Positions 1-64,000 of a stretch of DNA of 64,000 nucleotides are shown one piece after another. The stretch is from Altererythrobacter sp. (lineage in GTDB: Bacteria; Pseudomonadota; Alphaproteobacteria; Sphingomonadales; Sphingomonadaceae). The notes beneath the pieces were generated by a model. That model was not told the origin of the DNA. It did not search any database and saw only the letters and a list, made by a program, of their open reading frames with translations. Position numbers and translations under genes: made by a program. The first letter of the stretch is position 1; every line of letters starts with the position of its first letter. The DNA is taken from the NCBI GenBank assembly GCA_016793865.1, contig JAEULJ010000001.1, positions 975,496 to 1,039,495 of the forward strand. The letters run 5' to 3'.

Positions 1-2
1 TG

Positions 3-854
3 GCTGCCACCGCGCTGGACTCGGCGAGCGCGGAGCTCAAGGGGCGCTGGCTGCCGGGGCTGATCGCGGGTGATAGCGTGTTGGCGGTGGCGGTGGATGA
101 GGGGCCGAAGCATCGTCCGGAACGGATCGCGGCGCGTGCCGAGAAATCGGGTAACGGGTTCCGCCTCTCCGGCCGCAAGGATTTCGTGCTTCACGGTGCC
201 AGCGCCGATATGCTGGTGGTCGCGGCGCGCACCTCGGGCGGGGACGACGATGCCGGGGGCATCACCCTGTTCGCAGTGCCCGCAGACGCCGGGGGTATGA
301 GCCACGATGCCGTGCGGCTGGTGGACGGTTCCGTGGCCACGCATACCGGCTTCGATGGGGTGGAGCTCGACGGCGATGCTGTGATCGGCGAGGTCGACGG
401 CGGGCGCGAGGTGTTGAACCGGATGCTGCTCGCAGGGCGTGTCGGCGCCGCGGCCGAGGGGGTGGGCGTCGCGCGCGGAGCGATGGACCGCACCATCGAC
501 TATCTCAAGCAGCGCAAGCAGTTCGGCCGGCTGATCGGTGAATTCCAAGCGCTCCAGCACCGTGCCGCGCATCTCTATTCCGAAGTCGAGATCGCGCGCG
601 CCGCGGCGACCAAGGCGGCGCAGCTCCTCGACGCGGGAAGCCAGCAGGCCGAGCTTTTCGCCAGCGTCGCCAAGGCCAAGGTGGCCAAGGCGGCCGGGCT
701 GGCGGTACGCGAGGGCGTGCAGATGCACGGCGGCATCGGCATGACCGACGAATACGACATCGGCCTCTACATGAAGCGAGAGCGTGCCCTGCAGGAGTTT
801 CTGGGCGATCAATACTACCACGCCAACCGAGTGGCGGAACTGAGCGGCTATTAG
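3..854 (+). CDS. Acyl-CoA dehydrogenase, 5' end cut by the window
   Basis: C-terminal 283 residues of a flavin-dependent acyl-CoA dehydrogenase, which introduces the alpha-beta double bond into an acyl-CoA thioester and passes electrons to ETF. The frame is open from base 3, so the start lies outside the window. Family marks are the RKQFGRLIGEFQALQH stretch and the C-terminal QMHGGIGMTDEYDIGLYMKR stretch, which forms part of the FAD/CoA site in the all-alpha C-terminal domain. The SDR gene that follows on the same strand suggests a lipid or acyl-CoA pathway. The substrate chain length cannot be read from this part. Confidence 0.93.
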   Translation, partial: AATALDSASAELKGRWLPGLIAGDSVLAVAVDEGPKHRPERIAARAEKSGNGFRLSGRKDFVLHGASADMLVVAARTSGGDDDAGGITLFAVPADAGGMSHDAVRLVDGSVATHTGFDGVELDGDAVIGEVDGGREVLNRMLLAGRVGAAAEGVGVARGAMDRTIDYLKQRKQFGRLIGEFQALQHRAAHLYSEVEIARAAATKAAQLLDAGSQQAELFASVAKAKVAKAAGLAVREGVQMHGGIGMTDEYDIGLYMKRERALQEFLGDQYYHANRVAELSGY

Positions 855-865
855 GTCGCACGCGA

Positions 866-889
866 TCATTCGACAGGCTCAGGATGAGC
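866..889. repeat. Short dispersed-repeat-like sequence
   Basis: The intergenic sequence ATTCGACAGGCTCAGGATGA resembles a short element I remember as recurring between genes in many sphingomonad genomes. No second copy was seen in this window, so the repeat status rests on memory of the group. Confidence 0.3.
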
Positions 890-972
890 CGACGTTGTTA
901 CATGACCCCCGGGGCCACCCAGGCTGAGCCAGTCAAAGCCGGCGCGCCACGTTTGATCCAAGGAACGAAAGA

Positions 973-1770
973 ATGACTCTCGAAGACCTGTTCAGCCTCA
1001 AGGGGCGCGTGGCGCTGGTAACCGGCGGTAGCCGCGGCATCGGCCGGATGATCGTGGAGGGGTTCCTCGCCGCCGGGATCAGCCGCGTCTATATCTCGGC
1101 GCGCAAGATCGACGAGATCGAGGCGACCTGCGCCGAGCTGGGCGAGCGGGTGATCGGCGTCCAGGGCGACATCTCGACGCTGGCGGGGATCGAAGCGCTG
1201 GTGGACGAAATCTCCAGCCGCGAGAGCCGGCTGGACATCCTCGTCAACAATGCCGGCGCCGCCTGGGGCGTGGATTACCTCGAGTTTCCCGAGGTGGGCT
1301 GGGACAAGGTCATGGACCTCAACGTCAAGACGCCGTTCTTCCTCACCCAGAAGCTCCACGGGCTGCTCACCGCTGCTGCCAGCGCGGAGCGGCCGGCCAA
1401 GGTCATCAACATCGCCAGCATCGACGGATTGAGGCCCAATCCCTGGGAAACCTACAGCTATCAGGCATCGAAGGCCGCGCTGATCCACCTTACCCGCCGC
1501 ATGGCCGCGCGGCTGGTGAAGGATCACGTCTATGTAACCGCCATCGCGCCTGGCGCGTTTCCCTCCAGCATGAACAAGGCCGCGCGCGATCATGGCGAGC
1601 AATCCGCCAAAGGCATCCCCAGCAAGCGCGTGGGCGATGCCCTCGATATGGGCGGCAGCGCCGTCTATCTGGCCAGCCGTGCGGGCGATTACACCGTGGG
1701 CGAGACGCTCACGGTCGACGGCGGGATCGTGAACGCGCTGCTGCCGAGCCATTTCGCGCAACCCGGCTGA
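973..1770 (+). CDS. Short-chain dehydrogenase/reductase (SDR)
   Basis: A 265-residue classical SDR, a cytoplasmic NAD(P)(H)-dependent alcohol or ketone oxidoreductase. The nucleotide-binding TGGSRGIG motif is at residues 17-24, the structural NNAG motif lies mid-protein, and the catalytic YxxxK pair is Y163/K167 with a serine in NIASIDG. The C-terminal GETLTVDGGI is typical of the family. The ATG follows an AGGAA Shine-Dalgarno sequence. It follows the acyl-CoA dehydrogenase by 118 bp and ends four bases from the convergent VOC gene. Family membership is clear; the substrate is not. Confidence 0.93.
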   Translation: MTLEDLFSLKGRVALVTGGSRGIGRMIVEGFLAAGISRVYISARKIDEIEATCAELGERVIGVQGDISTLAGIEALVDEISSRESRLDILVNNAGAAWGVDYLEFPEVGWDKVMDLNVKTPFFLTQKLHGLLTAAASAERPAKVINIASIDGLRPNPWETYSYQASKAALIHLTRRMAARLVKDHVYVTAIAPGAFPSSMNKAARDHGEQSAKGIPSKRVGDALDMGGSAVYLASRAGDYTVGETLTVDGGIVNALLPSHFAQPG

Positions 1771-1774
1771 ACGC

Positions 1775-2137
1775 TCACAACCGCTCCATCAGTTCGATAC
1801 GGTTGCCGAAGGGGTCGGTGGTGTCGCCGCGCCGGAAGCCTGCCAGCGGCTTGCCCGGCATGAACGGGACGCCGGCCATCTCCAGCCGCCGGGCCAGTCC
1901 GACGAGATCCGCCACCAGAAGCGCGGGATGGGCCTTGCGCGAGGGGCGGTGGCCGTCCTCGACGCCGAGATGGACGCGGGCCGTGCCGCTTTCGAACCAG
2001 CACCCGCCGCCGACCGCCAGATGAGCAGGCTTCGCGATCTCGTCCATGCCCAGGACGCCGCCATAGAACCGCCGCGCCTGATCCTCGCCGCCATGCGGCA
2101 TGGCCAGCTGGACATGGTCGATGCCGATGATGGTCAT
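1775..2137 (-). CDS. VOC (glyoxalase/bleomycin-resistance fold) family protein
   Basis: About 120 residues forming one vicinal-oxygen-chelate domain: the N-terminal IDHVQLAMP strand, a central FYGGVLGMDEI segment and the C-terminal TTDPFGNRIELME strand. These metal-dependent proteins act as lyases, isomerases or dioxygenases, or sequester toxins. The ATG at 2137, giving MTIIGIDHVQ, is preferred over upstream in-frame starts because the domain begins there. It lies directly downstream of rsh on the same strand with a 13 bp gap and may share its transcript. The substrate is unknown. Confidence 0.85.
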   Translation of the reverse strand: MTIIGIDHVQLAMPHGGEDQARRFYGGVLGMDEIAKPAHLAVGGGCWFESGTARVHLGVEDGHRPSRKAHPALLVADLVGLARRLEMAGVPFMPGKPLAGFRRGDTTDPFGNRIELMERL

Positions 2138-2150
2138 GCCGGGTTGTGCC

Positions 2151-4235
2151 TCATATCCGCTCGGCCTGCACGATCGCATCACTGGCGCGCAGCGCGCTCA
2201 GCACGCGGTCGAGATGCGCCGCGTCCTGCACCTCCAGGCCGATCTCGTAAACGGTGAAGGGATGTTCGAGCTGGGTCTGCGCCAGGCTCTTAACATTGCA
2301 CAGGTTCTGGGCGCAGATGCCGGCCATTTCCGCCAGCGTGCCCGGCCGGTCGTAGAGTGTCACGCGAAGCTGCGCCACCGCGCCGGCGGCGTGCTTGCCC
2401 CAGGAAAGATCGGTCCAGTCCGCATCCAGGCCGCTGGCGAGCGCATGGCAATCGATCGTGTGGACCTCGATCCGCTCGCCCGCGCGGCGTGTTCCCACGA
2501 TGCGGTCACCGGGCACCGGGTGGCAGCAATTGGCCAGGGTGTAGCCGACCCCGGGGGTCAGGCCGCGGATCGAGAGCGAGGCCTTGCTGCGGTCGGGCGC
2601 CTCGGGAATGTCGGCCGTGCAGCCGGGCACCAGCGCTTCCATGACCGCGCGGTCGTCGATCCGGCCAGCTCCGATGGCGTAGTGGAGGTCTTCCTCCTCC
2701 TCCATGTCGAGCCGTTCGAGCGCGGCGCCGATGGCCTTCTTGCCGATCCGGGCGGGAACGCGCTCGACGATGTCGTCGAACAGCTTGCGGCCCATGTCCG
2801 CCACCTCGGCGCGTTCGCGAAGGCGAACGGCACGGCGGATCGCCGCGCGGGCCTTGCCCGTAACCACGAAGCCCAGCCAGGAAAGCTGCGGTTCCGCCTC
2901 CTTGCCTTTGATGATCTCCACCACATCGCCATTGGCGAGCGCGGTGCGCAGGGGAACGTGGCGGCCATTGATCCGCGCGCCCACCGTGGCGGCCCCCAGA
3001 TCGGTGTGGACGGCGAAAGCGAAATCGACCGGCGTGGCGCCCTTGGGAAGCTGGAACAGCGCGCCCTTGGGCGTGAAGGCGAAGATGCGGTCCTGGTAGA
3101 TGGCGAGCCGCGTGTGTTCGAGCAGCTCCTCCGCGTCTTGGCTGGCGTCGACGATCTCGATCAGGTCGCGCAGCCAGCCGACCTGCCCGTCGGGCCGCTC
3201 GCCCTGCTTGTAGGCCCAGTGTGCCGCGAACCCGAACTCGTTCAGCCGGTGCATTTCGCGTGTGCGGATCTGCACCTCCACCCGCATGGAGTTTTCATAC
3301 ATCAGGCTGGTGTGGAGGGACCGGTAACCGTTGGTCTTGGGAGTGGAGATGTAATCCTTGAACCTGCCGGGCAGGAACTGCCAGGTGGTGTGGAGTACGC
3401 CCAGCGCGCGGTAGCAGTCCGCCTCGTTCTCGGTAACCACGCGGAAGGCCATGATGTCGGTCACCTGGTCGAAGCTGACGTGGCGCTCGGCCATCTTGCG
3501 CCAGATGCTGAACGGGTGCTTTTCGCGGCCCGACACCTCCACCTTCAGCCCGGCCTCGGCCAGCGCCTGCTTGACGGCGAGCGCGATGGCATCGACCTGG
3601 CCGCCATCCTGCGCTCTGAGCTGATCGAGCCGGTGCGTGATGGTGCCATAGGCTTCGGGCTCGAGCTGCTCGAAGGCCAGGAGCTGCATCTCGCGCATAT
3701 ATTCATACATGCCCACCCGCTCGGCCAAGGGGGCGTAGATATCCATCGTCTCGCGCGCGATGCGTTGCCGCTTCTCCGGGTTCTTGATGAAATGGAGCGT
3801 GCGCATGTTGTGCAGCCGGTCGCCCAGCTTGACCAGCAGCACGCGAATGTCCTCGCTCATGGCCAGCAGGAACTTGCGCAGGTTCTCGGCCGCCCGCTCG
3901 TTCTCGGGCATCTGCTCGATCTTGCTCAGCTTGGTGACGCCATCCACCAGGCGCGCGACATCGGGGCCGAAATTGGCCTCGATATCCTCGATGGTGGCCA
4001 GAGTATCCTCCACCGTGTCGTGCAGCAGCGCGGTTGCGATGGTTTCCTGGTCGAGCTTGAGGTCGGTCATCAGCCCGGCCACCTCGACCGGATGGCTGAA
4101 ATAGGGATCGCCGCTGGCCCGTGTCTGGGTGCCGTGCTTCTGCACGGTATAGACATAGGCGCGGTTCAGCATCGCCTCGTCGGCATCGGGGTCGTAGTCC
4201 TTGACCCGCTCGACCAGCTCATATTGGCGCAGCAT
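2151..4235 (-). CDS. rsh: Bifunctional (p)ppGpp synthetase/hydrolase, RelA/SpoT family
   Basis: A 694-residue stringent-response enzyme that makes and degrades (p)ppGpp in the cytoplasm. Order of domains: HD hydrolase (FSHPVEVA and HDTVEDT, both intact), synthetase (YRSLHTSLMY and VEVQIRTREMH), TGS (FAFTPKGALFQLPKGATPVD), a zinc-finger/RIS region with CCHPVPGD, and a C-terminal ACT domain (LYDRPGTLAEMAGICA). Intact HD residues argue for a bifunctional enzyme, and one such enzyme is usual in alphaproteobacteria. The start MLRQYELVERV at 4235 is chosen by homology; upstream in-frame residues are not conserved in character. It is divergent from the GH16 gene. Confidence 0.96.
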   Translation of the reverse strand: MLRQYELVERVKDYDPDADEAMLNRAYVYTVQKHGTQTRASGDPYFSHPVEVAGLMTDLKLDQETIATALLHDTVEDTLATIEDIEANFGPDVARLVDGVTKLSKIEQMPENERAAENLRKFLLAMSEDIRVLLVKLGDRLHNMRTLHFIKNPEKRQRIARETMDIYAPLAERVGMYEYMREMQLLAFEQLEPEAYGTITHRLDQLRAQDGGQVDAIALAVKQALAEAGLKVEVSGREKHPFSIWRKMAERHVSFDQVTDIMAFRVVTENEADCYRALGVLHTTWQFLPGRFKDYISTPKTNGYRSLHTSLMYENSMRVEVQIRTREMHRLNEFGFAAHWAYKQGERPDGQVGWLRDLIEIVDASQDAEELLEHTRLAIYQDRIFAFTPKGALFQLPKGATPVDFAFAVHTDLGAATVGARINGRHVPLRTALANGDVVEIIKGKEAEPQLSWLGFVVTGKARAAIRRAVRLRERAEVADMGRKLFDDIVERVPARIGKKAIGAALERLDMEEEEDLHYAIGAGRIDDRAVMEALVPGCTADIPEAPDRSKASLSIRGLTPGVGYTLANCCHPVPGDRIVGTRRAGERIEVHTIDCHALASGLDADWTDLSWGKHAAGAVAQLRVTLYDRPGTLAEMAGICAQNLCNVKSLAQTQLEHPFTVYEIGLEVQDAAHLDRVLSALRASDAIVQAERI

Positions 4236-4416
4236 CGCCCCGGGATGTGCGGATTGCGCCGCCGAACGGCAAGCGCTTTTCGCCAATGGACCGCGCAAAC
4301 GCGGTTTGCGGCACGCCCGCAACGCGCTCGGGTATCCGGGCATGGCGGCGGTTGCCCGGTCGGCAAGGCAGCGCTATGATAACGTTCACAAGATAATATC
4401 AGGAGAGGCATTTTCG

Positions 4417-5256
4417 ATGAAACTTCTCGCCCCGCTGGCCGCTGTCCTGCTGGCCGGATGTGCCACCACCGCCGGGCCGCAAGCTCCCACCACGGGCCGC
4501 ACTCTGCTGTTCTCCGACGAGTTCGAGGGCACCATCCTCGACCGGTCGAAATGGTCGGCGATCGGGCCCGAGTTCTGGGTGAACGACGAGCAGCAGGCCT
4601 ATTTCGACCGCCCCGACGTGATCGCGGTGCGCGGTGGGTCGCTGTTCCTGACCCCGCGCTATGCCCCCGGCACCGATACCCATCCCCGCCGCAAGGCCGA
4701 TTTCGTCTCGGGCCGGATCGTCACCCAGGGCAAGTTCGATTTCACCTATGGCCGGGCGGAAGCCCGCATCCGCATGCCCGATGCGACCGGCGCCTGGCCC
4801 GCGTTCTGGCTGCTGGGCAATGGCCACTGGCCCGCCACCGGCGAGATCGACATCATGGAATATGTCGGCGAGAAGGACTGGACCGGCACCGCCGTCCACG
4901 GCCCCAAATATTCCGGCGAGACGCCTTTCGTGGACCGGTTCTACTTTCCCCCTGGCGAGGATGTGACCGGCTGGCACGTCTATGCCGTCGAGTGGACGAA
5001 GGACGCGATCGAGTTCTCCATCGACGGGCGGATCACCTACCGGGTCACCCGGCCGATGGTGGAACATTACGGCAAATGGGCCTTCGACACGCCCGAGCAT
5101 GTGATCCTGAACTTCGCGCTCGGCGGCGGCTATCCGTTCAAGGTCAACGGCATCCGCCAGCCTTACCACGGTATGCCCGCCGAAACCGCGGAGCGCGTGA
5201 AGCGGGGCGAGCTGTCGATGGAGGTGGACTGGGTGCGGGTCTGGGCGCCGCGCTGA
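4417..5256 (+). CDS. GH16 family glycoside hydrolase, lipoprotein
   Basis: A 279-residue secreted hydrolase of glycoside hydrolase family 16, which cleaves beta-1,3 or beta-1,4 linkages in glucans or galactans with retention. A lipoprotein signal ends in the lipobox LLAGC, so the protein is anchored in the envelope. The catalytic motif GEIDIMEYVG carries E143, D145 and E148, the usual nucleophile/acid pair. An AGGAGAGG Shine-Dalgarno precedes the ATG. Laminarinase-like activity is a reasonable guess but the exact polysaccharide is not shown. Its stop codon abuts that of the convergent hemF. Confidence 0.92.
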   Translation: MKLLAPLAAVLLAGCATTAGPQAPTTGRTLLFSDEFEGTILDRSKWSAIGPEFWVNDEQQAYFDRPDVIAVRGGSLFLTPRYAPGTDTHPRRKADFVSGRIVTQGKFDFTYGRAEARIRMPDATGAWPAFWLLGNGHWPATGEIDIMEYVGEKDWTGTAVHGPKYSGETPFVDRFYFPPGEDVTGWHVYAVEWTKDAIEFSIDGRITYRVTRPMVEHYGKWAFDTPEHVILNFALGGGYPFKVNGIRQPYHGMPAETAERVKRGELSMEVDWVRVWAPR

Positions 5257-6114
5257 TCAGCTCCACACCACTTCGGGCGGCAGGCTCATGAGAATGGCAT
5301 CGACATTGCCGCCGGTCTTGAGGCCGAACAGCGTGCCGCGGTCATAGACGAGATTGAACTCGGCATAGCGGCCGCGCCATTCGAGTTGCCGGTGCTTCTC
5401 CTCGGGCGTGAAATCCATCCCCATCCGCCGCCGCACCAGGCGCGGGAAGACATCGAGAAACGCCTCGCCCACATCCCGGGTGAAGGCGAAATTCCGTTCG
5501 AAGCCCGCTTCGTCGGCGCATTCGAGGTGATCGTAGAAGATGCCGCCCACCCCGCGGTGGACGCCGCGATGCGGAATGAAGAAATAATCGTCCGCCCACT
5601 TGCTGAAGCGTTCGAAATAGGTGGGGTTGTGGGCGGCGCAGGCGGCTCGGAACGCGGCGTGGAATTCCGCCGTGTCCTCGTCATAGGGGATCGGCGGGTT
5701 GAGGTCGGCGCCGCCGCCGAACCAGGCCTTGCTCGTGGTGAGGAAGCGGGTGTTCATGTGCACGGCCGGCACATGCGGATTGGCCATATGCGCCACCAGG
5801 CTGATGCCGGTGGCCGTGAAGTCCGGGCTCTCGGCGCTCGCCCCGTTGATCGTTGCCGCGAACTCGGGTGCGAAGCTGCCCTTCACGGTGGAGACGTTGA
5901 CGCCCACCTTCTCGAACACCCGGCCCTTCATCAGGCCGCGTGTGCCGCCGCCCGGCGCCGCATTGCCCGGCTCCTCGCGTTCCCAGCTGTCGTAGGCGAA
6001 GGCGGCGTCGGAACCCGCCTCGCGCTCGATGGCCTCGAACTCGGTGCAGATACGGTCGCGCAAGGCCTCGAACCAGGTGCGGGCCGTTTCGGTGTGTTCG
6101 CTCCAGTCGGTCAT
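5257..6114 (-). CDS. hemF: Oxygen-dependent coproporphyrinogen III oxidase
   Basis: A 285-residue cytoplasmic enzyme of heme synthesis that converts coproporphyrinogen III to protoporphyrinogen IX using O2. Family marks: GGGTRGLMKGRVFEKVGVN near the N-terminus, AVHMNTRF, GGGADLNPPIPY, and the C-terminal EFNLVYDRGTLFGLKTGG. Length matches the family. The ATG giving MTDWSEHTETA at 6114 is chosen because upstream residues are not family-like. Divergent from pdeM, with only about 45 bp between starts, so the two may share a regulatory region. Confidence 0.96.
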   Translation of the reverse strand: MTDWSEHTETARTWFEALRDRICTEFEAIEREAGSDAAFAYDSWEREEPGNAAPGGGTRGLMKGRVFEKVGVNVSTVKGSFAPEFAATINGASAESPDFTATGISLVAHMANPHVPAVHMNTRFLTTSKAWFGGGADLNPPIPYDEDTAEFHAAFRAACAAHNPTYFERFSKWADDYFFIPHRGVHRGVGGIFYDHLECADEAGFERNFAFTRDVGEAFLDVFPRLVRRRMGMDFTPEEKHRQLEWRGRYAEFNLVYDRGTLFGLKTGGNVDAILMSLPPEVVWS

Positions 6115-6158
6115 GTGGGCCCCCTTGCCAATCGCGCGGCGCGGGAGCAAGGGGGCGC

Positions 6159-6878
6159 ATGGTTCCCCTTTCGTTCGCAGGCGAGGAATGGCTCCTGACC
6201 GAGGGCCGGGCGCTTTACTGGCCGCGCGAGCGTGCCTTGGTGGTGGCGGATCTGCATCTGGAGAAGGGCAGCTTCTTTGCCCGGCACGGCCAGCCCCTGC
6301 CGCCCTATGACAGCCGGGAGACGCTGGAGCGGGTGGCGCTGGCGATCCGCGAGACAGGGGCGCGCCGGGTCATCACGCTGGGCGACAATTTCCACGATTC
6401 GCAGGGCGCCGGCCGGCTTGAGCCGCACGCTGCGGGAATGCTGGCGGCGCTGACCCGGGCCGTCGACTGGGTGTGGATCACCGGCAACCACGACATCGGC
6501 AAGGACGGTGCCGTGGCGGAGGCGCGCTGCGGCGGAACGCCGGTGGAGGAACTGGAGCTTTCGGGCGTGATCCTGCGCCACCAGGCGAAGAGGGGCGAGA
6601 CCCGGCCGGAGCTTTCGGGCCACTTCCACCCGCGCATCCAGATCAATGTCCAGCGCCGGCGCATCGTGCGCCCCTGCGCGGTGGTGAGCGCTGGCGGGCA
6701 CGCCGATGGCGGCGGCTCGGGCAGGATGATCCTGCCCGCCTTCGGCGCCTATACCGCCGGCATGAGCGCCGCCGATCCGGCGATCCTCAAGGCCCTCCAG
6801 CCCGCCCGCGCGATCGATGCGGTGATCCCGATGCGCGGACGCCTCGCCACCTTCCCGCTGTGGCGCATGGCGGCCTGA
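6159..6878 (+). CDS. pdeM: Ligase-associated metallophosphoesterase PdeM
   Basis: A 239-residue calcineurin-like phosphoesterase. Metal-binding motifs appear in order: VVADLHLEKGS, LGDNFHD, ITGNHDIG and SGHFHPR. It matches the PdeM group, which is often encoded with an ATP-dependent DNA ligase, a helicase and an exonuclease in a DNA-damage cluster. Those partners are not next to it here, so the name rests on the protein alone. The ATG at 6159 gives MVPLSFAGEEWLL, with a purine-rich GGGAGCAAGGGGG upstream. Confidence 0.85.
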   Translation: MVPLSFAGEEWLLTEGRALYWPRERALVVADLHLEKGSFFARHGQPLPPYDSRETLERVALAIRETGARRVITLGDNFHDSQGAGRLEPHAAGMLAALTRAVDWVWITGNHDIGKDGAVAEARCGGTPVEELELSGVILRHQAKRGETRPELSGHFHPRIQINVQRRRIVRPCAVVSAGGHADGGGSGRMILPAFGAYTAGMSAADPAILKALQPARAIDAVIPMRGRLATFPLWRMAA

Positions 6879-7028
6879 GAGGCGGCTGAAGGTCGTCCAG
6901 CCGCTGCACAGGTGGCACAGCGCCACGACAATCGCGCGCGCGCCGTGCCAATCCCTTTGCGAATCCGCGCCCAAGCGCCTATCTGGCGCGCACAATCGAC
7001 CTAACGCCAACGATCAGGAGAATACCCC

Positions 7029-7571
7029 ATAGCCCGTCCACCCCGTCGTGCCATGCAGATGCCCGTCAAATCCGGCCCGCGTTTCGACAATCTCATCCAG
7101 TCCCCCAAGGTCCGCGTGATCGATCACGAAGGTGAGAACCTTGGCGTGATGTACACCCGCGAAGCGATCGAACAGGCGAACGAGCTTGGCCTCAACCTGG
7201 TCGAGATCAGCCCCAACGCCGATCCGCCGGTGTGCAAGTTCCTCGATGTCGGCAAGCACCGCTACGAAGCGCAGAAGAAGGCCAACGCCGCGCGCAAGAC
7301 GCAGAAGACGCAGGATATCAAAGAGATAAAGATGCGTCCCAACATCGACGATCACGATTACGACGTGAAGATGCGGGCCGTCACCAAGTTCATAGGCGAA
7401 GGCGACAAGGTCAAGGTGACCCTGCGTTTCCGCGGCCGCGAGATGGCGCACCAGCAATTGGGCGTGGATCTGCTCAAGCGCGTCCAGGAAGATGTGGCCG
7501 AGGTGGCCAAAGTGGAGGCCTTCCCCCGACTCGAAGGCCGCCAGATGGTGATGGTGATCGCGCCGAAATAG
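7029..7571 (+). CDS. infC: Translation initiation factor IF-3, apparent AUA start
   Basis: A 180-residue IF-3, which binds the 30S subunit, blocks premature 50S joining and proofreads initiator tRNA and start codon. It shows the N-domain ([29 protein letters not shown]), the lysine-rich linker and the C-domain ([42 protein letters not shown]). The first ATG in frame (7053) would remove ARPPRRA. An ATA at 7029 sits eight bases after an AGGAG at 7016-7020, which fits the known use of AUU/AUA/AUC starts for infC autoregulation. The start is inferred; the gene identity is certain. Confidence 0.95.
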
Positions 7572-7582
7572 GATCGGTCCTG

Positions 7583-7609
7583 CCGGGGAACGGCGCGTGC
7601 CGTCCCCGG
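7583..7609 (+). terminator. GC-rich hairpin after infC
   Basis: CCGGGG and ACGGC pair with GCCGT and CCCCGG (7583-7588 and 7590-7594 with 7599-7603 and 7604-7609), leaving a GCGT loop and one bulged A. The stem is strong but is not followed by a T-run, so it may slow polymerase or protect RNA ends and need not be a classic terminator. Confidence 0.45.
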
Positions 7610-7620
7610 TTGATCTGGCC

Positions 7621-8241
7621 ATGAAGCGCAATGCCGCCCTTGCTGGGTCCATCCTCGCCGCCCTCCTGACTGCCGCGCTCCTTCAGGGGTGTAGGCAACA
7701 GGGCACAGCCCCGTCCGAGCCGACCTCACCCTCCGGCCCCGCGCCGGCGGCCACCGGCACTGGCGCTTCTGACCTTACCCCGACCCCTGGCCCTCCTGCG
7801 GGATATACGGACGGGGAGGGGGTGAACGAGGGCTATCCCGACCTCACGCCTCCATCGCTGACCGGGGAGGCCGAGAAGGGGGAGGCGGGCGCCCGAAACA
7901 TCCTGCTCTATTTCGCGCGCGCGATCGAGCTCAAGGAGTTCGACCAGGCCTGGGCGATGTTGAGCCCCGGCGATCGGGAGAAATGGCCGAAGGCGGAGTT
8001 TACCCGCATGTTCGCCGATCTGGGGCGCATCGCCGTGGCCATGCCCGGCGGTACGGTGGAGGGTGGCGCTGGCTCGCTCTACTACAGCAGTCCAATTTCC
8101 ATCACCGCCAGCGACAAGGCCGGTCGCCCCGTGCGCTACGAGGGCGAGGCGGTGGTGCGCCGCGTGAACGATGTGGATGGTGCGACCGCCGCGCAGTTAC
8201 GCTGGCATTTCGATCGCTTGACGCTCGACTGGACCCATTGA
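7621..8241 (+). CDS. Hypothetical lipoprotein
   Basis: A 206-residue protein of unknown role. The N-terminus MKRNAALAGSILAALLTAAL followed by LQGC is a lipoprotein signal with the acylated cysteine in the lipobox. A Pro/Ser/Thr-rich linker (about residues 25-75) follows, then a small folded domain of about 130 residues containing NILLYFARAIELKEFDQAWAML and ending LRWHFDRLTLDWTH. That domain is reminiscent of NTF2-like or cystatin-like periplasmic modules, but this is only an impression. It starts 49 bp after infC on the same strand. Confidence 0.75.
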   Translation: MKRNAALAGSILAALLTAALLQGCRQQGTAPSEPTSPSGPAPAATGTGASDLTPTPGPPAGYTDGEGVNEGYPDLTPPSLTGEAEKGEAGARNILLYFARAIELKEFDQAWAMLSPGDREKWPKAEFTRMFADLGRIAVAMPGGTVEGGAGSLYYSSPISITASDKAGRPVRYEGEAVVRRVNDVDGATAAQLRWHFDRLTLDWTH

Positions 8242-8266
8242 TCGCGGCCCGTGCGCCGTGCGGGTG

Positions 8267-8899
8267 TCACTCGATACGGAAATCGAGGATGGTGAAGCGC
8301 GCCGGTGCGGTGGCGAAGACCCCGTGCCCGCGCCCGCCCTCCGATCCGAACACGAAGCCCACCCGCGCCGTTTCCGCCAGCGCGGCGCGGAAGCCATCGG
8401 GATTGGCGTGCGCCCCCGGCCCGGTCATCGCCACCCAGTCCTCGTCCAGCCCGATTCTGACCGTGTGGGTGCCGGGCGCGAGCGGCATGGTGCGGGCGGT
8501 CGGCGCATACCAGCGCCAGTCGGGTTGGCGGACTGTCCAGCCGTCGCCCGCGCGCTGGAAATAGAGCGACAGCGTGGCCGGAAGCTGGGGCGATTCCTGC
8601 GGAACGAAGCGGGTGCCGGGTGCCGCGTCGATGCGATAGCGCAGGGTGATCCGCCGCGCGCCCTCCAGCGGGCGGGTCGGGATGGTAAGGTAATGGACGG
8701 AACCATCCGCTGCGGTAGGTCCGGGAATGGCGAAGCTCGGCCCATCCCGGCCCTGTTCCGGGCGTAGCGGCATGTTGGGGGAATAGTTCTTGCCGCGGAT
8801 GATCGGCCCGATTTCCCACAGCGAGGCGGGCTGCGCGGCGACGAGGGCGGCGGTTCCGGCGGCGAGCAGGGCGCCGACGGCGCTGGCGATAGGTTTCAT
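8267..8899 (-). CDS. Hypothetical secreted protein
   Basis: A 210-residue protein with a signal peptide (MKPIASAVGALLAAGTAALVAA) and no lipobox. The mature part looks all-beta, with many short strands and aromatic residues (GSVHYLTIPTRPLEGARR, RQPDWRWYAP), and resembles carbohydrate-binding or jelly-roll modules only in general character. The ATG at 8899 was chosen as the first codon of a proper signal peptide; the frame stays open further upstream. Convergent with the lipoprotein gene. Function unknown. Confidence 0.7.
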   Translation of the reverse strand: MKPIASAVGALLAAGTAALVAAQPASLWEIGPIIRGKNYSPNMPLRPEQGRDGPSFAIPGPTAADGSVHYLTIPTRPLEGARRITLRYRIDAAPGTRFVPQESPQLPATLSLYFQRAGDGWTVRQPDWRWYAPTARTMPLAPGTHTVRIGLDEDWVAMTGPGAHANPDGFRAALAETARVGFVFGSEGGRGHGVFATAPARFTILDFRIE

Positions 8900-9060
8900 G
8901 GCCTTCTCATGCAACGCCGGGAATGGCGCGCCGCTGACCATGCGCTTCATCCTGGCGAAAGCACAGCGGCGGGCGCCGTGTTGCACCCCGTCGCCTCGCC
9001 CGCTAGTTCCGCCCGAGCGAGCGATACCGGCGGAGAGGCGTTCCTGCGGAGGTTAGGGAC

Positions 9061-9119
9061 GGGCGCCACGGTTTCGCGCAAACCCCGCCTTCCTGGGGAC
9101 GACACGAAGGAAGGCGCCC
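9061..9119 (+). promoter_or_regulatory. Leader with competing stem-loops before the trans-sulfuration gene
   Basis: Just before the ATG, GGCGCCC (9113-9119) can pair with GGGCGCC (9061-9067). Overlapping it, the Shine-Dalgarno segment GGAAGGC (9109-9115) can pair with GCCTTCC (9087-9093). That anti-Shine-Dalgarno segment can in turn be held in the loop of a CCCC/GGGG hairpin (9083-9086 with 9095-9098). A separate GGTTT/AAACC hairpin occupies 9070-9084. The mutually exclusive pairings look like a translational switch. The base pairing is seen; regulation is inferred. Confidence 0.4.
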
Positions 9120-10385
9120 ATGCCAAGCCATATGAAGATCGCGGGCCGCGAGGCCAAGCCGAGCACGTTGATGATGGGCCACGGCTATGATCCGGTGCTT
9201 TCGGAAGGCAGCCTCAAGCCGCCCATCTTCCTCACCAGCACCTTCGCCTTTTCGAGCGCGGCGGAAGGCAAGCGCCATTTCGAAGGCATCACCGGCAAGC
9301 GGCCGGGCGGGGCCGATGGCCTCGTCTATTCGCGCTTCAACGCGCCCAACCAGGAAATCCTCGAGCATCGCCTGGCGATCTGGGACGGGGCGGAGGAAGC
9401 GCTTAGCTTCTCCAGCGGCATGACCGCGATCTGCGTGCTGATGCTGACCTACGCCGCGCAGGGCGATGTGATCGTGCATTCCGGGCCGCTCTATGCCGCG
9501 TCCGAAGGCTTCGTGTCCAAATGGCTGGCCAAGTTCGGCGTCACCTGGCTCGATTTTCCCGCCGGCGCCACGCGCGAGACGATCGAGGGGGTGCTCGAAA
9601 GGGCCAAGGCGCAAGCCGCCGCGAACGGTGGCAAGGTCTGCATGATCTATCTCGAAAGCCCCGCCAATCCCACCAATGCGCTGGTGGACGTGGAGGCGGT
9701 CAGCGCCGCGCGCGATGCGGTTCTCGACACCGAAACGCCGATTGCCATCGACAACACCTTCCTCGGCCCGCTCTGGGCGCGTCCGCTCGACCAGGGGGCG
9801 GATATCGTGGTCTATTCGCTGACCAAATATGTCGGCGGCCATTCGGACCTCGTGGCCGGCAGCATCGCGGGCGCGAAGCGGTGGACGACGCCGGTGCGGA
9901 TGCTCCGCAACACCATGGGCGGGATCTGCGATCCGAACACCGCCTGGATGCTGCTGCGCTCGCTCGAAACGCTGGAATTGCGGATGCAGCGTGCCGGCGA
10001 GAACGCGGCCAAGGTGTGCGAATGGCTCGCCGGCCATCCCAAGGTGGCGGGACTGGGCTATCTCGGCATGATCGCCGACCCGCGCCAGCGGGACATCTAT
10101 GATCGCCACTGCAAGGGCGCGGGGAGCACCTTCTCCGTGCTGCTCAAGGGCGGCGAGGCGGAATGCTTCCGCTTTCTCGACGCGCTCAGGATCGCAAAGC
10201 TCGCGGTCAGCCTGGGCGGCACCGAGACGCTGGCCAGCCATCCCGCCAGCATGACCCATCTGTCCGTGCCGGACGGGCGCAAGGCGGAACTGGGCATCAG
10301 CGACAATCTCGTGCGAATCAGCATCGGCATCGAGGACCCGGACGATCTGATCGGCGATTTCGATCAGGCGCTGGCGGCGGTCTGA
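9120..10385 (+). CDS. Cystathionine gamma-synthase family PLP enzyme
   Basis: A 421-residue member of the Cys/Met metabolism PLP enzymes (trans-sulfuration family, fold type I), which catalyse gamma- or beta-elimination or replacement on sulfur amino acids. Visible marks: LSFSSGMTAI, YLESPANPTNALVD, AIDNTFLGPL, and the PLP lysine K236 in VVYSLTKYVGGHSD. The C-terminal SLGGTETLASHPASMTH with the following RISIGIEDPDDL is typical. Whether it is a synthase, lyase or O-acetylhomoserine sulfhydrylase cannot be decided. A GAAGGAAGG Shine-Dalgarno lies inside a potential switchable stem (see 9061-9119). Confidence 0.93.
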   Translation: MPSHMKIAGREAKPSTLMMGHGYDPVLSEGSLKPPIFLTSTFAFSSAAEGKRHFEGITGKRPGGADGLVYSRFNAPNQEILEHRLAIWDGAEEALSFSSGMTAICVLMLTYAAQGDVIVHSGPLYAASEGFVSKWLAKFGVTWLDFPAGATRETIEGVLERAKAQAAANGGKVCMIYLESPANPTNALVDVEAVSAARDAVLDTETPIAIDNTFLGPLWARPLDQGADIVVYSLTKYVGGHSDLVAGSIAGAKRWTTPVRMLRNTMGGICDPNTAWMLLRSLETLELRMQRAGENAAKVCEWLAGHPKVAGLGYLGMIADPRQRDIYDRHCKGAGSTFSVLLKGGEAECFRFLDALRIAKLAVSLGGTETLASHPASMTHLSVPDGRKAELGISDNLVRISIGIEDPDDLIGDFDQALAAV

Positions 10386-10431
10386 CGCGCGGGCGGCCAT
10401 CCGCGTCGCGGCGGGAAATCGGCCACCGGAT

Positions 10432-10445
10432 TTGATCCGCATCAA
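10432..10445 (+). promoter_or_regulatory. FNR/FixK-type box
   Basis: TTGAT-CCGC-ATCAA is a perfect match to the TTGAT-N4-ATCAA site bound by FNR, FnrL and FixK proteins. It lies 53 bp upstream of the start codon of the small membrane protein gene. A regulator of this family (fnrL) is encoded right after that gene, on the opposite strand. Confidence 0.8.
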
Positions 10446-10498
10446 GGCAGGTCGGGGCCAGCGGTGCGACATCGAGTCATCCCACAAGGAGATGACCG

Positions 10499-10936
10499 AT
10501 GTCCCGTCCGATTTCCCGCGAAGACCTCGCCCGTACGCGGCAACTCGCGGCGCCCCCGCGACCGGAAGCCGCGACGCGCCAGCCGATGCAGACGCGGCAC
10601 TTCGATCTGCCGGTTGCGCTTCATGCCGGCTTCTTCGGCCTCGTCATCGCCTATCTGGGCATCATGTTCGTCGGCTTCCGGTCTCCCGGGCTGATCCTGC
10701 CGATGGCGATTTTCGTCTTCTTCATCGCAGGCTTCTACGTGGTGCCCGCGCTGTGGAGCGGAATGAAGCCAGACCATGACGACCGCCCGCTCGGCATGGC
10801 CGCGCTGCTGCGGGAAGGCATTCAGACGCACACCGGCTGGTGCCGGGGGCGGGATGCGGTGATGCAGGTCATCCTGCTGCCCGTCCTCATCCTGGCCTGG
10901 GGCCTCGCCGTGGTGACGATCGCCGCGCTGGTCTGA
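10499..10936 (+). CDS. Small inner-membrane protein under an FNR box
   Basis: A 145-residue protein of unknown function. A charged N-terminus of about 38 residues precedes two close membrane helices (HAGFFGLVIAYLGIMFVGF and LILPMAIFVFFIAGFYVVPA). A loop with REGIQTHTGWCRGRD and a final helix (QVILLPVLILAWGLAVVTIA) follow. An AAGGAGATG Shine-Dalgarno precedes the ATG at 10499. The upstream FNR box predicts induction or repression by low oxygen, so a role in micro-oxic respiration or redox adaptation is plausible. No domain was recognised. Confidence 0.85.
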   Translation: MSRPISREDLARTRQLAAPPRPEAATRQPMQTRHFDLPVALHAGFFGLVIAYLGIMFVGFRSPGLILPMAIFVFFIAGFYVVPALWSGMKPDHDDRPLGMAALLREGIQTHTGWCRGRDAVMQVILLPVLILAWGLAVVTIAALV

Positions 10937-10942
10937 ACCGGG

Positions 10943-11629
10943 TCAGCCCGCCCGCTCTTCGAGCCGCGTGGCATCCGTCAGCCGGATGCCACGCGCGCCG
11001 ACGCGGGCGATCAGCCCGTCCTTTTCCAGCCTGCCGAGCTGCCGGCTCACGGTCTCGATGGTCATCCCCAGCACCCCGGCCATCTCGCCGCGGGTAAGTG
11101 GCAGATCGAAGCTTTCCGCCAGATGACAGGGCGAGTGGCTGGCAGACCGGGCCAGCGCGAGCAGCAGGCTGGCCAGCTTCGCCCCGGCGGAACGGCGCGA
11201 ATCGAGCGCGATCTGCGCCCGCGCATCATGCAGGTCGCCCGACGAGCGGCGCAGGAGTGCCAGCGCGAGCGCGGGGAATCGCGCGATCGCCGCCTCGTAC
11301 TCGCGGCGCGGGAACAGGCAGAGCCGGCTGTCGGTGAGCGCCACCACATCGTGATTGGCGATCGGCGCGAACATCTCGCCCACGAAGCCGGCGGGATGGA
11401 TCAGGCCGAGGATGCGCTCGTTGCCATCGGCATCGACATGGCCGATCTTCAGCAGTCCCGCAGTCAGGGTGGCGCTGGCGTCGAGATCGTCGCCGGCGGC
11501 GAACACCATTTCTCCCCGCGCATAGCTTCGAGCCCTGCCGATCCGCGCCAGCTCGGCCCGCTCCTCCAGCGTCAACGCCGCGCAAACGGCGCGCTCGCGC
11601 ACGGGGCAGCTCTCGCAGGCCAGCGTCAT
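10943..11629 (-). CDS. fnrL: FnrL-type Crp/Fnr transcription regulator
   Basis: A 228-residue Crp/Fnr regulator. Cysteines C5, C8 and C16 at the N-terminus, plus a later one in SRLCLFPRRE, match the four ligands of the oxygen-sensitive [4Fe-4S] cluster of FNR proteins. A cyclic-nucleotide-binding-like beta-barrel follows, then an HTH with LTRGEMAGVLGMTIETVSRQ, whose ETVSR recognition helix is the FNR signature. It should activate or repress genes at TTGAT-N4-ATCAA sites when oxygen is low. Ten bases downstream of the J-domain gene and convergent with the FNR-box-controlled membrane protein. Confidence 0.9.
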   Translation of the reverse strand: MTLACESCPVRERAVCAALTLEERAELARIGRARSYARGEMVFAAGDDLDASATLTAGLLKIGHVDADGNERILGLIHPAGFVGEMFAPIANHDVVALTDSRLCLFPRREYEAAIARFPALALALLRRSSGDLHDARAQIALDSRRSAGAKLASLLLALARSASHSPCHLAESFDLPLTRGEMAGVLGMTIETVSRQLGRLEKDGLIARVGARGIRLTDATRLEERAG

Positions 11630-11639
11630 GCGCGAGGCT

Positions 11640-12173
11640 CTAGCCGCGCCATTCCCGGCGCTCCTCGGCTGCCTTCAGCACCTCATAGGCGAGCGAGAGC
11701 GCCTGGAACCTCTTGGCCGCCTCCGCATCGCCCGGCCGCACATCCGGGTGGACCAGCTTGGCGCGCTCACGAAAGGACTTCTTGATGGCGTTAATGTCCG
11801 CGTCCGCTTCCAGCCCGAGCAGTTCAAGCGCGCGCATCTCGTCGGCGCTGCGGCTGCCGTCGCCGCTGGCGGCCCAGCCGTAGTGCTGCGCTTCGGCGAA
11901 GCCGGAGTTGTCGCGTTGCTCGGCCTTGGTGCGGCTTTCCCGCTCGGCCTTGTCGAGCCCTTCGAAATAGTCCCACTTCTGGTTGTATTCGGCGGCGTGG
12001 GCCTGGCAGAAATACCACCGGTCGGGGCTGTTCGGTGCTTTCGGGGCCGGGCAGTCGCCGCGTTCCTCGCAGCCGTGGCGGTCGCACAAGCGAACCGTCA
12101 CCGCTTCGCGCGCGCCGCCATACCCGCGCCAGCGGGGGAATCCCCAGTCGCTCGAGCGGCGGGGGCGGTTCAC
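11640..12173 (-). CDS. J-domain protein
   Basis: A 177-residue protein with a C-terminal J domain (about residues 115-177): HPDV replaces HPD within FRERAKLVHPDVRPGDAEAA, so the Hsp70-stimulating HPD tripeptide is present. The N-terminal half has cysteines in VRLCDRHGCEERGDCPAP and WYFCQAH, a possible zinc site. This architecture, with the J domain at the end, is common in alphaproteobacteria. The start is GTG at 12173, since the frame is closed by a stop just upstream. It is probably co-transcribed with fnrL. Likely a DnaK co-chaperone; the client is unknown. Confidence 0.85.
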   Translation of the reverse strand: MNRPRRSSDWGFPRWRGYGGAREAVTVRLCDRHGCEERGDCPAPKAPNSPDRWYFCQAHAAEYNQKWDYFEGLDKAERESRTKAEQRDNSGFAEAQHYGWAASGDGSRSADEMRALELLGLEADADINAIKKSFRERAKLVHPDVRPGDAEAAKRFQALSLAYEVLKAAEERREWRG

Positions 12174-12320
12174 GATGTCGTTCTCATTTCACTCGCCATG
12201 CTCATATCGCTCCTGTCTAGGAGCGCACGGGCGCGGTGCAAGGGGCCGCGGTGTCCGCGGGGCCATTTCAACCGGCGGGAAGGCGGCGGCCCGGTGGGCG
12301 GGCCGCCACTCGGCTTGCGC

Positions 12321-12836
12321 CTATCCGATCACCACCGTCGCGGCGCGGCGGTTCTCGGCCCAGGCGGCCTCGGTCGAGTCGAGCGCCACCGGCCGCTCCT
12401 TGCCATAGCTCACGGTGCGGATGCGGCTTTCCGGAATGCCCAGGCTGACGAGGTAGTTCTTGGCCGCATTGGCGCGCCGCTCGCCCAGCGCGAGGTTGTA
12501 TTCGCGGGTGCCGCGCTCGTCGGCATGGCCCTCGATGGTGAAATTGACGTTCGAATACTGCGCGAAATAGCGCGCCTGGGTCTGCAGCTTGGCGGCATCC
12601 TCGCTGTCAATGTCGTATTTGTCGGTGTCGAAATAGACGATCGTGTTGGGCGCGCCCACGGCGGTGGTGAAGTGATCCTGCGTGCCCGGCCCGGCCAGCG
12701 TGTCGGTGGGCGCGGGCGCCTCGCTCGTGCCCGTCTCCACCGGGGTCGGCGGAAGCTGTTCGGGCGGCTTCTTCGAACAGGCGCCGAGCGCCAGGGTGGC
12801 GGCGGCTACGGACAGCATGAGGGTGTTCTTCGTCAT
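12321..12836 (-). CDS. pal: Peptidoglycan-associated lipoprotein Pal
   Basis: A 171-residue outer-membrane lipoprotein. A signal ending LALGAC (lipobox) is followed by a Pro-rich linker and an OmpA-like peptidoglycan-binding domain: VYFDTDKYDID, FTIEGHADERGTREYNLALG, and RRAATVVIG. It binds diaminopimelate-containing peptidoglycan and TolB, and with TolQRA keeps the outer membrane invaginated at division. It is the last gene of the ybgC-tolQRAB-pal operon, 70 bp after tolB. Confidence 0.97.
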   Translation of the reverse strand: MTKNTLMLSVAAATLALGACSKKPPEQLPPTPVETGTSEAPAPTDTLAGPGTQDHFTTAVGAPNTIVYFDTDKYDIDSEDAAKLQTQARYFAQYSNVNFTIEGHADERGTREYNLALGERRANAAKNYLVSLGIPESRIRTVSYGKERPVALDSTEAAWAENRRAATVVIG

Positions 12837-12882
12837 CGGGGTCTCCTTTGGCGATGGTAATTCTAGAATGGTCTCAGGGTGG

Positions 12883-12939
12883 AATCGGTCCCCAGGCGGG
12901 GCGGGATTAAGGCAGGATCGGACCCCAGGCGGGGTCGGA
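12883..12939. repeat. Two near-identical 24 bp copies at the tolB end
   Basis: Copies at 12883-12906 and 12916-12939 share the core CCCCAGGCGGGG with similar flanks. One lies in the last codons of tolB, the other just after its stop. Each contains a CCCC/GGGG hairpin. This looks like a local duplication between tolB and pal. Confidence 0.55.
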
Positions 12940-14304
12940 TGCGCCCACCGGCGTGTTCAGCCGGCGTTCGTTGCGGCCGGTGAGGTCCACCTGCCACAGC
13001 TGGGCCTCGCCGCGGGTGCCACGGGCGGAGCGGAAGAATTGGATGATGCGGCCGTTGGGTGCCCAGGTCGGCGCTTCGTCCTGCCAGCCATTGGTCAGCA
13101 CGCGCACGTTCTGGCCGCCGGGGCTCATCACCGAGATGCGGAAGGTGCTCGCGTTTGTGAAGGCGATCTGGTCGCCGCGCGGGCTCCATTCGGGCGTGGC
13201 GCAGCGTCCGCCGGCGAAGCTGATGCGGCGCTGGTTCGAGCCGTCGGCGTTCATCACATAGCATTGCTGACCGCCCGAACGGTCGCTCTCGAACACGATC
13301 TGGCGGCCATCGGGGCTGTAGCTGCCGCCGATGTCGATCCCCGCGCCATTGGTCAGCCGAACGCTCTCGCCCCCGGTCGCGGGCACGCGGTAGATATCGG
13401 TGTTGCCCGCCACGGCCATCGAATAGAGCAGATAGCGCCCATCCGGGCTCCAGCGCGGGGCGAAGGTCGGATTGCGGCTCTGCGTCACCAGCGTCTGGGT
13501 GCCCCGGCCGATGTCATAGACATAGATGCGCGGGTTGCCATCGACATAGCTGAGGTAGGACAGCTTCTTGTAATCGGGCGAATAGCGCGGGGTGAGCGCG
13601 GTGGAACGCCCGCTGGTGATGAAGCGGTGGTTCGCGCCATCCGAATCCATGATCGCCAGCCGCTTGATGCGCGCGTTCTTCGGCCCGGTCTCGGCGATAT
13701 AGGCGATGCGGCTGTCGAAGAACGGGCTCTCGCCCGACAGGCGCGAATAGACGAGGTCGGCGCATTTGTGTGCCGCGCGCCGCCATTCGGACGGGCTCAC
13801 CATCCAGCCCTGCCGCGCGAGCTGGGTGCCCAGCTGGGTGTCGTAGAGATAGCACCCCACCGCCAGCCGCCCGTCGCCCTGCGCGCGGACATAGCCCTGC
13901 ACCAGCATCTCCGCGCCGCGGCTCTGCCAGGTGGGATAGCTGGGCGCTGTAATTTCGGCATAGGCGGGCTTGGGGAGCGCGTCCGGCCCGGTCGGCTTGA
14001 ACAGCCCGTTGTTCTTGAGATCGTTGTTGATGATCCGCGCCATTTCCAGCCCTAGCGCACTGGTGCCGGCGCTGCTGGCGGGCGTGGGCGCATCGCGATC
14101 AGTGGCGAAGGCGGGGATGGCGATGCCGAGATCCTCGAGCCGGCCCTCGAAGCTGACGGAGCCTGACAGGCCTTCGCCCTCGTCGGTTTCCACCACCGCG
14201 CCGTCCTGCGGCAGGCGTTCACCCAGGTCCTGATTGGGGTTCTGGCCCTGCGCGCCGAGCGGGGACGCGATCAGCGCGAGCGAGGCGAAGAGGAGCTTTT
14301 TCAT
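12907..14304 (-). CDS. tolB: Tol-Pal system protein TolB
   Basis: A 465-residue periplasmic beta-propeller protein. It has a signal peptide (MKKLLFASLALIASPLGAQG), an N-terminal alpha/beta domain that carries the TolA-interacting region, and six WD40-like TolB repeats such as TPRYSPDYKKLSYLSY, APRWSPDGRYLLYSM and GGSYSPDGRQIVFESDRSG. It links Pal to the inner-membrane TolQRA complex. Its start overlaps the tolA stop by four bases. Confidence 0.97.
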   Translation of the reverse strand: MKKLLFASLALIASPLGAQGQNPNQDLGERLPQDGAVVETDEGEGLSGSVSFEGRLEDLGIAIPAFATDRDAPTPASSAGTSALGLEMARIINNDLKNNGLFKPTGPDALPKPAYAEITAPSYPTWQSRGAEMLVQGYVRAQGDGRLAVGCYLYDTQLGTQLARQGWMVSPSEWRRAAHKCADLVYSRLSGESPFFDSRIAYIAETGPKNARIKRLAIMDSDGANHRFITSGRSTALTPRYSPDYKKLSYLSYVDGNPRIYVYDIGRGTQTLVTQSRNPTFAPRWSPDGRYLLYSMAVAGNTDIYRVPATGGESVRLTNGAGIDIGGSYSPDGRQIVFESDRSGGQQCYVMNADGSNQRRISFAGGRCATPEWSPRGDQIAFTNASTFRISVMSPGGQNVRVLTNGWQDEAPTWAPNGRIIQFFRSARGTRGEAQLWQVDLTGRNERRLNTPVGASDPAWGPILP

Positions 14305-15107
14305 TGCGCGAGCTTCCAGTCGAAATCGAGGGTCACGGTCTTCCAGGCGGCGTAATGTTGTTCCGGCAGGTCGAAGGGCGCGGCAAGCTGGACCGCACGG
14401 ATCGCCTGTTCGCCGTGGCGGCCGGCCTGGGCGCGGTTGGTTTCGGTCTCGCCGCGCTGGCTGACGAGCGTGGGGCGTCCGGCGAGGCTACCGTCGGGAT
14501 TGAGGCGAAAGCGGATGCGGCTGACAAGCTGGTCCACATCCGGCCCGCTCGGCGGCTGCCAGTGCGGCTTCACCTCGCGCACGATGCCCTGGAGCAGCGA
14601 AGCGCGCGCGCTGGCCCCCAGCGCCCCGGCGGGCGCGCGGGTTTCGTTGGTGCGGGTGCTGTCGCCCATGCCGGCGAGGAAATTGTCGCCCACGCGGCTG
14701 CCGCCCGCGCGCTGGGCGGGGCGTGCCGGAGCGGCGGCGGGTGCTTCGGGCCTGCGGGGCTGGCGGGCATTGGCGGGGACCGGGTTGGGGCGCGTGACGG
14801 CGACGGGGCGATCGACCCGCGGCTGCGGGGCGGGGCGCGGCTCTGGCTGCGCCACCGGCTGAGGGGCGGGGGCGGGCGTGTCGGCCAGCACCGGGGCGAT
14901 CGCGGCGCGGCTCTCCGCCACCGGATCGGGCGATGCCGCCTCCAGCCCAACTTCGCTGGCGAGGTTCACGGTCATGCGCTGGGCCGGCGCGATATCGGTG
15001 CGGGTCTTGGGCTGCACGACGAAGGCGATCACCAGCGCCAGGTGAAGCGCAAGCGCCACCCCCAGCCCGATGCGTTCCTCATGTCGCAGCTTCCCCAACA
15101 TCCTCAT
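14301..15107 (-). CDS. tolA: TolA-like cell-envelope protein
   Basis: A 268-residue protein with one N-terminal membrane helix (GLGVALALHLALVIAFVV), a long Pro/Ala/Arg-rich periplasmic linker (about residues 55-165), and a C-terminal TonB/TolA-type domain (KPHWQPPSGPDVDQLVSRI, AIRAVQLAAPFDLPEQHY). It couples the TolQR motor to TolB and Pal. The linker is proline-rich where that of E. coli TolA is a long alanine/lysine helix, as is common in alphaproteobacteria. Start ATG at 15107, with an alternative at 15101. Confidence 0.9.
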   Translation of the reverse strand: MRMLGKLRHEERIGLGVALALHLALVIAFVVQPKTRTDIAPAQRMTVNLASEVGLEAASPDPVAESRAAIAPVLADTPAPAPQPVAQPEPRPAPQPRVDRPVAVTRPNPVPANARQPRRPEAPAAAPARPAQRAGGSRVGDNFLAGMGDSTRTNETRAPAGALGASARASLLQGIVREVKPHWQPPSGPDVDQLVSRIRFRLNPDGSLAGRPTLVSQRGETETNRAQAGRHGEQAIRAVQLAAPFDLPEQHYAAWKTVTLDFDWKLAQ

Positions 15108-15124
15108 TCCTTGCTTCTGTCCGG

Positions 15125-15568
15125 CTATGGAGCCGCCGATGAACCATTGGTGACCAGCGAGATGCGGTTGAGCCCGGCGCGGTTGAGCTCGCCCAGCACC
15201 GCCATCACCCGGTCATAGGGCAGTGCGCGGTCGGCGCGCAGGGTCACGTCGGGGCCGTCGGCGCCGCGCGGCAGCGCCGCGAGCGCGTCGGCCAGGCCGC
15301 CCGGCGCCACCGGCGTCTCGTCGATATAGACCACGCCGCCGGCGTCCACGCTCACCGTCACCGACTGCGGCTGGTTGTCGATCGGATTGGCGCGGCTGTC
15401 GGGCAGGTCGATCGGCACCGCCGCGGTCAGCAGCGGGGCGGTGACCATGAAGATGATGAGCAGCACCAGCATCACGTCCACCAGCGGGGTGACGTTGATC
15501 TCCGCCATCGGCGCGCGCCGTCCGCCCCTCCGGCCACGGCGCGATTGCGAGGCGACGCCCATCGCCAT
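15125..15568 (-). CDS. tolR: TolR, ExbD/TolR family
   Basis: A 147-residue inner-membrane protein. After a basic N-terminus (SRRGRRGGRRAPMAEINVTP), one helix carries the proton-path aspartate in PLVDVMLVLLIIFMV. A periplasmic domain with VTLRADRALPYDRVM follows. It forms the Tol motor stator with TolQ. The ATG at 15568 overlaps the tolQ stop by one base. The frame is open upstream through tolQ, but that part is an out-of-frame reading of tolQ. Confidence 0.96.
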   Translation of the reverse strand: MAMGVASQSRRGRRGGRRAPMAEINVTPLVDVMLVLLIIFMVTAPLLTAAVPIDLPDSRANPIDNQPQSVTVSVDAGGVVYIDETPVAPGGLADALAALPRGADGPDVTLRADRALPYDRVMAVLGELNRAGLNRISLVTNGSSAAP

Positions 15569-16287
15569 CAGCCGGCCTCCAGCTGGCGGCTGAAGCTGGC
15601 GTGGAGCCGTTCGGCGAAGCGCTGGAGGCGGCTTTCGTAGCGGTTCACCGCATGGCCGAAGCGGTTGTAGGCGATCACCGCGGGGATCGCCGCGAACAGC
15701 CCGATCGCGGTGGCGAACAGCGCTTCGGAAATGCCGGGCGCCACCACCGCCAGGCTGCTGCTTTCCTGAGCGCCGATCTGGAAGAAGCTGTTCATGATCC
15801 CCCAAACCGTCCCGAACAGGCCCACGAAGGGCGCCACCGCGCCCACGGTGGCGAGGAAGTTGAGGCGATCGGCCAGTTCGTCCGCCTCCTGCGCGACCTG
15901 GCTCTCCATCACCGCCGACAGTCGCTGGCGCGTGCCTTCGCGGTCGCGCACGCCTGCCTTGGTCGAATGGCGCCATTCGGCGACGCCGGCACGCGCGATC
16001 CGCCCGGGAGGCAGATCGCCATTGCCCTTCTGGCGGGCGAAGGCGTCGAAATCCTCGGCCTGCCAGAAATCCGCCTCGTAGCTGGTGCTGCGGCGGTTCA
16101 GCCGGCCCATCCGCAGCCAGAAGGCGACGATGATGGTCCATGTCCACAGGCTGGCGAGCAGCAGCCCGGCCATCACCAGCTGGACCACGATATCGGCATC
16201 CAGGAACAATTGCACCGGATCGAGGCGGGTGGGCGCAGCAGGGCCGGCGCCTGCCGCCGCAGCGGCGAGGAGAGCGAAGGAGGTCAT
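15568..16287 (-). CDS. tolQ: TolQ, MotA/TolQ/ExbB proton channel
   Basis: A 239-residue inner-membrane protein with three helices: VVQLVMAGLLLASLWTWTII, LATVGAVAPFVGLFGTVWGI and ALFATAIGLFAAIPAVIAY. The GLFGTVWGIM and ATAIGLFAAIPAVIAYN segments are the ExbB/TolQ signature. It forms the proton-driven motor with TolR that energises TolA. Start overlaps the ybgC stop by four bases, so translation is probably coupled. Confidence 0.96.
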   Translation of the reverse strand: MTSFALLAAAAAGAGPAAPTRLDPVQLFLDADIVVQLVMAGLLLASLWTWTIIVAFWLRMGRLNRRSTSYEADFWQAEDFDAFARQKGNGDLPPGRIARAGVAEWRHSTKAGVRDREGTRQRLSAVMESQVAQEADELADRLNFLATVGAVAPFVGLFGTVWGIMNSFFQIGAQESSSLAVVAPGISEALFATAIGLFAAIPAVIAYNRFGHAVNRYESRLQRFAERLHASFSRQLEAG

Positions 16288-16739
16288 GCGGAACGGTTCT
16301 CTTCCATGAAACGGGCGAAGGCCGCGCGCCAGGGCGCGGGCTGGCGGCGCGGGCGGCCGTCGGGTGCGATGAAGCCGACACGCAGGCTGGCTTCGGCAAG
16401 CGCCTGGCCATCGCGGCTGGCGATCTGGGCCATGCGACAGCTCGCCGCGCCCAGCTCGGTGCAGCGGGTTTCGATCAGCACGTCATCGTCGAGCCGGGCA
16501 GGACGCAGATAGCGCAGGCTCAGCTCGCTGACGGCATAGGCGCCCTCGCCAGCCTCGATCGCGGCGCGCTGGTCCACGCCGAGGCGGCGCAGCAGGTCGC
16601 TGCGGGCGCGCTCGAACCAGCGCAGGTAATTGGCGTGATAGACGATGCCCGACAAATCGGTGTCCTCGTAATAGACGCGCACGGCGTAGAGATGGCGTGC
16701 GCCGGCGATGATGCCGTCAGGGGGGTTGGGCATGGTCAT
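16284..16739 (-). CDS. ybgC: Acyl-CoA thioesterase YbgC, hot-dog fold
   Basis: A 151-residue thioesterase of the 4-hydroxybenzoyl-CoA thioesterase group. The active-site segment VRVYYEDTDLSGIVYHANYL carries the catalytic aspartate and the following FERARSDLLRRLG helix. It hydrolyses acyl-CoA or acyl-ACP and is the usual first gene of tol-pal operons. A sigma70-like promoter lies upstream at 16857-16885. Confidence 0.93.
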   Translation of the reverse strand: MTMPNPPDGIIAGARHLYAVRVYYEDTDLSGIVYHANYLRWFERARSDLLRRLGVDQRAAIEAGEGAYAVSELSLRYLRPARLDDDVLIETRCTELGAASCRMAQIASRDGQALAEASLRVGFIAPDGRPRRQPAPWRAAFARFMEENRSA

Positions 16740-16856
16740 GCCCGGTCGGCCTAGCGGAAGCGCGAGTCGCGCCGCAACCCTGAGCGGCGACGAAACGAGC
16801 GGTTTGGGTGGGTGGGTGGATTTGGCCAGGCGAGCGCGATTCGCCCAGTGTCCCGA

Positions 16857-16885
16857 AAACTAACCCAGTAGCGTGGCGATGTCAA
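16857..16885 (-). promoter_or_regulatory. Sigma70-like promoter of the ybgC-tol-pal operon
   Basis: On the minus strand, TTGACA (16880-16885) and TAGTTT (16857-16862) are separated by exactly 17 bases, about 118 bp upstream of ybgC. The -35 box is a perfect match and the -10 box agrees at four of six bases. Confidence 0.55.
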
Positions 16886-16909
16886 GGTATTTTTGCCATA
16901 TAGGCAAAT

Positions 16910-17287
16910 TTATCGGGCGATCATCCGCCCCAGCGGCTCTCCGCCGAACAGGTGGACGTGGAGGTGCGGCACCTCCTGCCCGCCATGCCCGCCGACATTG
17001 GCCAGCAGGCGATAGCCCGGCTCCACCAGCCCCTTGGCGCGCGCAACCGCGCCCACGGCGCGCACGAATCCCGCGATTTCGGCATCGCTTGCCCGGGCCG
17101 AGAAATCATCCCAGCTCACATAGGCTCCGCGCGGGATCACCAGCGTGTGGACGGCGGCCTGCGGGTTGATATCCTCGAAGGCGACCGCCCACTCGTCCTC
17201 GTAGATGCGGTTCGAGGGGATTTCGCCGCGCAGGATCTTCGCGAAGATGTTCCCATCGTCATAGGGTTGGGTCGGGTCGATGGCCAT
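16910..17287 (-). CDS. HIT family protein (HinT-like)
   Basis: About 125 residues with the histidine-triad motif HLHVHLFGG near the C-terminus and FAKILRGEIPSNRIYEDE at the N-terminus. These are nucleotide hydrolases acting on adenosine phosphoramidates or related compounds. The ATG at 17287 overlaps the hisE stop by one base; a GTG at 17290 would overlap by four. Its place at the end of the his operon recurs in alphaproteobacteria, though no histidine-pathway role is known to me. A TTTGCC/GGCAAA hairpin (16892-16908) follows the stop. Confidence 0.93.
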   Translation of the reverse strand: MAIDPTQPYDDGNIFAKILRGEIPSNRIYEDEWAVAFEDINPQAAVHTLVIPRGAYVSWDDFSARASDAEIAGFVRAVGAVARAKGLVEPGYRLLANVGGHGGQEVPHLHVHLFGGEPLGRMIAR

Positions 17288-17601
17288 CACGCGCTCCTGC
17301 CGGCCTTCTCGGCGAGGCCGGAAGTGCCCTCGCGCCGTTCGAGTTCCGCCATCACGCGCTCCAGCGGCACGCCCTTGGCCGCGAGCAGCACGGTGAGGTG
17401 GAACAGCAGGTCCGCCGCCTCCCCCACCAGCGCATCGTCAGTGCCGTCGAGCGCCGCTACCAGCGTCTCGACCGCTTCTTCGCCCAGCTTGCGCGCGATA
17501 TGCGGCACGCCCCTGGCGGCGAGGGAGGCGACATAGCTTCCGGCCGGATCGGCGGCGAGGCGGGCGGAAACGGTGGCTTCGAGGCGGGTCAGCGCGTCCA
17601 T
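17287..17601 (-). CDS. hisE: Phosphoribosyl-ATP pyrophosphatase
   Basis: A 104-residue all-alpha enzyme (MazG-like fold) that removes pyrophosphate from phosphoribosyl-ATP in the second step of histidine synthesis. Marks: KLGEEAVETLVAAL and VGEAADLLFHLTVLLAAKG, whose acidic residues bind magnesium. The start MDALTRLE at 17601 fits the family; the frame is open upstream but that part is not conserved. Stand-alone HisE, not fused to HisI. Confidence 0.94.
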   Translation of the reverse strand: MDALTRLEATVSARLAADPAGSYVASLAARGVPHIARKLGEEAVETLVAALDGTDDALVGEAADLLFHLTVLLAAKGVPLERVMAELERREGTSGLAEKAGRSA

Positions 17602-17605
17602 CGCC

Positions 17606-18376
17606 TCACGCTCTCGCCGGAAGCCCGGCGGCGCGCAAGGCCGCATGCGCCTCGGCCACGCTGTGGTGCCCGAAATGGAAGATCGAGGCCGCCAGCACCG
17701 CGCTCGCATGGCCGCGCGTGACGCCCTCCACGAGGTGCCTGAGGCTGCCCACCCCGCCGCTTGCCACCACCGGCACGCTCACCGCGTCGGCGATGGCGCG
17801 GGTCAGCTCGACATCATAGCCGTCGCGGGTGCCGTCGGCGTCCATCGAGGTGACCAGCAGTTCGCCCGCGCCCAGCTCGGCCAGGCGGATGGCGTGGGCC
17901 ACCGCGTCGATCCCGGTCGGCTTGCGCCCGCCGTGGGTGAAAACCTCCCATCCGCGCACCGCCTCGCTCACCGCGGCGCGGGCATCAACGCTCGCCACCA
18001 CGCACTGGCTGCCGAAGCGCGCGGCGATCTCGCTCACCAGCTCGGGCCGGGCGACGGCGGCGGAATTGACCGCCACCTTGTCCGCCCCCGCCAGCAGCAG
18101 CGCGCGCGCATCCTCCACGCTGCGAACCCCGCCCCCCACGGTCAGCGGCATGAAGCACACCTCCGCCGTGCGCCTGACCACCTCGAGCAGCGTGCCGCGC
18201 TCTTCGTGGCTGGCCGAAATGTCGAGGAAGCACAGCTCGTCCGCGCCGGCCGCGTCATAGGCGCGCGCCTGTTCCACCGGATCGCCGGCATCGACCAGAT
18301 CGGTGAAGTTGACGCCCTTCACCACGCGGCCATCGGCGACGTCGAGGCAGGGGATGACGCGGATGCGGACCGTCAT
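17606..18376 (-). CDS. hisF: Imidazole glycerol phosphate synthase, cyclase subunit
   Basis: A 256-residue TIM barrel. With HisH it forms imidazole glycerol phosphate and AICAR. The N-terminal [20 protein letters not shown] contains the catalytic aspartate, the second lies in [16 protein letters not shown], and phosphate-binding loops are [13 protein letters not shown] and [16 protein letters not shown] at 18376. Ten bases separate it from hisA. Confidence 0.97.
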
Positions 18377-18386
18377 GCCACCACCC

Positions 18387-19115
18387 TCACGCCCGGGCCG
18401 CCATCGCCAGCGCCGCCGCCAAATCCAGCCGCCCTTCAAAGAGCGCGCGCCCCGTGATGACCCCCTCGATCCCTTCCCGCGCGTGGAGCGAAAGCACGTG
18501 GATGTCGTCCAGCCCCTTCACCCCGCCGCTGGCGATCACCGGGAGCGTGGTGCGCCGCGCCAGGTCGAGCGTGGCATCGATGTTGCAGCCCTTCAGCATC
18601 CCGTCGCGGCCGATGTCGGTGAACAGCAGGCTGGCGACCCCGGCATCCTCGAAGCGGCGGGCGAGATCGTGAACCGGCACGTCGGACACCTCGGCCCAGC
18701 CTTCGGTGGCGACCATGCCGTCCTTCGCGTCCACCGCGACCACGATGCCGCCCTCCCATTCGCGCGCCATGTCGCGCACGAATTGCGGATCTTTCAGCGC
18801 CGCCGTGCCGATCACCACCCGCGCCACGCCGAGCTCGAACCAGCCCGCCACCGCTTCGGGCGTGCGGATGCCGCCGCCGAGTTGCACATGGCCGGGGAAG
18901 GCCGCCACGATCGCCTCCACCGCTGCGCGGTTGCGGCTCTCGCCCGCGAAGGCGCCGTCGAGATCGACGACATGGAGATGCCCGGCCCCCGCCTCGGCAA
19001 AGGCGAGCGCCTGCGCGGCCGGATCGTCGGCATAGACGGTGGCGCGCGCCATGTCCCCTTCGGCCAGGCGCACCACCTGCCCGTCCTTCAAGTCGATGGC
19101 GGGGAACACGATCAT
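18387..19115 (-). CDS. hisA: ProFAR isomerase
   Basis: A 242-residue TIM barrel that isomerises ProFAR to PRFAR in histidine synthesis. It shows [16 protein letters not shown] with the catalytic aspartate, [33 protein letters not shown] and the C-terminal [14 protein letters not shown] at 19115 overlaps the hisH stop; an ATG three codons upstream (19124) is equally possible. Confidence 0.97.
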
Positions 19116-19738
19116 GGCCGCCATGCCAGGAACCTTTCCAGCAGCGCGAGGCCATAGGCCTGGCTCTTCTCGGGATGGAATTGCACGCCCAGCATATTGG
19201 CCCGCCCGACCGCGGCGACGAGCCCGCCGCCGTGATCGGTCATCGCCAGCACATCCTCGTGATGGCGCGGCTTGAAGTGATAGGAATGGAGGAAATAGGC
19301 CTCCCCCCCGTCCACCACTGCATGGTCGCGCGCATGGGGCAGGGGGGCGACGTCGTTCCAGCCCATATGCGGCACCTTCACAGTCCGGTCGGCGGGCTCG
19401 ATCAGGCGCACCGTGCCCGCGATCCAGCCCAGCCCGGGCGTCTCGCCATGTTCCAGCCCCGTGGTCGCCAGGAGCTGCATCCCAACGCATACGCCCAGGA
19501 ACGGCGCCCCGCCCACGAACACCCGCTCGTGCATCGCCTCGACTGCGCCGGGAATCGCGCGCAGCCCCTCGGCGCAGGCGCGGAAGGAACCGACACCGGG
19601 CAGCACGATGCGGTCCGCGGCGCGCAGCACGTCGGGATCGGCGGTGGCGTGCACCTGCGCGCCCACCTTGCGCAGCGCGTTCTCGACCGAATGGAGATTG
19701 CCCGCGCCGTAATCGACGAGGGCGACGACCTCACCCAC
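19112..19738 (-). CDS. hisH: Imidazole glycerol phosphate synthase, glutaminase subunit
   Basis: A 208-residue class I glutamine amidotransferase that feeds ammonia to HisF. The nucleophile elbow is [10 protein letters not shown]; the later HSYHFKP and [10 protein letters not shown] supply the His and Glu of the triad. Start is GTG at 19738, overlapping the hisB stop by eight bases. Confidence 0.97.
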
Positions 19739-20324
19739 CGAGTTGTCCCTTGGTGCTGGGGATCGCGCCCTGCTTGCGCGGGTCGATGGCCACCGCTGCG
19801 CGCATCGCTCGGGCGAAGGCCTTGTACAGCGCCTCGCAGATGTGGTGGTTGTTGGTGCCGTACAGCACCTCGGCGTGGAGCGTCAGCCCGGCCGCCTGGC
19901 CGACCGACTGGAACCAGTGCTCGATCAGCTCGGTGTCCCATTCGCCGAGCTTTTCCTGCGTGAACGCGGCCTTCCACACCAGATAGGGCCGGCCCGAAAT
20001 GTCGAGCGCGACCCGGGCCAGCGTCTCGTCCATCGGGGCATGGGCCTCGCCGTAGCGGGCGATCCCGCCCTTGTCGCCCAGCGCCTGCGCGATCGCCTGG
20101 CCCAGGGCCAGGGCGCTGTCCTCGGTGGTGTGGTGCTGGTCCACGTGCAGGTCGCCCTCCACCCGCATCGTCACGTCGATCAGCGAGTGGCGGCTGAACT
20201 GCTCGGTCATGTGATCGAGAAAGCCGATCCCCGTGTCGATGGCATAGGCCCCGGTCCCGTCGAGATCGACCTCGACCAGGATGCGGGTCTCCGCGGTGTT
20301 GCGCTCTATCCGTCCGCTTCGCAT
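19731..20324 (-). CDS. hisB: Imidazoleglycerol-phosphate dehydratase
   Basis: A 197-residue mono-functional dehydratase (no phosphatase domain). Manganese-binding motifs [31 protein letters not shown] and [18 protein letters not shown] are present. First gene of the hisBHAFE-HIT operon; the start ATG at 20324 lies 82 bp from the divergent sspB start. Confidence 0.97.
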
Positions 20325-20406
20325 CCCCGTGCGCTACACGGGGCGGCAAGGGCGGCACAAGCATTCTCGCTTGACCGGGGAGCAGCGCAGCTTCACCTAG
20401 CCGGCG

Positions 20407-20919
20407 ATGAGCGACGAGACGCCCGACAGCCTGATCCCCTATGATGCCATCGTCCAGGAGGCGCTGCGCGCGGTGGTCGGCCGCGTGCTGGGCGAGATCG
20501 TGGCCGGCGGCAGCGAGCTGCCGGGCAACCACCATTTCTACATCACCTTCAAGACTCACGCCCCCGGCGTCTCCATCCCCAAGACGCTGCGCGAGCGTTT
20601 CCCGGACGAGATGACCATCGTGCTCCAGAACAAGTTCTGGGATCTGAAGGTGGCGGAAGATCATTTCGGCGTCGGTCTCAGCTTCAACCAGATCCCGGCC
20701 GCGCTGGTGATTCCCTATGCGGCGATCACCCAGTTCGTGGACCCGGCGGTGGATTTCGGGCTCCAGTTCCAGGCCACCGTGGCCGACATGGCCCCCACGC
20801 CGACAGAAGACCCGGACAATGATTCCGGCACCCAGTCGGGGGAACAGGGCGCGCCGGGCGGGGTTGTCGCGGATGACGGCAGCAATGTCGTGACCGTGGA
20901 TTTCGGCCGCAAGAAATAG
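20407..20919 (+). CDS. sspB: SspB-type ClpXP adaptor
   Basis: A 170-residue protein of the stringent-starvation-protein B family, which delivers ssrA-tagged proteins to ClpXP. The N-terminal fold with HHFYITFKTHAPGVSIPKTL, LRERFPDEMTIVLQ and the SFNQIPAALVIPYAAITQFVDP segment match alphaproteobacterial SspB. An acidic, disordered C-terminal tail of about 45 residues ends in a short segment (NVVTVDFGRKK) resembling the ClpX-binding tail. Confidence 0.88.
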   Translation: MSDETPDSLIPYDAIVQEALRAVVGRVLGEIVAGGSELPGNHHFYITFKTHAPGVSIPKTLRERFPDEMTIVLQNKFWDLKVAEDHFGVGLSFNQIPAALVIPYAAITQFVDPAVDFGLQFQATVADMAPTPTEDPDNDSGTQSGEQGAPGGVVADDGSNVVTVDFGRKK

Positions 20920-20952
20920 CCCGTCGCGGCCCGGGCGGAGCAAGGGGGCGCG

Positions 20953-21393
20953 ATGGCCAGGCGGAAGACGGGCAAGGACGGGCTGTTCGCCGGGGTGGCG
21001 CGGCGGCCGTCGCACCGGCCCGGCCGGGCGCCGGTGCAGCCATCGGGCGGCATCCCGGGACCGAGCGAGAACCAGGCCACCAATTTCCTGCTTGCCGACA
21101 TCGTGATCCGGGCCGGTAGCTACATCGTCCGGCGCGGGGTGGAAAAGCGCCTGCTCGCCAACCGTTACGGCAAGCAAAGCGCGCGCGAGATCGTGCGCAA
21201 CAAGACGCTGGGGCAGACGCTGGTCTCGCAGGCGCTGGCCCGGATTGCCACGCGCAGCACGCCCGGCGCCATCGTGGTCGGCTGCGGGGCGCTGGCCAAG
21301 GCGCTGTTCGACCGTCGCCGCAGCCGTCTAGCGGCGCGCATCGAAGGCGACCGCGCGATGCTCGAACAGGCGCGCGACGAACAGGCCCCTTGA
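20953..21393 (+). CDS. Hypothetical protein
   Basis: A 146-residue protein of unknown function. A basic, Pro/Gly-rich N-terminus (about residues 1-40) precedes helices with RAGSYIVRRGVEKRLLANRY and LGQTLVSQALARIATRSTPG. A short hydrophobic segment (GAIVVGCGALAKALFD) and a basic amphipathic tail follow. It lies between sspB and gmk on the same strand, with spacings that allow a shared transcript. No membrane helix is convincing. Confidence 0.7.
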   Translation: MARRKTGKDGLFAGVARRPSHRPGRAPVQPSGGIPGPSENQATNFLLADIVIRAGSYIVRRGVEKRLLANRYGKQSAREIVRNKTLGQTLVSQALARIATRSTPGAIVVGCGALAKALFDRRRSRLAARIEGDRAMLEQARDEQAP

Positions 21394-21424
21394 TTTGGCG
21401 CCTGCTTTCGCCGCACAGGCGCCC

Positions 21425-22105
21425 ATGGCCCCCGCCGATTCCACCCCCGCCGATGCTCATGGCGTGGAAGTGCCCGTGAAGGCCCAGCTCGCCCGCCGCG
21501 GCTTGCTGTTCATCCTCTCCTCGCCCTCGGGCGCAGGCAAGACCACCATCAGCCGGATGCTCCTCGCCGCCGATGGTGAAATCAGGCTTTCGGTCAGCGT
21601 GACCACCCGCCTGCCGCGCCCGGGCGAGATCGACGGCGTCCATTATCATTTCTGCGACGATGCCGCCTTCGACCGCATGGTGGCCGAGGATGATTTCTAC
21701 GAGTGGGCGCATGTCTTCGGCCATCGCTACGGCACGCCCAAGGGCCGCATCCGCGCCGCGCTGAAGGAAGGGCAGGATTTCCTCTTCGACATCGACTGGC
21801 AGGGCACGCAGCAGCTCTACCAGAAGGACCAGCAGGACGTGGTCCGCGTGTTCATCCTGCCGCCCAGCATCGCCGAACTGCGCCGCCGGCTCGAGACCCG
21901 CGCCACCGACGAAGGCTCGGTGATCGACGCCCGGATGGAGCGCGCCCGCGCGGAGATCAGCCATTGGGACGCCTATGACTATGTCGTCATCAACGAGGAT
22001 GTGGACGCCTGCTTCGCCAAGGTCCGCGAAATCCTCCATGCCGAGCGGTTGAAGCGCCAGCGCCAGACCGGACTGATCGCCTTCGTGCGCGAACTGATGG
22101 GCTGA
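21425..22105 (+). CDS. gmk: Guanylate kinase
   Basis: A 226-residue kinase converting GMP to GDP with ATP. P-loop: LSSPSGAGKTTI. GMP-binding residues lie in VSVTTRLPRPGEIDGVHYHF and FYEWAHVFGHRYGTPK; the DFLFDIDWQGTQQL and DYVVINEDVDACF segments complete the family pattern. It has about 20 extra residues at the N-terminus. Start ATG at 21425; a later start just before the core is possible. Confidence 0.96.
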   Translation: MAPADSTPADAHGVEVPVKAQLARRGLLFILSSPSGAGKTTISRMLLAADGEIRLSVSVTTRLPRPGEIDGVHYHFCDDAAFDRMVAEDDFYEWAHVFGHRYGTPKGRIRAALKEGQDFLFDIDWQGTQQLYQKDQQDVVRVFILPPSIAELRRRLETRATDEGSVIDARMERARAEISHWDAYDYVVINEDVDACFAKVREILHAERLKRQRQTGLIAFVRELMG

Positions 22106-22110
22106 GCCGC

Positions 22111-22731
22111 GTGGCGGGCAGGCGCAAATCGCCGGACCGGCGCGCGCTGGAGAAGGCCGCCGACCGCTCGGGCCCCGTCGCCCGGTACGACCTCGCCGTG
22201 GTCGCCGCTGCCGAACCGTTCAGCGATCATCCGGCGGTCAAGGTGGTGGGCGCTGCCTCAGAACTGGCCGATCAGCCGCCGCTGGTGACCGCGTCGGCGC
22301 TGGTGCTGGTTGCGGGGCTGGTGACGCGGCGCCCCGCGCTGGCGCGCGCCGGGGCGCGGATGCTGGCCGCCCACGGGCTGGCGACGCTGGCCAAGACGAT
22401 CGTCAAGGACCGCATCGACCGGACGCGTCCCCAGAAAGTGGCCGAGGACGGCGAGCACCGGGCCGAGCCGGGCCGCAGCAAGGCGGGCGAGCGCCGCTCC
22501 TTCCCTTCCGGCCACAGCGCCGGCGCCTTTGCCGTGGCTCGGGCGGTGACGCGCGAATATCCCGGCGCCGTGCCGGTCGCGCTGCCGGCGGCGGCGCTCG
22601 CCTCCGCGATCCAGGTGCCGCGCCAGAAGCATTTCCCCAGCGATGTGGTGGTGGGCGTGGCCATCGGGCTGGCGGCCGAGGCGCTGGTCGATCTCGCGGC
22701 GCGTCGGTTGTCCCAGCGACTGAAGCGCTAG
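22111..22731 (+). CDS. PAP2 family phosphatase
   Basis: A 206-residue membrane-linked phosphatase of the PAP2 superfamily. The three phosphatase motifs are visible: KDRIDRTRP, SFPSGHSAGAF and RQKHFPSDVVVGVAIG. Hydrophobic segments (LVTASALVLVAGLVT, VVVGVAIGLAAEALVDL) fit membrane insertion. Likely substrates are undecaprenyl pyrophosphate or phosphatidic acid; which one cannot be told. GTG start six bases after the gmk stop; its own stop overlaps that of the convergent cyclophilin gene by three bases. Confidence 0.87.
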   Translation: MAGRRKSPDRRALEKAADRSGPVARYDLAVVAAAEPFSDHPAVKVVGAASELADQPPLVTASALVLVAGLVTRRPALARAGARMLAAHGLATLAKTIVKDRIDRTRPQKVAEDGEHRAEPGRSKAGERRSFPSGHSAGAFAVARAVTREYPGAVPVALPAAALASAIQVPRQKHFPSDVVVGVAIGLAAEALVDLAARRLSQRLKR

Positions 22732-23786
22732 GGCGCGCGCCGCACCGGCACCGGGATGTTGCAGATGTCCGCTCCGCCCGCCGGCACGTTGAAGAACGGA
22801 TCGCGCCGGTTCGCGCGCCCGTCGGCATAGCGGGCGAAACTTTCGCTCTCTGTGCCGAGATACTGGAAGCGCGGCTGTTCGGCGGCCGGAACCGCGCTGA
22901 CGAGGCGGATCGAGACGATCGGGACGCGCTGCTCCGCCCTTTCGTAGAACCCCAGCGCCCCGCTGCCGCGCGGCAGGCTGGAAAGATGCTCGATCCCCTC
23001 CACCACGCGCCCGACCAGCGCGATATTGCGGTCCAGATGCCGCGGCGCGTGCCCGATCACGGTGTAAAGCTCCGCGCCCGAGCCGGTGTCCGGCGCCAGG
23101 TCGCGCCCGACACCGACCATGCCGTAGCAGTGGACGGGCCAAGCGATCGTGGTGTTCGGATTCTCCTGCGCGCTCCAAATCCCCATCGCCAATGGCCACC
23201 CCTGCCAAAACAGGCCGGCGATGGCATAGGGATCGCGGACAAGGCTTGTCTGCAAGCCGATGAACTGGTGGCTGATCGCCTTTCGTAAGGGCAAATTGGC
23301 AAAAGCAGCTACGCTGCTTTGATCGAGGTAGGTCGTACCCAGATCGGCGGTGTATTCGCTAGCAGACACCGCATTCAGACCGCTCGGCACCGCCTTCGCC
23401 TTCGCCTTGTCCTCTGCCTCCGCATCGCCCCATTGCACGACGTAATTGTCCTGCACGCGGTTGATGCTCAGCCCGTCCCACCAGTGCGCGGCGGCGAGCT
23501 TGCGGATGTTGCCGACCCAGCCTTGCGAGAACGGCGACGGCATGAGCTGGATGATCGCCTGGCGCGGCTTGCCGTCGCGGTCGGGCGCCAGCGTCATCAC
23601 CAGCAGGTCCGCCGGCGCGATCGCGACCCAGTCCTTCGCCGGCGCCGCGACCACGATCTCGCCGGGCGAGGGCGTTGGCGTTCGTGATTGCGCTACCGCT
23701 TCGCTGGCCGAGTGCGCGGGCTGCTCCTGCGCGGACAGGGGCAAGGCGAGGGCGAAGCCGGCGGCAAGCGTGTGGATCATTCTCAT
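22728..23786 (-). CDS. Secreted cyclophilin-type peptidyl-prolyl isomerase
   Basis: A 352-residue protein with a signal peptide (MRMIHTLAAGFALALPLSAQ) and a cyclophilin-like barrel: IIQLMPSPFSQGWVGNIRKL, WWDGLSINRVQDNYVVQWGD and the C-terminal LDRNIALVGRVVEGIEHLSS. It should assist folding of envelope proteins. It is about twice the usual length for a bacterial cyclophilin because of insertions and a C-terminal extension with cysteine-containing DICNIPVPV. Several canonical active-site positions look altered, so activity is less certain than fold. Confidence 0.85.
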   Translation of the reverse strand: MRMIHTLAAGFALALPLSAQEQPAHSASEAVAQSRTPTPSPGEIVVAAPAKDWVAIAPADLLVMTLAPDRDGKPRQAIIQLMPSPFSQGWVGNIRKLAAAHWWDGLSINRVQDNYVVQWGDAEAEDKAKAKAVPSGLNAVSASEYTADLGTTYLDQSSVAAFANLPLRKAISHQFIGLQTSLVRDPYAIAGLFWQGWPLAMGIWSAQENPNTTIAWPVHCYGMVGVGRDLAPDTGSGAELYTVIGHAPRHLDRNIALVGRVVEGIEHLSSLPRGSGALGFYERAEQRVPIVSIRLVSAVPAAEQPRFQYLGTESESFARYADGRANRRDPFFNVPAGGADICNIPVPVRRAP

Positions 23787-23932
23787 GGCCCGCGTTGTGC
23801 CGCGAAGCGCACGATACGAAAAGACCCCTCACGGCATGGGCACAGGGCACAGGGCACAGGGCATGGCGATGCGGATGCCTTGCGCGCTCACCCGTGCGCC
23901 GCTAGGGCCGCGCGCCTAGCCAGCAGGCATGC

Positions 23933-24023
23933 GGAGCGGTGGCCGAGTGGTCGAAGGCGCACGCCTGGAAAGTGTGTATGGGTCAAAAGCCCATCGTGGG
24001 TTCGAATCCCACCCGCTCCGCCA
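23933..24023 (+). tRNA. tRNA-Ser (anticodon GGA)
   Basis: Acceptor GGAGCGG (23933-23939) pairs with CCGCTCC (24013-24019), followed by discriminator G and an encoded CCA. The anticodon arm CACGC-CTGGAAA-GTGTG gives GGA. A long variable arm (ATGGG/CCCAT stem) and the GTTCGAA T-loop are as expected for serine. The accessory region starts right after it, so its 3' end is a likely integration site. Confidence 0.97.
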
Positions 24024-24130
24024 CGCAGTCTAAGCTATTGTTTTCGAATAATAGAGAGCGTCGGAAAGCCCGCAGTTCTGCGCCGTTTCAAGGCTAGAAG
24101 CAGTGCGGGAGAAGCGCTTATGTCGCCAAG

Positions 24131-24397
24131 GTGACGGGGGATTTGGGCCTTTTCTCTGGCGGGCATTTCGGTGCACTGGTTTTTGCCGGCAGGCGGCGCC
24201 AGTGCTTGCAATCAGTTCGGCTCGAAGAAGCGGCGCTGCTCGGCCCAGGCTATCCGAACCCCGACTTCGAGCGCTTCAACTACACGATCACGTATCTCCA
24301 CGGCGTCGATGGCGCCGAAGGCGATCTGGTCGAGGGTGAAACCATCATGGTCAAGAATGGGATGGTCTTCAATGTCCGCCGCTCTGATAAGTCTTGA
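24131..24397 (+). CDS. Small ubiquitin-like (beta-grasp) protein, start uncertain
   Basis: Up to 88 residues. The conserved part is the last 45 or so: RFNYTITYLHGVDGAEGDLV, VEGETIMVKNGMVFNVRRSD and the terminal KS. From memory this matches small Ubl proteins encoded before DUF6791-ThiF and DUF6527 genes. It is the predicted modifier adenylated by the next gene product. It ends in Ser, with no di-glycine. No ATG is in frame: GTG at 24131 or TTG at 24206 are candidates, and the first 40 codons look non-conserved. It overlaps the next gene by 26 bp. Ubl assignment comes from sequence pattern plus neighbours. Confidence 0.7.
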   Translation: MTGDLGLFSGGHFGALVFAGRRRQCLQSVRLEEAALLGPGYPNPDFERFNYTITYLHGVDGAEGDLVEGETIMVKNGMVFNVRRSDKS

Positions 24398-25562
24398 TCC
24401 CCACCTGAAGCGCCTCGCCGACGAGGGCTTCGAGATCGAGGTCGCCAACACCCATCTGGTGGTCCGCAGCGTCCCATACGTCGCCACAGACCGGACGCTG
24501 GCCAGGGGCGTCCTCACGTGTGCGCTGTCGATCGACGCTGCCACTGGCATGACGTCGTTGCCGCAGGCGGACCACACTATGTTCTTCGCGGGGACGCCAT
24601 GTCATCGCGACGGCACCCTCATGTCGAACATCATCGCCAGCTCGGGGAGTCAGCGGTTCGGGGAGATCGATGTCGATCACTACCTGTCGTCGAAACCCGA
24701 GGTCACGCAACGTTACGAGAACGTCTATGACAAGGTGGTCGCCTACGAACGGCTGATCGGGGGCGCCGCGCGCTCGCTCGACAAGTCCGCCAACGCGCGC
24801 ACCTATGCGCGCGGCATGGCTGCGAACGACGATAGTCCGTTCGCGATCCCCGATTCAGCGTCTGCCCGCTACCGGATCGGCAAGGTGAACCGGAAGCTGA
24901 TGGGAAGGGTCGCCATCATCGGGCTCGGCGGCACGGGGTCCTACCTGCTCGACCTTCTCGCGAAGACGTGGGTGACGGAGATCCACCTCTACGACGGCGA
25001 CCAGCTTCTGAATCACAATCTCTTCCGGTCGCCCGGGTCGCCCGAGCCGGCGCTGCTCAAGGAGTTCCCGCTGAAGGTGAACTACTATGCGCAGACCTAT
25101 GCCCGAATTCACGCGGGGATCACCCCGCATCCCGTGCGAGTGACGCGGGACAATGTCTACGAGCTCGCCGGGTTCGACTTCGTGTTCGTGTGCGTCGACA
25201 AGGGATCGTCCCGGCGGGCCATTGCCGAGGGGCTGCATCAGCTGGGGATCCCGTTCGTCGATACCGGTATCGGGGTCGGACTGGAGGAGGACTGTCTCGA
25301 CGGCTGCGCCCGTGCCACCTTCGTCCGGCCGGGAACCGATTGGGCTGACGTCGAGCGTCTACTGCCCTTCGGCGACGACGACGAGGAGGAGGACGAACTC
25401 TACCGCACGGATATCCAGATCGCCGCCGTGAACTCGCTGAACGCAATCATGGCGGTGATGCGCTGGAAGCGATGGGCGAACTACTTCCGCGACGAGCGGG
25501 GCGAGACGAACTCGGTCTACATGATCGAGGGCAACAGCATCTCGAATCGGGTGGCCAAATGA
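24372..25562 (+). CDS. E1-like DUF6791-ThiF protein
   Basis: A 396-residue protein. Residues 1-150 match DUF6791 (FEIEVANTHLVVRSVPYV, MFFAGTPCHRDGTLMSNI, VDHYLSSKP). The rest is a ThiF/E1 adenylation domain: VAIIGLGGTGSYLLDLLAKT for ATP, LYDGDQLLNHNLFRSPG holding the aspartate and arginine of E1 enzymes, and FVFVCVDKGSSRR. The predicted reaction is adenylation of the upstream Ubl C-terminus. Candidate catalytic cysteines are in EEDCLDGCAR and GTPCHRD; no CxxC zinc pairs are seen. No separate E2 is encoded, so DUF6791 may take that role (inference). Its stop overlaps the next start (ATGA). Confidence 0.9.
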   Translation: MSAALISLDPHLKRLADEGFEIEVANTHLVVRSVPYVATDRTLARGVLTCALSIDAATGMTSLPQADHTMFFAGTPCHRDGTLMSNIIASSGSQRFGEIDVDHYLSSKPEVTQRYENVYDKVVAYERLIGGAARSLDKSANARTYARGMAANDDSPFAIPDSASARYRIGKVNRKLMGRVAIIGLGGTGSYLLDLLAKTWVTEIHLYDGDQLLNHNLFRSPGSPEPALLKEFPLKVNYYAQTYARIHAGITPHPVRVTRDNVYELAGFDFVFVCVDKGSSRRAIAEGLHQLGIPFVDTGIGVGLEEDCLDGCARATFVRPGTDWADVERLLPFGDDDEEEDELYRTDIQIAAVNSLNAIMAVMRWKRWANYFRDERGETNSVYMIEGNSISNRVAK

Positions 25563-25987
25563 GCAGGGTTGACCGGCTGCGAACCGTGTTCGTGGCCGAC
25601 ATCCCCGAGAAGCTCGAGGATGGGATCCTCTATGTTTCAAGGGAAAGCCACGTCGCCCTCCATAATTGCGCATGCGGTTGCGGCGAGGAGGTATCGACGC
25701 CGCTGGTGCCGACCGAATACGCGCTCACGATGACCGGTGATGACGCTTCGATCTGGCCGTCGATAGGCAACCACGATTTCGGCTGCCGGTCCCATTACAT
25801 CATCGACCATGGTCGCATCGAATGGTCCGGGCGGATGTCGCGGGCGGCAATCGAGGCGGGTCGGCAGAAGGACCGCCTGCTCAAGCGACCGCCGGTCGAG
25901 CCGCCGCCTGTACGGCGACGCCGGCGTTTCATCGGACATCTTGCCGACTGGCTCGCCGCAACCTTTCGCAGGATCATCGGTCGCTGA
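25559..25987 (+). CDS. DUF6527 family zinc-cluster protein
   Basis: A 142-residue protein matching DUF6527. It shows LEDGILYVSRESHVALHNCA, then CACGCGEEVSTPL, and PSIGNHDFGCRSHYII. The CxCxC and CxxH groups probably bind zinc. A basic Arg/Pro-rich tail (PPPVRRRRRF) ends in an amphipathic helix. The family is known to me mainly as the partner of Ubl and DUF6791-ThiF genes; a peptidase or deconjugase role has been proposed, but no catalytic residue can be assigned here. Translationally coupled to the E1-like gene through an ATGA overlap. Confidence 0.88.
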   Translation: MSRVDRLRTVFVADIPEKLEDGILYVSRESHVALHNCACGCGEEVSTPLVPTEYALTMTGDDASIWPSIGNHDFGCRSHYIIDHGRIEWSGRMSRAAIEAGRQKDRLLKRPPVEPPPVRRRRRFIGHLADWLAATFRRIIGR

Positions 25988-26606
25988 TCAACCATCGACC
26001 GCGGGGCCTGCCTGGCCCAGCGGATCGACACGTCGTCGCGGGCGCCTAGAGGCTCGCAAACGTCGGGAGCGGCGAGGGCCACGGACGCGGCGAGTAGAAA
26101 CGGCTGCGGACGGAATCGCCATCACCCGCGACAGGCGATCAGACCGGTCGTGAAAGGATAGTTCTCACGGGGAAGTCGTCGGTCAGGTCCTTGGCCGCCC
26201 GCTCTCTTCCGGGCACGGGCGGGTGTCGCTAAGTGACCGCATGTGGGTCTCAGCGGCTCCGCCAGCGATCGACGCCAATGTCCGCTTCGCGCCCCCTGGC
26301 GGCCAATAACTGCCAGTCCGCTACCGGCCCAAATTCTGTCGAGAACTGCAGTCCACGACCATGGCGGGTCTCGGGCATCAGTCAGTGGAAGGCCCCTTGC
26401 GACTGTTGGGGCGCTATGCTGCCCTGCTCTGCATGAACGGATTGGGTTTGTTTTCCGCTAGCCCGCTTTTGTTTGAGGTTTGCCAACGTGGCTTGTCAGA
26501 AATTGCAATCGGATAGCTCGACATCAGGTAGACGACGATGCTCGTCGCCAGCGTCCCGGTCGGTGTAAACTCATCGGTGGCGTGCTCGAAGGGTGCACCC
26601 AAATCC
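25988..26606. other. 619 bp without a recognisable gene
   Basis: Between the Ubl cassette and the minus-strand cassette. Short open frames on both strands have no family-like sequence and no convincing ribosome sites. The part from about 26420 to 26540 is visibly richer in A and T than its surroundings. It may hold decayed genes. Confidence 0.5.
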
Positions 26607-27155
26607 CTAGGCCAACCGGGCCGCCTCCGCTCCCAGCTCGTCGAAATATCGCGCCAGCGCGTCGGCGGCGTCGTCCGACAGCGCTATGAACGTCCGACGC
26701 TTGTCCTGGGCGTCCTCATGACGCACGAGCAGGCGCATCGCGGTCATCTGCGCGATCCAGCGAAGGGCGGTGGTCGCGGGCACCGCGGCGGCGATGCAGA
26801 GCGAGGTGACCGATACCTGGCGGTGGTCGGCGCGCGCCGCAGCCAGATCGAGCAGGATGTCCCAGGCGGGGTCCGCGAACAGTTCGCTCTCGAAATAGCG
26901 CTCGCGCAATCGGCGTTGACGCACGATCCGCTGGATCAGGCGCGGGTCCGGCAAGGGCGGCCGCGGCCGCCGGAGATAGTCGCCCTTCGGTGGCGGCGCG
27001 GATCGGGGCGGGGTTGCCAGCCACTGAGTCATCGCGGCTTCGGGATCGGCACCAAGCGGCAATGCAAGGCCTTCGATCTGGTTGGCGAGCCTTTCCACCT
27101 GCTCCCTCAGGCGGAGCACCTGGTCGACCAGCTCCTGCGTGTTCATATCGCTCAT
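26607..27155 (-). CDS. Winged-helix DNA-binding protein, MarR-like
   Basis: A 182-residue protein. The N-terminus (TQELVDQVLRLREQVERLAN) is a predicted coiled coil, followed by a Pro-rich stretch. A winged-helix domain follows from about residue 105: WDILLDLAAARADHRQVSVT, LCIAAAVPATTALRWIAQM, LLVRHEDAQDKRRTFIALSD. It resembles MarR-type regulators. The ATG at 27155 overlaps the RadC-like stop (ATGA), so it is the last gene of the six-gene cassette. Targets unknown; autoregulation of the cassette is possible. Confidence 0.8.
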   Translation of the reverse strand: MSDMNTQELVDQVLRLREQVERLANQIEGLALPLGADPEAAMTQWLATPPRSAPPPKGDYLRRPRPPLPDPRLIQRIVRQRRLRERYFESELFADPAWDILLDLAAARADHRQVSVTSLCIAAAVPATTALRWIAQMTAMRLLVRHEDAQDKRRTFIALSDDAADALARYFDELGAEAARLA

Positions 27156-27754
27156 AGTTCGCCCGCGCGGGCCATGCTGTAGCAGCCATGCGCCGTAACG
27201 ATGAGATGGTCGCTTAACTCGCATTCGAGTGCTTGCAACACCTGCGCGAGCCGGCGGGTCGCCGCCCGGTCGAACGCGCTGGGTTGCAGCGATCCGGATG
27301 GATGGTTGTGCGCCAGGATCAGCCCCCGGGCGCCGAGATCGAGTATCCTGCCGATCAGGGGGCGAAAGGCGATCTCGACATCGGCGCTCAGGCCGCTGGC
27401 CAAGCATTCCGCGGCAATGAAGTGCCCGGTCTTATCGACGAACACGCCCAGCAATCGCTCGTCTTCGGCATGGCCCAGCGTGCGCTGGAGGTATCCGAGA
27501 AACGGAGGACTTGCCGTGTCCACGATCTGTCCCTCGAGCGCATTCAGCGAGCTGTAGTCGGCGAGCTCGCGGGCCGCGGCGATCAGATCGGCCAGTTCTC
27601 TGTGCGAGGCGAGGGTCTCGCCAAGCGATTCGCGTGAGGCCGCAAGCGCCCGCGCGGGCGAGCCATATGTGGCGATCAGCCGGCCCGCGATGGCCAGGGC
27701 GTCGGCTCCGGCGAATGGGCTAAGCCGCTCCGCCAATTGGGGTACGGCCCCCAC
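27152..27754 (-). CDS. RadC-type JAMM (JAB) protein
   Basis: About 200 residues with a RadC-like layout. A helical N-terminal part (IAGRLIATYGSPARALAASR, helix-hairpin-helix-like) leads into a JAMM domain with the metal motif AHNHPSGSLQPSAFD (HxH plus aspartate) and LSDHLIVTAHGCYSMARAGE. RadC proteins of this type are common on mobile elements, with no settled biochemical role; JAMM proteins of other groups are isopeptidases. The GTG at 27754 is a provisional start, and the frame is open to 27919, overlapping the upstream membrane-protein gene. Confidence 0.85.
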   Translation of the reverse strand: MGAVPQLAERLSPFAGADALAIAGRLIATYGSPARALAASRESLGETLASHRELADLIAAARELADYSSLNALEGQIVDTASPPFLGYLQRTLGHAEDERLLGVFVDKTGHFIAAECLASGLSADVEIAFRPLIGRILDLGARGLILAHNHPSGSLQPSAFDRAATRRLAQVLQALECELSDHLIVTAHGCYSMARAGEL

Positions 27755-28206
27755 GATCGCGAGCGCCGGACGTGCGCCATCAGCCCAACCGCCAGGAACG
27801 CGATGGCCAGATAGAATGTCGAAAGATTGAGGATCGCATAGGCGAGCGGCGACACTGCGGCAGTCGTCCGCTCGGCGATATGCGTGATCAAGGCGGTGAG
27901 CTGAACGCCTGCCATCCATAGGGGATAAATCCTGTTGGCTTTAAGCGCGACGGCCGTCAGGGCGGCGAAGGTCGCAAGATCGATGACGAAATAGGCAAGG
28001 CCTGCTGTCGCGAAGCCTGAAAGCCCCCAGACAGAATCGAACCCGCTCGCGACGAGCTGCTGCGCGCGCGCGAGAAGGATCGCCGTGAGCAGTATGCCGG
28101 CGCACCACCGTTCGGGAGATGCGCCCCGGACGAGTGCCAATGCGAACAGGCCAGTCACCGCGAGGGTTTGGACCGACCCGCGATTGGTCCACAGGAGTTC
28201 GATCAT
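27676..28206 (-). CDS. Integral membrane protein of the RadC cassette
   Basis: A 176-residue protein with five probable membrane helices, for example SVQTLAVTGLFALALVRGAS, GFATAGLAYFVIDLATFAAL, LWMAGVQLTALITHIAE and AILNLSTFYLAIAFLAVGLM. The last 25 residues are basic and polar. Its 3' end overlaps the start region of the RadC-like gene. No family recognised. The layout resembles a small sensor or channel, but nothing catalytic is visible. Confidence 0.7.
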   Translation of the reverse strand: MIELLWTNRGSVQTLAVTGLFALALVRGASPERWCAGILLTAILLARAQQLVASGFDSVWGLSGFATAGLAYFVIDLATFAALTAVALKANRIYPLWMAGVQLTALITHIAERTTAAVSPLAYAILNLSTFYLAIAFLAVGLMAHVRRSRSWGPYPNWRSGLAHSPEPTPWPSRAG

Positions 28207-28242
28207 ATCAGCGTGTTGTCCGGGGCGGCATCGGTTGAATCT

Positions 28243-28566
28243 TCAGGCCGCGCGAACCCCCGTAAGCGGAACGCCAAGCTCGGGGCAATCGCCATTGCTG
28301 TCGGGCATGGAGGTGATCTCCTCGTGGGTACGACGCAGGTCGCGGTGGACGCGCACGGTTTCGGTCGCGCTCTTGGTCAGAAGTTGCTGAACTGCGGCGA
28401 GGCGGACCAGCGACTCCTGCGCACGGCCAAAGCCCACGCCGTCGATCTGCCGCCCTACGGCGATCGACCGGGTCAGCGCGGCGGCACAAGCCATCGTCTG
28501 GTTGATGGCGGTTTCGAGTTCCGAAAGCTCCCGCTTGATACGGACGGCGGCTAGGTTGCGATCCAT
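28243..28566 (-). CDS. Hypothetical small helical protein
   Basis: A 107-residue, mainly helical protein (VRIKRELSELETAINQTMAC, VQQLLTKSATETVRVHRDLR) with a short Pro/Gly tail. A strong AGGAAGG Shine-Dalgarno precedes the ATG. No domain recognised. It is the third gene of the cassette, between the LuxR-type protein and the membrane protein. Confidence 0.65.
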   Translation of the reverse strand: MDRNLAAVRIKRELSELETAINQTMACAAALTRSIAVGRQIDGVGFGRAQESLVRLAAVQQLLTKSATETVRVHRDLRRTHEEITSMPDSNGDCPELGVPLTGVRAA

Positions 28567-28628
28567 GATTAACCTTCCTGTATGCCGCAGGGCTGCCCGA
28601 ACAGCCCGCGGCAGACATGACGGGCCGG

Positions 28629-29150
28629 TCAGTGGAGCCCGCGAAGCATCTCGGTCAGCGCGATCATCGCGCTGAGCGTGAGAACCACGACGACCGGCAG
28701 CCCGATCGCCACGAGGATGATGTAGCTCACCCGTCTTGCTGTCGCTCCGGGACCGTCGAGGCGCCCAGGGCCGACACGGGTCTTCTTCACCTCATCCCAG
28801 GGCGTCGGCAGCGCAAGCGCGCCGGCATCCTTGAAGCGAAGCATGGCCATGTCTGCCTTGCCGGCTTCGTCGTCCCGATCGTCGGATTCGGGCAGCTGCT
28901 TTTTCCTGTATATAGATTTGCTAAAGGGGCTGTCGCCATTGGCCGCCATCCAGGCGGCGGCCAGATCTTCCTTCGCATTGGCGCCTATGCGGTCCTTTAT
29001 CGCACGAATATGCTGGTTCACGCGCGTTTCCGACACGCCCATCTCGTCCGCGATCGTCTTGATCGCCTGATGGCGGGCCAGGCGCTCGAGGACGTCCTGC
29101 TGCTTGCCCGTCAATCGCCTGACGGCTTCGGTGTCGGTGGAGGCGGTCAT
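28629..29150 (-). CDS. LuxR-type HTH protein with C-terminal membrane anchor
   Basis: A 173-residue protein. Residues 10-65 form a LuxR/GerE HTH (LTGKQQDVLERLARHQAIKT, IADEMGVSETRVNQHIRAI). A polar linker of about 70 residues follows, then one C-terminal membrane helix (VSYIILVAIGLPVVVVLTLSA). It should be a membrane-tethered DNA-binding protein with its HTH in the cytoplasm. No receiver or ligand domain is present, so the signal may come through the membrane helix or by proteolytic release (inference). Overlaps the preceding small gene by four bases. Confidence 0.85.
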   Translation of the reverse strand: MTASTDTEAVRRLTGKQQDVLERLARHQAIKTIADEMGVSETRVNQHIRAIKDRIGANAKEDLAAAWMAANGDSPFSKSIYRKKQLPESDDRDDEAGKADMAMLRFKDAGALALPTPWDEVKKTRVGPGRLDGPGATARRVSYIILVAIGLPVVVVLTLSAMIALTEMLRGLH

Positions 29151-29359
29151 ACCACGCCGCGGTGTTTCGCGATCTCCGCGAGGCAGATGGCTCCGGCGTG
29201 ATCGAGATGTATGCTCACCATGGGCACCCGGAGGCGATCCGCCTCGGCAAGCACCGAGGCGATTGCGCCGTGAAGCAAGGTGAGCGCGTCCAACCGGTCG
29301 GAAGGCACACCGGAGACGGCCTCGCTATCGTTGGCAGCGTTGGGGGTTTGGTCGGACAA
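29147..29359 (-). CDS. Hypothetical small protein, TTG start
   Basis: About 70 residues, first gene of the cassette: DALTLLHGAIASVLAEADRL and VPMVSIHLDHAGAICLAEIA. The TTG at 29359 is chosen because GGAG lies five bases before it; an in-frame TTG at 29386 has no such site. The stop overlaps the LuxR-type gene start. No family recognised; the residue pattern suggests a compact alpha/beta protein. Confidence 0.6.
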   Translation of the reverse strand: MSDQTPNAANDSEAVSGVPSDRLDALTLLHGAIASVLAEADRLRVPMVSIHLDHAGAICLAEIAKHRGVV

Positions 29360-29393
29360 GTGTTCTCCGAGCGGACTTGTTGACAATAGGTCA

Positions 29394-29422
29394 TGTTAAG
29401 AATGCTACCATTTTTGTTAAGA
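29394..29422. promoter_or_regulatory. Two TGTTAAGA direct repeats, two helical turns apart
   Basis: TGTTAAGA at 29394-29401 and again at 29415-29422 are 21 bp apart (start to start), 35-60 bp upstream of the first gene of the minus-strand cassette. Spacing of two turns is what a pair of protein subunits on one DNA face would need. A minus-strand TTGACT just upstream (29425-29430) could be a -35 element. Confidence 0.45.
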
Positions 29423-29769
29423 TGCGAGTCAAATCACCAGCCGATTGTGACGACGACCTGTGAGCAATGACCTCCAGTACGCGCGATCACAGTCACGCCG
29501 GCACCGCACTATCCGACCGAAGCCGCGCGCGACGCATGATCGGCCGGCGTTTGCTCGCTCGGGCTCAGTCCTTCGGTGAACGGTTAGCGGTATCTTAACC
29601 ATGTATTTCATTCTCGATAGTCATTAACGGACTTTCTGCGGTAGGCCCGGAATTTTTCCGGGCATTGCCCGCGCTCCGCTTCGCCGGCTGCCGGCGATTC
29701 TCCGGGTGCGCCGAATGACTGCGCGATGAGGGTCGCGCCCCACACGACGTCGAAGCCGAGGCGTCAGGC

Positions 29770-30173
29770 GGCTTCCGCAATTCGAGAGACGCTGCCCCGG
29801 ATGCGACCAGATATTGGATCGATTCCGGCACGAAGGCGGGGATCAGGATAACGAAGAGCAGCGACGCCGCGCCTGCGAGAAGGAAGAGACTTGGCCAGCC
29901 ATAGAGCGGCAACAGCGATGCTGCGGCAAATCCGCCGACAATGCCGCTCGCGCGGAGAGCGGCCCACATGATCGTCGCGATGCTTCCGCGCAGGCGCGCC
30001 TGAACGCATTCGCTCGTCAGCCTGACGATCGCGGTGCCCGCGTCCCCAATGCCGATCCCGGTCGCGAGGCGGCACAGCGCAAGGGTCCTGAAATCGTTGG
30101 CGCAGGAGGCGAGAAGCGATGCGATGCCGAATAGCGTGCCGCACAAAATGTCCGTCGTCAGATCATTCGGCAC
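29770..30173 (-). pseudogene. Truncated MFS transporter, aromatic-acid symporter type
   Basis: About 134 codons of a major-facilitator protein: LCRLATGIGIGDAGTAIVRL, TSECVQARLRGSIATIMWA and VILIPAFVPESIQYLVASGA, matching helices 3-6 of the AAHS group. The first helices are missing. After the PESIQYL region the frame runs into unrelated Arg/Ser/Pro-rich sequence, so the second half of a normal ~440-residue transporter is absent. It is a remnant at the edge of the accessory region. Confidence 0.8.
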
Positions 30174-30218
30174 AGCTCGCGGCGTAAATTGGCAGAGAGC
30201 GCGCCTCGCCTGGGGATG

Positions 30219-30345
30219 ATGTTAACCGGCGAGTTTGCGGCGCAGCAGGCGCCGATGTTCGATGGTCTTCCTCTTGATCCTTTCGCGCTTTTGATGATGG
30301 CCTCGACCCTGCCGAAGTAGGCGTCGGCGGGCGTTGCGTTGTGTA
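30219..30345 (-). pseudogene. IS3-type transposase C-terminal remnant, frameshifted
   Basis: On the minus strand one frame reads HNATPADAYFGRVEAIIK, and the next frame continues KRERIKRKTIEHRRLLRRKL before AG and a stop. Together these resemble the end of an IS3-family integrase-type transposase. A one-base frameshift near 30290 separates the two halves. No inverted repeats or OrfA were found. The assignment is from memory of the family tail. Confidence 0.6.
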
Positions 30346-30947
30346 GACGCCTGGCGGATTGAGAGTGCCGGACAGCTTGAGCAGTTCGTCGAGAATCTCG
30401 GACATCGCGATCGTTCTCGTGCGGAAGTTAAGTCCGCGCAGCCCCTCCGAGTAGAAGAACCGACGCTTCGGTTCCGGCGCGACGGAGCGCTTTAGAAATG
30501 GCGGCTTTCGACCGCTGCAGAAAGGAAGGCCAACATTTCGCTGCCGGCAGCGCGGCGTTACTCGAACAGTCCTCGCTCCCAGGTGAAGGATCTCGCCATC
30601 AGCCGATTGTAGATCAGATCGTGAGCGGATAGAATTTCAACGACTGGAGAACTTTTTGTTCTTGAAGCAGCTTCGCAGGCTGACGCACCCTGCCCGGCCG
30701 CCGTCGTAGGGCGCAGGGTCGGGGAGGACGCTTGCCTAGGGCGGTCAGTACATGCCTCTTCCGACCACCAGATCAGGTGCTCGTGGCAATGAGACTCGCA
30801 CTGCTGTTGAATCGGCCCTAAGTGGTCCCGGCAAGAAATTTAGTAGACTGTGAGCTCAGTTCAATTAGCGCCTTTGTAGGCCTATGATTCTCGTACCATT
30901 TTCAGGCCAGTCAATAAGTTGATTTGCGACTGTAACGGGATGCCGCA
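30346..30947. other. About 600 bp without a recognisable gene
   Basis: Between the transposase remnant and the LytTR gene. Patches near 30640-30680 and 30840-30900 are visibly A/T-richer than the surrounding genome. A short minus-strand frame (MSEILDELLKLSGTL) runs into the transposase remnant and may be part of the same decayed element. Confidence 0.45.
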
Positions 30948-31790
30948 GTGCCCAACAATTTCAAATCTGCCGTCGCGAGGGTACAGGCATGGACAAGCGG
31001 GCGCCGGAGGATGCTGGGTATCGCGGTGGCCGCTTGGGTGTCGGTTACGCTCATCAGCGCCATCCAGGGACAGCTGCTCGCCGTCTATCACGGCCGCCCG
31101 CAGGATTGGTGGGGCACGCTGGGTTACACCGCCGCCATCTTCTCCGTGTGGGCCATGCTGGCGCTGCCGATCGTGCTCGGCGCGAACCTGGTGCTGGCGG
31201 GCGCCCGGTCGCCGGTCATGCGAACGGCCCTGCTCGCAACCGGCTATCCGATCGCGATGGCAGGCCATGTCCTGCTTTTCTCTGCTCTGTTCTGGCCAAT
31301 TTACGGGACCGGCGCCGCGACGCCCTTCGCGATGATGCGGCCCGTCCTGCTTGCCAACCTGGACAAGTCCACCTTCGCCTATGTCGCGTTGATTGCCGCG
31401 GTCTGGCTGTTCCGGCATTTCCGCGCGCGCAACCCGGATTCGGTCGAAGCTGCCGGTCAGGGCGACGGCGGATTGAGCATTCGCGTCGCCGGCGGCATGC
31501 GTTTCATCCGGTGGCAGGAGATCGACTGGATCGCCGCCGCGGGAGACTATGCCGAAGTGCATGCCGGCGGTCGCAGCCTGCTGACTGACCGCTCGCTCGC
31601 CGCGCTGATCGACCAGCTTCCCGCCGCCGCGTTCGCGCGGATCCACCGCGGCGCGATCGTGCGGCTGGACCGTATCCGGGACGTGCGCAGCTTGGGTCGC
31701 GGCGACGCCCGGGTCATCCTGACCACCGGTGATGCGCTTCGCCTGAGCCGGCGCTATCGCGACAAGCTCGGCTCATATCTGACGTCCTGA
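30948..31790 (+). CDS. Membrane-anchored LytTR regulator
   Basis: A 280-residue protein. Four membrane helices occupy about residues 22-160 (MLGIAVAAWVSVTLISAIQG, YTAAIFSVWAMLALPIVLGA, TALLATGYPIAMAGHVLLF, STFAYVALIAAVWLFRHF). A C-terminal LytTR DNA-binding domain follows: MRFIRWQEIDWIAAAGDYAE, FARIHRGAIVRLDRIRDVRS and LSRRYRDKLGSYL. GTG start at 30948. It has no receiver domain, so it is a one-component regulator sensing through its membrane part. The gene run downstream is a possible but unproven target. Confidence 0.9.
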   Translation: MPNNFKSAVARVQAWTSGRRRMLGIAVAAWVSVTLISAIQGQLLAVYHGRPQDWWGTLGYTAAIFSVWAMLALPIVLGANLVLAGARSPVMRTALLATGYPIAMAGHVLLFSALFWPIYGTGAATPFAMMRPVLLANLDKSTFAYVALIAAVWLFRHFRARNPDSVEAAGQGDGGLSIRVAGGMRFIRWQEIDWIAAAGDYAEVHAGGRSLLTDRSLAALIDQLPAAAFARIHRGAIVRLDRIRDVRSLGRGDARVILTTGDALRLSRRYRDKLGSYLTS

Positions 31791-31893
31791 ACCCGCTTAG
31801 CGAAGGCGCGGTCCCGCTCGGCGATCCGCGCTCGTAGAGCGACCGGATCGTTAGCCATACCGTGGGACGTAGAACCATCGCGGATCCGTTACC

Positions 31894-32643
31894 ATGAACC
31901 TGCCACGCCTGCTTCGTTTGTGCCCGCTCTTCCTGCTGGCCGCTCCGCTTCCCTCCGCTGGCGCCATTGCCGCCGACGATACGGTGATGGTGCTGGGCGC
32001 CCTCCATGGCCTCCATGAGCGCGAACCGGCATTCCCCTATGATCGCCTGCGGGCCGCGATCATCGCGTTCGCCCCGGATGTGCTGATACTGGAGGTCCGG
32101 CCCGACGAGTTGGCCGGGCGGACGCAAACACCCGGCCGGCCGGAGTATCCGGCGATGGTCTGGCCGCTGCTCGCGACGCTCAAGGCGGATGTCGTCGCCA
32201 TGGAGCCGGGTGGGGCGGTCTTCGAACAGATCAGCGGCCAGGCCGGCGCCGCCTTCGACGAGCTCAAGCGGCGCGATCCCGGCGGAGCCGCCGCGCTCAA
32301 ACGCCTGGACGAAGCGGCCGAAGATGTCCTCATGTCGTATTGGGAGCGGCCGGGGCAGGTGCAGGACGACCAGACCGCATCGCTGGCGGCGGGCCTTCAG
32401 GCCGCGCAGTTCGCGCTCGCCGGCCCAGCCTTTGCCGCCGCCCAGGCGCGCTGGGATGGTCATATGGCTGCCCAAATCCTGCGGACCGTTCGCGCCAATC
32501 CCGTAAAACGGGTGATGGTCATCGCCAGCTACAAGAACCGCGCCGTGCTCGAGCGGGCCGTCCATGATGTCGTGCCCCGGCGCATGATCGACGCGGCGAG
32601 CTGGTTCGAGACGCTGGACGCGGCCGCGACAAGAGCACGGTAA
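31894..32643 (+). CDS. Secreted TraB/EreA-like protein
   Basis: A 249-residue protein with a signal peptide (CPLFLLAAPLPSAGAIAAD). The mature part has VMVLGALHGLHE and DVLILEVRPDELAG, which match the first histidine and glutamate motifs of the TraB/PrgY/erythromycin-esterase-like fold. The usual late histidine is replaced (VMVIASYKNR). Many members of the wider superfamily are proteases or esterases; this one may be inactive or use other residues. It is paired with a related gene at 33132. The fold call is inferred from short motifs. Confidence 0.6.
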   Translation: MNLPRLLRLCPLFLLAAPLPSAGAIAADDTVMVLGALHGLHEREPAFPYDRLRAAIIAFAPDVLILEVRPDELAGRTQTPGRPEYPAMVWPLLATLKADVVAMEPGGAVFEQISGQAGAAFDELKRRDPGGAAALKRLDEAAEDVLMSYWERPGQVQDDQTASLAAGLQAAQFALAGPAFAAAQARWDGHMAAQILRTVRANPVKRVMVIASYKNRAVLERAVHDVVPRRMIDAASWFETLDAAATRAR

Positions 32644-32669
32644 TTCGATTACGATGTGAAAGGATCGGA

Positions 32670-33083
32670 ATGAAACGCTGGTATAACGGGAGCTGTCACT
32701 GCGGCGCGGTGACGTTCAGGGTCAACATGGACATTGATGCAGGCACCAGCAAGTGCAACTGCACGTTCTGCTGGAAGCAGCGGAACTGGAATGTCGGCGG
32801 TCTGAAGCCCGATGATTTCGAGCTGCTGACGGGCGAGCAAGTGCTGTCGAGCTATGCACGCAAGACCGAAGCGTTCGAGATTTCGCATAAATTCTGCGCG
32901 ACCTGTGGAACGCAGACTCATGGCGATGGCTATCTGGAAGAATTGGGCGGAGCGTTCGTGGCGGTAAGAGTGGCGGCGATCGACGACCTGCCGGTGGAAG
33001 CCCTGGTCTCCGCGCCGGTCACTTTTTGTGACGGTCGGCTGGACAATTGGTGGAACAGCCCGGACGAAACGCGCCACCTCTGA
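32670..33083 (+). CDS. GFA/CENP-V family protein
   Basis: A 137-residue GFA-family protein (glutathione-dependent formaldehyde-activating-like, Mss4 fold). Zinc ligands: GSCHCGAVTF, SKCNCTFCWK and HKFCATCGTQTHGDG. The AGGATCGGA before the ATG is a good ribosome site. GFA members spontaneously or enzymatically bind thiols such as glutathione; the substrate here is open. It sits between two TraB-like genes with short spacings, so an operon is likely. Confidence 0.92.
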   Translation: MKRWYNGSCHCGAVTFRVNMDIDAGTSKCNCTFCWKQRNWNVGGLKPDDFELLTGEQVLSSYARKTEAFEISHKFCATCGTQTHGDGYLEELGGAFVAVRVAAIDDLPVEALVSAPVTFCDGRLDNWWNSPDETRHL

Positions 33084-33131
33084 TCGACGAACTTCGCGCG
33101 GTCATTACGAGGTGATCGGGGATGGGACTTT

Positions 33132-34343
33132 ATGGGTAGAATTTTCGTGGCCTTGGTGCTGCTCTGGTCGTTGTCCGGCACCGGCGCGATCGGCGCAGGG
33201 CCACCACCGGAGCAAACGCGCGTGATCGTGCTGGGCGTCGATCACAGCGCGCAATTGGTGTCGCGCGCCTATCGGGCGGCGGTCATGGAAGCGTTCTTCG
33301 ATCGGGTGAAACCGGATGCGATCTGCGTCGAACGGGATCCCGAGAATTTCGCGACCGGCGATTTTTACGAGTTCACCTACGAAGTCAGCGACATCGCCGT
33401 TCCCTATGTGCGGGATCGTCGTCTCGGCCTGTGCCCGTTCGACTGGATGCCGTCCAAGAACGACCAGGTGCTGGGCTTCGGCCTCGACATGGATGCACCG
33501 CCTCCCGTGCGGCCGGCCGCGGGCTTTCAGGGCTTTCTGACCTTTCCGGACAAGGCCGCGCTTCGGCGCGGGCTGTTCTGGGCGGAGGACCGTTCGGCCC
33601 TGACGGATTGGGACGCTTTCGCCGATCGGGCCGCAAAGGGCGCGACGCCCGAAATGTCGCGGCGCCTGTTCCTGTACCGGACCATGCTGCAGGCGCGGCG
33701 CATCGGCCAGGCCGCGCGCGCCTGGCGCGGCAAGACGCTGCTGGTCGTCGTCGGCGCCTATCACGAAAGGGATATCGAAACCTTCCTTGCCGCGGACCCG
33801 GGCATCGTGCTTGTCACGGCGCAAGGTGTCGGTGAGCCGGATGCCGATACGGCCGCGCGCTTCGATCGTCCGCGTTACCTGCTCGCGTCGCTCAGTTTCA
33901 ATCTGCTCGGCCGGCAGGCGGCGACCGGAAACATCGACTTGGGCTGGATGGCCGAAATGCTGGACCGGCTGGAGGCCGATGGCCCGACACCGGAAACTAG
34001 CCTGTTGCGGCTTCGCCTCCGCCGTCTGTCGGGGGACGCAGACGCCGCGGCGACGCTGGCGGCCTATCGAACGCTATGGAGCGCGACGCCCGCCGATGCC
34101 GGGTTCACATGGACCGGGGTCAAGGACCACAGCCGGCTCGACAGCTTCTTCGACCCGTTCGGCAATCTCACCGTTCGGCAGCGGATCCGGCTCGAAATGG
34201 CGCGCGAGATGGTGGCGCTCGGGCGCACAGGTGACACCGTCGTGCTCCGCCGGGAACTGGCCGCGATGCTGAATCCCGCACAAGCCGCTCAACTCCACGC
34301 TTACTGGCCGCTGCTCGGTGAAGCCCCGGCGCGCAACCAGTGA
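33132..34343 (+). CDS. Secreted TraB/EreA-like protein, long form
   Basis: A 403-residue protein with an N-terminal signal peptide (IFVALVLLWSLSGTGAIGAG). Motifs VIVLGVDHSAQL, DAICVERDPENF and LLVVVGAYHERDI supply the two histidines and acidic residue of the TraB/EreA-like fold. All three are present, unlike in the shorter paralogue at 31894. The last ~150 residues are helical (MAEMLDRLEADGPTPE, LRLRLRRLSGDADAAATLAA), possibly repeat-like. Likely acts in the periplasm on an unknown substrate. Confidence 0.65.
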   Translation: MGRIFVALVLLWSLSGTGAIGAGPPPEQTRVIVLGVDHSAQLVSRAYRAAVMEAFFDRVKPDAICVERDPENFATGDFYEFTYEVSDIAVPYVRDRRLGLCPFDWMPSKNDQVLGFGLDMDAPPPVRPAAGFQGFLTFPDKAALRRGLFWAEDRSALTDWDAFADRAAKGATPEMSRRLFLYRTMLQARRIGQAARAWRGKTLLVVVGAYHERDIETFLAADPGIVLVTAQGVGEPDADTAARFDRPRYLLASLSFNLLGRQAATGNIDLGWMAEMLDRLEADGPTPETSLLRLRLRRLSGDADAAATLAAYRTLWSATPADAGFTWTGVKDHSRLDSFFDPFGNLTVRQRIRLEMAREMVALGRTGDTVVLRRELAAMLNPAQAAQLHAYWPLLGEAPARNQ

Positions 34344-34419
34344 CCCGCTCGATAGCGCGGTTCGTGGTCGCCACGCCGACCGGGTCGATCTCGCTTTACT
34401 CGGGCAGCAAGGCGGCGGA

Positions 34420-35121
34420 ATGAGCTGGGACGGGGGTTTTGTCTTCGGCGAGGCGTGGGCCGCATATCGTGGTCCGGCCGCCGACAATGCGATCCATGCC
34501 CACGCCGCGCTGCAACTCGTCTTCGGGCTCGATGGGGACGTTCGCCTCCTGACCGAAACCGGCGGGGAAGTGCGCGGGCGCGGTTTCCTGATCCGGCCGG
34601 CGGCGCCTCACGCCATCGTCAGCCGCTCGCCGGTCGGGGCGATCTACGTCGAGGTGCAGGCGCCGCTCGCGTTCAGCCTGATCGACCTGGTCGGCGAAGA
34701 GGCGATCGAGCTGGCTCCCGCGCCGTTGCTCGACCTGCTTGACCCGGACGCCGCGCCCGAGACCTGGCTCGACGACCTGCAGCGGGCCTATCCCCGATCC
34801 GCGCGGGCGCTCGATCCGCGCATCCGTGACGTGCTGGACCTGCTCGCCGGGGAGCCGCACCTGCCGATTGCCGAAGCGGCGCGCGCAGCGGCCTTGTCCG
34901 AATCCCGGCTGCGCGAGCTGGCGCGCGGGCAGCTCGGTGTGCCGCTGTCCACGTGGCTGGTGTGGCGCAAGCTGGAGCGTGCCGCGCGGGAGATGGCGGC
35001 GGGGGCTGGGCTCGCCGATGCGGCGATCGCGGGCGGCTTCGCCGATCAGGCCCATTGCGCGCGGACGATGCGCCGCATGTTCGGCCTCACGCCGGGCATG
35101 GCGCGCGCCGCGCTCAAATGA
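34420..35121 (+). CDS. AraC family transcription regulator
   Basis: A 233-residue AraC-type regulator. An N-terminal cupin-like sensor (HAHAALQLVFGLDGDVRLL, FLIRPAAPHAIVSR) is followed by two C-terminal HTH units: LPIAEAARAAALSESRLREL and DAAIAGGFADQAHCARTMRR with FGLTPGMAR. The ATG at 34420 fits the domain start; a GTG at 34318 would overlap the previous gene. Its stop overlaps the start of the desaturase-like gene (ATGA), which makes that gene a likely target. Confidence 0.9.
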   Translation: MSWDGGFVFGEAWAAYRGPAADNAIHAHAALQLVFGLDGDVRLLTETGGEVRGRGFLIRPAAPHAIVSRSPVGAIYVEVQAPLAFSLIDLVGEEAIELAPAPLLDLLDPDAAPETWLDDLQRAYPRSARALDPRIRDVLDLLAGEPHLPIAEAARAAALSESRLRELARGQLGVPLSTWLVWRKLERAAREMAAGAGLADAAIAGGFADQAHCARTMRRMFGLTPGMARAALK

Positions 35122-36044
35122 CCGTCGATCGCTTCAAGACCATCGGCCCGTCGCGCTGCGAAAGGCATGGGCGGAGGTGTCCCCCTATGCCGCTGTTACG
35201 TCCACTCTTCCGTTACGCCTTCGCCCCGGCCTTCTTCCTGGGCTTCCTCGGCTCCGCCATATTGCTGGTATCGACTGGCGAGCCGAAATGGCTGCTGCTG
35301 CCGCTGCTGCTTGCCGCGATCGCGACGGCGTTCGCCGCCGAACAGATTCTGCCCTACGAGCCGGTCTGGAACGAGGACCGCGGCGACACCGCGCGTGACG
35401 CGCTGCACGCATCGGTGAACGAGGGCAGCGCCGCGCTGTCGGTTGCTGCCGTCCCCCTGCTCGCCGGCCTGTCGCCTGCCGCCGGCATCTGGCCGGGCCA
35501 GTGGTCGCTGTGGCTCCAGCTCGCGCTGGCGATCCTCGTCGCGGATGTCGGCATCACGCTGGCGCATTACGCCAGCCACAAATGGGCGCCGCTCTGGCGG
35601 CTGCACGCGGTGCATCACAGCGTCACCCGGATGTATGGGTTCAACGGCCTGATGAAGCACCCGCTGCACCAGGCGGTGGAGACCGCGGCCGGCACGATGC
35701 CGCTCCTGGTCGTGGGCCTGCCGATGGACGTGGCCGCCCTGCTGGGGTTCGCCGCCGCCATACAGGTGATGCTCCAGCATGTGAATGTCGACTTGCGCGT
35801 CGGTCCACTCATCCACGTCTGGGCGGTCGCGCCGGCCCACCGGCACCATCATCTGGCATCGTCAACCCGGGGTGACGTGAACTTCGGCCTCTTCACCACC
35901 CTGACCGACCGCCTGCTCGGCACGTTCGTGATCGACCGGCCGATGCCTCGCGACGGCCAGGTGGGCATCGCGGGCAGGCTCGAATATCCCCGCGCCTATC
36001 TGCGCCAACTGGCCGAGCCGTTCCGGAGGAGGCAGATGCCGTGA
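35118..36044 (+). CDS. Sterol desaturase / fatty acid hydroxylase family protein
   Basis: A 308-residue membrane di-iron protein. Helices include YAFAPAFFLGFLGSAILLVS and WLLLPLLLAAIATAFAA. The histidine boxes are HYASHKW, RLHAVHHS, and HRHHH with an upstream HVNVD. It should hydroxylate or desaturate a lipid with O2. The ATG at 35118 overlaps the araC-type stop; a later ATG at 35187 (MPLLRPLFRY) would also keep the full domain and may be the true start. Confidence 0.9.
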   Translation: MTVDRFKTIGPSRCERHGRRCPPMPLLRPLFRYAFAPAFFLGFLGSAILLVSTGEPKWLLLPLLLAAIATAFAAEQILPYEPVWNEDRGDTARDALHASVNEGSAALSVAAVPLLAGLSPAAGIWPGQWSLWLQLALAILVADVGITLAHYASHKWAPLWRLHAVHHSVTRMYGFNGLMKHPLHQAVETAAGTMPLLVVGLPMDVAALLGFAAAIQVMLQHVNVDLRVGPLIHVWAVAPAHRHHHLASSTRGDVNFGLFTTLTDRLLGTFVIDRPMPRDGQVGIAGRLEYPRAYLRQLAEPFRRRQMP

Positions 36045-38131
36045 CCCGCGAAGTCATCACGATTGAGACTGGGGCCCTTGCGAAAATGGGAGGCAAGGGT
36101 GTGATAAAGTCCTTATGGTTCGCGCTTGGCACGGCGGCGGTGGCGGCGACGCAGGTCACGACCGCGTTTGGGTCGTGGGGTTTCGACCTTGCCGGAGTCG
36201 ATCGCACCGTCAGGCCCGGCGACGATTTCTACGCTTATGCCAACGGCAGTTGGGCGCGACGGACATCGATCCCCGACGGGCAGGTCAGCGCCGGCTCCTA
36301 CGACGAGCTGCGCCTGCTGAGCGAGCGGCGCATGCGCGAGCTGATCTCCGGGCTGCGGCACCAGGGCACCGGGTCGCTCGACCTGGACCAGGCAAGGCTC
36401 GTCGCCTTTTACGAGGCATACATGGACCGGGCGGCGATTGAGGCGCGGGGCCTGCAACCCGTCGAGGCGGGACTGGCGCGGATCGCGCAGGCGGCGACGC
36501 CGGAGGACATTGCCGCCTTGATGGGCGATCCGGCGCTCGACCTGCCTGGACCATTCGCGGTCCAGATCCAGGTCGATGATCGTAACAGCCGTGCCTATGT
36601 GGCGACGATCTCGCAGGGCGGGCTGGCACTGGCACGCGAAGCCTATCTTGAGGACGGTGCCACACCGGTCGCGCTTCGCGCCGCTTATCTCGACTGGTTG
36701 ATGGAGATGCTCGCTGCCGCCGGGGCACCGGGCGCCCCAAAGCGTGCCGGTGCCGTCCTTGCTCTCGAAACCCGCATGGCCGAGGCGGGATGGTCGGCGG
36801 CCGAGCGGCGAGACGTCGGCAAGACCTACAATCCGACGACCGTCGCCGGCCTGGCGCCGTCCGCGCCGGGTTTCCCGTTCATGGCATGGCTTTCGGCACG
36901 CGGCCTGGTCGGCGGCGACGGTACGGCAACGCGACGCATCGTGGTCCGCGAGCAGAGCGCACTGCCCAAGCTCGCGGCGATTTTCGCGGCGACACCGGTC
37001 TCCGTCTGGCGCGACTATCTGACGGTCCACTATCTGCGGAGCCTGGCGTCGGTGCTGCCGGCGGCGGTCGATGAGCCGACCTTTGCATTTTTCGGCACGA
37101 AGCTGTCAGGACAGGTCCGGCGCACACCCGCCGAGGTCCGGGCGCTGCGCCTGATGGCGATGAAGCTGTCGGACCCTTTCAGCAAGGCCTATACCGCGCG
37201 CTACTTCCCCGCCTCCGACAAGGCCAAGGCGGAGGCGCTGGTCGCGAACATCAAGCGCGCCTTCGCAGCGCAGATCGCAGGATCCCGCGAGTTATCCGAG
37301 CCGACGCGCCACGCGGCACTCCGCAAGCTGGCCGCGATGCGGGTCCATGTCGGCTATCCCGGCAGGTGGCGGGATTATTCGGGGCTGGCGATCGACCGGA
37401 AAGACCCCGTCGGCAATCTCGCCCGCAGCAACCTGTTCGAATGGCGCTACCGGCTCGCGCGCCTCAACGGGCTGGTCGATCGCGACGAGTGGATGCTCCC
37501 GGCGATGATCGCCGACGCCAACAATTCGGAAGCGCTCAACGCGATCTTCTTTCCGGCGGCGATCCTCCAGCCGCCGATGTTCGACGCCAAGGCGGACGAC
37601 GCCGTCAACTACGGCGCGATCGGCGCGACGATCGGCCACGAGATCGGTCACGGCTTCGATGATCGCGGCGCGCGCTTCGATGCGGCCGGCGACCTCAAAA
37701 ACTGGTGGACGGCGGACGACGAGGCGAATTTCTCCAGGCGGCGCGACGCGCTCGCCGCCCAGTTCGACAGCTATGAGGCGCTACCGGGAGTCAGGGTTAA
37801 CGGCAGGCTGACGATGGGCGAGAATCTCGCCGACTTGTCGGGACTGGCGAGCGCCTACCGCGCCTACCGCCTGTCGCTGGCGGGACGCGCCGCGCCGGTC
37901 CGCGACGGCTACAGCGGCGACCAGCGCTTTTTCCTGGCTTATGCGCAGATGTGGCGCTTTCAATATCGGGAGGCGGCGCTCCGCAATATGGTCGCCGCCG
38001 ATCCGCACAGCCCGGCACAATTCAGGGTCAACGGCGTGGTGCGCAATTTCGACGTCTGGTACAAGGCTTTCGGCATTGCGAAGAGCGAGCTGCTCTATCT
38101 TGAGCCAGCGGCCCGGGTCCGACCGTGGTGA
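36041..38131 (+). CDS. M13 family metallopeptidase (neprilysin-like)
   Basis: A 696-residue zinc endopeptidase. The zinc motif HEIGH is at H533-H537, the third ligand E594 lies in GENLADLSG, and NAIFFPAAILQPPMFD precedes the active site, as in neprilysins. The N-terminal DDFYAYANGSWA is also typical. A secretion signal seems to begin at the ATG at 36086 (VIKSLWFALGTAAVAAT), while GTG at 36041 overlaps the previous stop. It probably degrades peptides in the periplasm. Confidence 0.93.
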   Translation: MTREVITIETGALAKMGGKGVIKSLWFALGTAAVAATQVTTAFGSWGFDLAGVDRTVRPGDDFYAYANGSWARRTSIPDGQVSAGSYDELRLLSERRMRELISGLRHQGTGSLDLDQARLVAFYEAYMDRAAIEARGLQPVEAGLARIAQAATPEDIAALMGDPALDLPGPFAVQIQVDDRNSRAYVATISQGGLALAREAYLEDGATPVALRAAYLDWLMEMLAAAGAPGAPKRAGAVLALETRMAEAGWSAAERRDVGKTYNPTTVAGLAPSAPGFPFMAWLSARGLVGGDGTATRRIVVREQSALPKLAAIFAATPVSVWRDYLTVHYLRSLASVLPAAVDEPTFAFFGTKLSGQVRRTPAEVRALRLMAMKLSDPFSKAYTARYFPASDKAKAEALVANIKRAFAAQIAGSRELSEPTRHAALRKLAAMRVHVGYPGRWRDYSGLAIDRKDPVGNLARSNLFEWRYRLARLNGLVDRDEWMLPAMIADANNSEALNAIFFPAAILQPPMFDAKADDAVNYGAIGATIGHEIGHGFDDRGARFDAAGDLKNWWTADDEANFSRRRDALAAQFDSYEALPGVRVNGRLTMGENLADLSGLASAYRAYRLSLAGRAAPVRDGYSGDQRFFLAYAQMWRFQYREAALRNMVAADPHSPAQFRVNGVVRNFDVWYKAFGIAKSELLYLEPAARVRPW

Positions 38132-38358
38132 CTGTCAACCTTTCGAAGATCCAGGGCGGTACGATGTTTGGACGCGGCGTGATGTTCAACCACTCCCCTT
38201 TTTTGAGCGCTTATCCCACCGAACTGCCGAAAAACCGAAGGTTGCCTCAACAAGCGGCAGTCAATCGAGCGGTGCGCAATGTCGTGGGTTCCTGCACCCA
38301 CAACCGCGGTGAGCATCGCGGAGCCACGCAAACCCCAGGCTGCTCGGGAATTGAGGCG

Positions 38359-39717
38359 CTATTCCGGATCGGCAAGCGCACCCTCACGCTGGAGCCTCCG
38401 GGCAAGCGAGCCGAAGATGATGATCGCCAGGATGAATGACGGCGTGAGGGTGTAGAGCGCCATCTGCAAGGCATTGTCATGCCCGCGGGCGGCAAAGAAG
38501 TCGCTCGCCGCGCCGACGTAAGTCGGTCCCAGGCCGAGGCCGATGAAGTTCATGACCAGCAACAGGAGTGCTCCGGAAAGCACGCGCTGGTTGGGCTTCA
38601 CCTCGCCCTGGACCAGCGTGACAGAGGCCGAGAGATAAAAGTAGTTGAGGAACATCGACGGCGTCAGCAGGACGAGGGCGAGCTGCCAGGTCGGCGCCCA
38701 GACGAATCCGACGTAGAACGGCAGGGCCAAGGCCAGCGAGATTGCCGGGGCCACGGCGAAGGCGGTGCGCGTGCGCCGCGTGAAGAGGTCGAGCAGGCTC
38801 CCCGACACGAGCATTCCGGCGCCCATGCCCAGACCCACCACCAACGCGTACCACACCGCGACCTGCTCGAGCGTCATGCCCTTTTCGCGCATCAGGAACA
38901 GCACGGCGAAATTTCCCAGGCCATAGGTCATGAACTGGGTCACGCCACCGCCAAGCGACACGCGAACGAGCAGTGGATTCCCGAAGAATGCGCGAACGGT
39001 ATCCATGAAGCCCGCGGGCTGGGTAGCAGTATGGTCCCGCGCCGGATCGGTGGCGCCGCGTTCCGGATCGCGGACCAGCAGCTTGAGCACGATCGCCGTG
39101 ACGATGCCGATGATCCCCACCGCGATGAAGGCATCGCGCCAGTCGAAGGCGGCCGCGATCGAGGCGCCGAAGGCGATGCCGACGGCGGCTCCGATCGGCG
39201 GGCCGAGATTGAAGATGCCGAATGCGCGCGCGCGGTAGCCGGGCGCGAAGGTATCGGTGATTATGGCGTAGGACGGCGGCACCCCGCCGGCTTCGCCGAA
39301 GCCCACCGTCATGCGTGCGATCACCAGCTCCGGATAGGTGCGGGCGAGGCCGCACGCCGCGGTCGCCGCGCTCCAGATGCCGCATGCGACTGCCAGGATC
39401 GTCACGCGGTTGGAGCGATCCGCCAGCCAGCCCACCGGTATCGCGATGAAAGTGTAGAACATCGCGAAGTAGAGGCCGCTGATAAGGCCCAGCTGCCCGT
39501 CGGTGATCTGAAGCGATTGCTGGATCGGGAAGGCCAGGATCGACAGGAGCTGGCGGTCGAGAAAGTTCAGCACATAGACGAAGCTGAGCAGCGAGAGCAC
39601 GCTCCAGGCGCGCCGGTCCGGCCTTGCTGAACAGGTAGTCTCGGGCACCGGCTGATCGAGCACACTTGCCGCCATCGGCGAATCGGTAGCTTCTTGCGCG
39701 CCGCTCTCGCCGGCCAT
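38359..39717 (-). CDS. MFS transporter, spinster-like
   Basis: A 452-residue major-facilitator protein with 12 predicted helices. YVLNFLDRQLLSILAFPIQQ in helix 1, GWLADRSNRVTILA in the loop 2-3 motif and VGFGEAGGVPPSYAII in helix 4-5 match the spinster group often found with TonB receptors in sphingomonads. The ATG at 39717 follows a GGAG and fits the family; upstream codons lie in the operator region. Divergent from the TonB receptor operon and probably imports or exports the same compound or its product. Confidence 0.92.
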   Translation of the reverse strand: MAGESGAQEATDSPMAASVLDQPVPETTCSARPDRRAWSVLSLLSFVYVLNFLDRQLLSILAFPIQQSLQITDGQLGLISGLYFAMFYTFIAIPVGWLADRSNRVTILAVACGIWSAATAACGLARTYPELVIARMTVGFGEAGGVPPSYAIITDTFAPGYRARAFGIFNLGPPIGAAVGIAFGASIAAAFDWRDAFIAVGIIGIVTAIVLKLLVRDPERGATDPARDHTATQPAGFMDTVRAFFGNPLLVRVSLGGGVTQFMTYGLGNFAVLFLMREKGMTLEQVAVWYALVVGLGMGAGMLVSGSLLDLFTRRTRTAFAVAPAISLALALPFYVGFVWAPTWQLALVLLTPSMFLNYFYLSASVTLVQGEVKPNQRVLSGALLLLVMNFIGLGLGPTYVGAASDFFAARGHDNALQMALYTLTPSFILAIIIFGSLARRLQREGALADPE

Positions 39718-39738
39718 CCCCGTCACTCCCAATGTCCG

Positions 39739-39754
39739 CCGACCTCGAGGTCGG
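39739..39754. promoter_or_regulatory. Perfect 16 bp palindrome upstream of the MFS gene
   Basis: CCGACCTCGAGGTCGG is a perfect dyad 22 bp upstream of the MFS start codon, in its untranslated leader. It differs from the ATTCAC-type sites beside it, so it may bind a second regulator or fold in the RNA. Confidence 0.45.
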
Positions 39755-39759
39755 TTGTT

Positions 39760-39777
39760 ATTCACTCATATGTGAGT
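39760..39777. promoter_or_regulatory. TetR-type operator 1
   Basis: ATTCAC-TCATAT-GTGAGT, one mismatch from a perfect ATTCAC-N6-GTGAAT dyad. Also contains the perfect dyad CACTCA-N4-TGAGTG. It lies on the MFS side of the divergent promoter region. Confidence 0.6.
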
Positions 39778-39837
39778 GAGTATTACGGTGGTGGCAAGCG
39801 GTCAAGCATCGAGGCCGACCACCAGAAAGCGGATGTT

Positions 39838-39859
39838 ATTCACACGCGCGTTAGTGAAT
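39838..39859. promoter_or_regulatory. TetR-type operator 2
   Basis: ATTCAC and GTGAAT arms separated by 10 bp, preceded by TGTT as in operator 1. The wider spacing might mean two overlapping sites. Confidence 0.5.
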
Positions 39860-39864
39860 ATTGA

Positions 39865-39884
39865 CATTCACGCTCTTGTGAATG
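39865..39884. promoter_or_regulatory. TetR-type operator 3
   Basis: CATTCAC-GCTCTT-GTGAATG, a perfect dyad with 7 bp arms, 56 bp upstream of the TonB receptor start. A TetR-family gene closes the same operon and is the likely ligand. Confidence 0.65.
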
Positions 39885-39940
39885 AAATTGGCTGACAAAG
39901 CGGCGGGCGCGATTCGCCGCATGTGGGTGGGAGAGAGCAC

Positions 39941-42319
39941 ATGATGGTCAAGTATTTTGCGTCCGCTTCGCTGATTGTCTTCGCGGCGATGCCAGCGCTG
40001 GCGCTGGCGCAACCGGTTTCCGCCATCGCGCCATCGCCACGGGCGGCGGATGTCGCGGGAGAAGAGACCGCCGACGATATCTCGCCCGGCGCGGACACCC
40101 GGCGCAACGACAATGTGATCATCGTCACCGCCACCCGTCGCGAGGAGAACATCCAGGACGTTCCGCTCAGCATTTCCGCTTTCAGCCAGGAGGAGCTGAC
40201 CAGGAAGGGTATCGTCGGCTTCGAGGGCATCGGGCGAGAGACGCCGGGCGTCGTGCTCAACCGCCCGACCCAGAACTTCAACAACTTCACCGCGCGCGGC
40301 ATCGCCACCAACGGTTACAACGCCAACCTCTCGAGCACCGTGTCGGTCTATATCGACGAGTTGCCCGTCTCCACCATCGGCAACACCACCGTGGTCGATC
40401 CCAACCTCTTCGACGTCCAGCGGGTGGAGTTCCTGCGCGGACCCCAGGGCACGCTGTTCGGCTCCGGCTCGCTATCGGGCGCGATGCGGATCATCACCAG
40501 GAGCCCCGAGCTTGGCCGCTTCGACGCCGCTGGCCTTGCGGACTTCGGCCTGACCAACAGCGATTCCTTCCGCCAGCGCTACAACCTGATGGTCAATATG
40601 CCGATCGGCGACAAGATCGCACTGCGCGCGGTCGGGTTCTATCGCAACGAGGATGGCTATCTCGACAACGTCGGCACCGGGGTCAGAAATTCGAACTCGC
40701 TTCTCAATTACGGCGGCCGCCTCTCGCTGCTGTTCCAGCCGACCGATCGGCTGTCGATCAAGCTGACCGGCAGCTACGAGAACTCCGATCCCAGGGACAG
40801 CTCGTTGACCAGCCCCTCGCTCGGCACGGAGAAGCGCATTTCCGACGAGCCCGATCGCTTCACCGGCAAGCAGATCATCGCCAACGCGACGATCGAATAC
40901 GATTTTGATTTCGCCAAGCTCACCAGCTCGTCGACCTATTCCGTTTTCAAGCAGCGCTTCTACGTCGACCTGGCGGGGACGTTCGCGCCCGGATCCTTCC
41001 CGGGCGCTCCCATCGCGTTCGGGCTCGACGCCGATGCGTTCGACGATGTGTTCGTGCAGGAAACCCGGCTCGCCTCGTCGCTCGGAGGGCCGCTGGAATT
41101 CGTGGTCGGCGGCTTCTACCTGAACCGCCGCCGCGACGTGGATTTCCGCTATCGCTCAAACTTCGCGTTCCTGCAGGCCCGCGGCCTCACCGGTCTGCCG
41201 GGCAAGTATTTCCAGGAGCAGTACACTTATTCGATCAGCGAGGAGATCGCCGGCTTCGGCGAAGTGACCTATCGCATTTCCGACAAGTTCTGGGTCACCG
41301 GCGGCCTGCGCTACGGCGACATCACGGCGCAGGGCTTCACCGAAGCGGGCGGCTTCCTCGCCACCGGGGTCACGCCGTTCATCCCGGGCGCACAGACCAA
41401 CTACTACACTGCGGCCCTGTTCAGGATCCCGCTCAACTTCACCACTTTCACGCCCTATCCGGCGGTGACGGGCGTGAAGGCGCGGGGCTCGAAGGTCTCC
41501 TACAAGCTGGCGGCCTCGTTCAAGCCGGCCGAGAACATCACCACCTACGCGACCTTCGCGACCGGCTTCCGCGCACCAATCGTGAACGCCGCCGCCGGCC
41601 GGCCCAGCGTCGCCCCGGGCGGTGCCGCGGATATCATCATCCCCGCCGGGGCGAGCTCGGACGATCTCAAGAGCTACGAGATCGGCGCGAAAGCTAGCTG
41701 GCTCGATGGCAAGGTCACGGCGAATGTGGCGGCCTATTACATCGACTGGAGCAATATCCAGGTCCAGGCCAACCGGGTGACCGATTCCGTGCAGTTCGCC
41801 ACCAACATCGGTGCCGCGGTCAGCAAGGGCTTCGAGTTCGAACTGGGGGTCATCCCCGCGTCAGGCTGGTTCCTTGGCGTGAACGGCGCCTACAACGACG
41901 CCAGGATCACCGAGCTGACGCCCAGCGAAGCCGCGATCTCGGGTGCGGTATTGGGCCACCGCCTCTCCGCACCGAGGCTCCAGGGCGCGGCTTTCGTCAG
42001 CTACACCTTCGACATCAGCGACGAGGTGGAAGCGACCTTCGCCACCAACGCGCAATACATCGGCGATTTCAACAGCAGCTTCCCGAACCAGGCCGGCAAT
42101 CCCAACGTGCGCCTGTCCACCTTCGGCGTCACCGACGATTATGCGAACGTCAACGCCAGCTTCGCGATAAGGAAAGGCGAGTTCGGCGCGCAGCTTTATG
42201 TCGAGAACCTCTTCGACGATCATTCCATCACCTACATCCACCCGGAAGCGTTCCTGGTCAGTCGCTTTGGCACTATGCGCCCGCGCACCTTCGGCCTGCG
42301 GCTGAGCTATGGAATCTGA
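39941..42319 (+). CDS. TonB-dependent receptor
   Basis: A 792-residue outer-membrane receptor. A signal peptide (ASASLIVFAAMPALALAQ) precedes the TonB-box region NVIIVTATRREENIQDVPLS, a plug domain (VEFLRGPQGTLFGSGSLSGA) and a 22-strand barrel ending in FGLRLSYGI with the terminal aromatic pattern. It imports a substrate using TonB energy. ATG at 39941 follows GGGAGAGAG. First gene of the receptor-esterase-ligase-tetR operon; the ligand is probably an ester. Confidence 0.95.
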   Translation: MMVKYFASASLIVFAAMPALALAQPVSAIAPSPRAADVAGEETADDISPGADTRRNDNVIIVTATRREENIQDVPLSISAFSQEELTRKGIVGFEGIGRETPGVVLNRPTQNFNNFTARGIATNGYNANLSSTVSVYIDELPVSTIGNTTVVDPNLFDVQRVEFLRGPQGTLFGSGSLSGAMRIITRSPELGRFDAAGLADFGLTNSDSFRQRYNLMVNMPIGDKIALRAVGFYRNEDGYLDNVGTGVRNSNSLLNYGGRLSLLFQPTDRLSIKLTGSYENSDPRDSSLTSPSLGTEKRISDEPDRFTGKQIIANATIEYDFDFAKLTSSSTYSVFKQRFYVDLAGTFAPGSFPGAPIAFGLDADAFDDVFVQETRLASSLGGPLEFVVGGFYLNRRRDVDFRYRSNFAFLQARGLTGLPGKYFQEQYTYSISEEIAGFGEVTYRISDKFWVTGGLRYGDITAQGFTEAGGFLATGVTPFIPGAQTNYYTAALFRIPLNFTTFTPYPAVTGVKARGSKVSYKLAASFKPAENITTYATFATGFRAPIVNAAAGRPSVAPGGAADIIIPAGASSDDLKSYEIGAKASWLDGKVTANVAAYYIDWSNIQVQANRVTDSVQFATNIGAAVSKGFEFELGVIPASGWFLGVNGAYNDARITELTPSEAAISGAVLGHRLSAPRLQGAAFVSYTFDISDEVEATFATNAQYIGDFNSSFPNQAGNPNVRLSTFGVTDDYANVNASFAIRKGEFGAQLYVENLFDDHSITYIHPEAFLVSRFGTMRPRTFGLRLSYGI

Positions 42320-42344
42320 CTGCAGCCGACGGGGGCGACTGGTC

Positions 42345-44021
42345 ATGGCCGTCGAACCGTCATCGCGTCGCCTTGCGAGCGGCCTGTGCGCGGCTGCCTG
42401 CGCGATCGTGTCGACCCACGTCCCTGCAATCGCGCAGAGCGCGCCGACCGTGACCGCGCCGGCGGGAACCTTCCACGGCGTTGCCGTGGAGGGCGCGACG
42501 GTGTTCCGCGGGATCCACTACGCGGAGGCGCCTTCCGGGGCGCTGCGCTGGAAGCCGCCGGTAGCCAAGGCGGCGGCGCAAGGCACCGTCGATGCGAGCA
42601 GGTTCGGGCCGATCTGCTTCCAGCCCGAATTCCCCAATGTGCCAACGAACATCTACTGGGAGAAGCTTCCTGCGATGAGCGAGGATTGCCTTTCGCTCAA
42701 CATCTGGCAGCCCGCAGGCAAGGAAGTCGCGCGCAAGGCGCCGGTGTTCGTGTGGATACATGGTGGCTCCCTGCTGACCGGGGCGGGGCGTCTTGGAATG
42801 TACGATGGGCGCCGCTTGGCGGAACGCGGCGTCATGGTGGTGTCGATCAACTATCGGCTCGGCACGCTGGGCTTCCTTGCTCATCCGCAGCTTTCGGCTG
42901 AATCCGCGGACAGGGTTTCGGGCAATTACGGCGTGCTCGACCAGGTCGAGGCCCTGCGCTGGGTCAGGCGCAACATCGCAGCTTTCGGCGGCGATCCCGA
43001 CAATGTCACCATAGCCGGCGAATCGGCCGGCGGCCTTAGCGTCATGCACCTGCTCGCCGCGCCCGAGGCGCGGGGTCTGTTTGCCAAGGCGGTGATGCAG
43101 AGCGCCTATATGGTGTCGGAGCCAAGCCTGCGCGAGGACCGCAACGGGCATCCGTCGGCCGAAAGCGAAGGGGTGCGGATTGCCGCTGGAGTGGGCGCCG
43201 CCGACATCGCCGCCCTGCGCGCGATGAGCGCCGGTGAGCTGACAAGGAAGGCGGCCGCGCTCGGCTTCCGCACTTATCCCACTGTCGAGGGCAAGACGGT
43301 GCCCATGCAACTGGTCGACGTTTTCGACGAGGGTGCCCACGCGAAGGTGCCGATAATGGCCGGGTTCAACAGCGGCGAAATTCGTTCGATGCGAATGCTG
43401 CTGCCCAAGATGCCCGCGGACGCGAAGGATTACGAAGCCACGATCCGCGCGCGCTATGGCGACGTCGCGGACCTGTTCCTGCGCATCTATCCGGCGGCAT
43501 CGTTCGAAGAGAGCATGCTGCAGGCGACGCGCGATGCTCTCTACGGCTGGACCACGCAGCGCCTTGGCGCGAAGCAGGCTGCGGCGGGGCAGCGCGCCTA
43601 TCTCTATCTTTTCGATCATGGCTATCGGGCCGCCGATACAGCCGGCCTGCGCGCCTTCCACGGTTCCGAATTGCCCTATATGTTCGGGACCATCTGGGAG
43701 ACGTCGGCGAACTGGCCCTCGATCCCGCGCACCCGCGAGGAGCGCGCCCTTTCTGACGCCATGGTCGATTACTGGGCCGGCTTCGCGCGTTCCGGCGAGC
43801 CCGTCGCGGCAGACGCCCCGCGCTGGCCTGCCTTCGCAAGGGATGAGAGATGGATGGTGTTCGGCGATCGGCCCAACCCGGTGAAGGACGTGCTCAGCTA
43901 TCGCTACGATCTGGTCGAGCACGTCGTGTGCCGCCGGCGCGCCGCGGGGGACCAGCAGTGGAACTGGAACGTGGGGCTGGCCGCGCCTAAGCTGCCCGCG
44001 CCCAGCGCGAGGTGCCCGTGA
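42345..44021 (+). CDS. Secreted type B carboxylesterase
   Basis: A 558-residue alpha/beta hydrolase. A signal peptide (GLCAAACAIVSTHVPAIAQS) is followed by the carboxylesterase core: EDCLSLNIWQPAG, VFVWIHGGSLLTG (oxyanion hole) and the nucleophile S227 in IAGESAGGLSV, with a later glutamate (NSGEIRS) and histidine (FHGSELPYMFG). It should hydrolyse an ester in the periplasm. An in-frame ATG at 42309 overlaps the receptor stop, but the ATG at 42345 gives the better signal. Confidence 0.93.
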   Translation: MAVEPSSRRLASGLCAAACAIVSTHVPAIAQSAPTVTAPAGTFHGVAVEGATVFRGIHYAEAPSGALRWKPPVAKAAAQGTVDASRFGPICFQPEFPNVPTNIYWEKLPAMSEDCLSLNIWQPAGKEVARKAPVFVWIHGGSLLTGAGRLGMYDGRRLAERGVMVVSINYRLGTLGFLAHPQLSAESADRVSGNYGVLDQVEALRWVRRNIAAFGGDPDNVTIAGESAGGLSVMHLLAAPEARGLFAKAVMQSAYMVSEPSLREDRNGHPSAESEGVRIAAGVGAADIAALRAMSAGELTRKAAALGFRTYPTVEGKTVPMQLVDVFDEGAHAKVPIMAGFNSGEIRSMRMLLPKMPADAKDYEATIRARYGDVADLFLRIYPAASFEESMLQATRDALYGWTTQRLGAKQAAAGQRAYLYLFDHGYRAADTAGLRAFHGSELPYMFGTIWETSANWPSIPRTREERALSDAMVDYWAGFARSGEPVAADAPRWPAFARDERWMVFGDRPNPVKDVLSYRYDLVEHVVCRRRAAGDQQWNWNVGLAAPKLPAPSARCP

Positions 44022-44032
44022 TCGCAGGTGCC

Positions 44033-45586
44033 ATGCAGGACTTCGCACTGACACTGGACAAGCTTCTCGATCACGCGGCGAAATGGTATCCGGACGTCGA
44101 GGTCGTCACAGCCAGCGATGACGGTCGCGGTAGCCGCCGCGTCGGATACGCCGTGCTGCGCGACAGGGCGCAGCGGGTCTCGCGCGTGCTGGCAGCTCGC
44201 GGAATCGGGCAGGGCGATTGCGTCGCGACGCTGGCGTGGAACAGCCAGGAACACCTGGAAGCGTGGTACGGCATCATGGGCATGGGGGCGGTGTGTCACA
44301 CGCTCAACCCGCGCCTTCCCGCCAGCCAGCTGGCATGGATGATCGCTCGCTCGGGAGCCAGGGTTCTGATCGCCAGCGCGGATCTGAAAGATGTCGCGCA
44401 CTCGGTCGCGCGGACCGTGGCTGCGCGCGAACCGGAAGTGATCCTGCTCGGCGGGGAGGATGCGCTCGCCGGTTCCTCCCTGTCGGACCTCATCGACGCT
44501 ACCATCGGGGACTACGCGTGGGGCGGATTCGACGAGCGCAGCGCCAGCGGGTTGTGCTTCACCTCGGGCACGACGGGCGCGCCGAAGGGCGTCACCTACA
44601 CGCACCGCGCGAACTACCTCCACACGCTGCGCCTGCTCCAGGCCGACGTGCTTGGCATTACCATGCGCGATGTCGTCATGCCGGTGGTCCCGATGTTCCA
44701 CGCCAATGCCTGGGGACTGCCCTTCGCCTGTCCGGCCGTGGGTGCGAAGCTGGTCATGCCGGGCCGTCAGTCCGACGGCGCGGCCCTGGCCCAGCTTATC
44801 GCGGCGGAAGGCGTGACGATCGCAGCCGGGGTCCCGACCGTGTGGCTCGGAGTGTTCGACCATCTGGACCGCACCGGAACGGCGCTGCCAAGCCTGAAGC
44901 GCGTGATGGTGGGCGGAGCGCCGCTCCCGCAGGCGCTGGCGGACCGGATCGCCTTGCGCGGGATCGAGGTTCAGACGACCTGGGGCATGACCGAACTCTC
45001 GCCGCTCGGCACCGCCACTCCGCCCGGCGCAGGCCCGCGCGATGCCCGCAGCTCGGGCCGGCCGGCTGTGGGGGTGGACCTGCGCCTGACCGATGCGTCG
45101 GGCGTGGCACTCGAGAACCAGCGCGATGCCGAGGGGCATCTGTGGGTCAGGGGCGCCTCGGTCGTCGAGCGCTACGCGGGTGAAGAGGAGCCGGCCACGG
45201 TGGAGGGCTGGTTCGACACTGGCGACCTGGCCCGCATCGACGGCGACGGTTACATCCAGATCACTGGGCGGTCCAAGGACCTGATCAAGTCGGGAGGCGA
45301 ATGGATCAATCCCGCCGAAATCGAGGCTATCATCTCGGCGCTGCCCGGCGTGGTGCAATCCGCGGTCATCGGGCGGGCCGATCCGAAATGGGGCGAGCGC
45401 CCCGTGCTACTCGTCGAACTCCGCAAGGACGACAAGACGAGCGACGAGGAACTGCTCGGCGCGCTGGACGGCAAGGTGGCGAGCTGGTGGATTCCGCGCG
45501 AGGTGGTGCGGCTGACCGAAATGCCGCTCGCGCCCACCGGAAAGATCGACAAACTGCGCCTGCGCGACCAATATTGCCGGGCATGA
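44033..45586 (+). CDS. AMP-dependent acyl-CoA synthetase/ligase
   Basis: A 517-residue ANL-superfamily enzyme that activates a carboxylate to acyl-AMP and then acyl-CoA. P-loop TSGTTGAPKGVTYTH, later TTWGMTELSP, WFDTGDLARIDGDGYIQI, GRSKDLIKSGGEWINPAEIE and the catalytic lysine in PTGKIDKLRLR. It probably activates the acid released by the esterase before it. ATG at 44033 fits the family; GTG at 44018 overlaps the esterase stop. Confidence 0.94.
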   Translation: MQDFALTLDKLLDHAAKWYPDVEVVTASDDGRGSRRVGYAVLRDRAQRVSRVLAARGIGQGDCVATLAWNSQEHLEAWYGIMGMGAVCHTLNPRLPASQLAWMIARSGARVLIASADLKDVAHSVARTVAAREPEVILLGGEDALAGSSLSDLIDATIGDYAWGGFDERSASGLCFTSGTTGAPKGVTYTHRANYLHTLRLLQADVLGITMRDVVMPVVPMFHANAWGLPFACPAVGAKLVMPGRQSDGAALAQLIAAEGVTIAAGVPTVWLGVFDHLDRTGTALPSLKRVMVGGAPLPQALADRIALRGIEVQTTWGMTELSPLGTATPPGAGPRDARSSGRPAVGVDLRLTDASGVALENQRDAEGHLWVRGASVVERYAGEEEPATVEGWFDTGDLARIDGDGYIQITGRSKDLIKSGGEWINPAEIEAIISALPGVVQSAVIGRADPKWGERPVLLVELRKDDKTSDEELLGALDGKVASWWIPREVVRLTEMPLAPTGKIDKLRLRDQYCRA

Positions 45587-46317
45587 CGATCCACGCTTCC
45601 ATCGCGGCCGCACATGCGGCGACCTCGCCCAAGACCCGGCGCGCGCCGGCACGCAAGCCGGCCAAGGAAGCATCGCTCTCGAAAGCCGAACGGCGCGCGG
45701 AGACGACCGAGCAGATCCTCGACGAAGCGGAGTACCTCTTCTCCAAGCACGGCCTCTATGGCGTGACGCTGAAGGACGTCGCCAAGCGGGCGGACGTTCA
45801 CCACACGCTGGTGAATTACTACTTCAAGGACAAGGACACGCTTTTCAACGCTGTGTTCGAACGGCGCGCGGAGGTTACGCGCGAGCTGCGCATGAAGGCG
45901 CTGGAGGAATACGAAACCGTCAACGCCGGCAATCTGACGGTCGAAGGCGCCTTGCACACGTTTCTCGACACCGACCTCGATCTCTACGGCTCCGGCGGCG
46001 AGGGCTGGCGCAACTATGGTGCGCTGGCCTCCCAGGTCGCCAACACCCCGGAATGGGGTGCGAAGCTGATGGACAAGAACTTCGATCCGGTGGTTCTCAA
46101 ACTGGTCGACATCATCAACCGCGCGCTTCCCCAGGCAAGCAAGGTGGACATCTTCTGGGGCTACCACTTCGTGTCAGGTGCGCTCTTGCTGACGCTGGCG
46201 CGCACTGGCCGGATCGACAAGCTGTCCGACGGCCTCTGCAGGTCCGACGACTTTCCGGCGGTCAAGGCACGAATGGCGGACTTCATGGCCGCCGGATTCA
46301 AGGCCGTTTGCAAATGA
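45583..46317 (+). CDS. TetR family transcription regulator
   Basis: A 244-residue regulator with an unusually long basic N-terminus (about 35 residues, including SPKTRRAPARKPAKE) before the TetR HTH: TTEQILDEAEYLFSKHGLYG and VTLKDVAKRADVHHTLVNYY. The C-terminal ligand domain is helical. Start overlaps the ligase stop (ATGA). It probably binds the ATTCAC-type dyads between the MFS and receptor genes and is released by a pathway acid or its CoA ester. Confidence 0.93.
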   Translation: MTIHASIAAAHAATSPKTRRAPARKPAKEASLSKAERRAETTEQILDEAEYLFSKHGLYGVTLKDVAKRADVHHTLVNYYFKDKDTLFNAVFERRAEVTRELRMKALEEYETVNAGNLTVEGALHTFLDTDLDLYGSGGEGWRNYGALASQVANTPEWGAKLMDKNFDPVVLKLVDIINRALPQASKVDIFWGYHFVSGALLLTLARTGRIDKLSDGLCRSDDFPAVKARMADFMAAGFKAVCK

Positions 46318-46420
46318 GCGCGCAGGCATGAGCGAGTCCCCGCCTCGCCATGCGCCCTTCATGGCTTGCTGGCGAAAAGCAGCCAGTCGGCATCCAGCGC
46401 AAAATCATCCGACGCCCTGT

Positions 46421-47536
46421 TCACGCGCGAGCGGCAGCCATCACGGCGCCTCCGCCGGCATGCTTGACCGAGTATAGCGCGCTGTCCGCTGCTCCAAGCA
46501 ACAAGGTGAGCTCCGCTTCGCGGATCGGCGAAACCTCAAAACCTACACTTGCGCCGACGGCGATGTCGCGTCCCTCGATGACGAAGGCCTCGGACAAGCA
46601 ACGCACGATCCTGCGAGCCATAAGCTCTACCTCGTCCCTGTGGCCGACACCCAGTTGCAGGACGACGAATTCGTCACCCCCCAATCGCACGGCGAAGGCG
46701 CTGTCGTCGCAAACGGAGTGCAAGCGCATCGCCACTTCCTGCAGCAGCCGATCACCGACGAGATGGCCATGAAGATCGTTGACCCGCTTGAACCTGTCGA
46801 GATCGATGTAGTGAAGTCCAACCAGGTCATCGTGAGCCGCGCGCGCGGCGGCAACCAGTCTTTCCTCCAGGGTAAGGCGGTTGCCGAGCCCTGTAAGGGC
46901 ATCCTGTCGGGCGAGCGAGGCAAGCGTAAGGCGCAGCTGCGCCTTGTCGATCTCCAGCCGATAGCGTGACAGCAAGCTGCTGACACCGCCCGCCAGGAAC
47001 AGGAGCAGCGTAAATGACAGGATCAGATGTGACAGATCGCCGGTAAGCGAGCTCGCGGCAACCAGCGGCAAAACCGACAGAACCAAGGCCGAGATGCTAA
47101 TCCAGGGCCGCAGAGCGGCGCCTGCCGCTACCCCGGCGGCGTAACCAACCACCAGCGTAATGACGACAAGCTGCGCGTCGAGTGTCGCGACATGGACCAC
47201 GCGAACGCCGAACAATCCAAGCAGAGCCGCAAACGTCAAATAGCCGACCGCGAACAGCCGCTCGACATGACGCAGCGCGGCCGCGTCGTGCACCACCTTC
47301 GTCAAGCGCCGTTCGATTACGACCAGGATCGCAATCCGCTCCATCGACAGCGGCATGCCGGCAGCGACAATCGCCTTCATCCAGGCATCGGTATTGGTGG
47401 CGGTTACGAACATGCCGACGACGATGAAAAGAACGCCCATTATCGTCGTCGGAACAATCGTCCGGAATACGCTGCGGACCAGTTCGGCGTAAATCTCGTC
47501 CGAAAGACGGCCTGCGGCTGGGAAGCTCAACGTCAT
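46421..47536 (-). CDS. Diguanylate cyclase with membrane sensor
   Basis: A 371-residue protein. About six membrane helices fill residues 25-195 (VFRTIVPTTIMGVLFIVVGM, LVVITLVVGYAAGVAAGAAL, LILSFTLLLFLAGGVSSLL). A GGDEF domain follows with intact catalytic motif VRLGGDEFVVLQ and DALTGLGNRLTLEE. It should make cyclic di-GMP. The inhibitory RxxD site is not obvious. No EAL domain. Stands alone on the minus strand. Confidence 0.93.
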   Translation of the reverse strand: MTLSFPAAGRLSDEIYAELVRSVFRTIVPTTIMGVLFIVVGMFVTATNTDAWMKAIVAAGMPLSMERIAILVVIERRLTKVVHDAAALRHVERLFAVGYLTFAALLGLFGVRVVHVATLDAQLVVITLVVGYAAGVAAGAALRPWISISALVLSVLPLVAASSLTGDLSHLILSFTLLLFLAGGVSSLLSRYRLEIDKAQLRLTLASLARQDALTGLGNRLTLEERLVAAARAAHDDLVGLHYIDLDRFKRVNDLHGHLVGDRLLQEVAMRLHSVCDDSAFAVRLGGDEFVVLQLGVGHRDEVELMARRIVRCLSEAFVIEGRDIAVGASVGFEVSPIREAELTLLLGAADSALYSVKHAGGGAVMAAARA

Positions 47537-47569
47537 AGGCTCCGGTATGCCGCCCTGGATGCCATGCGA

Positions 47570-47854
47570 TTAACGGCAACACCGGTGTTTTCCCGCAGCC
47601 TCGGCTAACCCTTCGGCGTGTTTCTGCTCGCGGGCTTCCGGAATGCCCAGCTTGGCAGCAGCGAGCCAGCGGCCATTACCGGCAAGGATCATGCGCTGCT
47701 CGTCGATGGCGATCGGGGTAAGCTTTTTGCTCTCGCGGATCGCGGTGACCAGCGTGGCGATCTGCTGTTCCGGATGATGCTTGGGATTGCGCGGATTGGG
47801 GTGAAGGGACGTGGTGGCCAGATATTCGATCTGAAACCGGTCGATCTGAGACAT
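47570..47854 (-). pseudogene. Truncated ParB-like N-terminal domain
   Basis: A 94-codon fragment with the ParB/Srx-type segment IEYLATTSLHPNPRNPKHHP, EQQIATLVTAIRESKKLTPI and ILAGNGRWLAAAKLG. The sequence then breaks into unrelated codons and stops, where such proteins normally continue to 300 residues or more. It is a remnant of a plasmid- or phage-like ParB-domain protein. Its Shine-Dalgarno is inside a hairpin (see 47861-47881). Confidence 0.75.
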
Positions 47855-47860
47855 TGAATG

Positions 47861-47881
47861 GGCTCCTGCTTTGAAGGAGCC
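47861..47881 (-). promoter_or_regulatory. Hairpin covering the ribosome site of the ParB fragment
   Basis: On the minus strand GGCTCC and GGAGCC form a six-pair stem with a nine-base loop. The GGAG of the second arm is the Shine-Dalgarno for the ATG six bases on, so translation would be masked when folded. Confidence 0.5.
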
Positions 47882-47913
47882 ATCCATCTAAAGCACCGCC
47901 CGCGGTGCCTCAC

Positions 47914-48630
47914 TCACACAGAATGCAGGGAATTTCCCTCGGAGAAGATGTTGAACATTCGGACGATGCTTGGCGTGTCCATTGCGAGACGCTCGCGCAT
48001 CACGTCCTTGACCAAGATCATCCGGCGCTCTGAAGGCGCTAGGTCCGGGTGGCCAAGCAAGAGCGAGCCCAAATGTTCGAAGCGCGCCGTCAAACGGTCA
48101 CCGGAGAAACTCTCACTGAACATCGAATAGAGCGATCGAATGAAGTCGTCCCGGCGCTTCTTGATCATCCTCAGTCCGAACGGCCGGGAGGCCATGTCAG
48201 AGGTGAACCGGCGGCGGCTGCGCAGGCGATCGATCAACGCGGCACGGAATAGCGGCAACGCTTCGAGTCGAGGGGAGTGCTCCAACGCGTCGCTGATGCT
48301 CCCCAAGTTAAGTCCCCGTCGCGTGGGCCGTCCGGCGCGATTGCGCCGCGGATCGAGTTCACGCGCGACAAGCGCTAGCGCTTGTGGATCGAGCAGGGGC
48401 GGATCGAACCAGCCAACCGCTTCGAGCAGGAACTCGTCGACCGGCTCGTCGCCTCTCGCAATGCGACGCTCAAGACCTTCGGCCGTCACGCGGATATCAA
48501 ACCTGATCCCGCCTCCAAAAGCTTGCGGGCGCGCGATGTGGAGGACGGGATTGTCTGATGGGCCCAACACAATTGCCTCCTCGAGCCCTGCTGCGTCGCT
48601 GTTCGCGAGATTAGGGAATCGCCATGGCAA
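47914..48630 (-). CDS. Hypothetical protein, TTG or GTG start
   Basis: A 238-residue protein with no recognised family. The N-terminal half looks alpha/beta (EEAIVLGPSDNPVLHIARPQ, IRFDIRVTAEGLERRIARGD). The C-terminal half is helical and basic (LFRAALIDRLRSRRRFTSDM, GLRMIKKRRDDFIRSLYSMF). A stop lies nine codons upstream, so the start must be TTG at 48630 or a later GTG. It lies upstream of the ParB fragment on the same strand and may be cargo of the same lost element. Confidence 0.6.
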   Translation of the reverse strand: MPWRFPNLANSDAAGLEEAIVLGPSDNPVLHIARPQAFGGGIRFDIRVTAEGLERRIARGDEPVDEFLLEAVGWFDPPLLDPQALALVARELDPRRNRAGRPTRRGLNLGSISDALEHSPRLEALPLFRAALIDRLRSRRRFTSDMASRPFGLRMIKKRRDDFIRSLYSMFSESFSGDRLTARFEHLGSLLLGHPDLAPSERRMILVKDVMRERLAMDTPSIVRMFNIFSEGNSLHSV

Positions 48631-48862
48631 AGTGGCACATTTCCGCCGTTAATCCTAACTTCTTGGCGTCCAAACGTCGGGAAATCGACTGAATTGCCTG
48701 TAAATTCCCTGATAGCACGGAAATGACGACTAGAGAGCGGTTCGCAGCAGACTGCCTCCTCCGCCATTCCGCTGTCCACCACGATTCTTGCCGGAACAGC
48801 AGGATCGACGTTTCCTCCTGATTGCCAGCGCCGGGCGCGCCGGTGCATCGCTGGCCTTGCGA

Positions 48863-50191
48863 TCAGCCCTGTTGCCGCGTCGTCCGGAAATCGCGAGGGT
48901 GCAGGCCGTGGCGCGACAGCTTGTCGTAGAGCGTCTTGCGCTTGATGCCCAGCGCACCCTCGACCCGGGCGATGCGGCCGCGGTGCTGAGTCAGCGCGTC
49001 GACCAGAACCGTTCGCTCGAAGGCCAGCACAAGCGCCGCCAGCGACCGCGCGCCGGGCTCCGGTGCAAGCGTCGCGTTTTCGTAGTCGGTCAGCCCGTGC
49101 ACGTAGTTGCGCGCGAAATCGCGCAGTTCCCGGATATTCCCGGGCCAGTCGGAACCCAGCAGGTGCTGCCACTCGTTTGCCCGCAAGGGCCTGCTGGCGG
49201 CCTGCGCTTCGGCTTCGAAGTGGGCGACGAAGTAGCGGAAGATGGCCGATATGTCCTCGCGACGTTCCGCCAGCGGAGGCAGCGCGATCGCAATGCCGCC
49301 AAGGTGGCGCAGCACGCCGCTCGTCGCCGCGCCGGTTTTGTCAGTGCCAGCAGCCACGATGCGAACATCGGCAGTGCGCGGCCGGTCGGCGCCGAGCGCG
49401 CGATAGCTCCTGGTCTCCAGCAGACTGGCGATCCGCCCGTGCAATGCGAGCGGCGCGGTGTCGAAATTGTCGAGGAGCAGCGTGCCCCCCTGCGCTCGCT
49501 CGATCAGGCCCGACCGCGACAGCCGCTCCGACGGATCGCGGCCGAATATGATCAGCTCGGCATCGGGATGCGTCCAGATCCCCGCATCGATCGATACGAA
49601 TGGCCGGGCGGCGCGTGGGCTCAACTCGTGGATGCGCTTGGCTACGAATGTCTTGCCTACTCCGCCCGGTCCGGTGAGCACGATATCGATGTCGGTACGG
49701 GCCACTTCGCCCAGCAGAACCTCGAGCCGTCGAACTCTGTCCGAGCTTCCGATGAGCCCGGGACTCTCGCGGTCGCGCAGGGCCGTGCGCAGTTTGCGGT
49801 TTTCGAGGACGAGGGCGCGCTTTTCCGCAGCGCGTCCGATCGCCTCGATCAGCGCGGATGGCGAATACGGCTTGGCGAGAAAGTCGGCCGCACCCTGCTT
49901 CATCGCACCGACCGCCATCTCGACGTCGCCATGTCCGGTGGTGAAGATCACCGGCAATTCCGGATCGAGCGCCCGGATCGCCGCGAAAAACTCCAGCCCG
50001 TCCATGCCGGGCAGCCGGATATCGCTGACAACGACTCCTGGGAACTCCGGCGACAAGGCGCGCAGCGCGGGCGCAGCCCGTTCGTGTGCCTCCACCGCCA
50101 GGCCTTCCAGCCGCAGGGATTGCAGCATCGCCTCCCTCAGCGGTGGATCGTCCTCCACGAAGACGACGCAGGTGCCACCACCGCCGCTCAT
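48863..50191 (-). CDS. dctD: DctD-like response regulator lacking GAFTGA
   Basis: A 442-residue NtrC-family regulator. The receiver domain has D14/D15 and the phospho-acceptor D57 (VVVSDIRLPGMDG). An AAA+ domain has Walker A GPGGVGKT at 174-181 and a Walker B reading GTLLLDN in place of the usual GTLFLDE. Between them, where GAFTGA should contact sigma54, the sequence is IFGRDPSERLSRSGLIERAQ. A Fis-type HTH (RIARVEGALGIKRKTLYDKL) ends it. It probably cannot activate sigma54 promoters in the usual way. Start overlaps the dctB stop. Confidence 0.88.
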   Translation of the reverse strand: MSGGGGTCVVFVEDDPPLREAMLQSLRLEGLAVEAHERAAPALRALSPEFPGVVVSDIRLPGMDGLEFFAAIRALDPELPVIFTTGHGDVEMAVGAMKQGAADFLAKPYSPSALIEAIGRAAEKRALVLENRKLRTALRDRESPGLIGSSDRVRRLEVLLGEVARTDIDIVLTGPGGVGKTFVAKRIHELSPRAARPFVSIDAGIWTHPDAELIIFGRDPSERLSRSGLIERAQGGTLLLDNFDTAPLALHGRIASLLETRSYRALGADRPRTADVRIVAAGTDKTGAATSGVLRHLGGIAIALPPLAERREDISAIFRYFVAHFEAEAQAASRPLRANEWQHLLGSDWPGNIRELRDFARNYVHGLTDYENATLAPEPGARSLAALVLAFERTVLVDALTQHRGRIARVEGALGIKRKTLYDKLSRHGLHPRDFRTTRQQG

Positions 50192-51873
50192 GCGCGCGGC
50201 ACCTTCATCGCCAGAACCGCTCCGCCGGGAGCCGGCTCGACGGACAACTCGCCGCCAAGGCTGCGCATGATGTCGCGCGATATCACCAACCCCAGACCCA
50301 GCCCGGCCGGCTTGGTGGTGGCGAAGGGCTGGAAGAGCTGGTCCTGCGACCCAGCAAACCCCCTGCCGTTGTCGGCAACGCGCAGGATGCAGAAGCGTGC
50401 CTCGGCCTCCAGCGAGATGGCGATGGCGCCCCCGATTGTGTCCTCGATCGCGTCGAGCGCGTTCTGCAGCAGATTGACCAGCACCTGTTCCAGGCGGACG
50501 GGCTGGGCCAGCACCATGAGGCTCGGCAGCTCGCCTTCGGGGAGATCGATGGCTGCTCCGCTCCGCTCCACTCGGTCGCGCAGCAGCAACAGGGCCCCGT
50601 CTATGACTCGTCCGATCGGAAAGCGCTCGGGTTCGGCGTTGCCCCGGCGGGCGAAGCCGCGCAGCTCGCTCGTAATGCGCCCGATGCGGTCGACCATCTC
50701 CACGATGCGCGCGAAATTCGATCGCGCCTCCGCCACTTCGCCTTGGTCGATCAGCTTGGCGCCGTTTTCGGCAAAGACCTGCACGGCGGCGACGGGCTGG
50801 TTGATTTCATGGCCGATGCCCGCGGTGACCTGACCCAGAATGGCGAGGCGGTTAGCCTGGCCGAGCTGCTCGCGCAGGTCATGGGTCCGGTGTTCAACCA
50901 GCAGCTGCGCTCGTGCCTCGCGGCGGCGCTTGAGTATCAGCGCGAGTGCGGCGATGCTTCCGGCCGCCAGCAAGGCGAGCAGCGCGTAGAGACGCGCGCG
51001 AGTGATCGCCGCAGCCGCCTGCTGGGCCGGATCGATCAGGAGATGGAGGCTCCAGCCGCTGAAGTCGACTGGCTGGTTGGCGTCGAGCGGCGACCCTGCC
51101 CCGGCACCTTCCTGCCCGCGTGTTCCAACCTTGAGCGGCGAAAGCTGCACGACGCCGAAGTCGCGCTCGTCGCGAAATGGTTCGCGCTGAGCCTCCAGCG
51201 TGGGGCGGGTGGTCCTGAAGCGCCAGGCTTCATTGCTGGTAATCAGCACCACGCCGTCGCGGTCGGACACGAAGACGCTTGCGCCTGCCTTACGCCAGCT
51301 CGCCTCCAGGTCGCCGAACTCCACCTTGACCGCCACGATTCCGACGGGCCGTCCGCCGGCCTCGACGCGCTGGGCGATGTAGAGGCCGGGCATGCCGCTG
51401 ACCGTGCCCAGCGCGAACTGCGTGGCGGCGCCCCGGCGCATTGCGTCGCGGAAATAGGGGCGGAAGCTGTAGTCGGACCCGACGAAGCTGGTCGCGAGAC
51501 GCCAGTTGCTCGCCGCCAGCGTGGTGCCGGATGTGTCCATCAGATAGATCGCGGCCGCGCTGGTGCGGGTGGCGAGATCCTCGAAGCGCCGGTCCAACGA
51601 GGGCGCGCGAGGCGACCCGGCGGCCAGCACGTCGCGAACCTCCGAGTCGTCGGCAAGCACGAGTGGGACGAGGCTGAACTTGTCCAGCTCGGCCTCTAGC
51701 CCGGCCGCCAGTATTGCGGCCTGATCGTTCGCGTCGGCGCGGGCGGCGCGATAGGCGGCATCGCGCGCTTCGCCATCGAGCAGCCGCAGCGCGGCCGCCC
51801 CTGCTCCAAGCACGACAGCGGCGGATACGGCGGCAGCGATCAGGCGCGTGCGAGCGGGCGACCATTCAGGCAT
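50188..51873 (-). CDS. dctB: DctB-like sensor histidine kinase
   Basis: A 561-residue membrane kinase. An N-terminal helix (LIAAAVSAAVVLGAGAAALR), a periplasmic double-PAS/Cache domain with YFRDAMRRGAATQFALGTVS and GLYIAQRVEAGGRPVGIVAV, and a second helix (LYALLALLAAGSIAALALIL) precede the kinase. H box GQVTAGIGHEINQPVAAVQV; N box LVNLLQNALDAI; G boxes VADNGRGF and GLGLGLVISRDIM. It should sense C4-dicarboxylates. The start at 51873 is preferred to 51945 because the operator dyads would otherwise lie inside the gene. Confidence 0.9.
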   Translation of the reverse strand: MPEWSPARTRLIAAAVSAAVVLGAGAAALRLLDGEARDAAYRAARADANDQAAILAAGLEAELDKFSLVPLVLADDSEVRDVLAAGSPRAPSLDRRFEDLATRTSAAAIYLMDTSGTTLAASNWRLATSFVGSDYSFRPYFRDAMRRGAATQFALGTVSGMPGLYIAQRVEAGGRPVGIVAVKVEFGDLEASWRKAGASVFVSDRDGVVLITSNEAWRFRTTRPTLEAQREPFRDERDFGVVQLSPLKVGTRGQEGAGAGSPLDANQPVDFSGWSLHLLIDPAQQAAAAITRARLYALLALLAAGSIAALALILKRRREARAQLLVEHRTHDLREQLGQANRLAILGQVTAGIGHEINQPVAAVQVFAENGAKLIDQGEVAEARSNFARIVEMVDRIGRITSELRGFARRGNAEPERFPIGRVIDGALLLLRDRVERSGAAIDLPEGELPSLMVLAQPVRLEQVLVNLLQNALDAIEDTIGGAIAISLEAEARFCILRVADNGRGFAGSQDQLFQPFATTKPAGLGLGLVISRDIMRSLGGELSVEPAPGGAVLAMKVPRA

Positions 51874-51882
51874 CCGACCATG

Positions 51883-51900
51883 TGTCCGAAAATCCGCACA
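51883..51900. promoter_or_regulatory. Candidate DctD-binding dyad 1
   Basis: TGTCCG-AAAATC-CGCACA, a dyad with six-base arms (one mismatch) and a six-base spacer, between the divergent dctB and dctA genes. Its partner is 32 bp away, three helical turns. Confidence 0.5.
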
Positions 51901-51914
51901 AATGGCAATAGAAC

Positions 51915-51932
51915 AGTGCGAACTTTCGGACA
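51915..51932. promoter_or_regulatory. Candidate DctD-binding dyad 2
   Basis: AGTGCG-AACTTT-CGGACA is the inverted near-copy of dyad 1 (TGTCCGAAA then CGCAC on the other strand). Same arm and spacer lengths; centre-to-centre distance 32 bp. Confidence 0.5.
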
Positions 51933-52064
51933 GATTGCGCGCCATTCTCTGCTATCTATCGGAATATATTTACTAAAGTCGAAAGGGGTGTTGGGGTATT
52001 CCTCCGCATTTCTGGCGCACTAACGTAGTGTGGCGAACGTAATGTTCGTGGGAGAGAGAACGTC

Positions 52065-53444
52065 ATGCAACCCCAAGCGGAGGCCGCCGGGCCGCCATCG
52101 GTACGCGTTGCCTGGTATCGCCGGCTCTATGTCCAGGTCGTCCTGGCCATCGTGGTCGGAGCGCTGCTGGGACATTTCTTCCCGGATTTGGGTCTGTCGC
52201 TCAAGCCGCTAGGGGATGGCTTCATAGCGCTGGTGAAGATGATCATCGCCCCGGTCATATTCATTACGGTCGCGACCGGGATCGCCGGAATGCGCGACAT
52301 GACGAGCGTTGGAGGGGTCGCCGCCAAGGCGCTGATCTACTTCTTCACCGTTTCGACCTTCGCTTTGGTCGTCGGGCTTGTAGTTGCCAATGTGGTGCGG
52401 CCCGGAGCCGGGCTTGACATCGATCCCGCCTCGCTCGACCCGGCGGCAGTAGCCCAATATGCGCAAACCGCGCACGAGCAGACTCTGTCCGGCTTCCTGC
52501 TCGCCATCATCCCCGAAACGCTCATATCCGCGCTGACCAGTGGCAGTATTCTCCAGGCGCTGCTGGTGGCCATCCTCACAGGCGTCGCCATCGCGCTGAC
52601 CCGGCCGCGCAGCGATCTCGTGCACGACATGCTCGTGGCCGGGGGCGAGGTGGTCTTCAAGCTCGTCCACATGCTCATGAAGCTGGCACCGATCGGTGCG
52701 TTTGGGGCGATCGCCTTCACCATCGGCAGCTTCGGCATCGGCACGCTGGCGCAACTCGCGGGGCTGGTAGCCACATTCTACATCACCTCGCTGCTGTTCG
52801 TGCTGCTGGTGCTTGGAGCGATCGCATGGGCTGGGGGTTTCTCGATACTCTCGCTGATCCGCTTTCTGCGCGAGGAGCTGCTGCTGGTGCTCGGGACCTC
52901 CTCGTCCGAGGCAGCCCTGCCCAGCCTGCTGGAAAAGCTCGAGGTCGCCGGCTGCAGGCGCAGCGTGGTCGGGCTCGTCGTGCCGACCGGCTATTCGTTC
53001 AATCTCGACGGCACCAACATCTACATGACACTGGCCGCGCTGTTCATCGCGCAGGCACTCGGCATCGAACTTTCGCTGGGCGAGCAGGTCTCGCTGGTCC
53101 TTGTCGCGATGGTCAGTTCGAAGGGGGCGGCCGGCGTGACCGGCGCGGGCTTCGTGATCCTCGCGGCCACACTCTCGGTGGTGCCCTCCGTGCCGGTAGC
53201 GGGCATGGCGCTCATCCTGGGCATCGATCGTTTCATGAGCGAATGCCGCGCGCTCACGAATTTCATCGGCAATGCGGTGGCCACGATTGTGGTCGCGAAG
53301 TGGGAAGGCGCGCTCGACAAGGAGCGGCTCGCCGCGGCGATGGCGGGCAGGCCGTTCCCGCTGCCGCCGCGCGACAGCGAACGTCATGAACGGACCACGA
53401 TTGGCCACGAGCCTGCCGTTGCGGCAGCGGCAGACAGGGCATGA
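52065..53444 (+). CDS. dctA: Dicarboxylate/amino acid:cation symporter, DctA-like
   Basis: A 459-residue DAACS-family transporter. The eight-helix/two-hairpin fold is visible, with the first hairpin [18 protein letters not shown] (serine-rich motif), helix 7 [20 protein letters not shown] (NLDGT motif) and the second hairpin [19 protein letters not shown]. It imports succinate, fumarate, malate or related acids with protons or sodium. ATG at 52065 follows GGGAGAGAG. Divergent from dctBD, which probably controls it; the next gene overlaps its stop. Confidence 0.93.
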
Positions 53445-54388
53445 TCGGCCGCCGTAGCCTCCTGTCCGGCGCTGCGGGCCTGATGGCGACGGGAGCGTTT
53501 CCCATCGGCTCTGCGCGCGCTGCCGAACTCGAGGAGATACCCCTGTGGCCGGGGCGGCCACCCGGCCGGGGCGAGGTTCGCGGCCCGGAAAAGATCGGCA
53601 ACGCTGGCGCGGGCAAGGGTGCGGTTTCCAACGTTTCGACGCCGCGCCTGCGGGTGTACCGCCCGCGCAAGCCCAATGGCATGGCCGTCATCCTGTGCGG
53701 CGGCGGCGGCTATTTCCGCATCCAGCTCGAAAAGGAGAGCACGCCGGCCGCCCTCTGGCTGCAGGAACGCGGCTACACCGCCTTCGACCTGATCTATCGC
53801 CTTCCCGCCGACGGCTGGGAGGCGAGCGTGCCATTCGCCGATGCCCAGCGGGCGATGAAAATCGTGCGCAGTCGTGCCGCCGAATTTGCCCTGCGCGAGG
53901 ATCGCATCGGCATCCTCGGCTTTTCCGCCGGCGGTCATCTCGCCGGCTTCACCGCGCTCCAGCCCGACCGCAAGCTCTATGCCGGCAGCGACAGCATCGA
54001 GCGCTTCCCGGCTCGCCCGGATTTCGCGGCGCTGCTCTTTCCGGTGGTGTCGCTCCGCCCGCCCTTCACCACCACCCGCACTCGCCGGGAGATCGTGGGC
54101 CGGGATCCCGACGTCGCCGCGCAGGAAGCCTGGTCGCTCGATACCTATGCGGCCAAGGATGCCCCGCCGATCATTCAGTTTTCGACCACCGACGATCCCA
54201 CGACCCCGCCTGGCCACAATATCGCTCTCTACGAAGCGCTGGTGCGCGCCGGGGCCCGCCCCGAACTGCATATTTTCGCCGAGGGCGGGCATGGCTGGGG
54301 ACTTGGGACGCCGGACCAGCCGCTGAGCCAGTGGCCGACGATATTCGAGACCTGGCTGCGCGCCAGGTTCCCGGACCATACAAGATAA
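53441..54388 (+). CDS. Secreted alpha/beta hydrolase, Tat signal
   Basis: A 315-residue hydrolase of the acetyl-xylan-esterase/BD-FAE-like group. The N-terminus [19 protein letters not shown] is a Tat-like signal. Core marks: [18 protein letters not shown], nucleophile [11 protein letters not shown], acidic residue region [11 protein letters not shown] and histidine GGHGWGLG. It probably deacylates a sugar or glycoside ester in the periplasm. Start overlaps the dctA stop, so the two are co-translated. Confidence 0.88.
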
Positions 54389-54395
54389 CAGGGAG

Positions 54396-57300
54396 ATGAT
54401 GATGCGTATCAGCACGATGGCAAAGGTAGCGCTGCTTTGCGGCAGCGGCCTGTGGACCGTGTCCGCAATGGCGCAGAGCGCCCCCGCCAACGCCCCGGCC
54501 GCCGCTGCGGACACGGGCGAAACTGCGGCAACCGACACGGTCGAGGCGCAGGACGAGATCATCGTCATCGGCACGCAGATCCAGGGCGCCCAGATCGACG
54601 AGGTGCTGCCGGTCACCGTGCTCGACGAGACGGCGATCGAGAACACCGGCGCGTCTTCGGGTGACGAGCTGTTCCGCTCGATCCCGCAAGCCGGAACCGT
54701 CGCCTTCAACGAGCAGAACTCCAGCACGGTCAACAATGTGCGCGGCGATGTCGGCTCGATCAACCTGCGCGACCTGGGCACCGGCAATACGCTGCTGCTG
54801 ATCAACGGGCGCCGCATGACCCTGCATCCGGGTTTCCAGACAGAGTTGCTCGTTCCCGTCGTCTCGTCGGACACCAACGAGATTTCGCCGGGTTCGGTGC
54901 GGCGGATCGAGGTGCTGCGTGACGGCGCCTCGGCCATCTATGGCGCGGATGCCGTCGCCGGGGTGGTGAATACTGTGCTCAGGGGCAAACGCCGGGGCGG
55001 CTTCGTCGAAGGCGACTACCGCCTCTACGATGGCACCAGCATGTACGGCTACCAGCTGAGCGGCGGATATGGCTTCGACTTCGCCGAGGGGCGCGGCAAC
55101 CTCACCGTCTATGGCGGCTATTACTACGAAAGCGGGATGTCGAATTCGGAAAGGCGCTATGCGGCCGACGACGATCGGCTGGCGCTGGTTGCGGGCACCG
55201 ACTTCGAAGGCGACGCCTCGTTCAACAACCGCAACACCTTCGGCCCCTTCGGCCAGTTCGACATCCAGCAGCCGGCCAACCGCACCCCGATCAACGATGA
55301 TGACTTCTTCCTCCAGCCCAGCAGTTTCACCGGCTGCCGCCTCCAGTTCGGCAACGGCATCTGCGCGCGCAACGGGGAAACCCCCGTGGCGGCGGTTCGC
55401 TACAACACGATATTCGGCAACAGCCTGTTCAGCCGCAAGAACCGCTACAATGCCAGCGCGCTGCTCAGCTATGAACTGAACGACAGCGTCGAGGCCTATT
55501 TCGAAGGCAGCTATTACCGTTCGGAGAACCGCCGCACGATCGACGCCGCTGCCATTCTCAGCGCCGTGCCGGTCGGCATTTCGCGCGACGCCTATTACAA
55601 TCCCTTCGGCCCCACCACGCGCAACGGCCAGCCCAATCCGCAGCGTCTCCCGGGGACCACCATCCCCGCCACTGGCTCGGACGTGATCATGGAGCGCTAT
55701 CGCTTCGTCGACGTCGGCAACCGGGGCGTGTCCGTCGACAAGGACACCTATCGGATGGTCGCCGGGCTGCGCGGCGATCTGGGCGCATGGACCTTCGACA
55801 CCGGCTTCCTCTACTCCGAAGCGAACATGGTCGACCGCGAGAGCAACCGCGTTTCGCTCACCCTGCTTCAGCAGCAGCTCAACAAGACCACCCCCGATGC
55901 CTACAACCCCTTCAACGGCGGCTGTCTGGGCGATCCGGGCCAAGGCGATTGCACGCCCAGCCCCCAAGCTTCCATCGATCCGTTCCGTATAGAGGTTTTC
56001 CGCAAGGGCGGCACCAGCCTGGCGCTGGCCGATTTCAAGCTCAGCCGTGACGATTTGTTCACATTGCCCGGCGGTAATCTGGGTGTCGCGGCGGGCGTGG
56101 AATGGCGCCGGGAGACATTCTACGATGATCGCGACCCGCGGCTCGACGGCACCATCACCTTCACCGACAGCGTGACCGGGGTCTTCAACGGCAGCGACGT
56201 CGCCGGAACTACCCAGTCGGCGGACACCAGGGGGAGGCGCGACGTCTACTCGGCCTTTGGCGAGCTGTTCGTGCCCGTTGTCAGCCCGGAGATGAACATC
56301 CCGCTGGTGCGATCGTTCAACGTCCAGCTGGCCGGCCGCGTAGAGCGCTTCTCCGACATCCGCGCGACCGCCGCAGTCCCGCGCATTGCCGCTGCATGGA
56401 CCACCATTCCGGGCGTCACCTTCCGCGGTGCCTGGTCGCGCGGTTTCCGTGCCCCCAACCTGGTCCAGGTCAACGACCAGGGAACGACCCGTTCCAACAC
56501 CCGCGACGATTTCGTGGTCTGCCAGGCGCAGGTCCGCAAGGGGATCATCGCAGATCTGGGCGCCTGCCCGGGCGCCGGTGTCATCAGCCTGCGTTCGGGT
56601 AGCGAAAACCTGGTTCCCGAAAACAGCACCAGTCTCAATCTCGGCGTCGTGCTCGAACCCGAGTTCATTCCAGGCCTGACGCTGACCGCCGATTACTGGC
56701 GGGTGAAGCAGACCGGGCTGGTGGGCACCTTCGGCGATGGCAATGCCATCGCGCTCGATCTGCTGCGCCGGCTGAACGGCAGCACCAACCCCAATGTCGT
56801 CCGCCTGGCACCTACCGCCGACGACATCGCGCTGTTCGCCGGGACCGGTCTCGATCCTGTAGGACGCATCGACTATGTGATCGACGATTACCTGAACCTC
56901 GACAGCCGGGTCTCGCGCGGGCTCGACTTCGGGATGCTCTACCGGGTGCCCGACTTCGGCGCCGGGCGTTTCCGGCTAAGCCTGAACGTCGCGCGCCTGC
57001 TCGGCTTCGTCCAGTCCGCCAGTGCCGATGGCCAGGAACTGGTCGATGCGGTCGCCGCCGGCACCTTGCCGCTCGACGTGTCGGTTGGGGGACTCGGCCA
57101 GCTGCTGGAAGTCAACGGCCGGCCCAAATGGCGCGCCAGCGGCGCGATCAACTGGGAGAAGGGCCCGCTGCAGCTGGGCCTTTACGGCCAATATGTCGGC
57201 AAGGTCTACGACACCAGCGTGGTCCGCGACACTCTGGTGGTTTCCGACGATCCGAATGCGAACTTCTTCCCCGTCAGCGACTGGTTCACGATGAACTTCT

Positions 57301-57476
57301 CGATCGCCTACACGATCACCAGCCAGACCGCGCTCGATGGCACCCGCCTGCGTTTCGCGATCAACAATCTGTTCGATCGCGATCCCCCGCTGGCCGATGA
57401 GGATTATGGATTCTTCAGCGATCTGCACAGCGCGCGTGGACGGGTCTTCCAGATCGAGTTGCGGAAGACGTTCTGA
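54396..57476 (+). CDS. TonB-dependent receptor, large form
   Basis: A 1026-residue outer-membrane receptor. A signal peptide (TMAKVALLCGSGLWTVSAMA) precedes a low-complexity Ala/Thr stretch, a TonB-box-like DEIIVIGTQIQG and a plug (SINLRDLGTGNTLLLINGRR, IEVLRDGASAIYGADAVAGV). A large barrel ends in FQIELRKTF with the terminal phenylalanine. Cysteines in the loops (TGCRLQFGNGICAR) may form disulfides. It lies seven bases after the hydrolase, so receptor, hydrolase and DctA look like one uptake operon. Confidence 0.94.
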   Translation: MMMRISTMAKVALLCGSGLWTVSAMAQSAPANAPAAAADTGETAATDTVEAQDEIIVIGTQIQGAQIDEVLPVTVLDETAIENTGASSGDELFRSIPQAGTVAFNEQNSSTVNNVRGDVGSINLRDLGTGNTLLLINGRRMTLHPGFQTELLVPVVSSDTNEISPGSVRRIEVLRDGASAIYGADAVAGVVNTVLRGKRRGGFVEGDYRLYDGTSMYGYQLSGGYGFDFAEGRGNLTVYGGYYYESGMSNSERRYAADDDRLALVAGTDFEGDASFNNRNTFGPFGQFDIQQPANRTPINDDDFFLQPSSFTGCRLQFGNGICARNGETPVAAVRYNTIFGNSLFSRKNRYNASALLSYELNDSVEAYFEGSYYRSENRRTIDAAAILSAVPVGISRDAYYNPFGPTTRNGQPNPQRLPGTTIPATGSDVIMERYRFVDVGNRGVSVDKDTYRMVAGLRGDLGAWTFDTGFLYSEANMVDRESNRVSLTLLQQQLNKTTPDAYNPFNGGCLGDPGQGDCTPSPQASIDPFRIEVFRKGGTSLALADFKLSRDDLFTLPGGNLGVAAGVEWRRETFYDDRDPRLDGTITFTDSVTGVFNGSDVAGTTQSADTRGRRDVYSAFGELFVPVVSPEMNIPLVRSFNVQLAGRVERFSDIRATAAVPRIAAAWTTIPGVTFRGAWSRGFRAPNLVQVNDQGTTRSNTRDDFVVCQAQVRKGIIADLGACPGAGVISLRSGSENLVPENSTSLNLGVVLEPEFIPGLTLTADYWRVKQTGLVGTFGDGNAIALDLLRRLNGSTNPNVVRLAPTADDIALFAGTGLDPVGRIDYVIDDYLNLDSRVSRGLDFGMLYRVPDFGAGRFRLSLNVARLLGFVQSASADGQELVDAVAAGTLPLDVSVGGLGQLLEVNGRPKWRASGAINWEKGPLQLGLYGQYVGKVYDTSVVRDTLVVSDDPNANFFPVSDWFTMNFSIAYTITSQTALDGTRLRFAINNLFDRDPPLADEDYGFFSDLHSARGRVFQIELRKTF

Positions 57477-57724
57477 ACCTGCGGGTGGCCGGGGCCTCAA
57501 GGTTTCGGCGCTCCTGGCGCGAACACTGATGGTGGACCGGGGCGCAAAGCGTCCCGGCGTGGGCGGCGGGCGAGTCCGGCTGCGCGACCGCGGCGTTCGC
57601 GATTTCCTTCGGCTTCGAAGTTGCGGCAGCGGCGAGGTGGGGGACCATCTCGCTGCCTGCCATCGCTCACGCTCCGGCGCCCGGCCGGCATTGCGGATCG
57701 GGCGTGTGGGCAATGTCCCCCGCG

Positions 57725-60700
57725 CTAGTCCCCGCGCGTGGTCGGATAGGCGGGGGCCCTTTCGCGATCGATCGGCGGGTTCGCCTTCAGGTCCGCCAGC
57801 ACTTGCGCGATAGCGGCATCGAGCTGGGTGTCGCGGCCTTCCTCCAACGCCAGCTGGTCCAGTTCCACCGGCATGTCGGGAACGGTACCGACGTTCTCGA
57901 TCACCCATTGGCCGTCAGGGCCAAAGGCGCGGAAGAAGGGCACGGTGATATAGCCGCCATCCACGAGCGCGGGGTTCGCGCTGATGCCGATCAGCCCGCC
58001 CCAGGTCCGGGTTCCGATGAGCCTGCCGAGCCCCTTCTGCTGAAAGGCCCAGGGCATGAAGTCGCCGCCCGATCCCGCATCCTGGTCGATCAGCATCGCC
58101 TTGGGCCCGAGGATCGCGCCGCCCGGTGTGTCGAAGACCAGTCCTTCGCGGTCCTTCCAGCCCGAAAGGCGCGTGCGTCCCAGCACTTCGATCACGTAAT
58201 TGGCCGCTTGTCCGCCGCCGTTGGAACGATCATCCAGGATCAGCGCCGGCTTGTCCGCCTGGGCGAAGAACATGCGGTTGAAGAACGTGAACCCGTCACC
58301 GGCGGTGTTGGGCATATAGACATAGGCGATCTTGCCGCCGCTGGCGCGGTCCACCTTGCGGCGGTTGTCTTCGATCCAGCCCCATAGCCGCAGGCGGCTC
58401 TCGTCCCCGACCGGTTCGACCACGACTTCGCGGCGCCCGGCCCCCGAGGGGTCGCTCGCCAGCGTCAGCTGGACCTGCCCGCCGGCCGCGCCGGACAGCA
58501 GCTCGAAGATGTTGTCGCGCGCGGTCAGATCGCGGCCGCCTACCGCCAGGATGTATTCGCCTTCGCGTGCGGCAACGCCCGGGGCCGCGAGCGGCGCGGC
58601 GAGTTGCGGGTTCCAGAACCCGCCGTCGTAGATCCTCGCGATGCGGTAGCGCCCGTTCTCGAGCTTGAAGTCGGCTCCCAGCAGCCCCGGTCGCGCCGAG
58701 GCGTTGGCATAGAGATCCCCACCCCCGGCACGATTATGCCCAACGCCGAGTTCGGCGATCATCTGCACGATCAGCGAGTTGAGGTCCTCGCGCCGGCCGG
58801 CGTGCGCGACGAGGGGCGCGTATTTTGCCCGGACCGCGTTCCAGTCGATGCCGTGCATGGCCGGATCGTAGAAATACTCCTTCTCCATCCGCCAGGCGTC
58901 GTTGAAGATCTGCGCCCATTCGACCCCCGGATCGATCATCATCCGCACGCCCGACAGGTCGATGGGCTTGACCTCCAGCTTCTTGCCCGCCTCCGCGAAG
59001 GCCAGCTTCGCGCCGGGCTGGCGGATAAGCAGCTTGTTCCCCTCGGCATCCATCTCGATGCCGGTAACTCCGCGCGTCAGGGTCTCGGCCTTGCGCTCCT
59101 TGAAATCGAACCGGATCAGTTCCGCATCGGCCTGAAGCGCCTCGAAATCCGTCTCGGCGGACCCGCCCGGCTGGACCGAGCGCACATAGTAGAGCGCACC
59201 GTCCTTGCCCGCCGCGAGCGAGGAATAGAACGCTTCGCCCACGGGCAATGCGACCACGCGATGGATGAGATCGGTCGGATCGACCGCGATCACGGGGGCT
59301 GGGGCGGGGGTCTTCTTGTCCTTGGCCTTTTTGGTGGCTGGCTCCGCTGAAGCCTTGTCGGCGTCGGAGGCTTCGCCTTCGTCTGCGAGGATGGGGGCGA
59401 CCGGCGATTTTCCGTCTCGCTCCAGTACGGCCGCATAGATGCCCGAACGGAGCGGCTGCTCCTGGGTCGTCATGTCGAGGCCCACCTGCGCGGGGCCGGA
59501 ATTGGTCGAAGCAGTGAAGAACAGCAGCTTGCCGTCACGGCTGAATGTCGGCGAGGATACGTCGGCGAAGTCGCCACTGACCGGGAAGGTCTGACCGGTC
59601 GCGAACTGATGGAGAAACAGCCCGGCATTGAAGTTGCGGCCTTCGTTGGTGAAGGCCACCCAACGGCCATCCGGCGAGACCGCGGCTTCGAACTGGGCGC
59701 CGTAGCCCATCTGCCGGCGTTGCGCGGTGGCGATCAGGGTCGAGCGACCGCTCGCTACGTCGAGGGCGCGCAGTTCGAGCCGATTGGTCGAATAGACGAT
59801 GGTCCCGCCCTTGCCGCCCCAGCCGATGAGCTGGTTGAACGCCCCGTCGAGCGGCAGCCGGCGCTGCTTGCCGGTGCCGGTCTGGTTTTCGATCACAAGC
59901 TGCTGCCGGGTGCCGTCGTCTTCGATGAAGGCAAGCTGTGTGCCGTTGGGGGACCAGATGCCGCTGTAGTTGCGGTTGGCCTGGCTGTTGGAAATGTTGC
60001 GGACGGCGCCCTGTTCGGTCGGAACGGTGAAGACCTCGCCGCGCGCGGTGACCGCGATCCGCGCCCCGCTCGGAGAGATATGCGCCTCTTCCATTGTCTT
60101 GGAGACATCGCGCCAGCCTGCTTGGCGTCCGGGAAAATCGGCATTGAGCGAGAGCGCGAGGGGCTGCGCGGGGCCGCCCGCGGGATCGACGAATTTCAGG
60201 CGCCCGCCCGCCTCATATACGATCCGGCCACCCTGGGCGGCCGCGCTTCGTATATCCCAGTCGCTTTCGTTCGTCAGCCGCGCGATGGCCTTGCTGGCCG
60301 GGTCGTAGCGATAGAGATTGTAGGTGCCGCCTTCCCGATCGGAGAGGAAATAGAGCTGCCCCGCCATCCACATCGGGTTGCGGTTGGTGGTGCGTTCGCT
60401 TCCGACCGTGTCGACAGTCTTGCCCTGGAAGTCGATGATCTGGATGGGCGGCGTGCTGCCGCCGCGATAGCCGCGCCAGCCCGCCGAACCTCCATCAAGC
60501 CCATTGTACCCCGATCCGAAGGGAACGGCCGCGAACCGCGCCCCGTCCTCGCTCCAGGCGCCATCGAAGACGCGCGCTTCGGAGATCTTGGTCGGAAGAC
60601 CGCCGTCCAAGCCGACCCGATAGAGCTGGCCTGACCGGCCGGCACGGCGCTCCCGTGGCGAAACGAACGAAACCGAGCGGCCGTCGCCCGACCAACCGAC

Positions 60701-61039
60701 CACGCGATCGGACCCCGGGTGCCAGGTCAGCCGTTTCGGCTGGCCGCCCGCAACCGGGATCACATACACGTCGTAGTTTCCATCGATGTTGGCCGAATAG
60801 GCGATCATGGTTCCGTCGGGCGAAAACCGGGGGCGCATCTCGTCGGCGGCGTGCGAGGTCAGGCGGCGCGGGTTCGATCCATCGCGATCGGCAACCCAGA
60901 TGTCGCCCGCGTAGGTGAACGCCAGGTGCCGCGCCGAGAGCGCCGGGTCCCCGACCATGAGGGTTTCCGCCGACGCCGGCGCTGCAGCCGTGGCGAGCGC
61001 GAGAAGACCTGCGGATGCGGTCAGGAGCGAACGAAGCAT
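57725..61039 (-). CDS. Tricorn-like S41 peptidase
   Basis: A 1104-residue secreted protein. A signal peptide (LLTASAGLLALATAAAPASA) is followed by TolB-like beta-propeller repeats (MRPRFSPDGTMIAYSANIDG, SSPTFSRDGKLLFFTAS). A Lys/Ala/Pro-rich linker comes next, then a helical cap (NDAWRMEKEYFYDPAMHGID), a PDZ-like domain and an S41 protease core. The nucleophile serine is in DQDAGSGGDFMPWAFQQ, with ALILDDRSNGGGQAANYV before it. It matches tricorn-type peptidases that trim peptides. Convergent with the receptor gene. Confidence 0.93.
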   Translation of the reverse strand: MLRSLLTASAGLLALATAAAPASAETLMVGDPALSARHLAFTYAGDIWVADRDGSNPRRLTSHAADEMRPRFSPDGTMIAYSANIDGNYDVYVIPVAGGQPKRLTWHPGSDRVVGWSGDGRSVSFVSPRERRAGRSGQLYRVGLDGGLPTKISEARVFDGAWSEDGARFAAVPFGSGYNGLDGGSAGWRGYRGGSTPPIQIIDFQGKTVDTVGSERTTNRNPMWMAGQLYFLSDREGGTYNLYRYDPASKAIARLTNESDWDIRSAAAQGGRIVYEAGGRLKFVDPAGGPAQPLALSLNADFPGRQAGWRDVSKTMEEAHISPSGARIAVTARGEVFTVPTEQGAVRNISNSQANRNYSGIWSPNGTQLAFIEDDGTRQQLVIENQTGTGKQRRLPLDGAFNQLIGWGGKGGTIVYSTNRLELRALDVASGRSTLIATAQRRQMGYGAQFEAAVSPDGRWVAFTNEGRNFNAGLFLHQFATGQTFPVSGDFADVSSPTFSRDGKLLFFTASTNSGPAQVGLDMTTQEQPLRSGIYAAVLERDGKSPVAPILADEGEASDADKASAEPATKKAKDKKTPAPAPVIAVDPTDLIHRVVALPVGEAFYSSLAAGKDGALYYVRSVQPGGSAETDFEALQADAELIRFDFKERKAETLTRGVTGIEMDAEGNKLLIRQPGAKLAFAEAGKKLEVKPIDLSGVRMMIDPGVEWAQIFNDAWRMEKEYFYDPAMHGIDWNAVRAKYAPLVAHAGRREDLNSLIVQMIAELGVGHNRAGGGDLYANASARPGLLGADFKLENGRYRIARIYDGGFWNPQLAAPLAAPGVAAREGEYILAVGGRDLTARDNIFELLSGAAGGQVQLTLASDPSGAGRREVVVEPVGDESRLRLWGWIEDNRRKVDRASGGKIAYVYMPNTAGDGFTFFNRMFFAQADKPALILDDRSNGGGQAANYVIEVLGRTRLSGWKDREGLVFDTPGGAILGPKAMLIDQDAGSGGDFMPWAFQQKGLGRLIGTRTWGGLIGISANPALVDGGYITVPFFRAFGPDGQWVIENVGTVPDMPVELDQLALEEGRDTQLDAAIAQVLADLKANPPIDRERAPAYPTTRGD

Positions 61040-61690
61040 CGAATGGCCTCCCCAGATGTCTCGGGCCTATTTGCCCGCGGGCCAGGGAATGTCGAGGCTC
61101 TTCATCTGCCGTGGTTTCACGTCGATCGAATGTGTCGAGCAGATTCCCATCCTCCCTCAACGGTGCAGGGACCGGACTTCACATTTTGGACGCGGCTGCA
61201 CGCAGCGCTTGGTGGGACACCGCAGGATGGCGCATGATTCACAATTCCGCAGAATCTTGCGGTTCTTCGCCCATGCTCTCGTTATGGACTGGCTTACAGG
61301 ACTCGACCTACATCATCTATCCAATTTTAAAACAATGCCTTAGTCTTGATCGCTATTTCTGTGGCCCACCCGTGGTCCACCCGCATAAATCGGTCCGTTT
61401 GTCGGACTCGAACCCGCGACCGACGTCCGATTTGGCCGATCCAAAATGAGGCTCGACGGCACCTAATGGCGTAAAACGGTTCGTAAGCCGAACGTCAGCT
61501 TTACGCAGTTCGGATTTGGTGAGCGGAAGCTCGCCACACGGGGGCGGCTATGTCCGGTTTGGGAACGAAGCGGCAAAGCCTCTGGCGTTTGGCAGGCAGC
61601 TGATCCTCACCTTGTCAGCCATGCAAGGCGCTCCACCGCACAGGCTAGCACCATTTCCAACCGACGACACGCTGAACTGGACTGGATCCC
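61040..61690. other. 651 bp without a recognisable gene
   Basis: Between the tricorn-like and deacetylase genes. Short open frames here are not family-like. It contains an A/T-richer patch near 61300-61345 and, at 61401-61424 on the minus strand, a sequence with GGTCGCGGGTTCGAGTCC like the T-arm of a tRNA, but no full tRNA can be folded. Confidence 0.5.
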
Positions 61691-62695
61691 TCATCGATCG
61701 GCCACAACGCCTGTTTCGGCGTAAGCGCTGAGCCAATTCGGCGGCTCTTGCTCGTTGTTGCCATCGACCCGAACTCCGCGCTCACGCGCCCATCGGTATC
61801 CCCACATTGGCCCGAAGCGCGTCGCGAAAGCGGGGGACGTTCGATACGCTTTGTCTTCTTGAGCTTGGGTTAGCGACACGAACCGAAAGCCCTCAGCGCG
61901 GAATATGGCGATCAATCGGTCGAGGGTCATGGCATTGAGGACGTTGCTGTGCAGAAGCATGATCGCCGGCGGCTCGCGCCCGAGTACCAGCCGGTTCAAC
62001 GCCTGATAGTATCGGATCTGCTTGCGGCTATGGTCGAGATACGCTCTCTCGATCCGTCGTCGCATGGCGGGATCGCTCGCGGCGCGCTGATGGGCGCGGT
62101 CGAACAGATAATCGGACGTATCGATGGTGGAAGCCGCCAGCCGGTAACCGCGCTCCGCCAACAAGCCTTCGATCTGTGAGCGTCTTTCTTCCGTATCACC
62201 GACGTGATTGTAGGCGAAGCGGTAGAATGTCACAGGGCGGCCGAACGTGCCGGCGAGAGATAGGAGCGTCTTTTCGCCGGCCAGTATCTCCTGGCGTATG
62301 GATTCCATGTCGAGATCGTTGGTGTCCGCGTGGACGGCCCCGTGATTCCCGAGATCGAGGCCATCGCGGAGCCAGCCGCTCAGGATGGCGGCGCCATCGG
62401 GCCCCAGCGCGCGGACATTGTCCTCGGTCACGAATCCTGTTGCCGGCACTCCCCGGCGAGCGAGCGTTCGCCGGATGATGCGATCGGCCTTCACTGCTTC
62501 CAGCTTTCGGCTTTCGGACGCGGCCGCGAATGGCAGGTCGTCGAAAGTCATGGCAACCAGTCTTGGCCCCCGCCCTTCCTCGCCATGCGCCGGGTCGATG
62601 GCGACGAACGCAATCATCGCCGCAAAGAGCGTGGCTGCAACAGCGCGCCTCAGCGTCGGTTCGTTCACGATCCCAATCCCTCTTGCGCTCGCCAT
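61691..62695 (-). CDS. Polysaccharide deacetylase (NodB fold)
   Basis: A 334-residue secreted protein. A hydrophobic N-terminal segment (LFAAMIAFVAIDPAHGEE) is followed by the NodB domain. VAMTFDDLPFA supplies the metal and catalytic aspartates, LGNHGAVHADTNDL the histidines, and FYRFAYNHVGD and IMLLHSN the later motifs. It removes acetyl groups from an N- or O-acetylated glycan, or acts on a related amide. Divergent from the beta-lactamase-fold gene. Confidence 0.9.
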   Translation of the reverse strand: MASARGIGIVNEPTLRRAVAATLFAAMIAFVAIDPAHGEEGRGPRLVAMTFDDLPFAAASESRKLEAVKADRIIRRTLARRGVPATGFVTEDNVRALGPDGAAILSGWLRDGLDLGNHGAVHADTNDLDMESIRQEILAGEKTLLSLAGTFGRPVTFYRFAYNHVGDTEERRSQIEGLLAERGYRLAASTIDTSDYLFDRAHQRAASDPAMRRRIERAYLDHSRKQIRYYQALNRLVLGREPPAIMLLHSNVLNAMTLDRLIAIFRAEGFRFVSLTQAQEDKAYRTSPAFATRFGPMWGYRWARERGVRVDGNNEQEPPNWLSAYAETGVVADR

Positions 62696-62714
62696 TGATA
62701 GCCTCCATTAATGC

Positions 62715-62741
62715 GTAGGCGCCTACAAATATTCTAGGCGC
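62715..62741. promoter_or_regulatory. Palindrome with half-repeat in the divergent promoter
   Basis: GTAGGCGCCTAC (62715-62726) is a perfect 12 bp dyad, followed 20 bp from its start by a second TAGGCGC (62735-62741). They lie between the divergent deacetylase and serine-hydrolase genes and could be a shared operator. No regulator gene is beside them in the window. Confidence 0.45.
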
Positions 62742-62784
62742 ATTTTGCAAGCTATGAAAGTCGGGACGATGAAATGCGTGTAGT

Positions 62785-63948
62785 GTGCTGACCGAGCGAC
62801 GCGGCTTTCTTGGGCTGGCGGCTATGGCGATCGCCGCCCCTGGCGTCCTGCGCGCCAATCCCGTGGCCGATACAGGTCTCGACGCCTTCATGGCCGACCA
62901 GCTCAAGACCGGGGGCGTACCCGGCTGCGCCATAGGCCTTGCCGTGCGGGGCCGGACCGTCTTCGCCCGGGGTTACGGCTTCGCGAACCTGGCTAGGCGG
63001 CGCCCCGTCACCGCCGATTCGATGTTTCACATCGCCTCGGTGACCAAGACTGTGACTGCGACCGCGATCATGCGGCTCGCGGAACTGGGCAGGTTGGCGA
63101 TCGACGATGCGGTCGAGCGGCATCTCGACTTTCCGGTCCGCAATCCCGCGCATCCGGATGTTCCCATCACGATCCGTCACCTGCTGATGCACACGTCGAG
63201 CATCTCCGACGATACCTATTACAAGGTGGATTTCCGCACTCCCGGCAGAGACTCCCCGCTTGCGCTCGGCACGCTGATGAAGACGTATCTCGTCAAGGGC
63301 GGCGGCTACTACGCTGCGGTTGGCTCGTACTCCTCATTGCCGCCCGGACAAGGGTGGGCATACAGCAATATCGGTTATGGGCTGCTCGGCCTCATCGGTT
63401 CGAACGCGGCCGGGATCGACCTGCGGCGTTTTGTGGATTCGCACATCTTCGCGCCCCTTTCCGTGCGTGACACATCGTGGACAGTCGCAGGCGTGCCCAG
63501 GCGACAGGCGGTCACCCCCTATGACATGACGGATGCTGGGCTTGTGCCCACGCTGCCGATCGGATCGCCCGACTGGGCGGGCAGCATGTTGCGTGCATCC
63601 ATCGCCGGGTTCATGCCCTACGTCGCCGCCTCCGCCAACGGCGGCGCAAGCGATCGGGCGCGTATGCTCGCTCCCACCGGCGAGGCGGCGATGCTGGAGA
63701 TGGCGAAGCCGACGGGCCTTCCCGACTGGTTCGATGGACAGGGACTTGGCTGGCAGGCCGCGAAACTCGGCGGGGTGGTGCGGCCCAACCATTGGGGCGG
63801 CGACCCCGGTGTCTTTACCGCCGTCTATCTCGACCCCACCACGCGCTCCGGAGTGGCGATCTTCACGAACACCACCGTCACCGACAAGGCGAAGGCCATG
63901 GTCAGGGCGGTCGCGGAACGTGTGTTTGGCATGGTGCCGGGATCATGA
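62785..63948 (+). CDS. Serine beta-lactamase-fold hydrolase
   Basis: A 387-residue class C beta-lactamase-like protein with a Tat-like signal (TERRGFLGLAAMAIAAPG). The SxxK motif is FHIASVTKTVTATA and the tyrosine motif is GWAYSNIGYGLLG. The C-terminal third lacks a clear KTG but has NHWGGDPG at that place. Members include esterases, D-aminopeptidases and beta-lactamases; esterase-like activity is most likely here. The start is GTG at 62785, set by the signal peptide. The next gene overlaps its stop. Confidence 0.87.
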   Translation: MLTERRGFLGLAAMAIAAPGVLRANPVADTGLDAFMADQLKTGGVPGCAIGLAVRGRTVFARGYGFANLARRRPVTADSMFHIASVTKTVTATAIMRLAELGRLAIDDAVERHLDFPVRNPAHPDVPITIRHLLMHTSSISDDTYYKVDFRTPGRDSPLALGTLMKTYLVKGGGYYAAVGSYSSLPPGQGWAYSNIGYGLLGLIGSNAAGIDLRRFVDSHIFAPLSVRDTSWTVAGVPRRQAVTPYDMTDAGLVPTLPIGSPDWAGSMLRASIAGFMPYVAASANGGASDRARMLAPTGEAAMLEMAKPTGLPDWFDGQGLGWQAAKLGGVVRPNHWGGDPGVFTAVYLDPTTRSGVAIFTNTTVTDKAKAMVRAVAERVFGMVPGS

Positions 63949-64000
63949 AGAACGCCGCTGCCTCCCCGGACGCGCCGGCTGAAAGCACGCTACCGGAGGA
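63945..64000 (+). CDS. Start of a further gene, cut by the window
   Basis: ATG at 63945 overlaps the previous stop (ATGA) and opens a frame reading MKNAAASPDAPAESTLPE to the window end. Too short to identify, but the overlap shows it belongs to the same operon as the serine hydrolase. Confidence 0.6.
   Translation, partial: MKNAAASPDAPAESTLPE

Follow-up and report, generated by a model that had tools for sequence, protein, structure and literature searches.

Does the short open reading frame behind a tRNA-Ser gene in this Altererythrobacter sp. genome encode a complete ubiquitin-like protein (Ubl), and thus a minimal conjugation system, or is it what remains of a larger gene? The initial annotation of the 64,000-nucleotide stretch of DNA analysed here (the window) had described a compact cassette consisting of an 88-residue Ubl, an E1-like enzyme with a DUF6791 domain and a DUF6527 protein. 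Our results suggest, with a probability of roughly 0.85, that the locus is instead a 5'-truncated and probably non-functional copy of a mobile operon already described, which encodes a multi-ubiquitin protein, an E1 with an N-terminal DUF6791 domain and a DUF6527 protein.

Gene layout and conservation of the operon

The three plus-strand frames lie where the initial annotation had placed them (Table 1), with overlaps of 26 bp between ORF1 and the E1 gene and 4 bp between the E1 and DUF6527 genes. The proposed gene set, a translationally coupled Ubl, E1 with DUF6791 and DUF6527 protein, agrees with a Pfam search for its E1 (DUF6791, E 7.7e-38; ThiF, E 6.9e-13) and DUF6527 (E 1.9e-21) members. 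ORF1 begins 107 bases beyond the tRNA-Ser(GGA) gene, and a sigma-70 promoter scan of positions 23850-26200 returned one site, on the opposite strand, a number at about the level of shuffled sequence. Further along the window, a RadC-type JAB protein is encoded on the minus strand at 27155-27919.

Table 1. Features of the locus, in window coordinates.
Feature	Position	Strand	Basis or remark
tRNA-Ser (GGA)	23933..24023	+	ARAGORN
Orphan DNA between tRNA-Ser and Ubl remnant	24024..24250	.	Supplies the first 40 codons of ORF1
ORF1, 88 codons, GTG start	24131..24397	+	Frame taken as a complete Ubl in the initial annotation
Ubl remnant: final 48 codons with stop, corresponding to the C-terminal half of beta-grasp repeat three	24251..24397	+	
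Intact E1-like adenylating enzyme with DUF6791 and ThiF domains (NCBIfam family PRK06153)	24372..25562	+	
DUF6791 domain (putative 'domain X' of Iyer et al.)	24402..24854	+	Pfam PF20590
ThiF adenylation domain, matched stretch	24906..25271	+	Pfam PF00899
DUF6527 protein, likely zinc site (putative protein Y of Iyer et al.)	25559..25987	+	Pfam PF20137

The initial annotation had made its proposal depend on the three genes recurring together in other genomes, and they do. DUF6791 was found in 20 of 296 genomes of the order, including that of the window, which was the only member of its genus in that set to carry it. We retrieved 20 loci of relatives from 19 other genomes, one of which contributes two. 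In each of them the gene immediately before E1 is a Ubl frame, and in 16 a DUF6527 gene comes after E1; one of the four exceptions (L051) is cut off by the end of its contig. A scan of named genomes gave at least eight relatives, of which at least seven have an E1 78-85% identical to that of the window and the eighth, an Akkermansiaceae MAG, one that is 41% identical. The near relatives listed are Rhizobiales MAG 65-9, Niveispirillum lacus, Sphingomonas parva, Sphingomonas sp. Y57, Novosphingobium sp. FKTRR1, Rhizobium croatiense and Novosphingobium sp. 32-60-15. One contig of 9203 bases is listed twice, as L060 and as L076, and a part of it as L010; the 28 other E1 rows compared below are 27 distinct ones, and the 29 rows that include the window are 28 distinct ones.

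Two details at the end of the Ubl gene are widely kept. The 26-bp overlap of Ubl stop and E1 start, with an in-frame start codon, occurs in 24 of the 29 rows (the window and one duplicate included) and is a family feature rather than chance, and the C-terminal residue of the Ubl is serine in 28 of the same 29. The E1 is encoded in 148 of 72,556 plasmid records, 70 of them predicted to be conjugative, and in none of 50,697 phage records; a scan of IMG/VR gave no match with a single protein and six with an alignment, two of them full length. The initial annotation had also remarked on the lack of a JAMM deubiquitinase inside the operon, which fits the 39 Prok-JAB matches in the 20 cassette-bearing genomes, none of which lies within 90 kb of the cassette in a search with positive controls. 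Prok-E2_E matched in none of these 20 genomes, in a search in which no positive control responded.

ORF1 is the end of a longer Ubl gene joined to unrelated DNA

In ORF1, only the C-terminal 48-49 residues are Ubl sequence. They belong to a three-repeat protein of about 219 residues in its full form, and what precedes them comes from unrelated DNA close to the tRNA. Its match to Pfam Multi_ubiq scores 24.7 bits, a margin of 0.2 over the cut-off of 24.5, and covers only positions 27-68 of the 69 in the profile, whereas for an intact single-domain relative, given as 84 residues, the match spans positions 1-68. A family Ubl profile aligns to ORF1 from residue 36 onward only, and residues 1-35, outside that match, lack the conserved first hairpin and helix. 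The shortness of ORF1 is not by itself the argument, because complete single-domain Ubls of 80-101 aa occur in the family, at 9 of the 20 order loci.

The same boundary appears in the DNA. When the window was compared by blastn with the seven near relatives (among the matches listed), every one of them showed similarity from 24250 or 24251 onward, over 1423-1765 nt at 74-79% identity. These seven relatives (again among the matches listed) have Ubl genes of 219-286 codons, counted from the first start codon. In ungapped blocks of 30 nt, the window shares 21-28 positions with the relatives downstream of the break and 5-17 upstream of it, the best upstream block, 24191-24220, reaching up to 17; the relatives compared with L073 across the same point share 20-30 positions per block, with no drop. 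What the initial annotation had called a small beta-grasp protein is therefore a partial Multi_ubiq match whose DNA homology starts inside the frame, and its compact, 88-residue Ubl is an artefact of truncation.

Some similarity remains upstream of the break. At lengths of 90 or 120 bases, alignments of the upstream DNA with the relatives scored no higher than those of random segments of the window; over the last 60 bases, two of the seven relatives fell in the top 8-13% of such segments, and against shuffles the alignment to L074 was in the top 10% at 60, 90 and 120 bases. We read this residual similarity as chance, and it is the weakest point of the case for truncation. A frameshift behind the odd start of ORF1 was considered and rejected: a Ubl profile built without the window matched no frame of 24024-24250, and the upstream nucleotide alignment is mostly at chance level.

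Judged by these comparisons, the stretch from tRNA to break is not recognisably derived from a Ubl gene, and it was not met again elsewhere. It has no second copy in its own genome, where only short weak matches were found, its matches in 149 genomes of the family are 20-46 nt long, it was found in none of 60 same-genus genomes, and a 35-nt pattern taken from it is absent from all others of the 296 order genomes. Comparison with 19 loci of the same genus showed similarity to the window reaching 24023-24027, the 3' end of the tRNA, in 16 and extending past it in none. A Leisingera plasmid matches the orphan DNA at 83% over about 50 nt, in unannotated DNA. No repeat of the tRNA-Ser 3' end, looked for as the right end of a phage-like element integrated at the tRNA, was present in the window. 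Since only three tRNA genes were seen near the cassette among 28 other loci, the tRNA does not belong to the cassette.

If the locus is a truncated copy, a deletion or rearrangement beside tRNA-Ser would have taken all sequence upstream of 24251, and with it about 170 of the 219 Ubl residues and, if this copy once had the pair, the divergent RES-Xre genes described below. Left over would be an intact E1 and DUF6527 protein whose usable modifier is gone, so that the system has presumably lost its function. The frames of these two proteins show no sign of decay. Pairwise dN/dS for E1 is 0.04-0.09 between the window and seven relatives (0.05-0.09 among the relatives), for DUF6527 0.09-0.17 between the window and six relatives (0.18-0.22 among the relatives) and for the Ubl remnant 0.035-0.103, all of these ratios being rough because synonymous sites are near saturation. 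Purifying selection on E1, DUF6527 and the remnant is thus ordinary, which leaves two readings, a young truncation or gene products that are still in use.

One way in which something might still be used is that the E1 and DUF6527 protein act in trans, on a different Ubl or in a different reaction. Their intact frames and purifying selection are in keeping with this, which we nevertheless regard as improbable, since the intact-Ubl family profile has a single match in the genome, the truncated gene at this locus (model positions 171-219 of 219), and found no further Ubl pieces there. A Multi_ubiq search of the same genome was empty as well, but it missed ORF1 itself and its controls were silent, so that it says little.

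The join might also be an error of assembly, with an intact Ubl gene and RES-Xre pair at the true locus. The clean break just past the tRNA gene and the orphan DNA seen in no other genome searched would be expected of such an error; however, the source genome is 99.72% complete in 9 contigs, and neither the missing Ubl part nor RES occurs elsewhere in the assembly (the RES toxin of the near clade gave no match at 1e-5), which makes this quite improbable. Very improbable is a working, newly formed chimeric Ubl, whose orphan 40 residues replace the lost half-domain and which E1 still activates: the frame is open, keeps the conserved C-terminus and the 26-bp coupling, has a low dN/dS over the remnant and is encoded in a family with single-domain Ubls, but its homology covers only half a beta-grasp domain, its first 35 residues have neither profile match nor the expected hairpin and helix, no upstream frame supplies them, and a well-spaced ribosome site before the GTG start was not seen by eye.

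Truncation thus remains the preferred reading, and it removes a false lead, in that a minimal one-domain Ubl system is not demonstrated at this locus. The better objects of study are the intact relatives in Sphingomonas parva, Niveispirillum lacus, Novosphingobium and Rhizobium, which, in the regions viewed, have no separate E2 or peptidase gene beside E1, a serine-ended Ubl and an adjoining RES-Xre pair. They allow direct questions about the route of transfer and about whether the toxin pair is linked to it.

E1, DUF6527 and RES-Xre in the intact relatives

The E1 of the window belongs to the NCBIfam PRK06153 'hypothetical protein' family (497.8 bits, cut-off 340), and both ATP-site motifs that the initial annotation had called intact, GLGGTGS and DGDQLLNHNLFR, were found. 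It has the common residue at every position that is at least 90% conserved in the 28 relative rows (of L075, only the final 394 residues entered this alignment). The adenylation motif residues G184, G186, G187, G189, D208, D210, H215 and R219 are the same in all 28, as are H68, G74, P76 and G81 of the DUF6791 part. No cysteine is invariant anywhere in the E1, DUF6791 included, across these rows; the residue after P76 is Cys in 17 of the 28, His in six, Tyr in four and Ser in one.

The lack of an invariant cysteine bears on the suggestion of the initial annotation that DUF6791 serves as the conjugating module. A first model of the whole E1 (8 sequences) was poor, with a pLDDT of 48.5, and was set aside, but an AlphaFold2 model of DUF6791 residues 1-168 (11 sequences) reached a pLDDT of 78.6 and a pTM of 0.73. 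The predicted layout has helices and four strands leading to the H68-G74-P76 motif, followed by a hairpin and a long helix. Foldseek returned nothing at E <= 0.001 for this model in either the PDB or a viral library; the top three PDB rows were Atg3 (2dyt, 5.7e-3) and Atg10 (4ebr, 0.087; 3vx7, 0.21), both of which are E2s that carry an HPC active-site motif. E2-fold chains, judged by title, accounted for a raw count of 11 among the best 50 of 409 matches, with TM-scores of at most 0.35. In hhalign, DUF6791 matched five E1-E2 proteins with a probability of 0.2%, in a comparison of low power; PF14461, an E2 relative matched in 5 of the 296 genomes, served solely as the comparison set for DUF6791. 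Profile comparisons being negative, an assignment of DUF6791 as an E2 by sequence is unsupported at this depth, and the modelled fold appears to resemble Atg3/Atg10-type E2s only weakly. A conjugating role is a weak possibility, with no invariant cysteine, a negative profile-profile comparison and an Atg3/Atg10 resemblance below threshold.

In the DUF6527 protein, C37, C39, C41, C76 and H79 are kept in 17 of 17 aligned sequences, and these invariant residues likely form a zinc site. The alignment holds 17 of the 23 readable sequences (L052, L054, L056, L058, L066 and L069 were left out), and L070 was excluded from the counts because of N bases inside the gene. A DUF6527 profile had no PDB match up to E 1, and none of the open papers searched mentions 'DUF6791' or 'DUF6527' by name.

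ThiF-fold E1s adenylate the C-terminus of beta-grasp proteins. By analogy with this family, the ThiF domain of an intact relative would adenylate the C-terminus of its Ubl, usually serine-ended, and the Ubl would then be handed to a target without a separate E2. DUF6791 may hold either the Ubl or its acceptor in place, and the choice of target may fall to the zinc protein DUF6527.

The genes upstream of the cassette vary. In six plasmid regions they are HTH plus ImmA/IrrE in two, WYL in one, RES plus Xre in two and none of these in one. Across 36 relative loci and the window, a RES-Xre pair was found in 10 rows (9 distinct), namely the seven near relatives (among the matches listed) with their duplicate and two Rhizobium plasmids, and it is divergent and directly upstream of the Ubl gene in every one of them; the window and the other 26 rows lack it. 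Two of the nine carriers, L075 and L087, score identically and may represent one recent transfer. Two plasmid records have a RES at 60-80% identity, and exactly these two have an E1 at 60-80%; in the 296 order genomes, the sole RES above 34% identity adjoins the Ubl operon of G209, on the contig also listed as L076. A literature search that combined RES with ubiquitin-like terms found no paper linking the two, PMC9503650 included as far as its accessible text goes.

A speculative and rather unlikely reading is that, in the near relatives with an intact cassette, the RES-Xre pair and the Ubl, E1 and DUF6527 genes make up a single five-gene unit. DUF6791 would then be a highly diverged Atg3/Atg10-like E2 fused to E1, whose transfer site (Cys in 17 of 28, otherwise His, Tyr or Ser) could be a residue other than cysteine. 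The usual HTH plus ImmA/IrrE regulator would be replaced by the DNA-binding Xre antitoxin and the NAD-consuming RES toxin, coupling Ubl activity to release of the toxin. Should this be true, the window would represent a naturally occurring knock-out, of the Ubl activity as well as of the toxin pair.

Comparison with known systems

The gene set was already listed in 2006 by Iyer, Burroughs and Aravind (Table 1, row 6e; PMC1779556). As that row describes it, the shared features are a multi-repeat Ubl, an E1 with an extra N-terminal domain, a metal-binding protein Y and horizontal mobility, and in some members a 'domain X' replaces the JAB domain of the E1 (PMC1779556). The tandem or solo Ub-like domain of row 6e is present in all seven near relatives (among the matches listed) and reduced to 49 of 219 model positions in the window, and the JAB or other N-terminal domain of its E1 has a counterpart in the DUF6791-ThiF protein, DUF6791 probably being 'domain X'. 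Row 6e also has an inactive E2/RWD-like protein, whereas the annotation of the six plasmid operons, an incomplete gene table with some hypothetical proteins, shows no such gene. The metal signatures are very close in spacing but differ at the end, being C-x3-C-x35-38-H-x2-C in the row (PMC1779556) and C-x3-C-x34-C-x2-H in DUF6527.

The profile of the intact three-repeat Ubl has a PDB match in the multi-ubiquitin domain protein 9cd2 (E 1.6e-28; profile positions 10-219 of 219), whereas the window retains only the last 48-49 positions of a Ubl of this type. The cassette on Synechocystis pSYSX, in the part of its description available (PMC4963859), is alike in having a multiubiquitin, an E1, a metal-binding protein and an adjacent toxin-antitoxin-like pair, and COG2856/DUF955 pairs are stated there to adjoin 70% of PF14452 loci, with no mention of RES-Xre in that part. 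The cassette differs in having an E2 gene (PMC4963859), and the near clade of the window has RES-Xre rather than DUF955 pairs.

CBASS Cap2 and the E1-E2 proteins of PADLOC resemble the E1 in that another domain precedes ThiF, but a low-power comparison gave no alignment of DUF6791 to the E2 part in any of five E1-E2 proteins, and Pfam found no cyclase among the three cassette genes. BIL operons (BilABCD) have separate E2 and JAB peptidase genes. The anti-phage role proposed in the initial annotation is unsupported: our searches found no phage-defence evidence for this gene set, PADLOC gave weak matches to the ThiF part only (E1-E2 models, E1 residues 160-290, best 6.8e-8) and none to the ORF1 and DUF6527 proteins, and Bub operons, according to the accessible part of their description, are a putative immune family whose protection against phage is not demonstrated (PMC13373217).

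A profile built from 18 E1 rows has Citrobacter BubCD (9ea4, E 2.1e-12, and 9ea5) as its best PDB match, over the adenylation domain only; BubCD has another N-terminal part where the E1 has DUF6791. Bub operons are defined with separate E2 and peptidase partners, and the CapP protein of the CapH-CapP regulators is an ImmA/IrrE peptidase. The upstream HTH plus ImmA/IrrE genes of two plasmid relatives and the WYL gene of one resemble, respectively, CapH plus CapP and CapW, as far as the accessible text describes these regulators (PMC13373217). Judged by profile, the cassette is a member of a known family, related to the Bub operons.

Ubl/E1 junction and Ubl C-terminus across the family

An exact 26-bp overlap between the Ubl and E1 genes, with an in-frame start, is present in 24 of 29 rows (counting the window and one duplicate), and it persists even where the E1 is only ~31% identical to that of the window. 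Serine is the last Ubl residue in 28 of the same 29 rows.

Possibly broken and additional frames

About 1.2 kb past the window cassette, a RadC-type JAB protein (Pfam RadC, 1.8e-26) is encoded on the opposite strand, and nothing indicates that it belongs to the cassette. Farther downstream, a 192-codon frame has only a partial match to MFS_1 (profile positions 67-175 of 347). Since this frame looks like a transporter fragment, further broken genes may lie in the stretch past the cassette. In L091, a near relative on a Rhizobium sp. 32-5/1 plasmid, the annotation splits the E1 into three parts, of which two are DUF6791 entries and one is a hypothetical protein, and therefore another copy within the near clade seems to be broken. 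A second short Ubl-like frame immediately follows Ubl-E1-DUF6527 on the opposite strand of an IMG/VR contig (L094).

Genes beside the cassette in relatives

In all near relatives (nine distinct loci), a divergent pair encoding a RES-type toxin and an Xre/MbcA antitoxin lies immediately upstream of the three-repeat Ubl gene; the pair is absent from the remaining 26 rows of the same search.

Features beside the cassette (L-numbers, relative loci in local coordinates)
Feature	Locus	Position	Strand
RES-Xre pair	L070	4134-5229	
RES-Xre pair	L071	4135-5248	
RES-Xre pair	L072	4138-5224	
RES-Xre pair	L073	4138-5224	
RES-Xre pair	L074	4138-5224	
RES-Xre pair	L075	3863-4955	
RES-Xre pair	L076	2941-4027	
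RES-Xre pair	L087	6130-7222	
RES-Xre pair	L091	4134-5223	
RadC-type JAB protein	window	27155-27919	-
192-codon frame	window	29598-30173	-
ZacC-like helicase	L071	816-3992	
UvrD-type helicase	L073	7712-10363	
UvrD-type helicase	L075	10212-12911	
Second Ubl-like frame	L094	6522-6749	-

A helicase with a strong PADLOC ZacC match (1128 bits) upstream of the Niveispirillum lacus cassette (L071), together with UvrD-type helicases matching GajB near two others, suggests that the cassette has defence-rich surroundings in some relatives.
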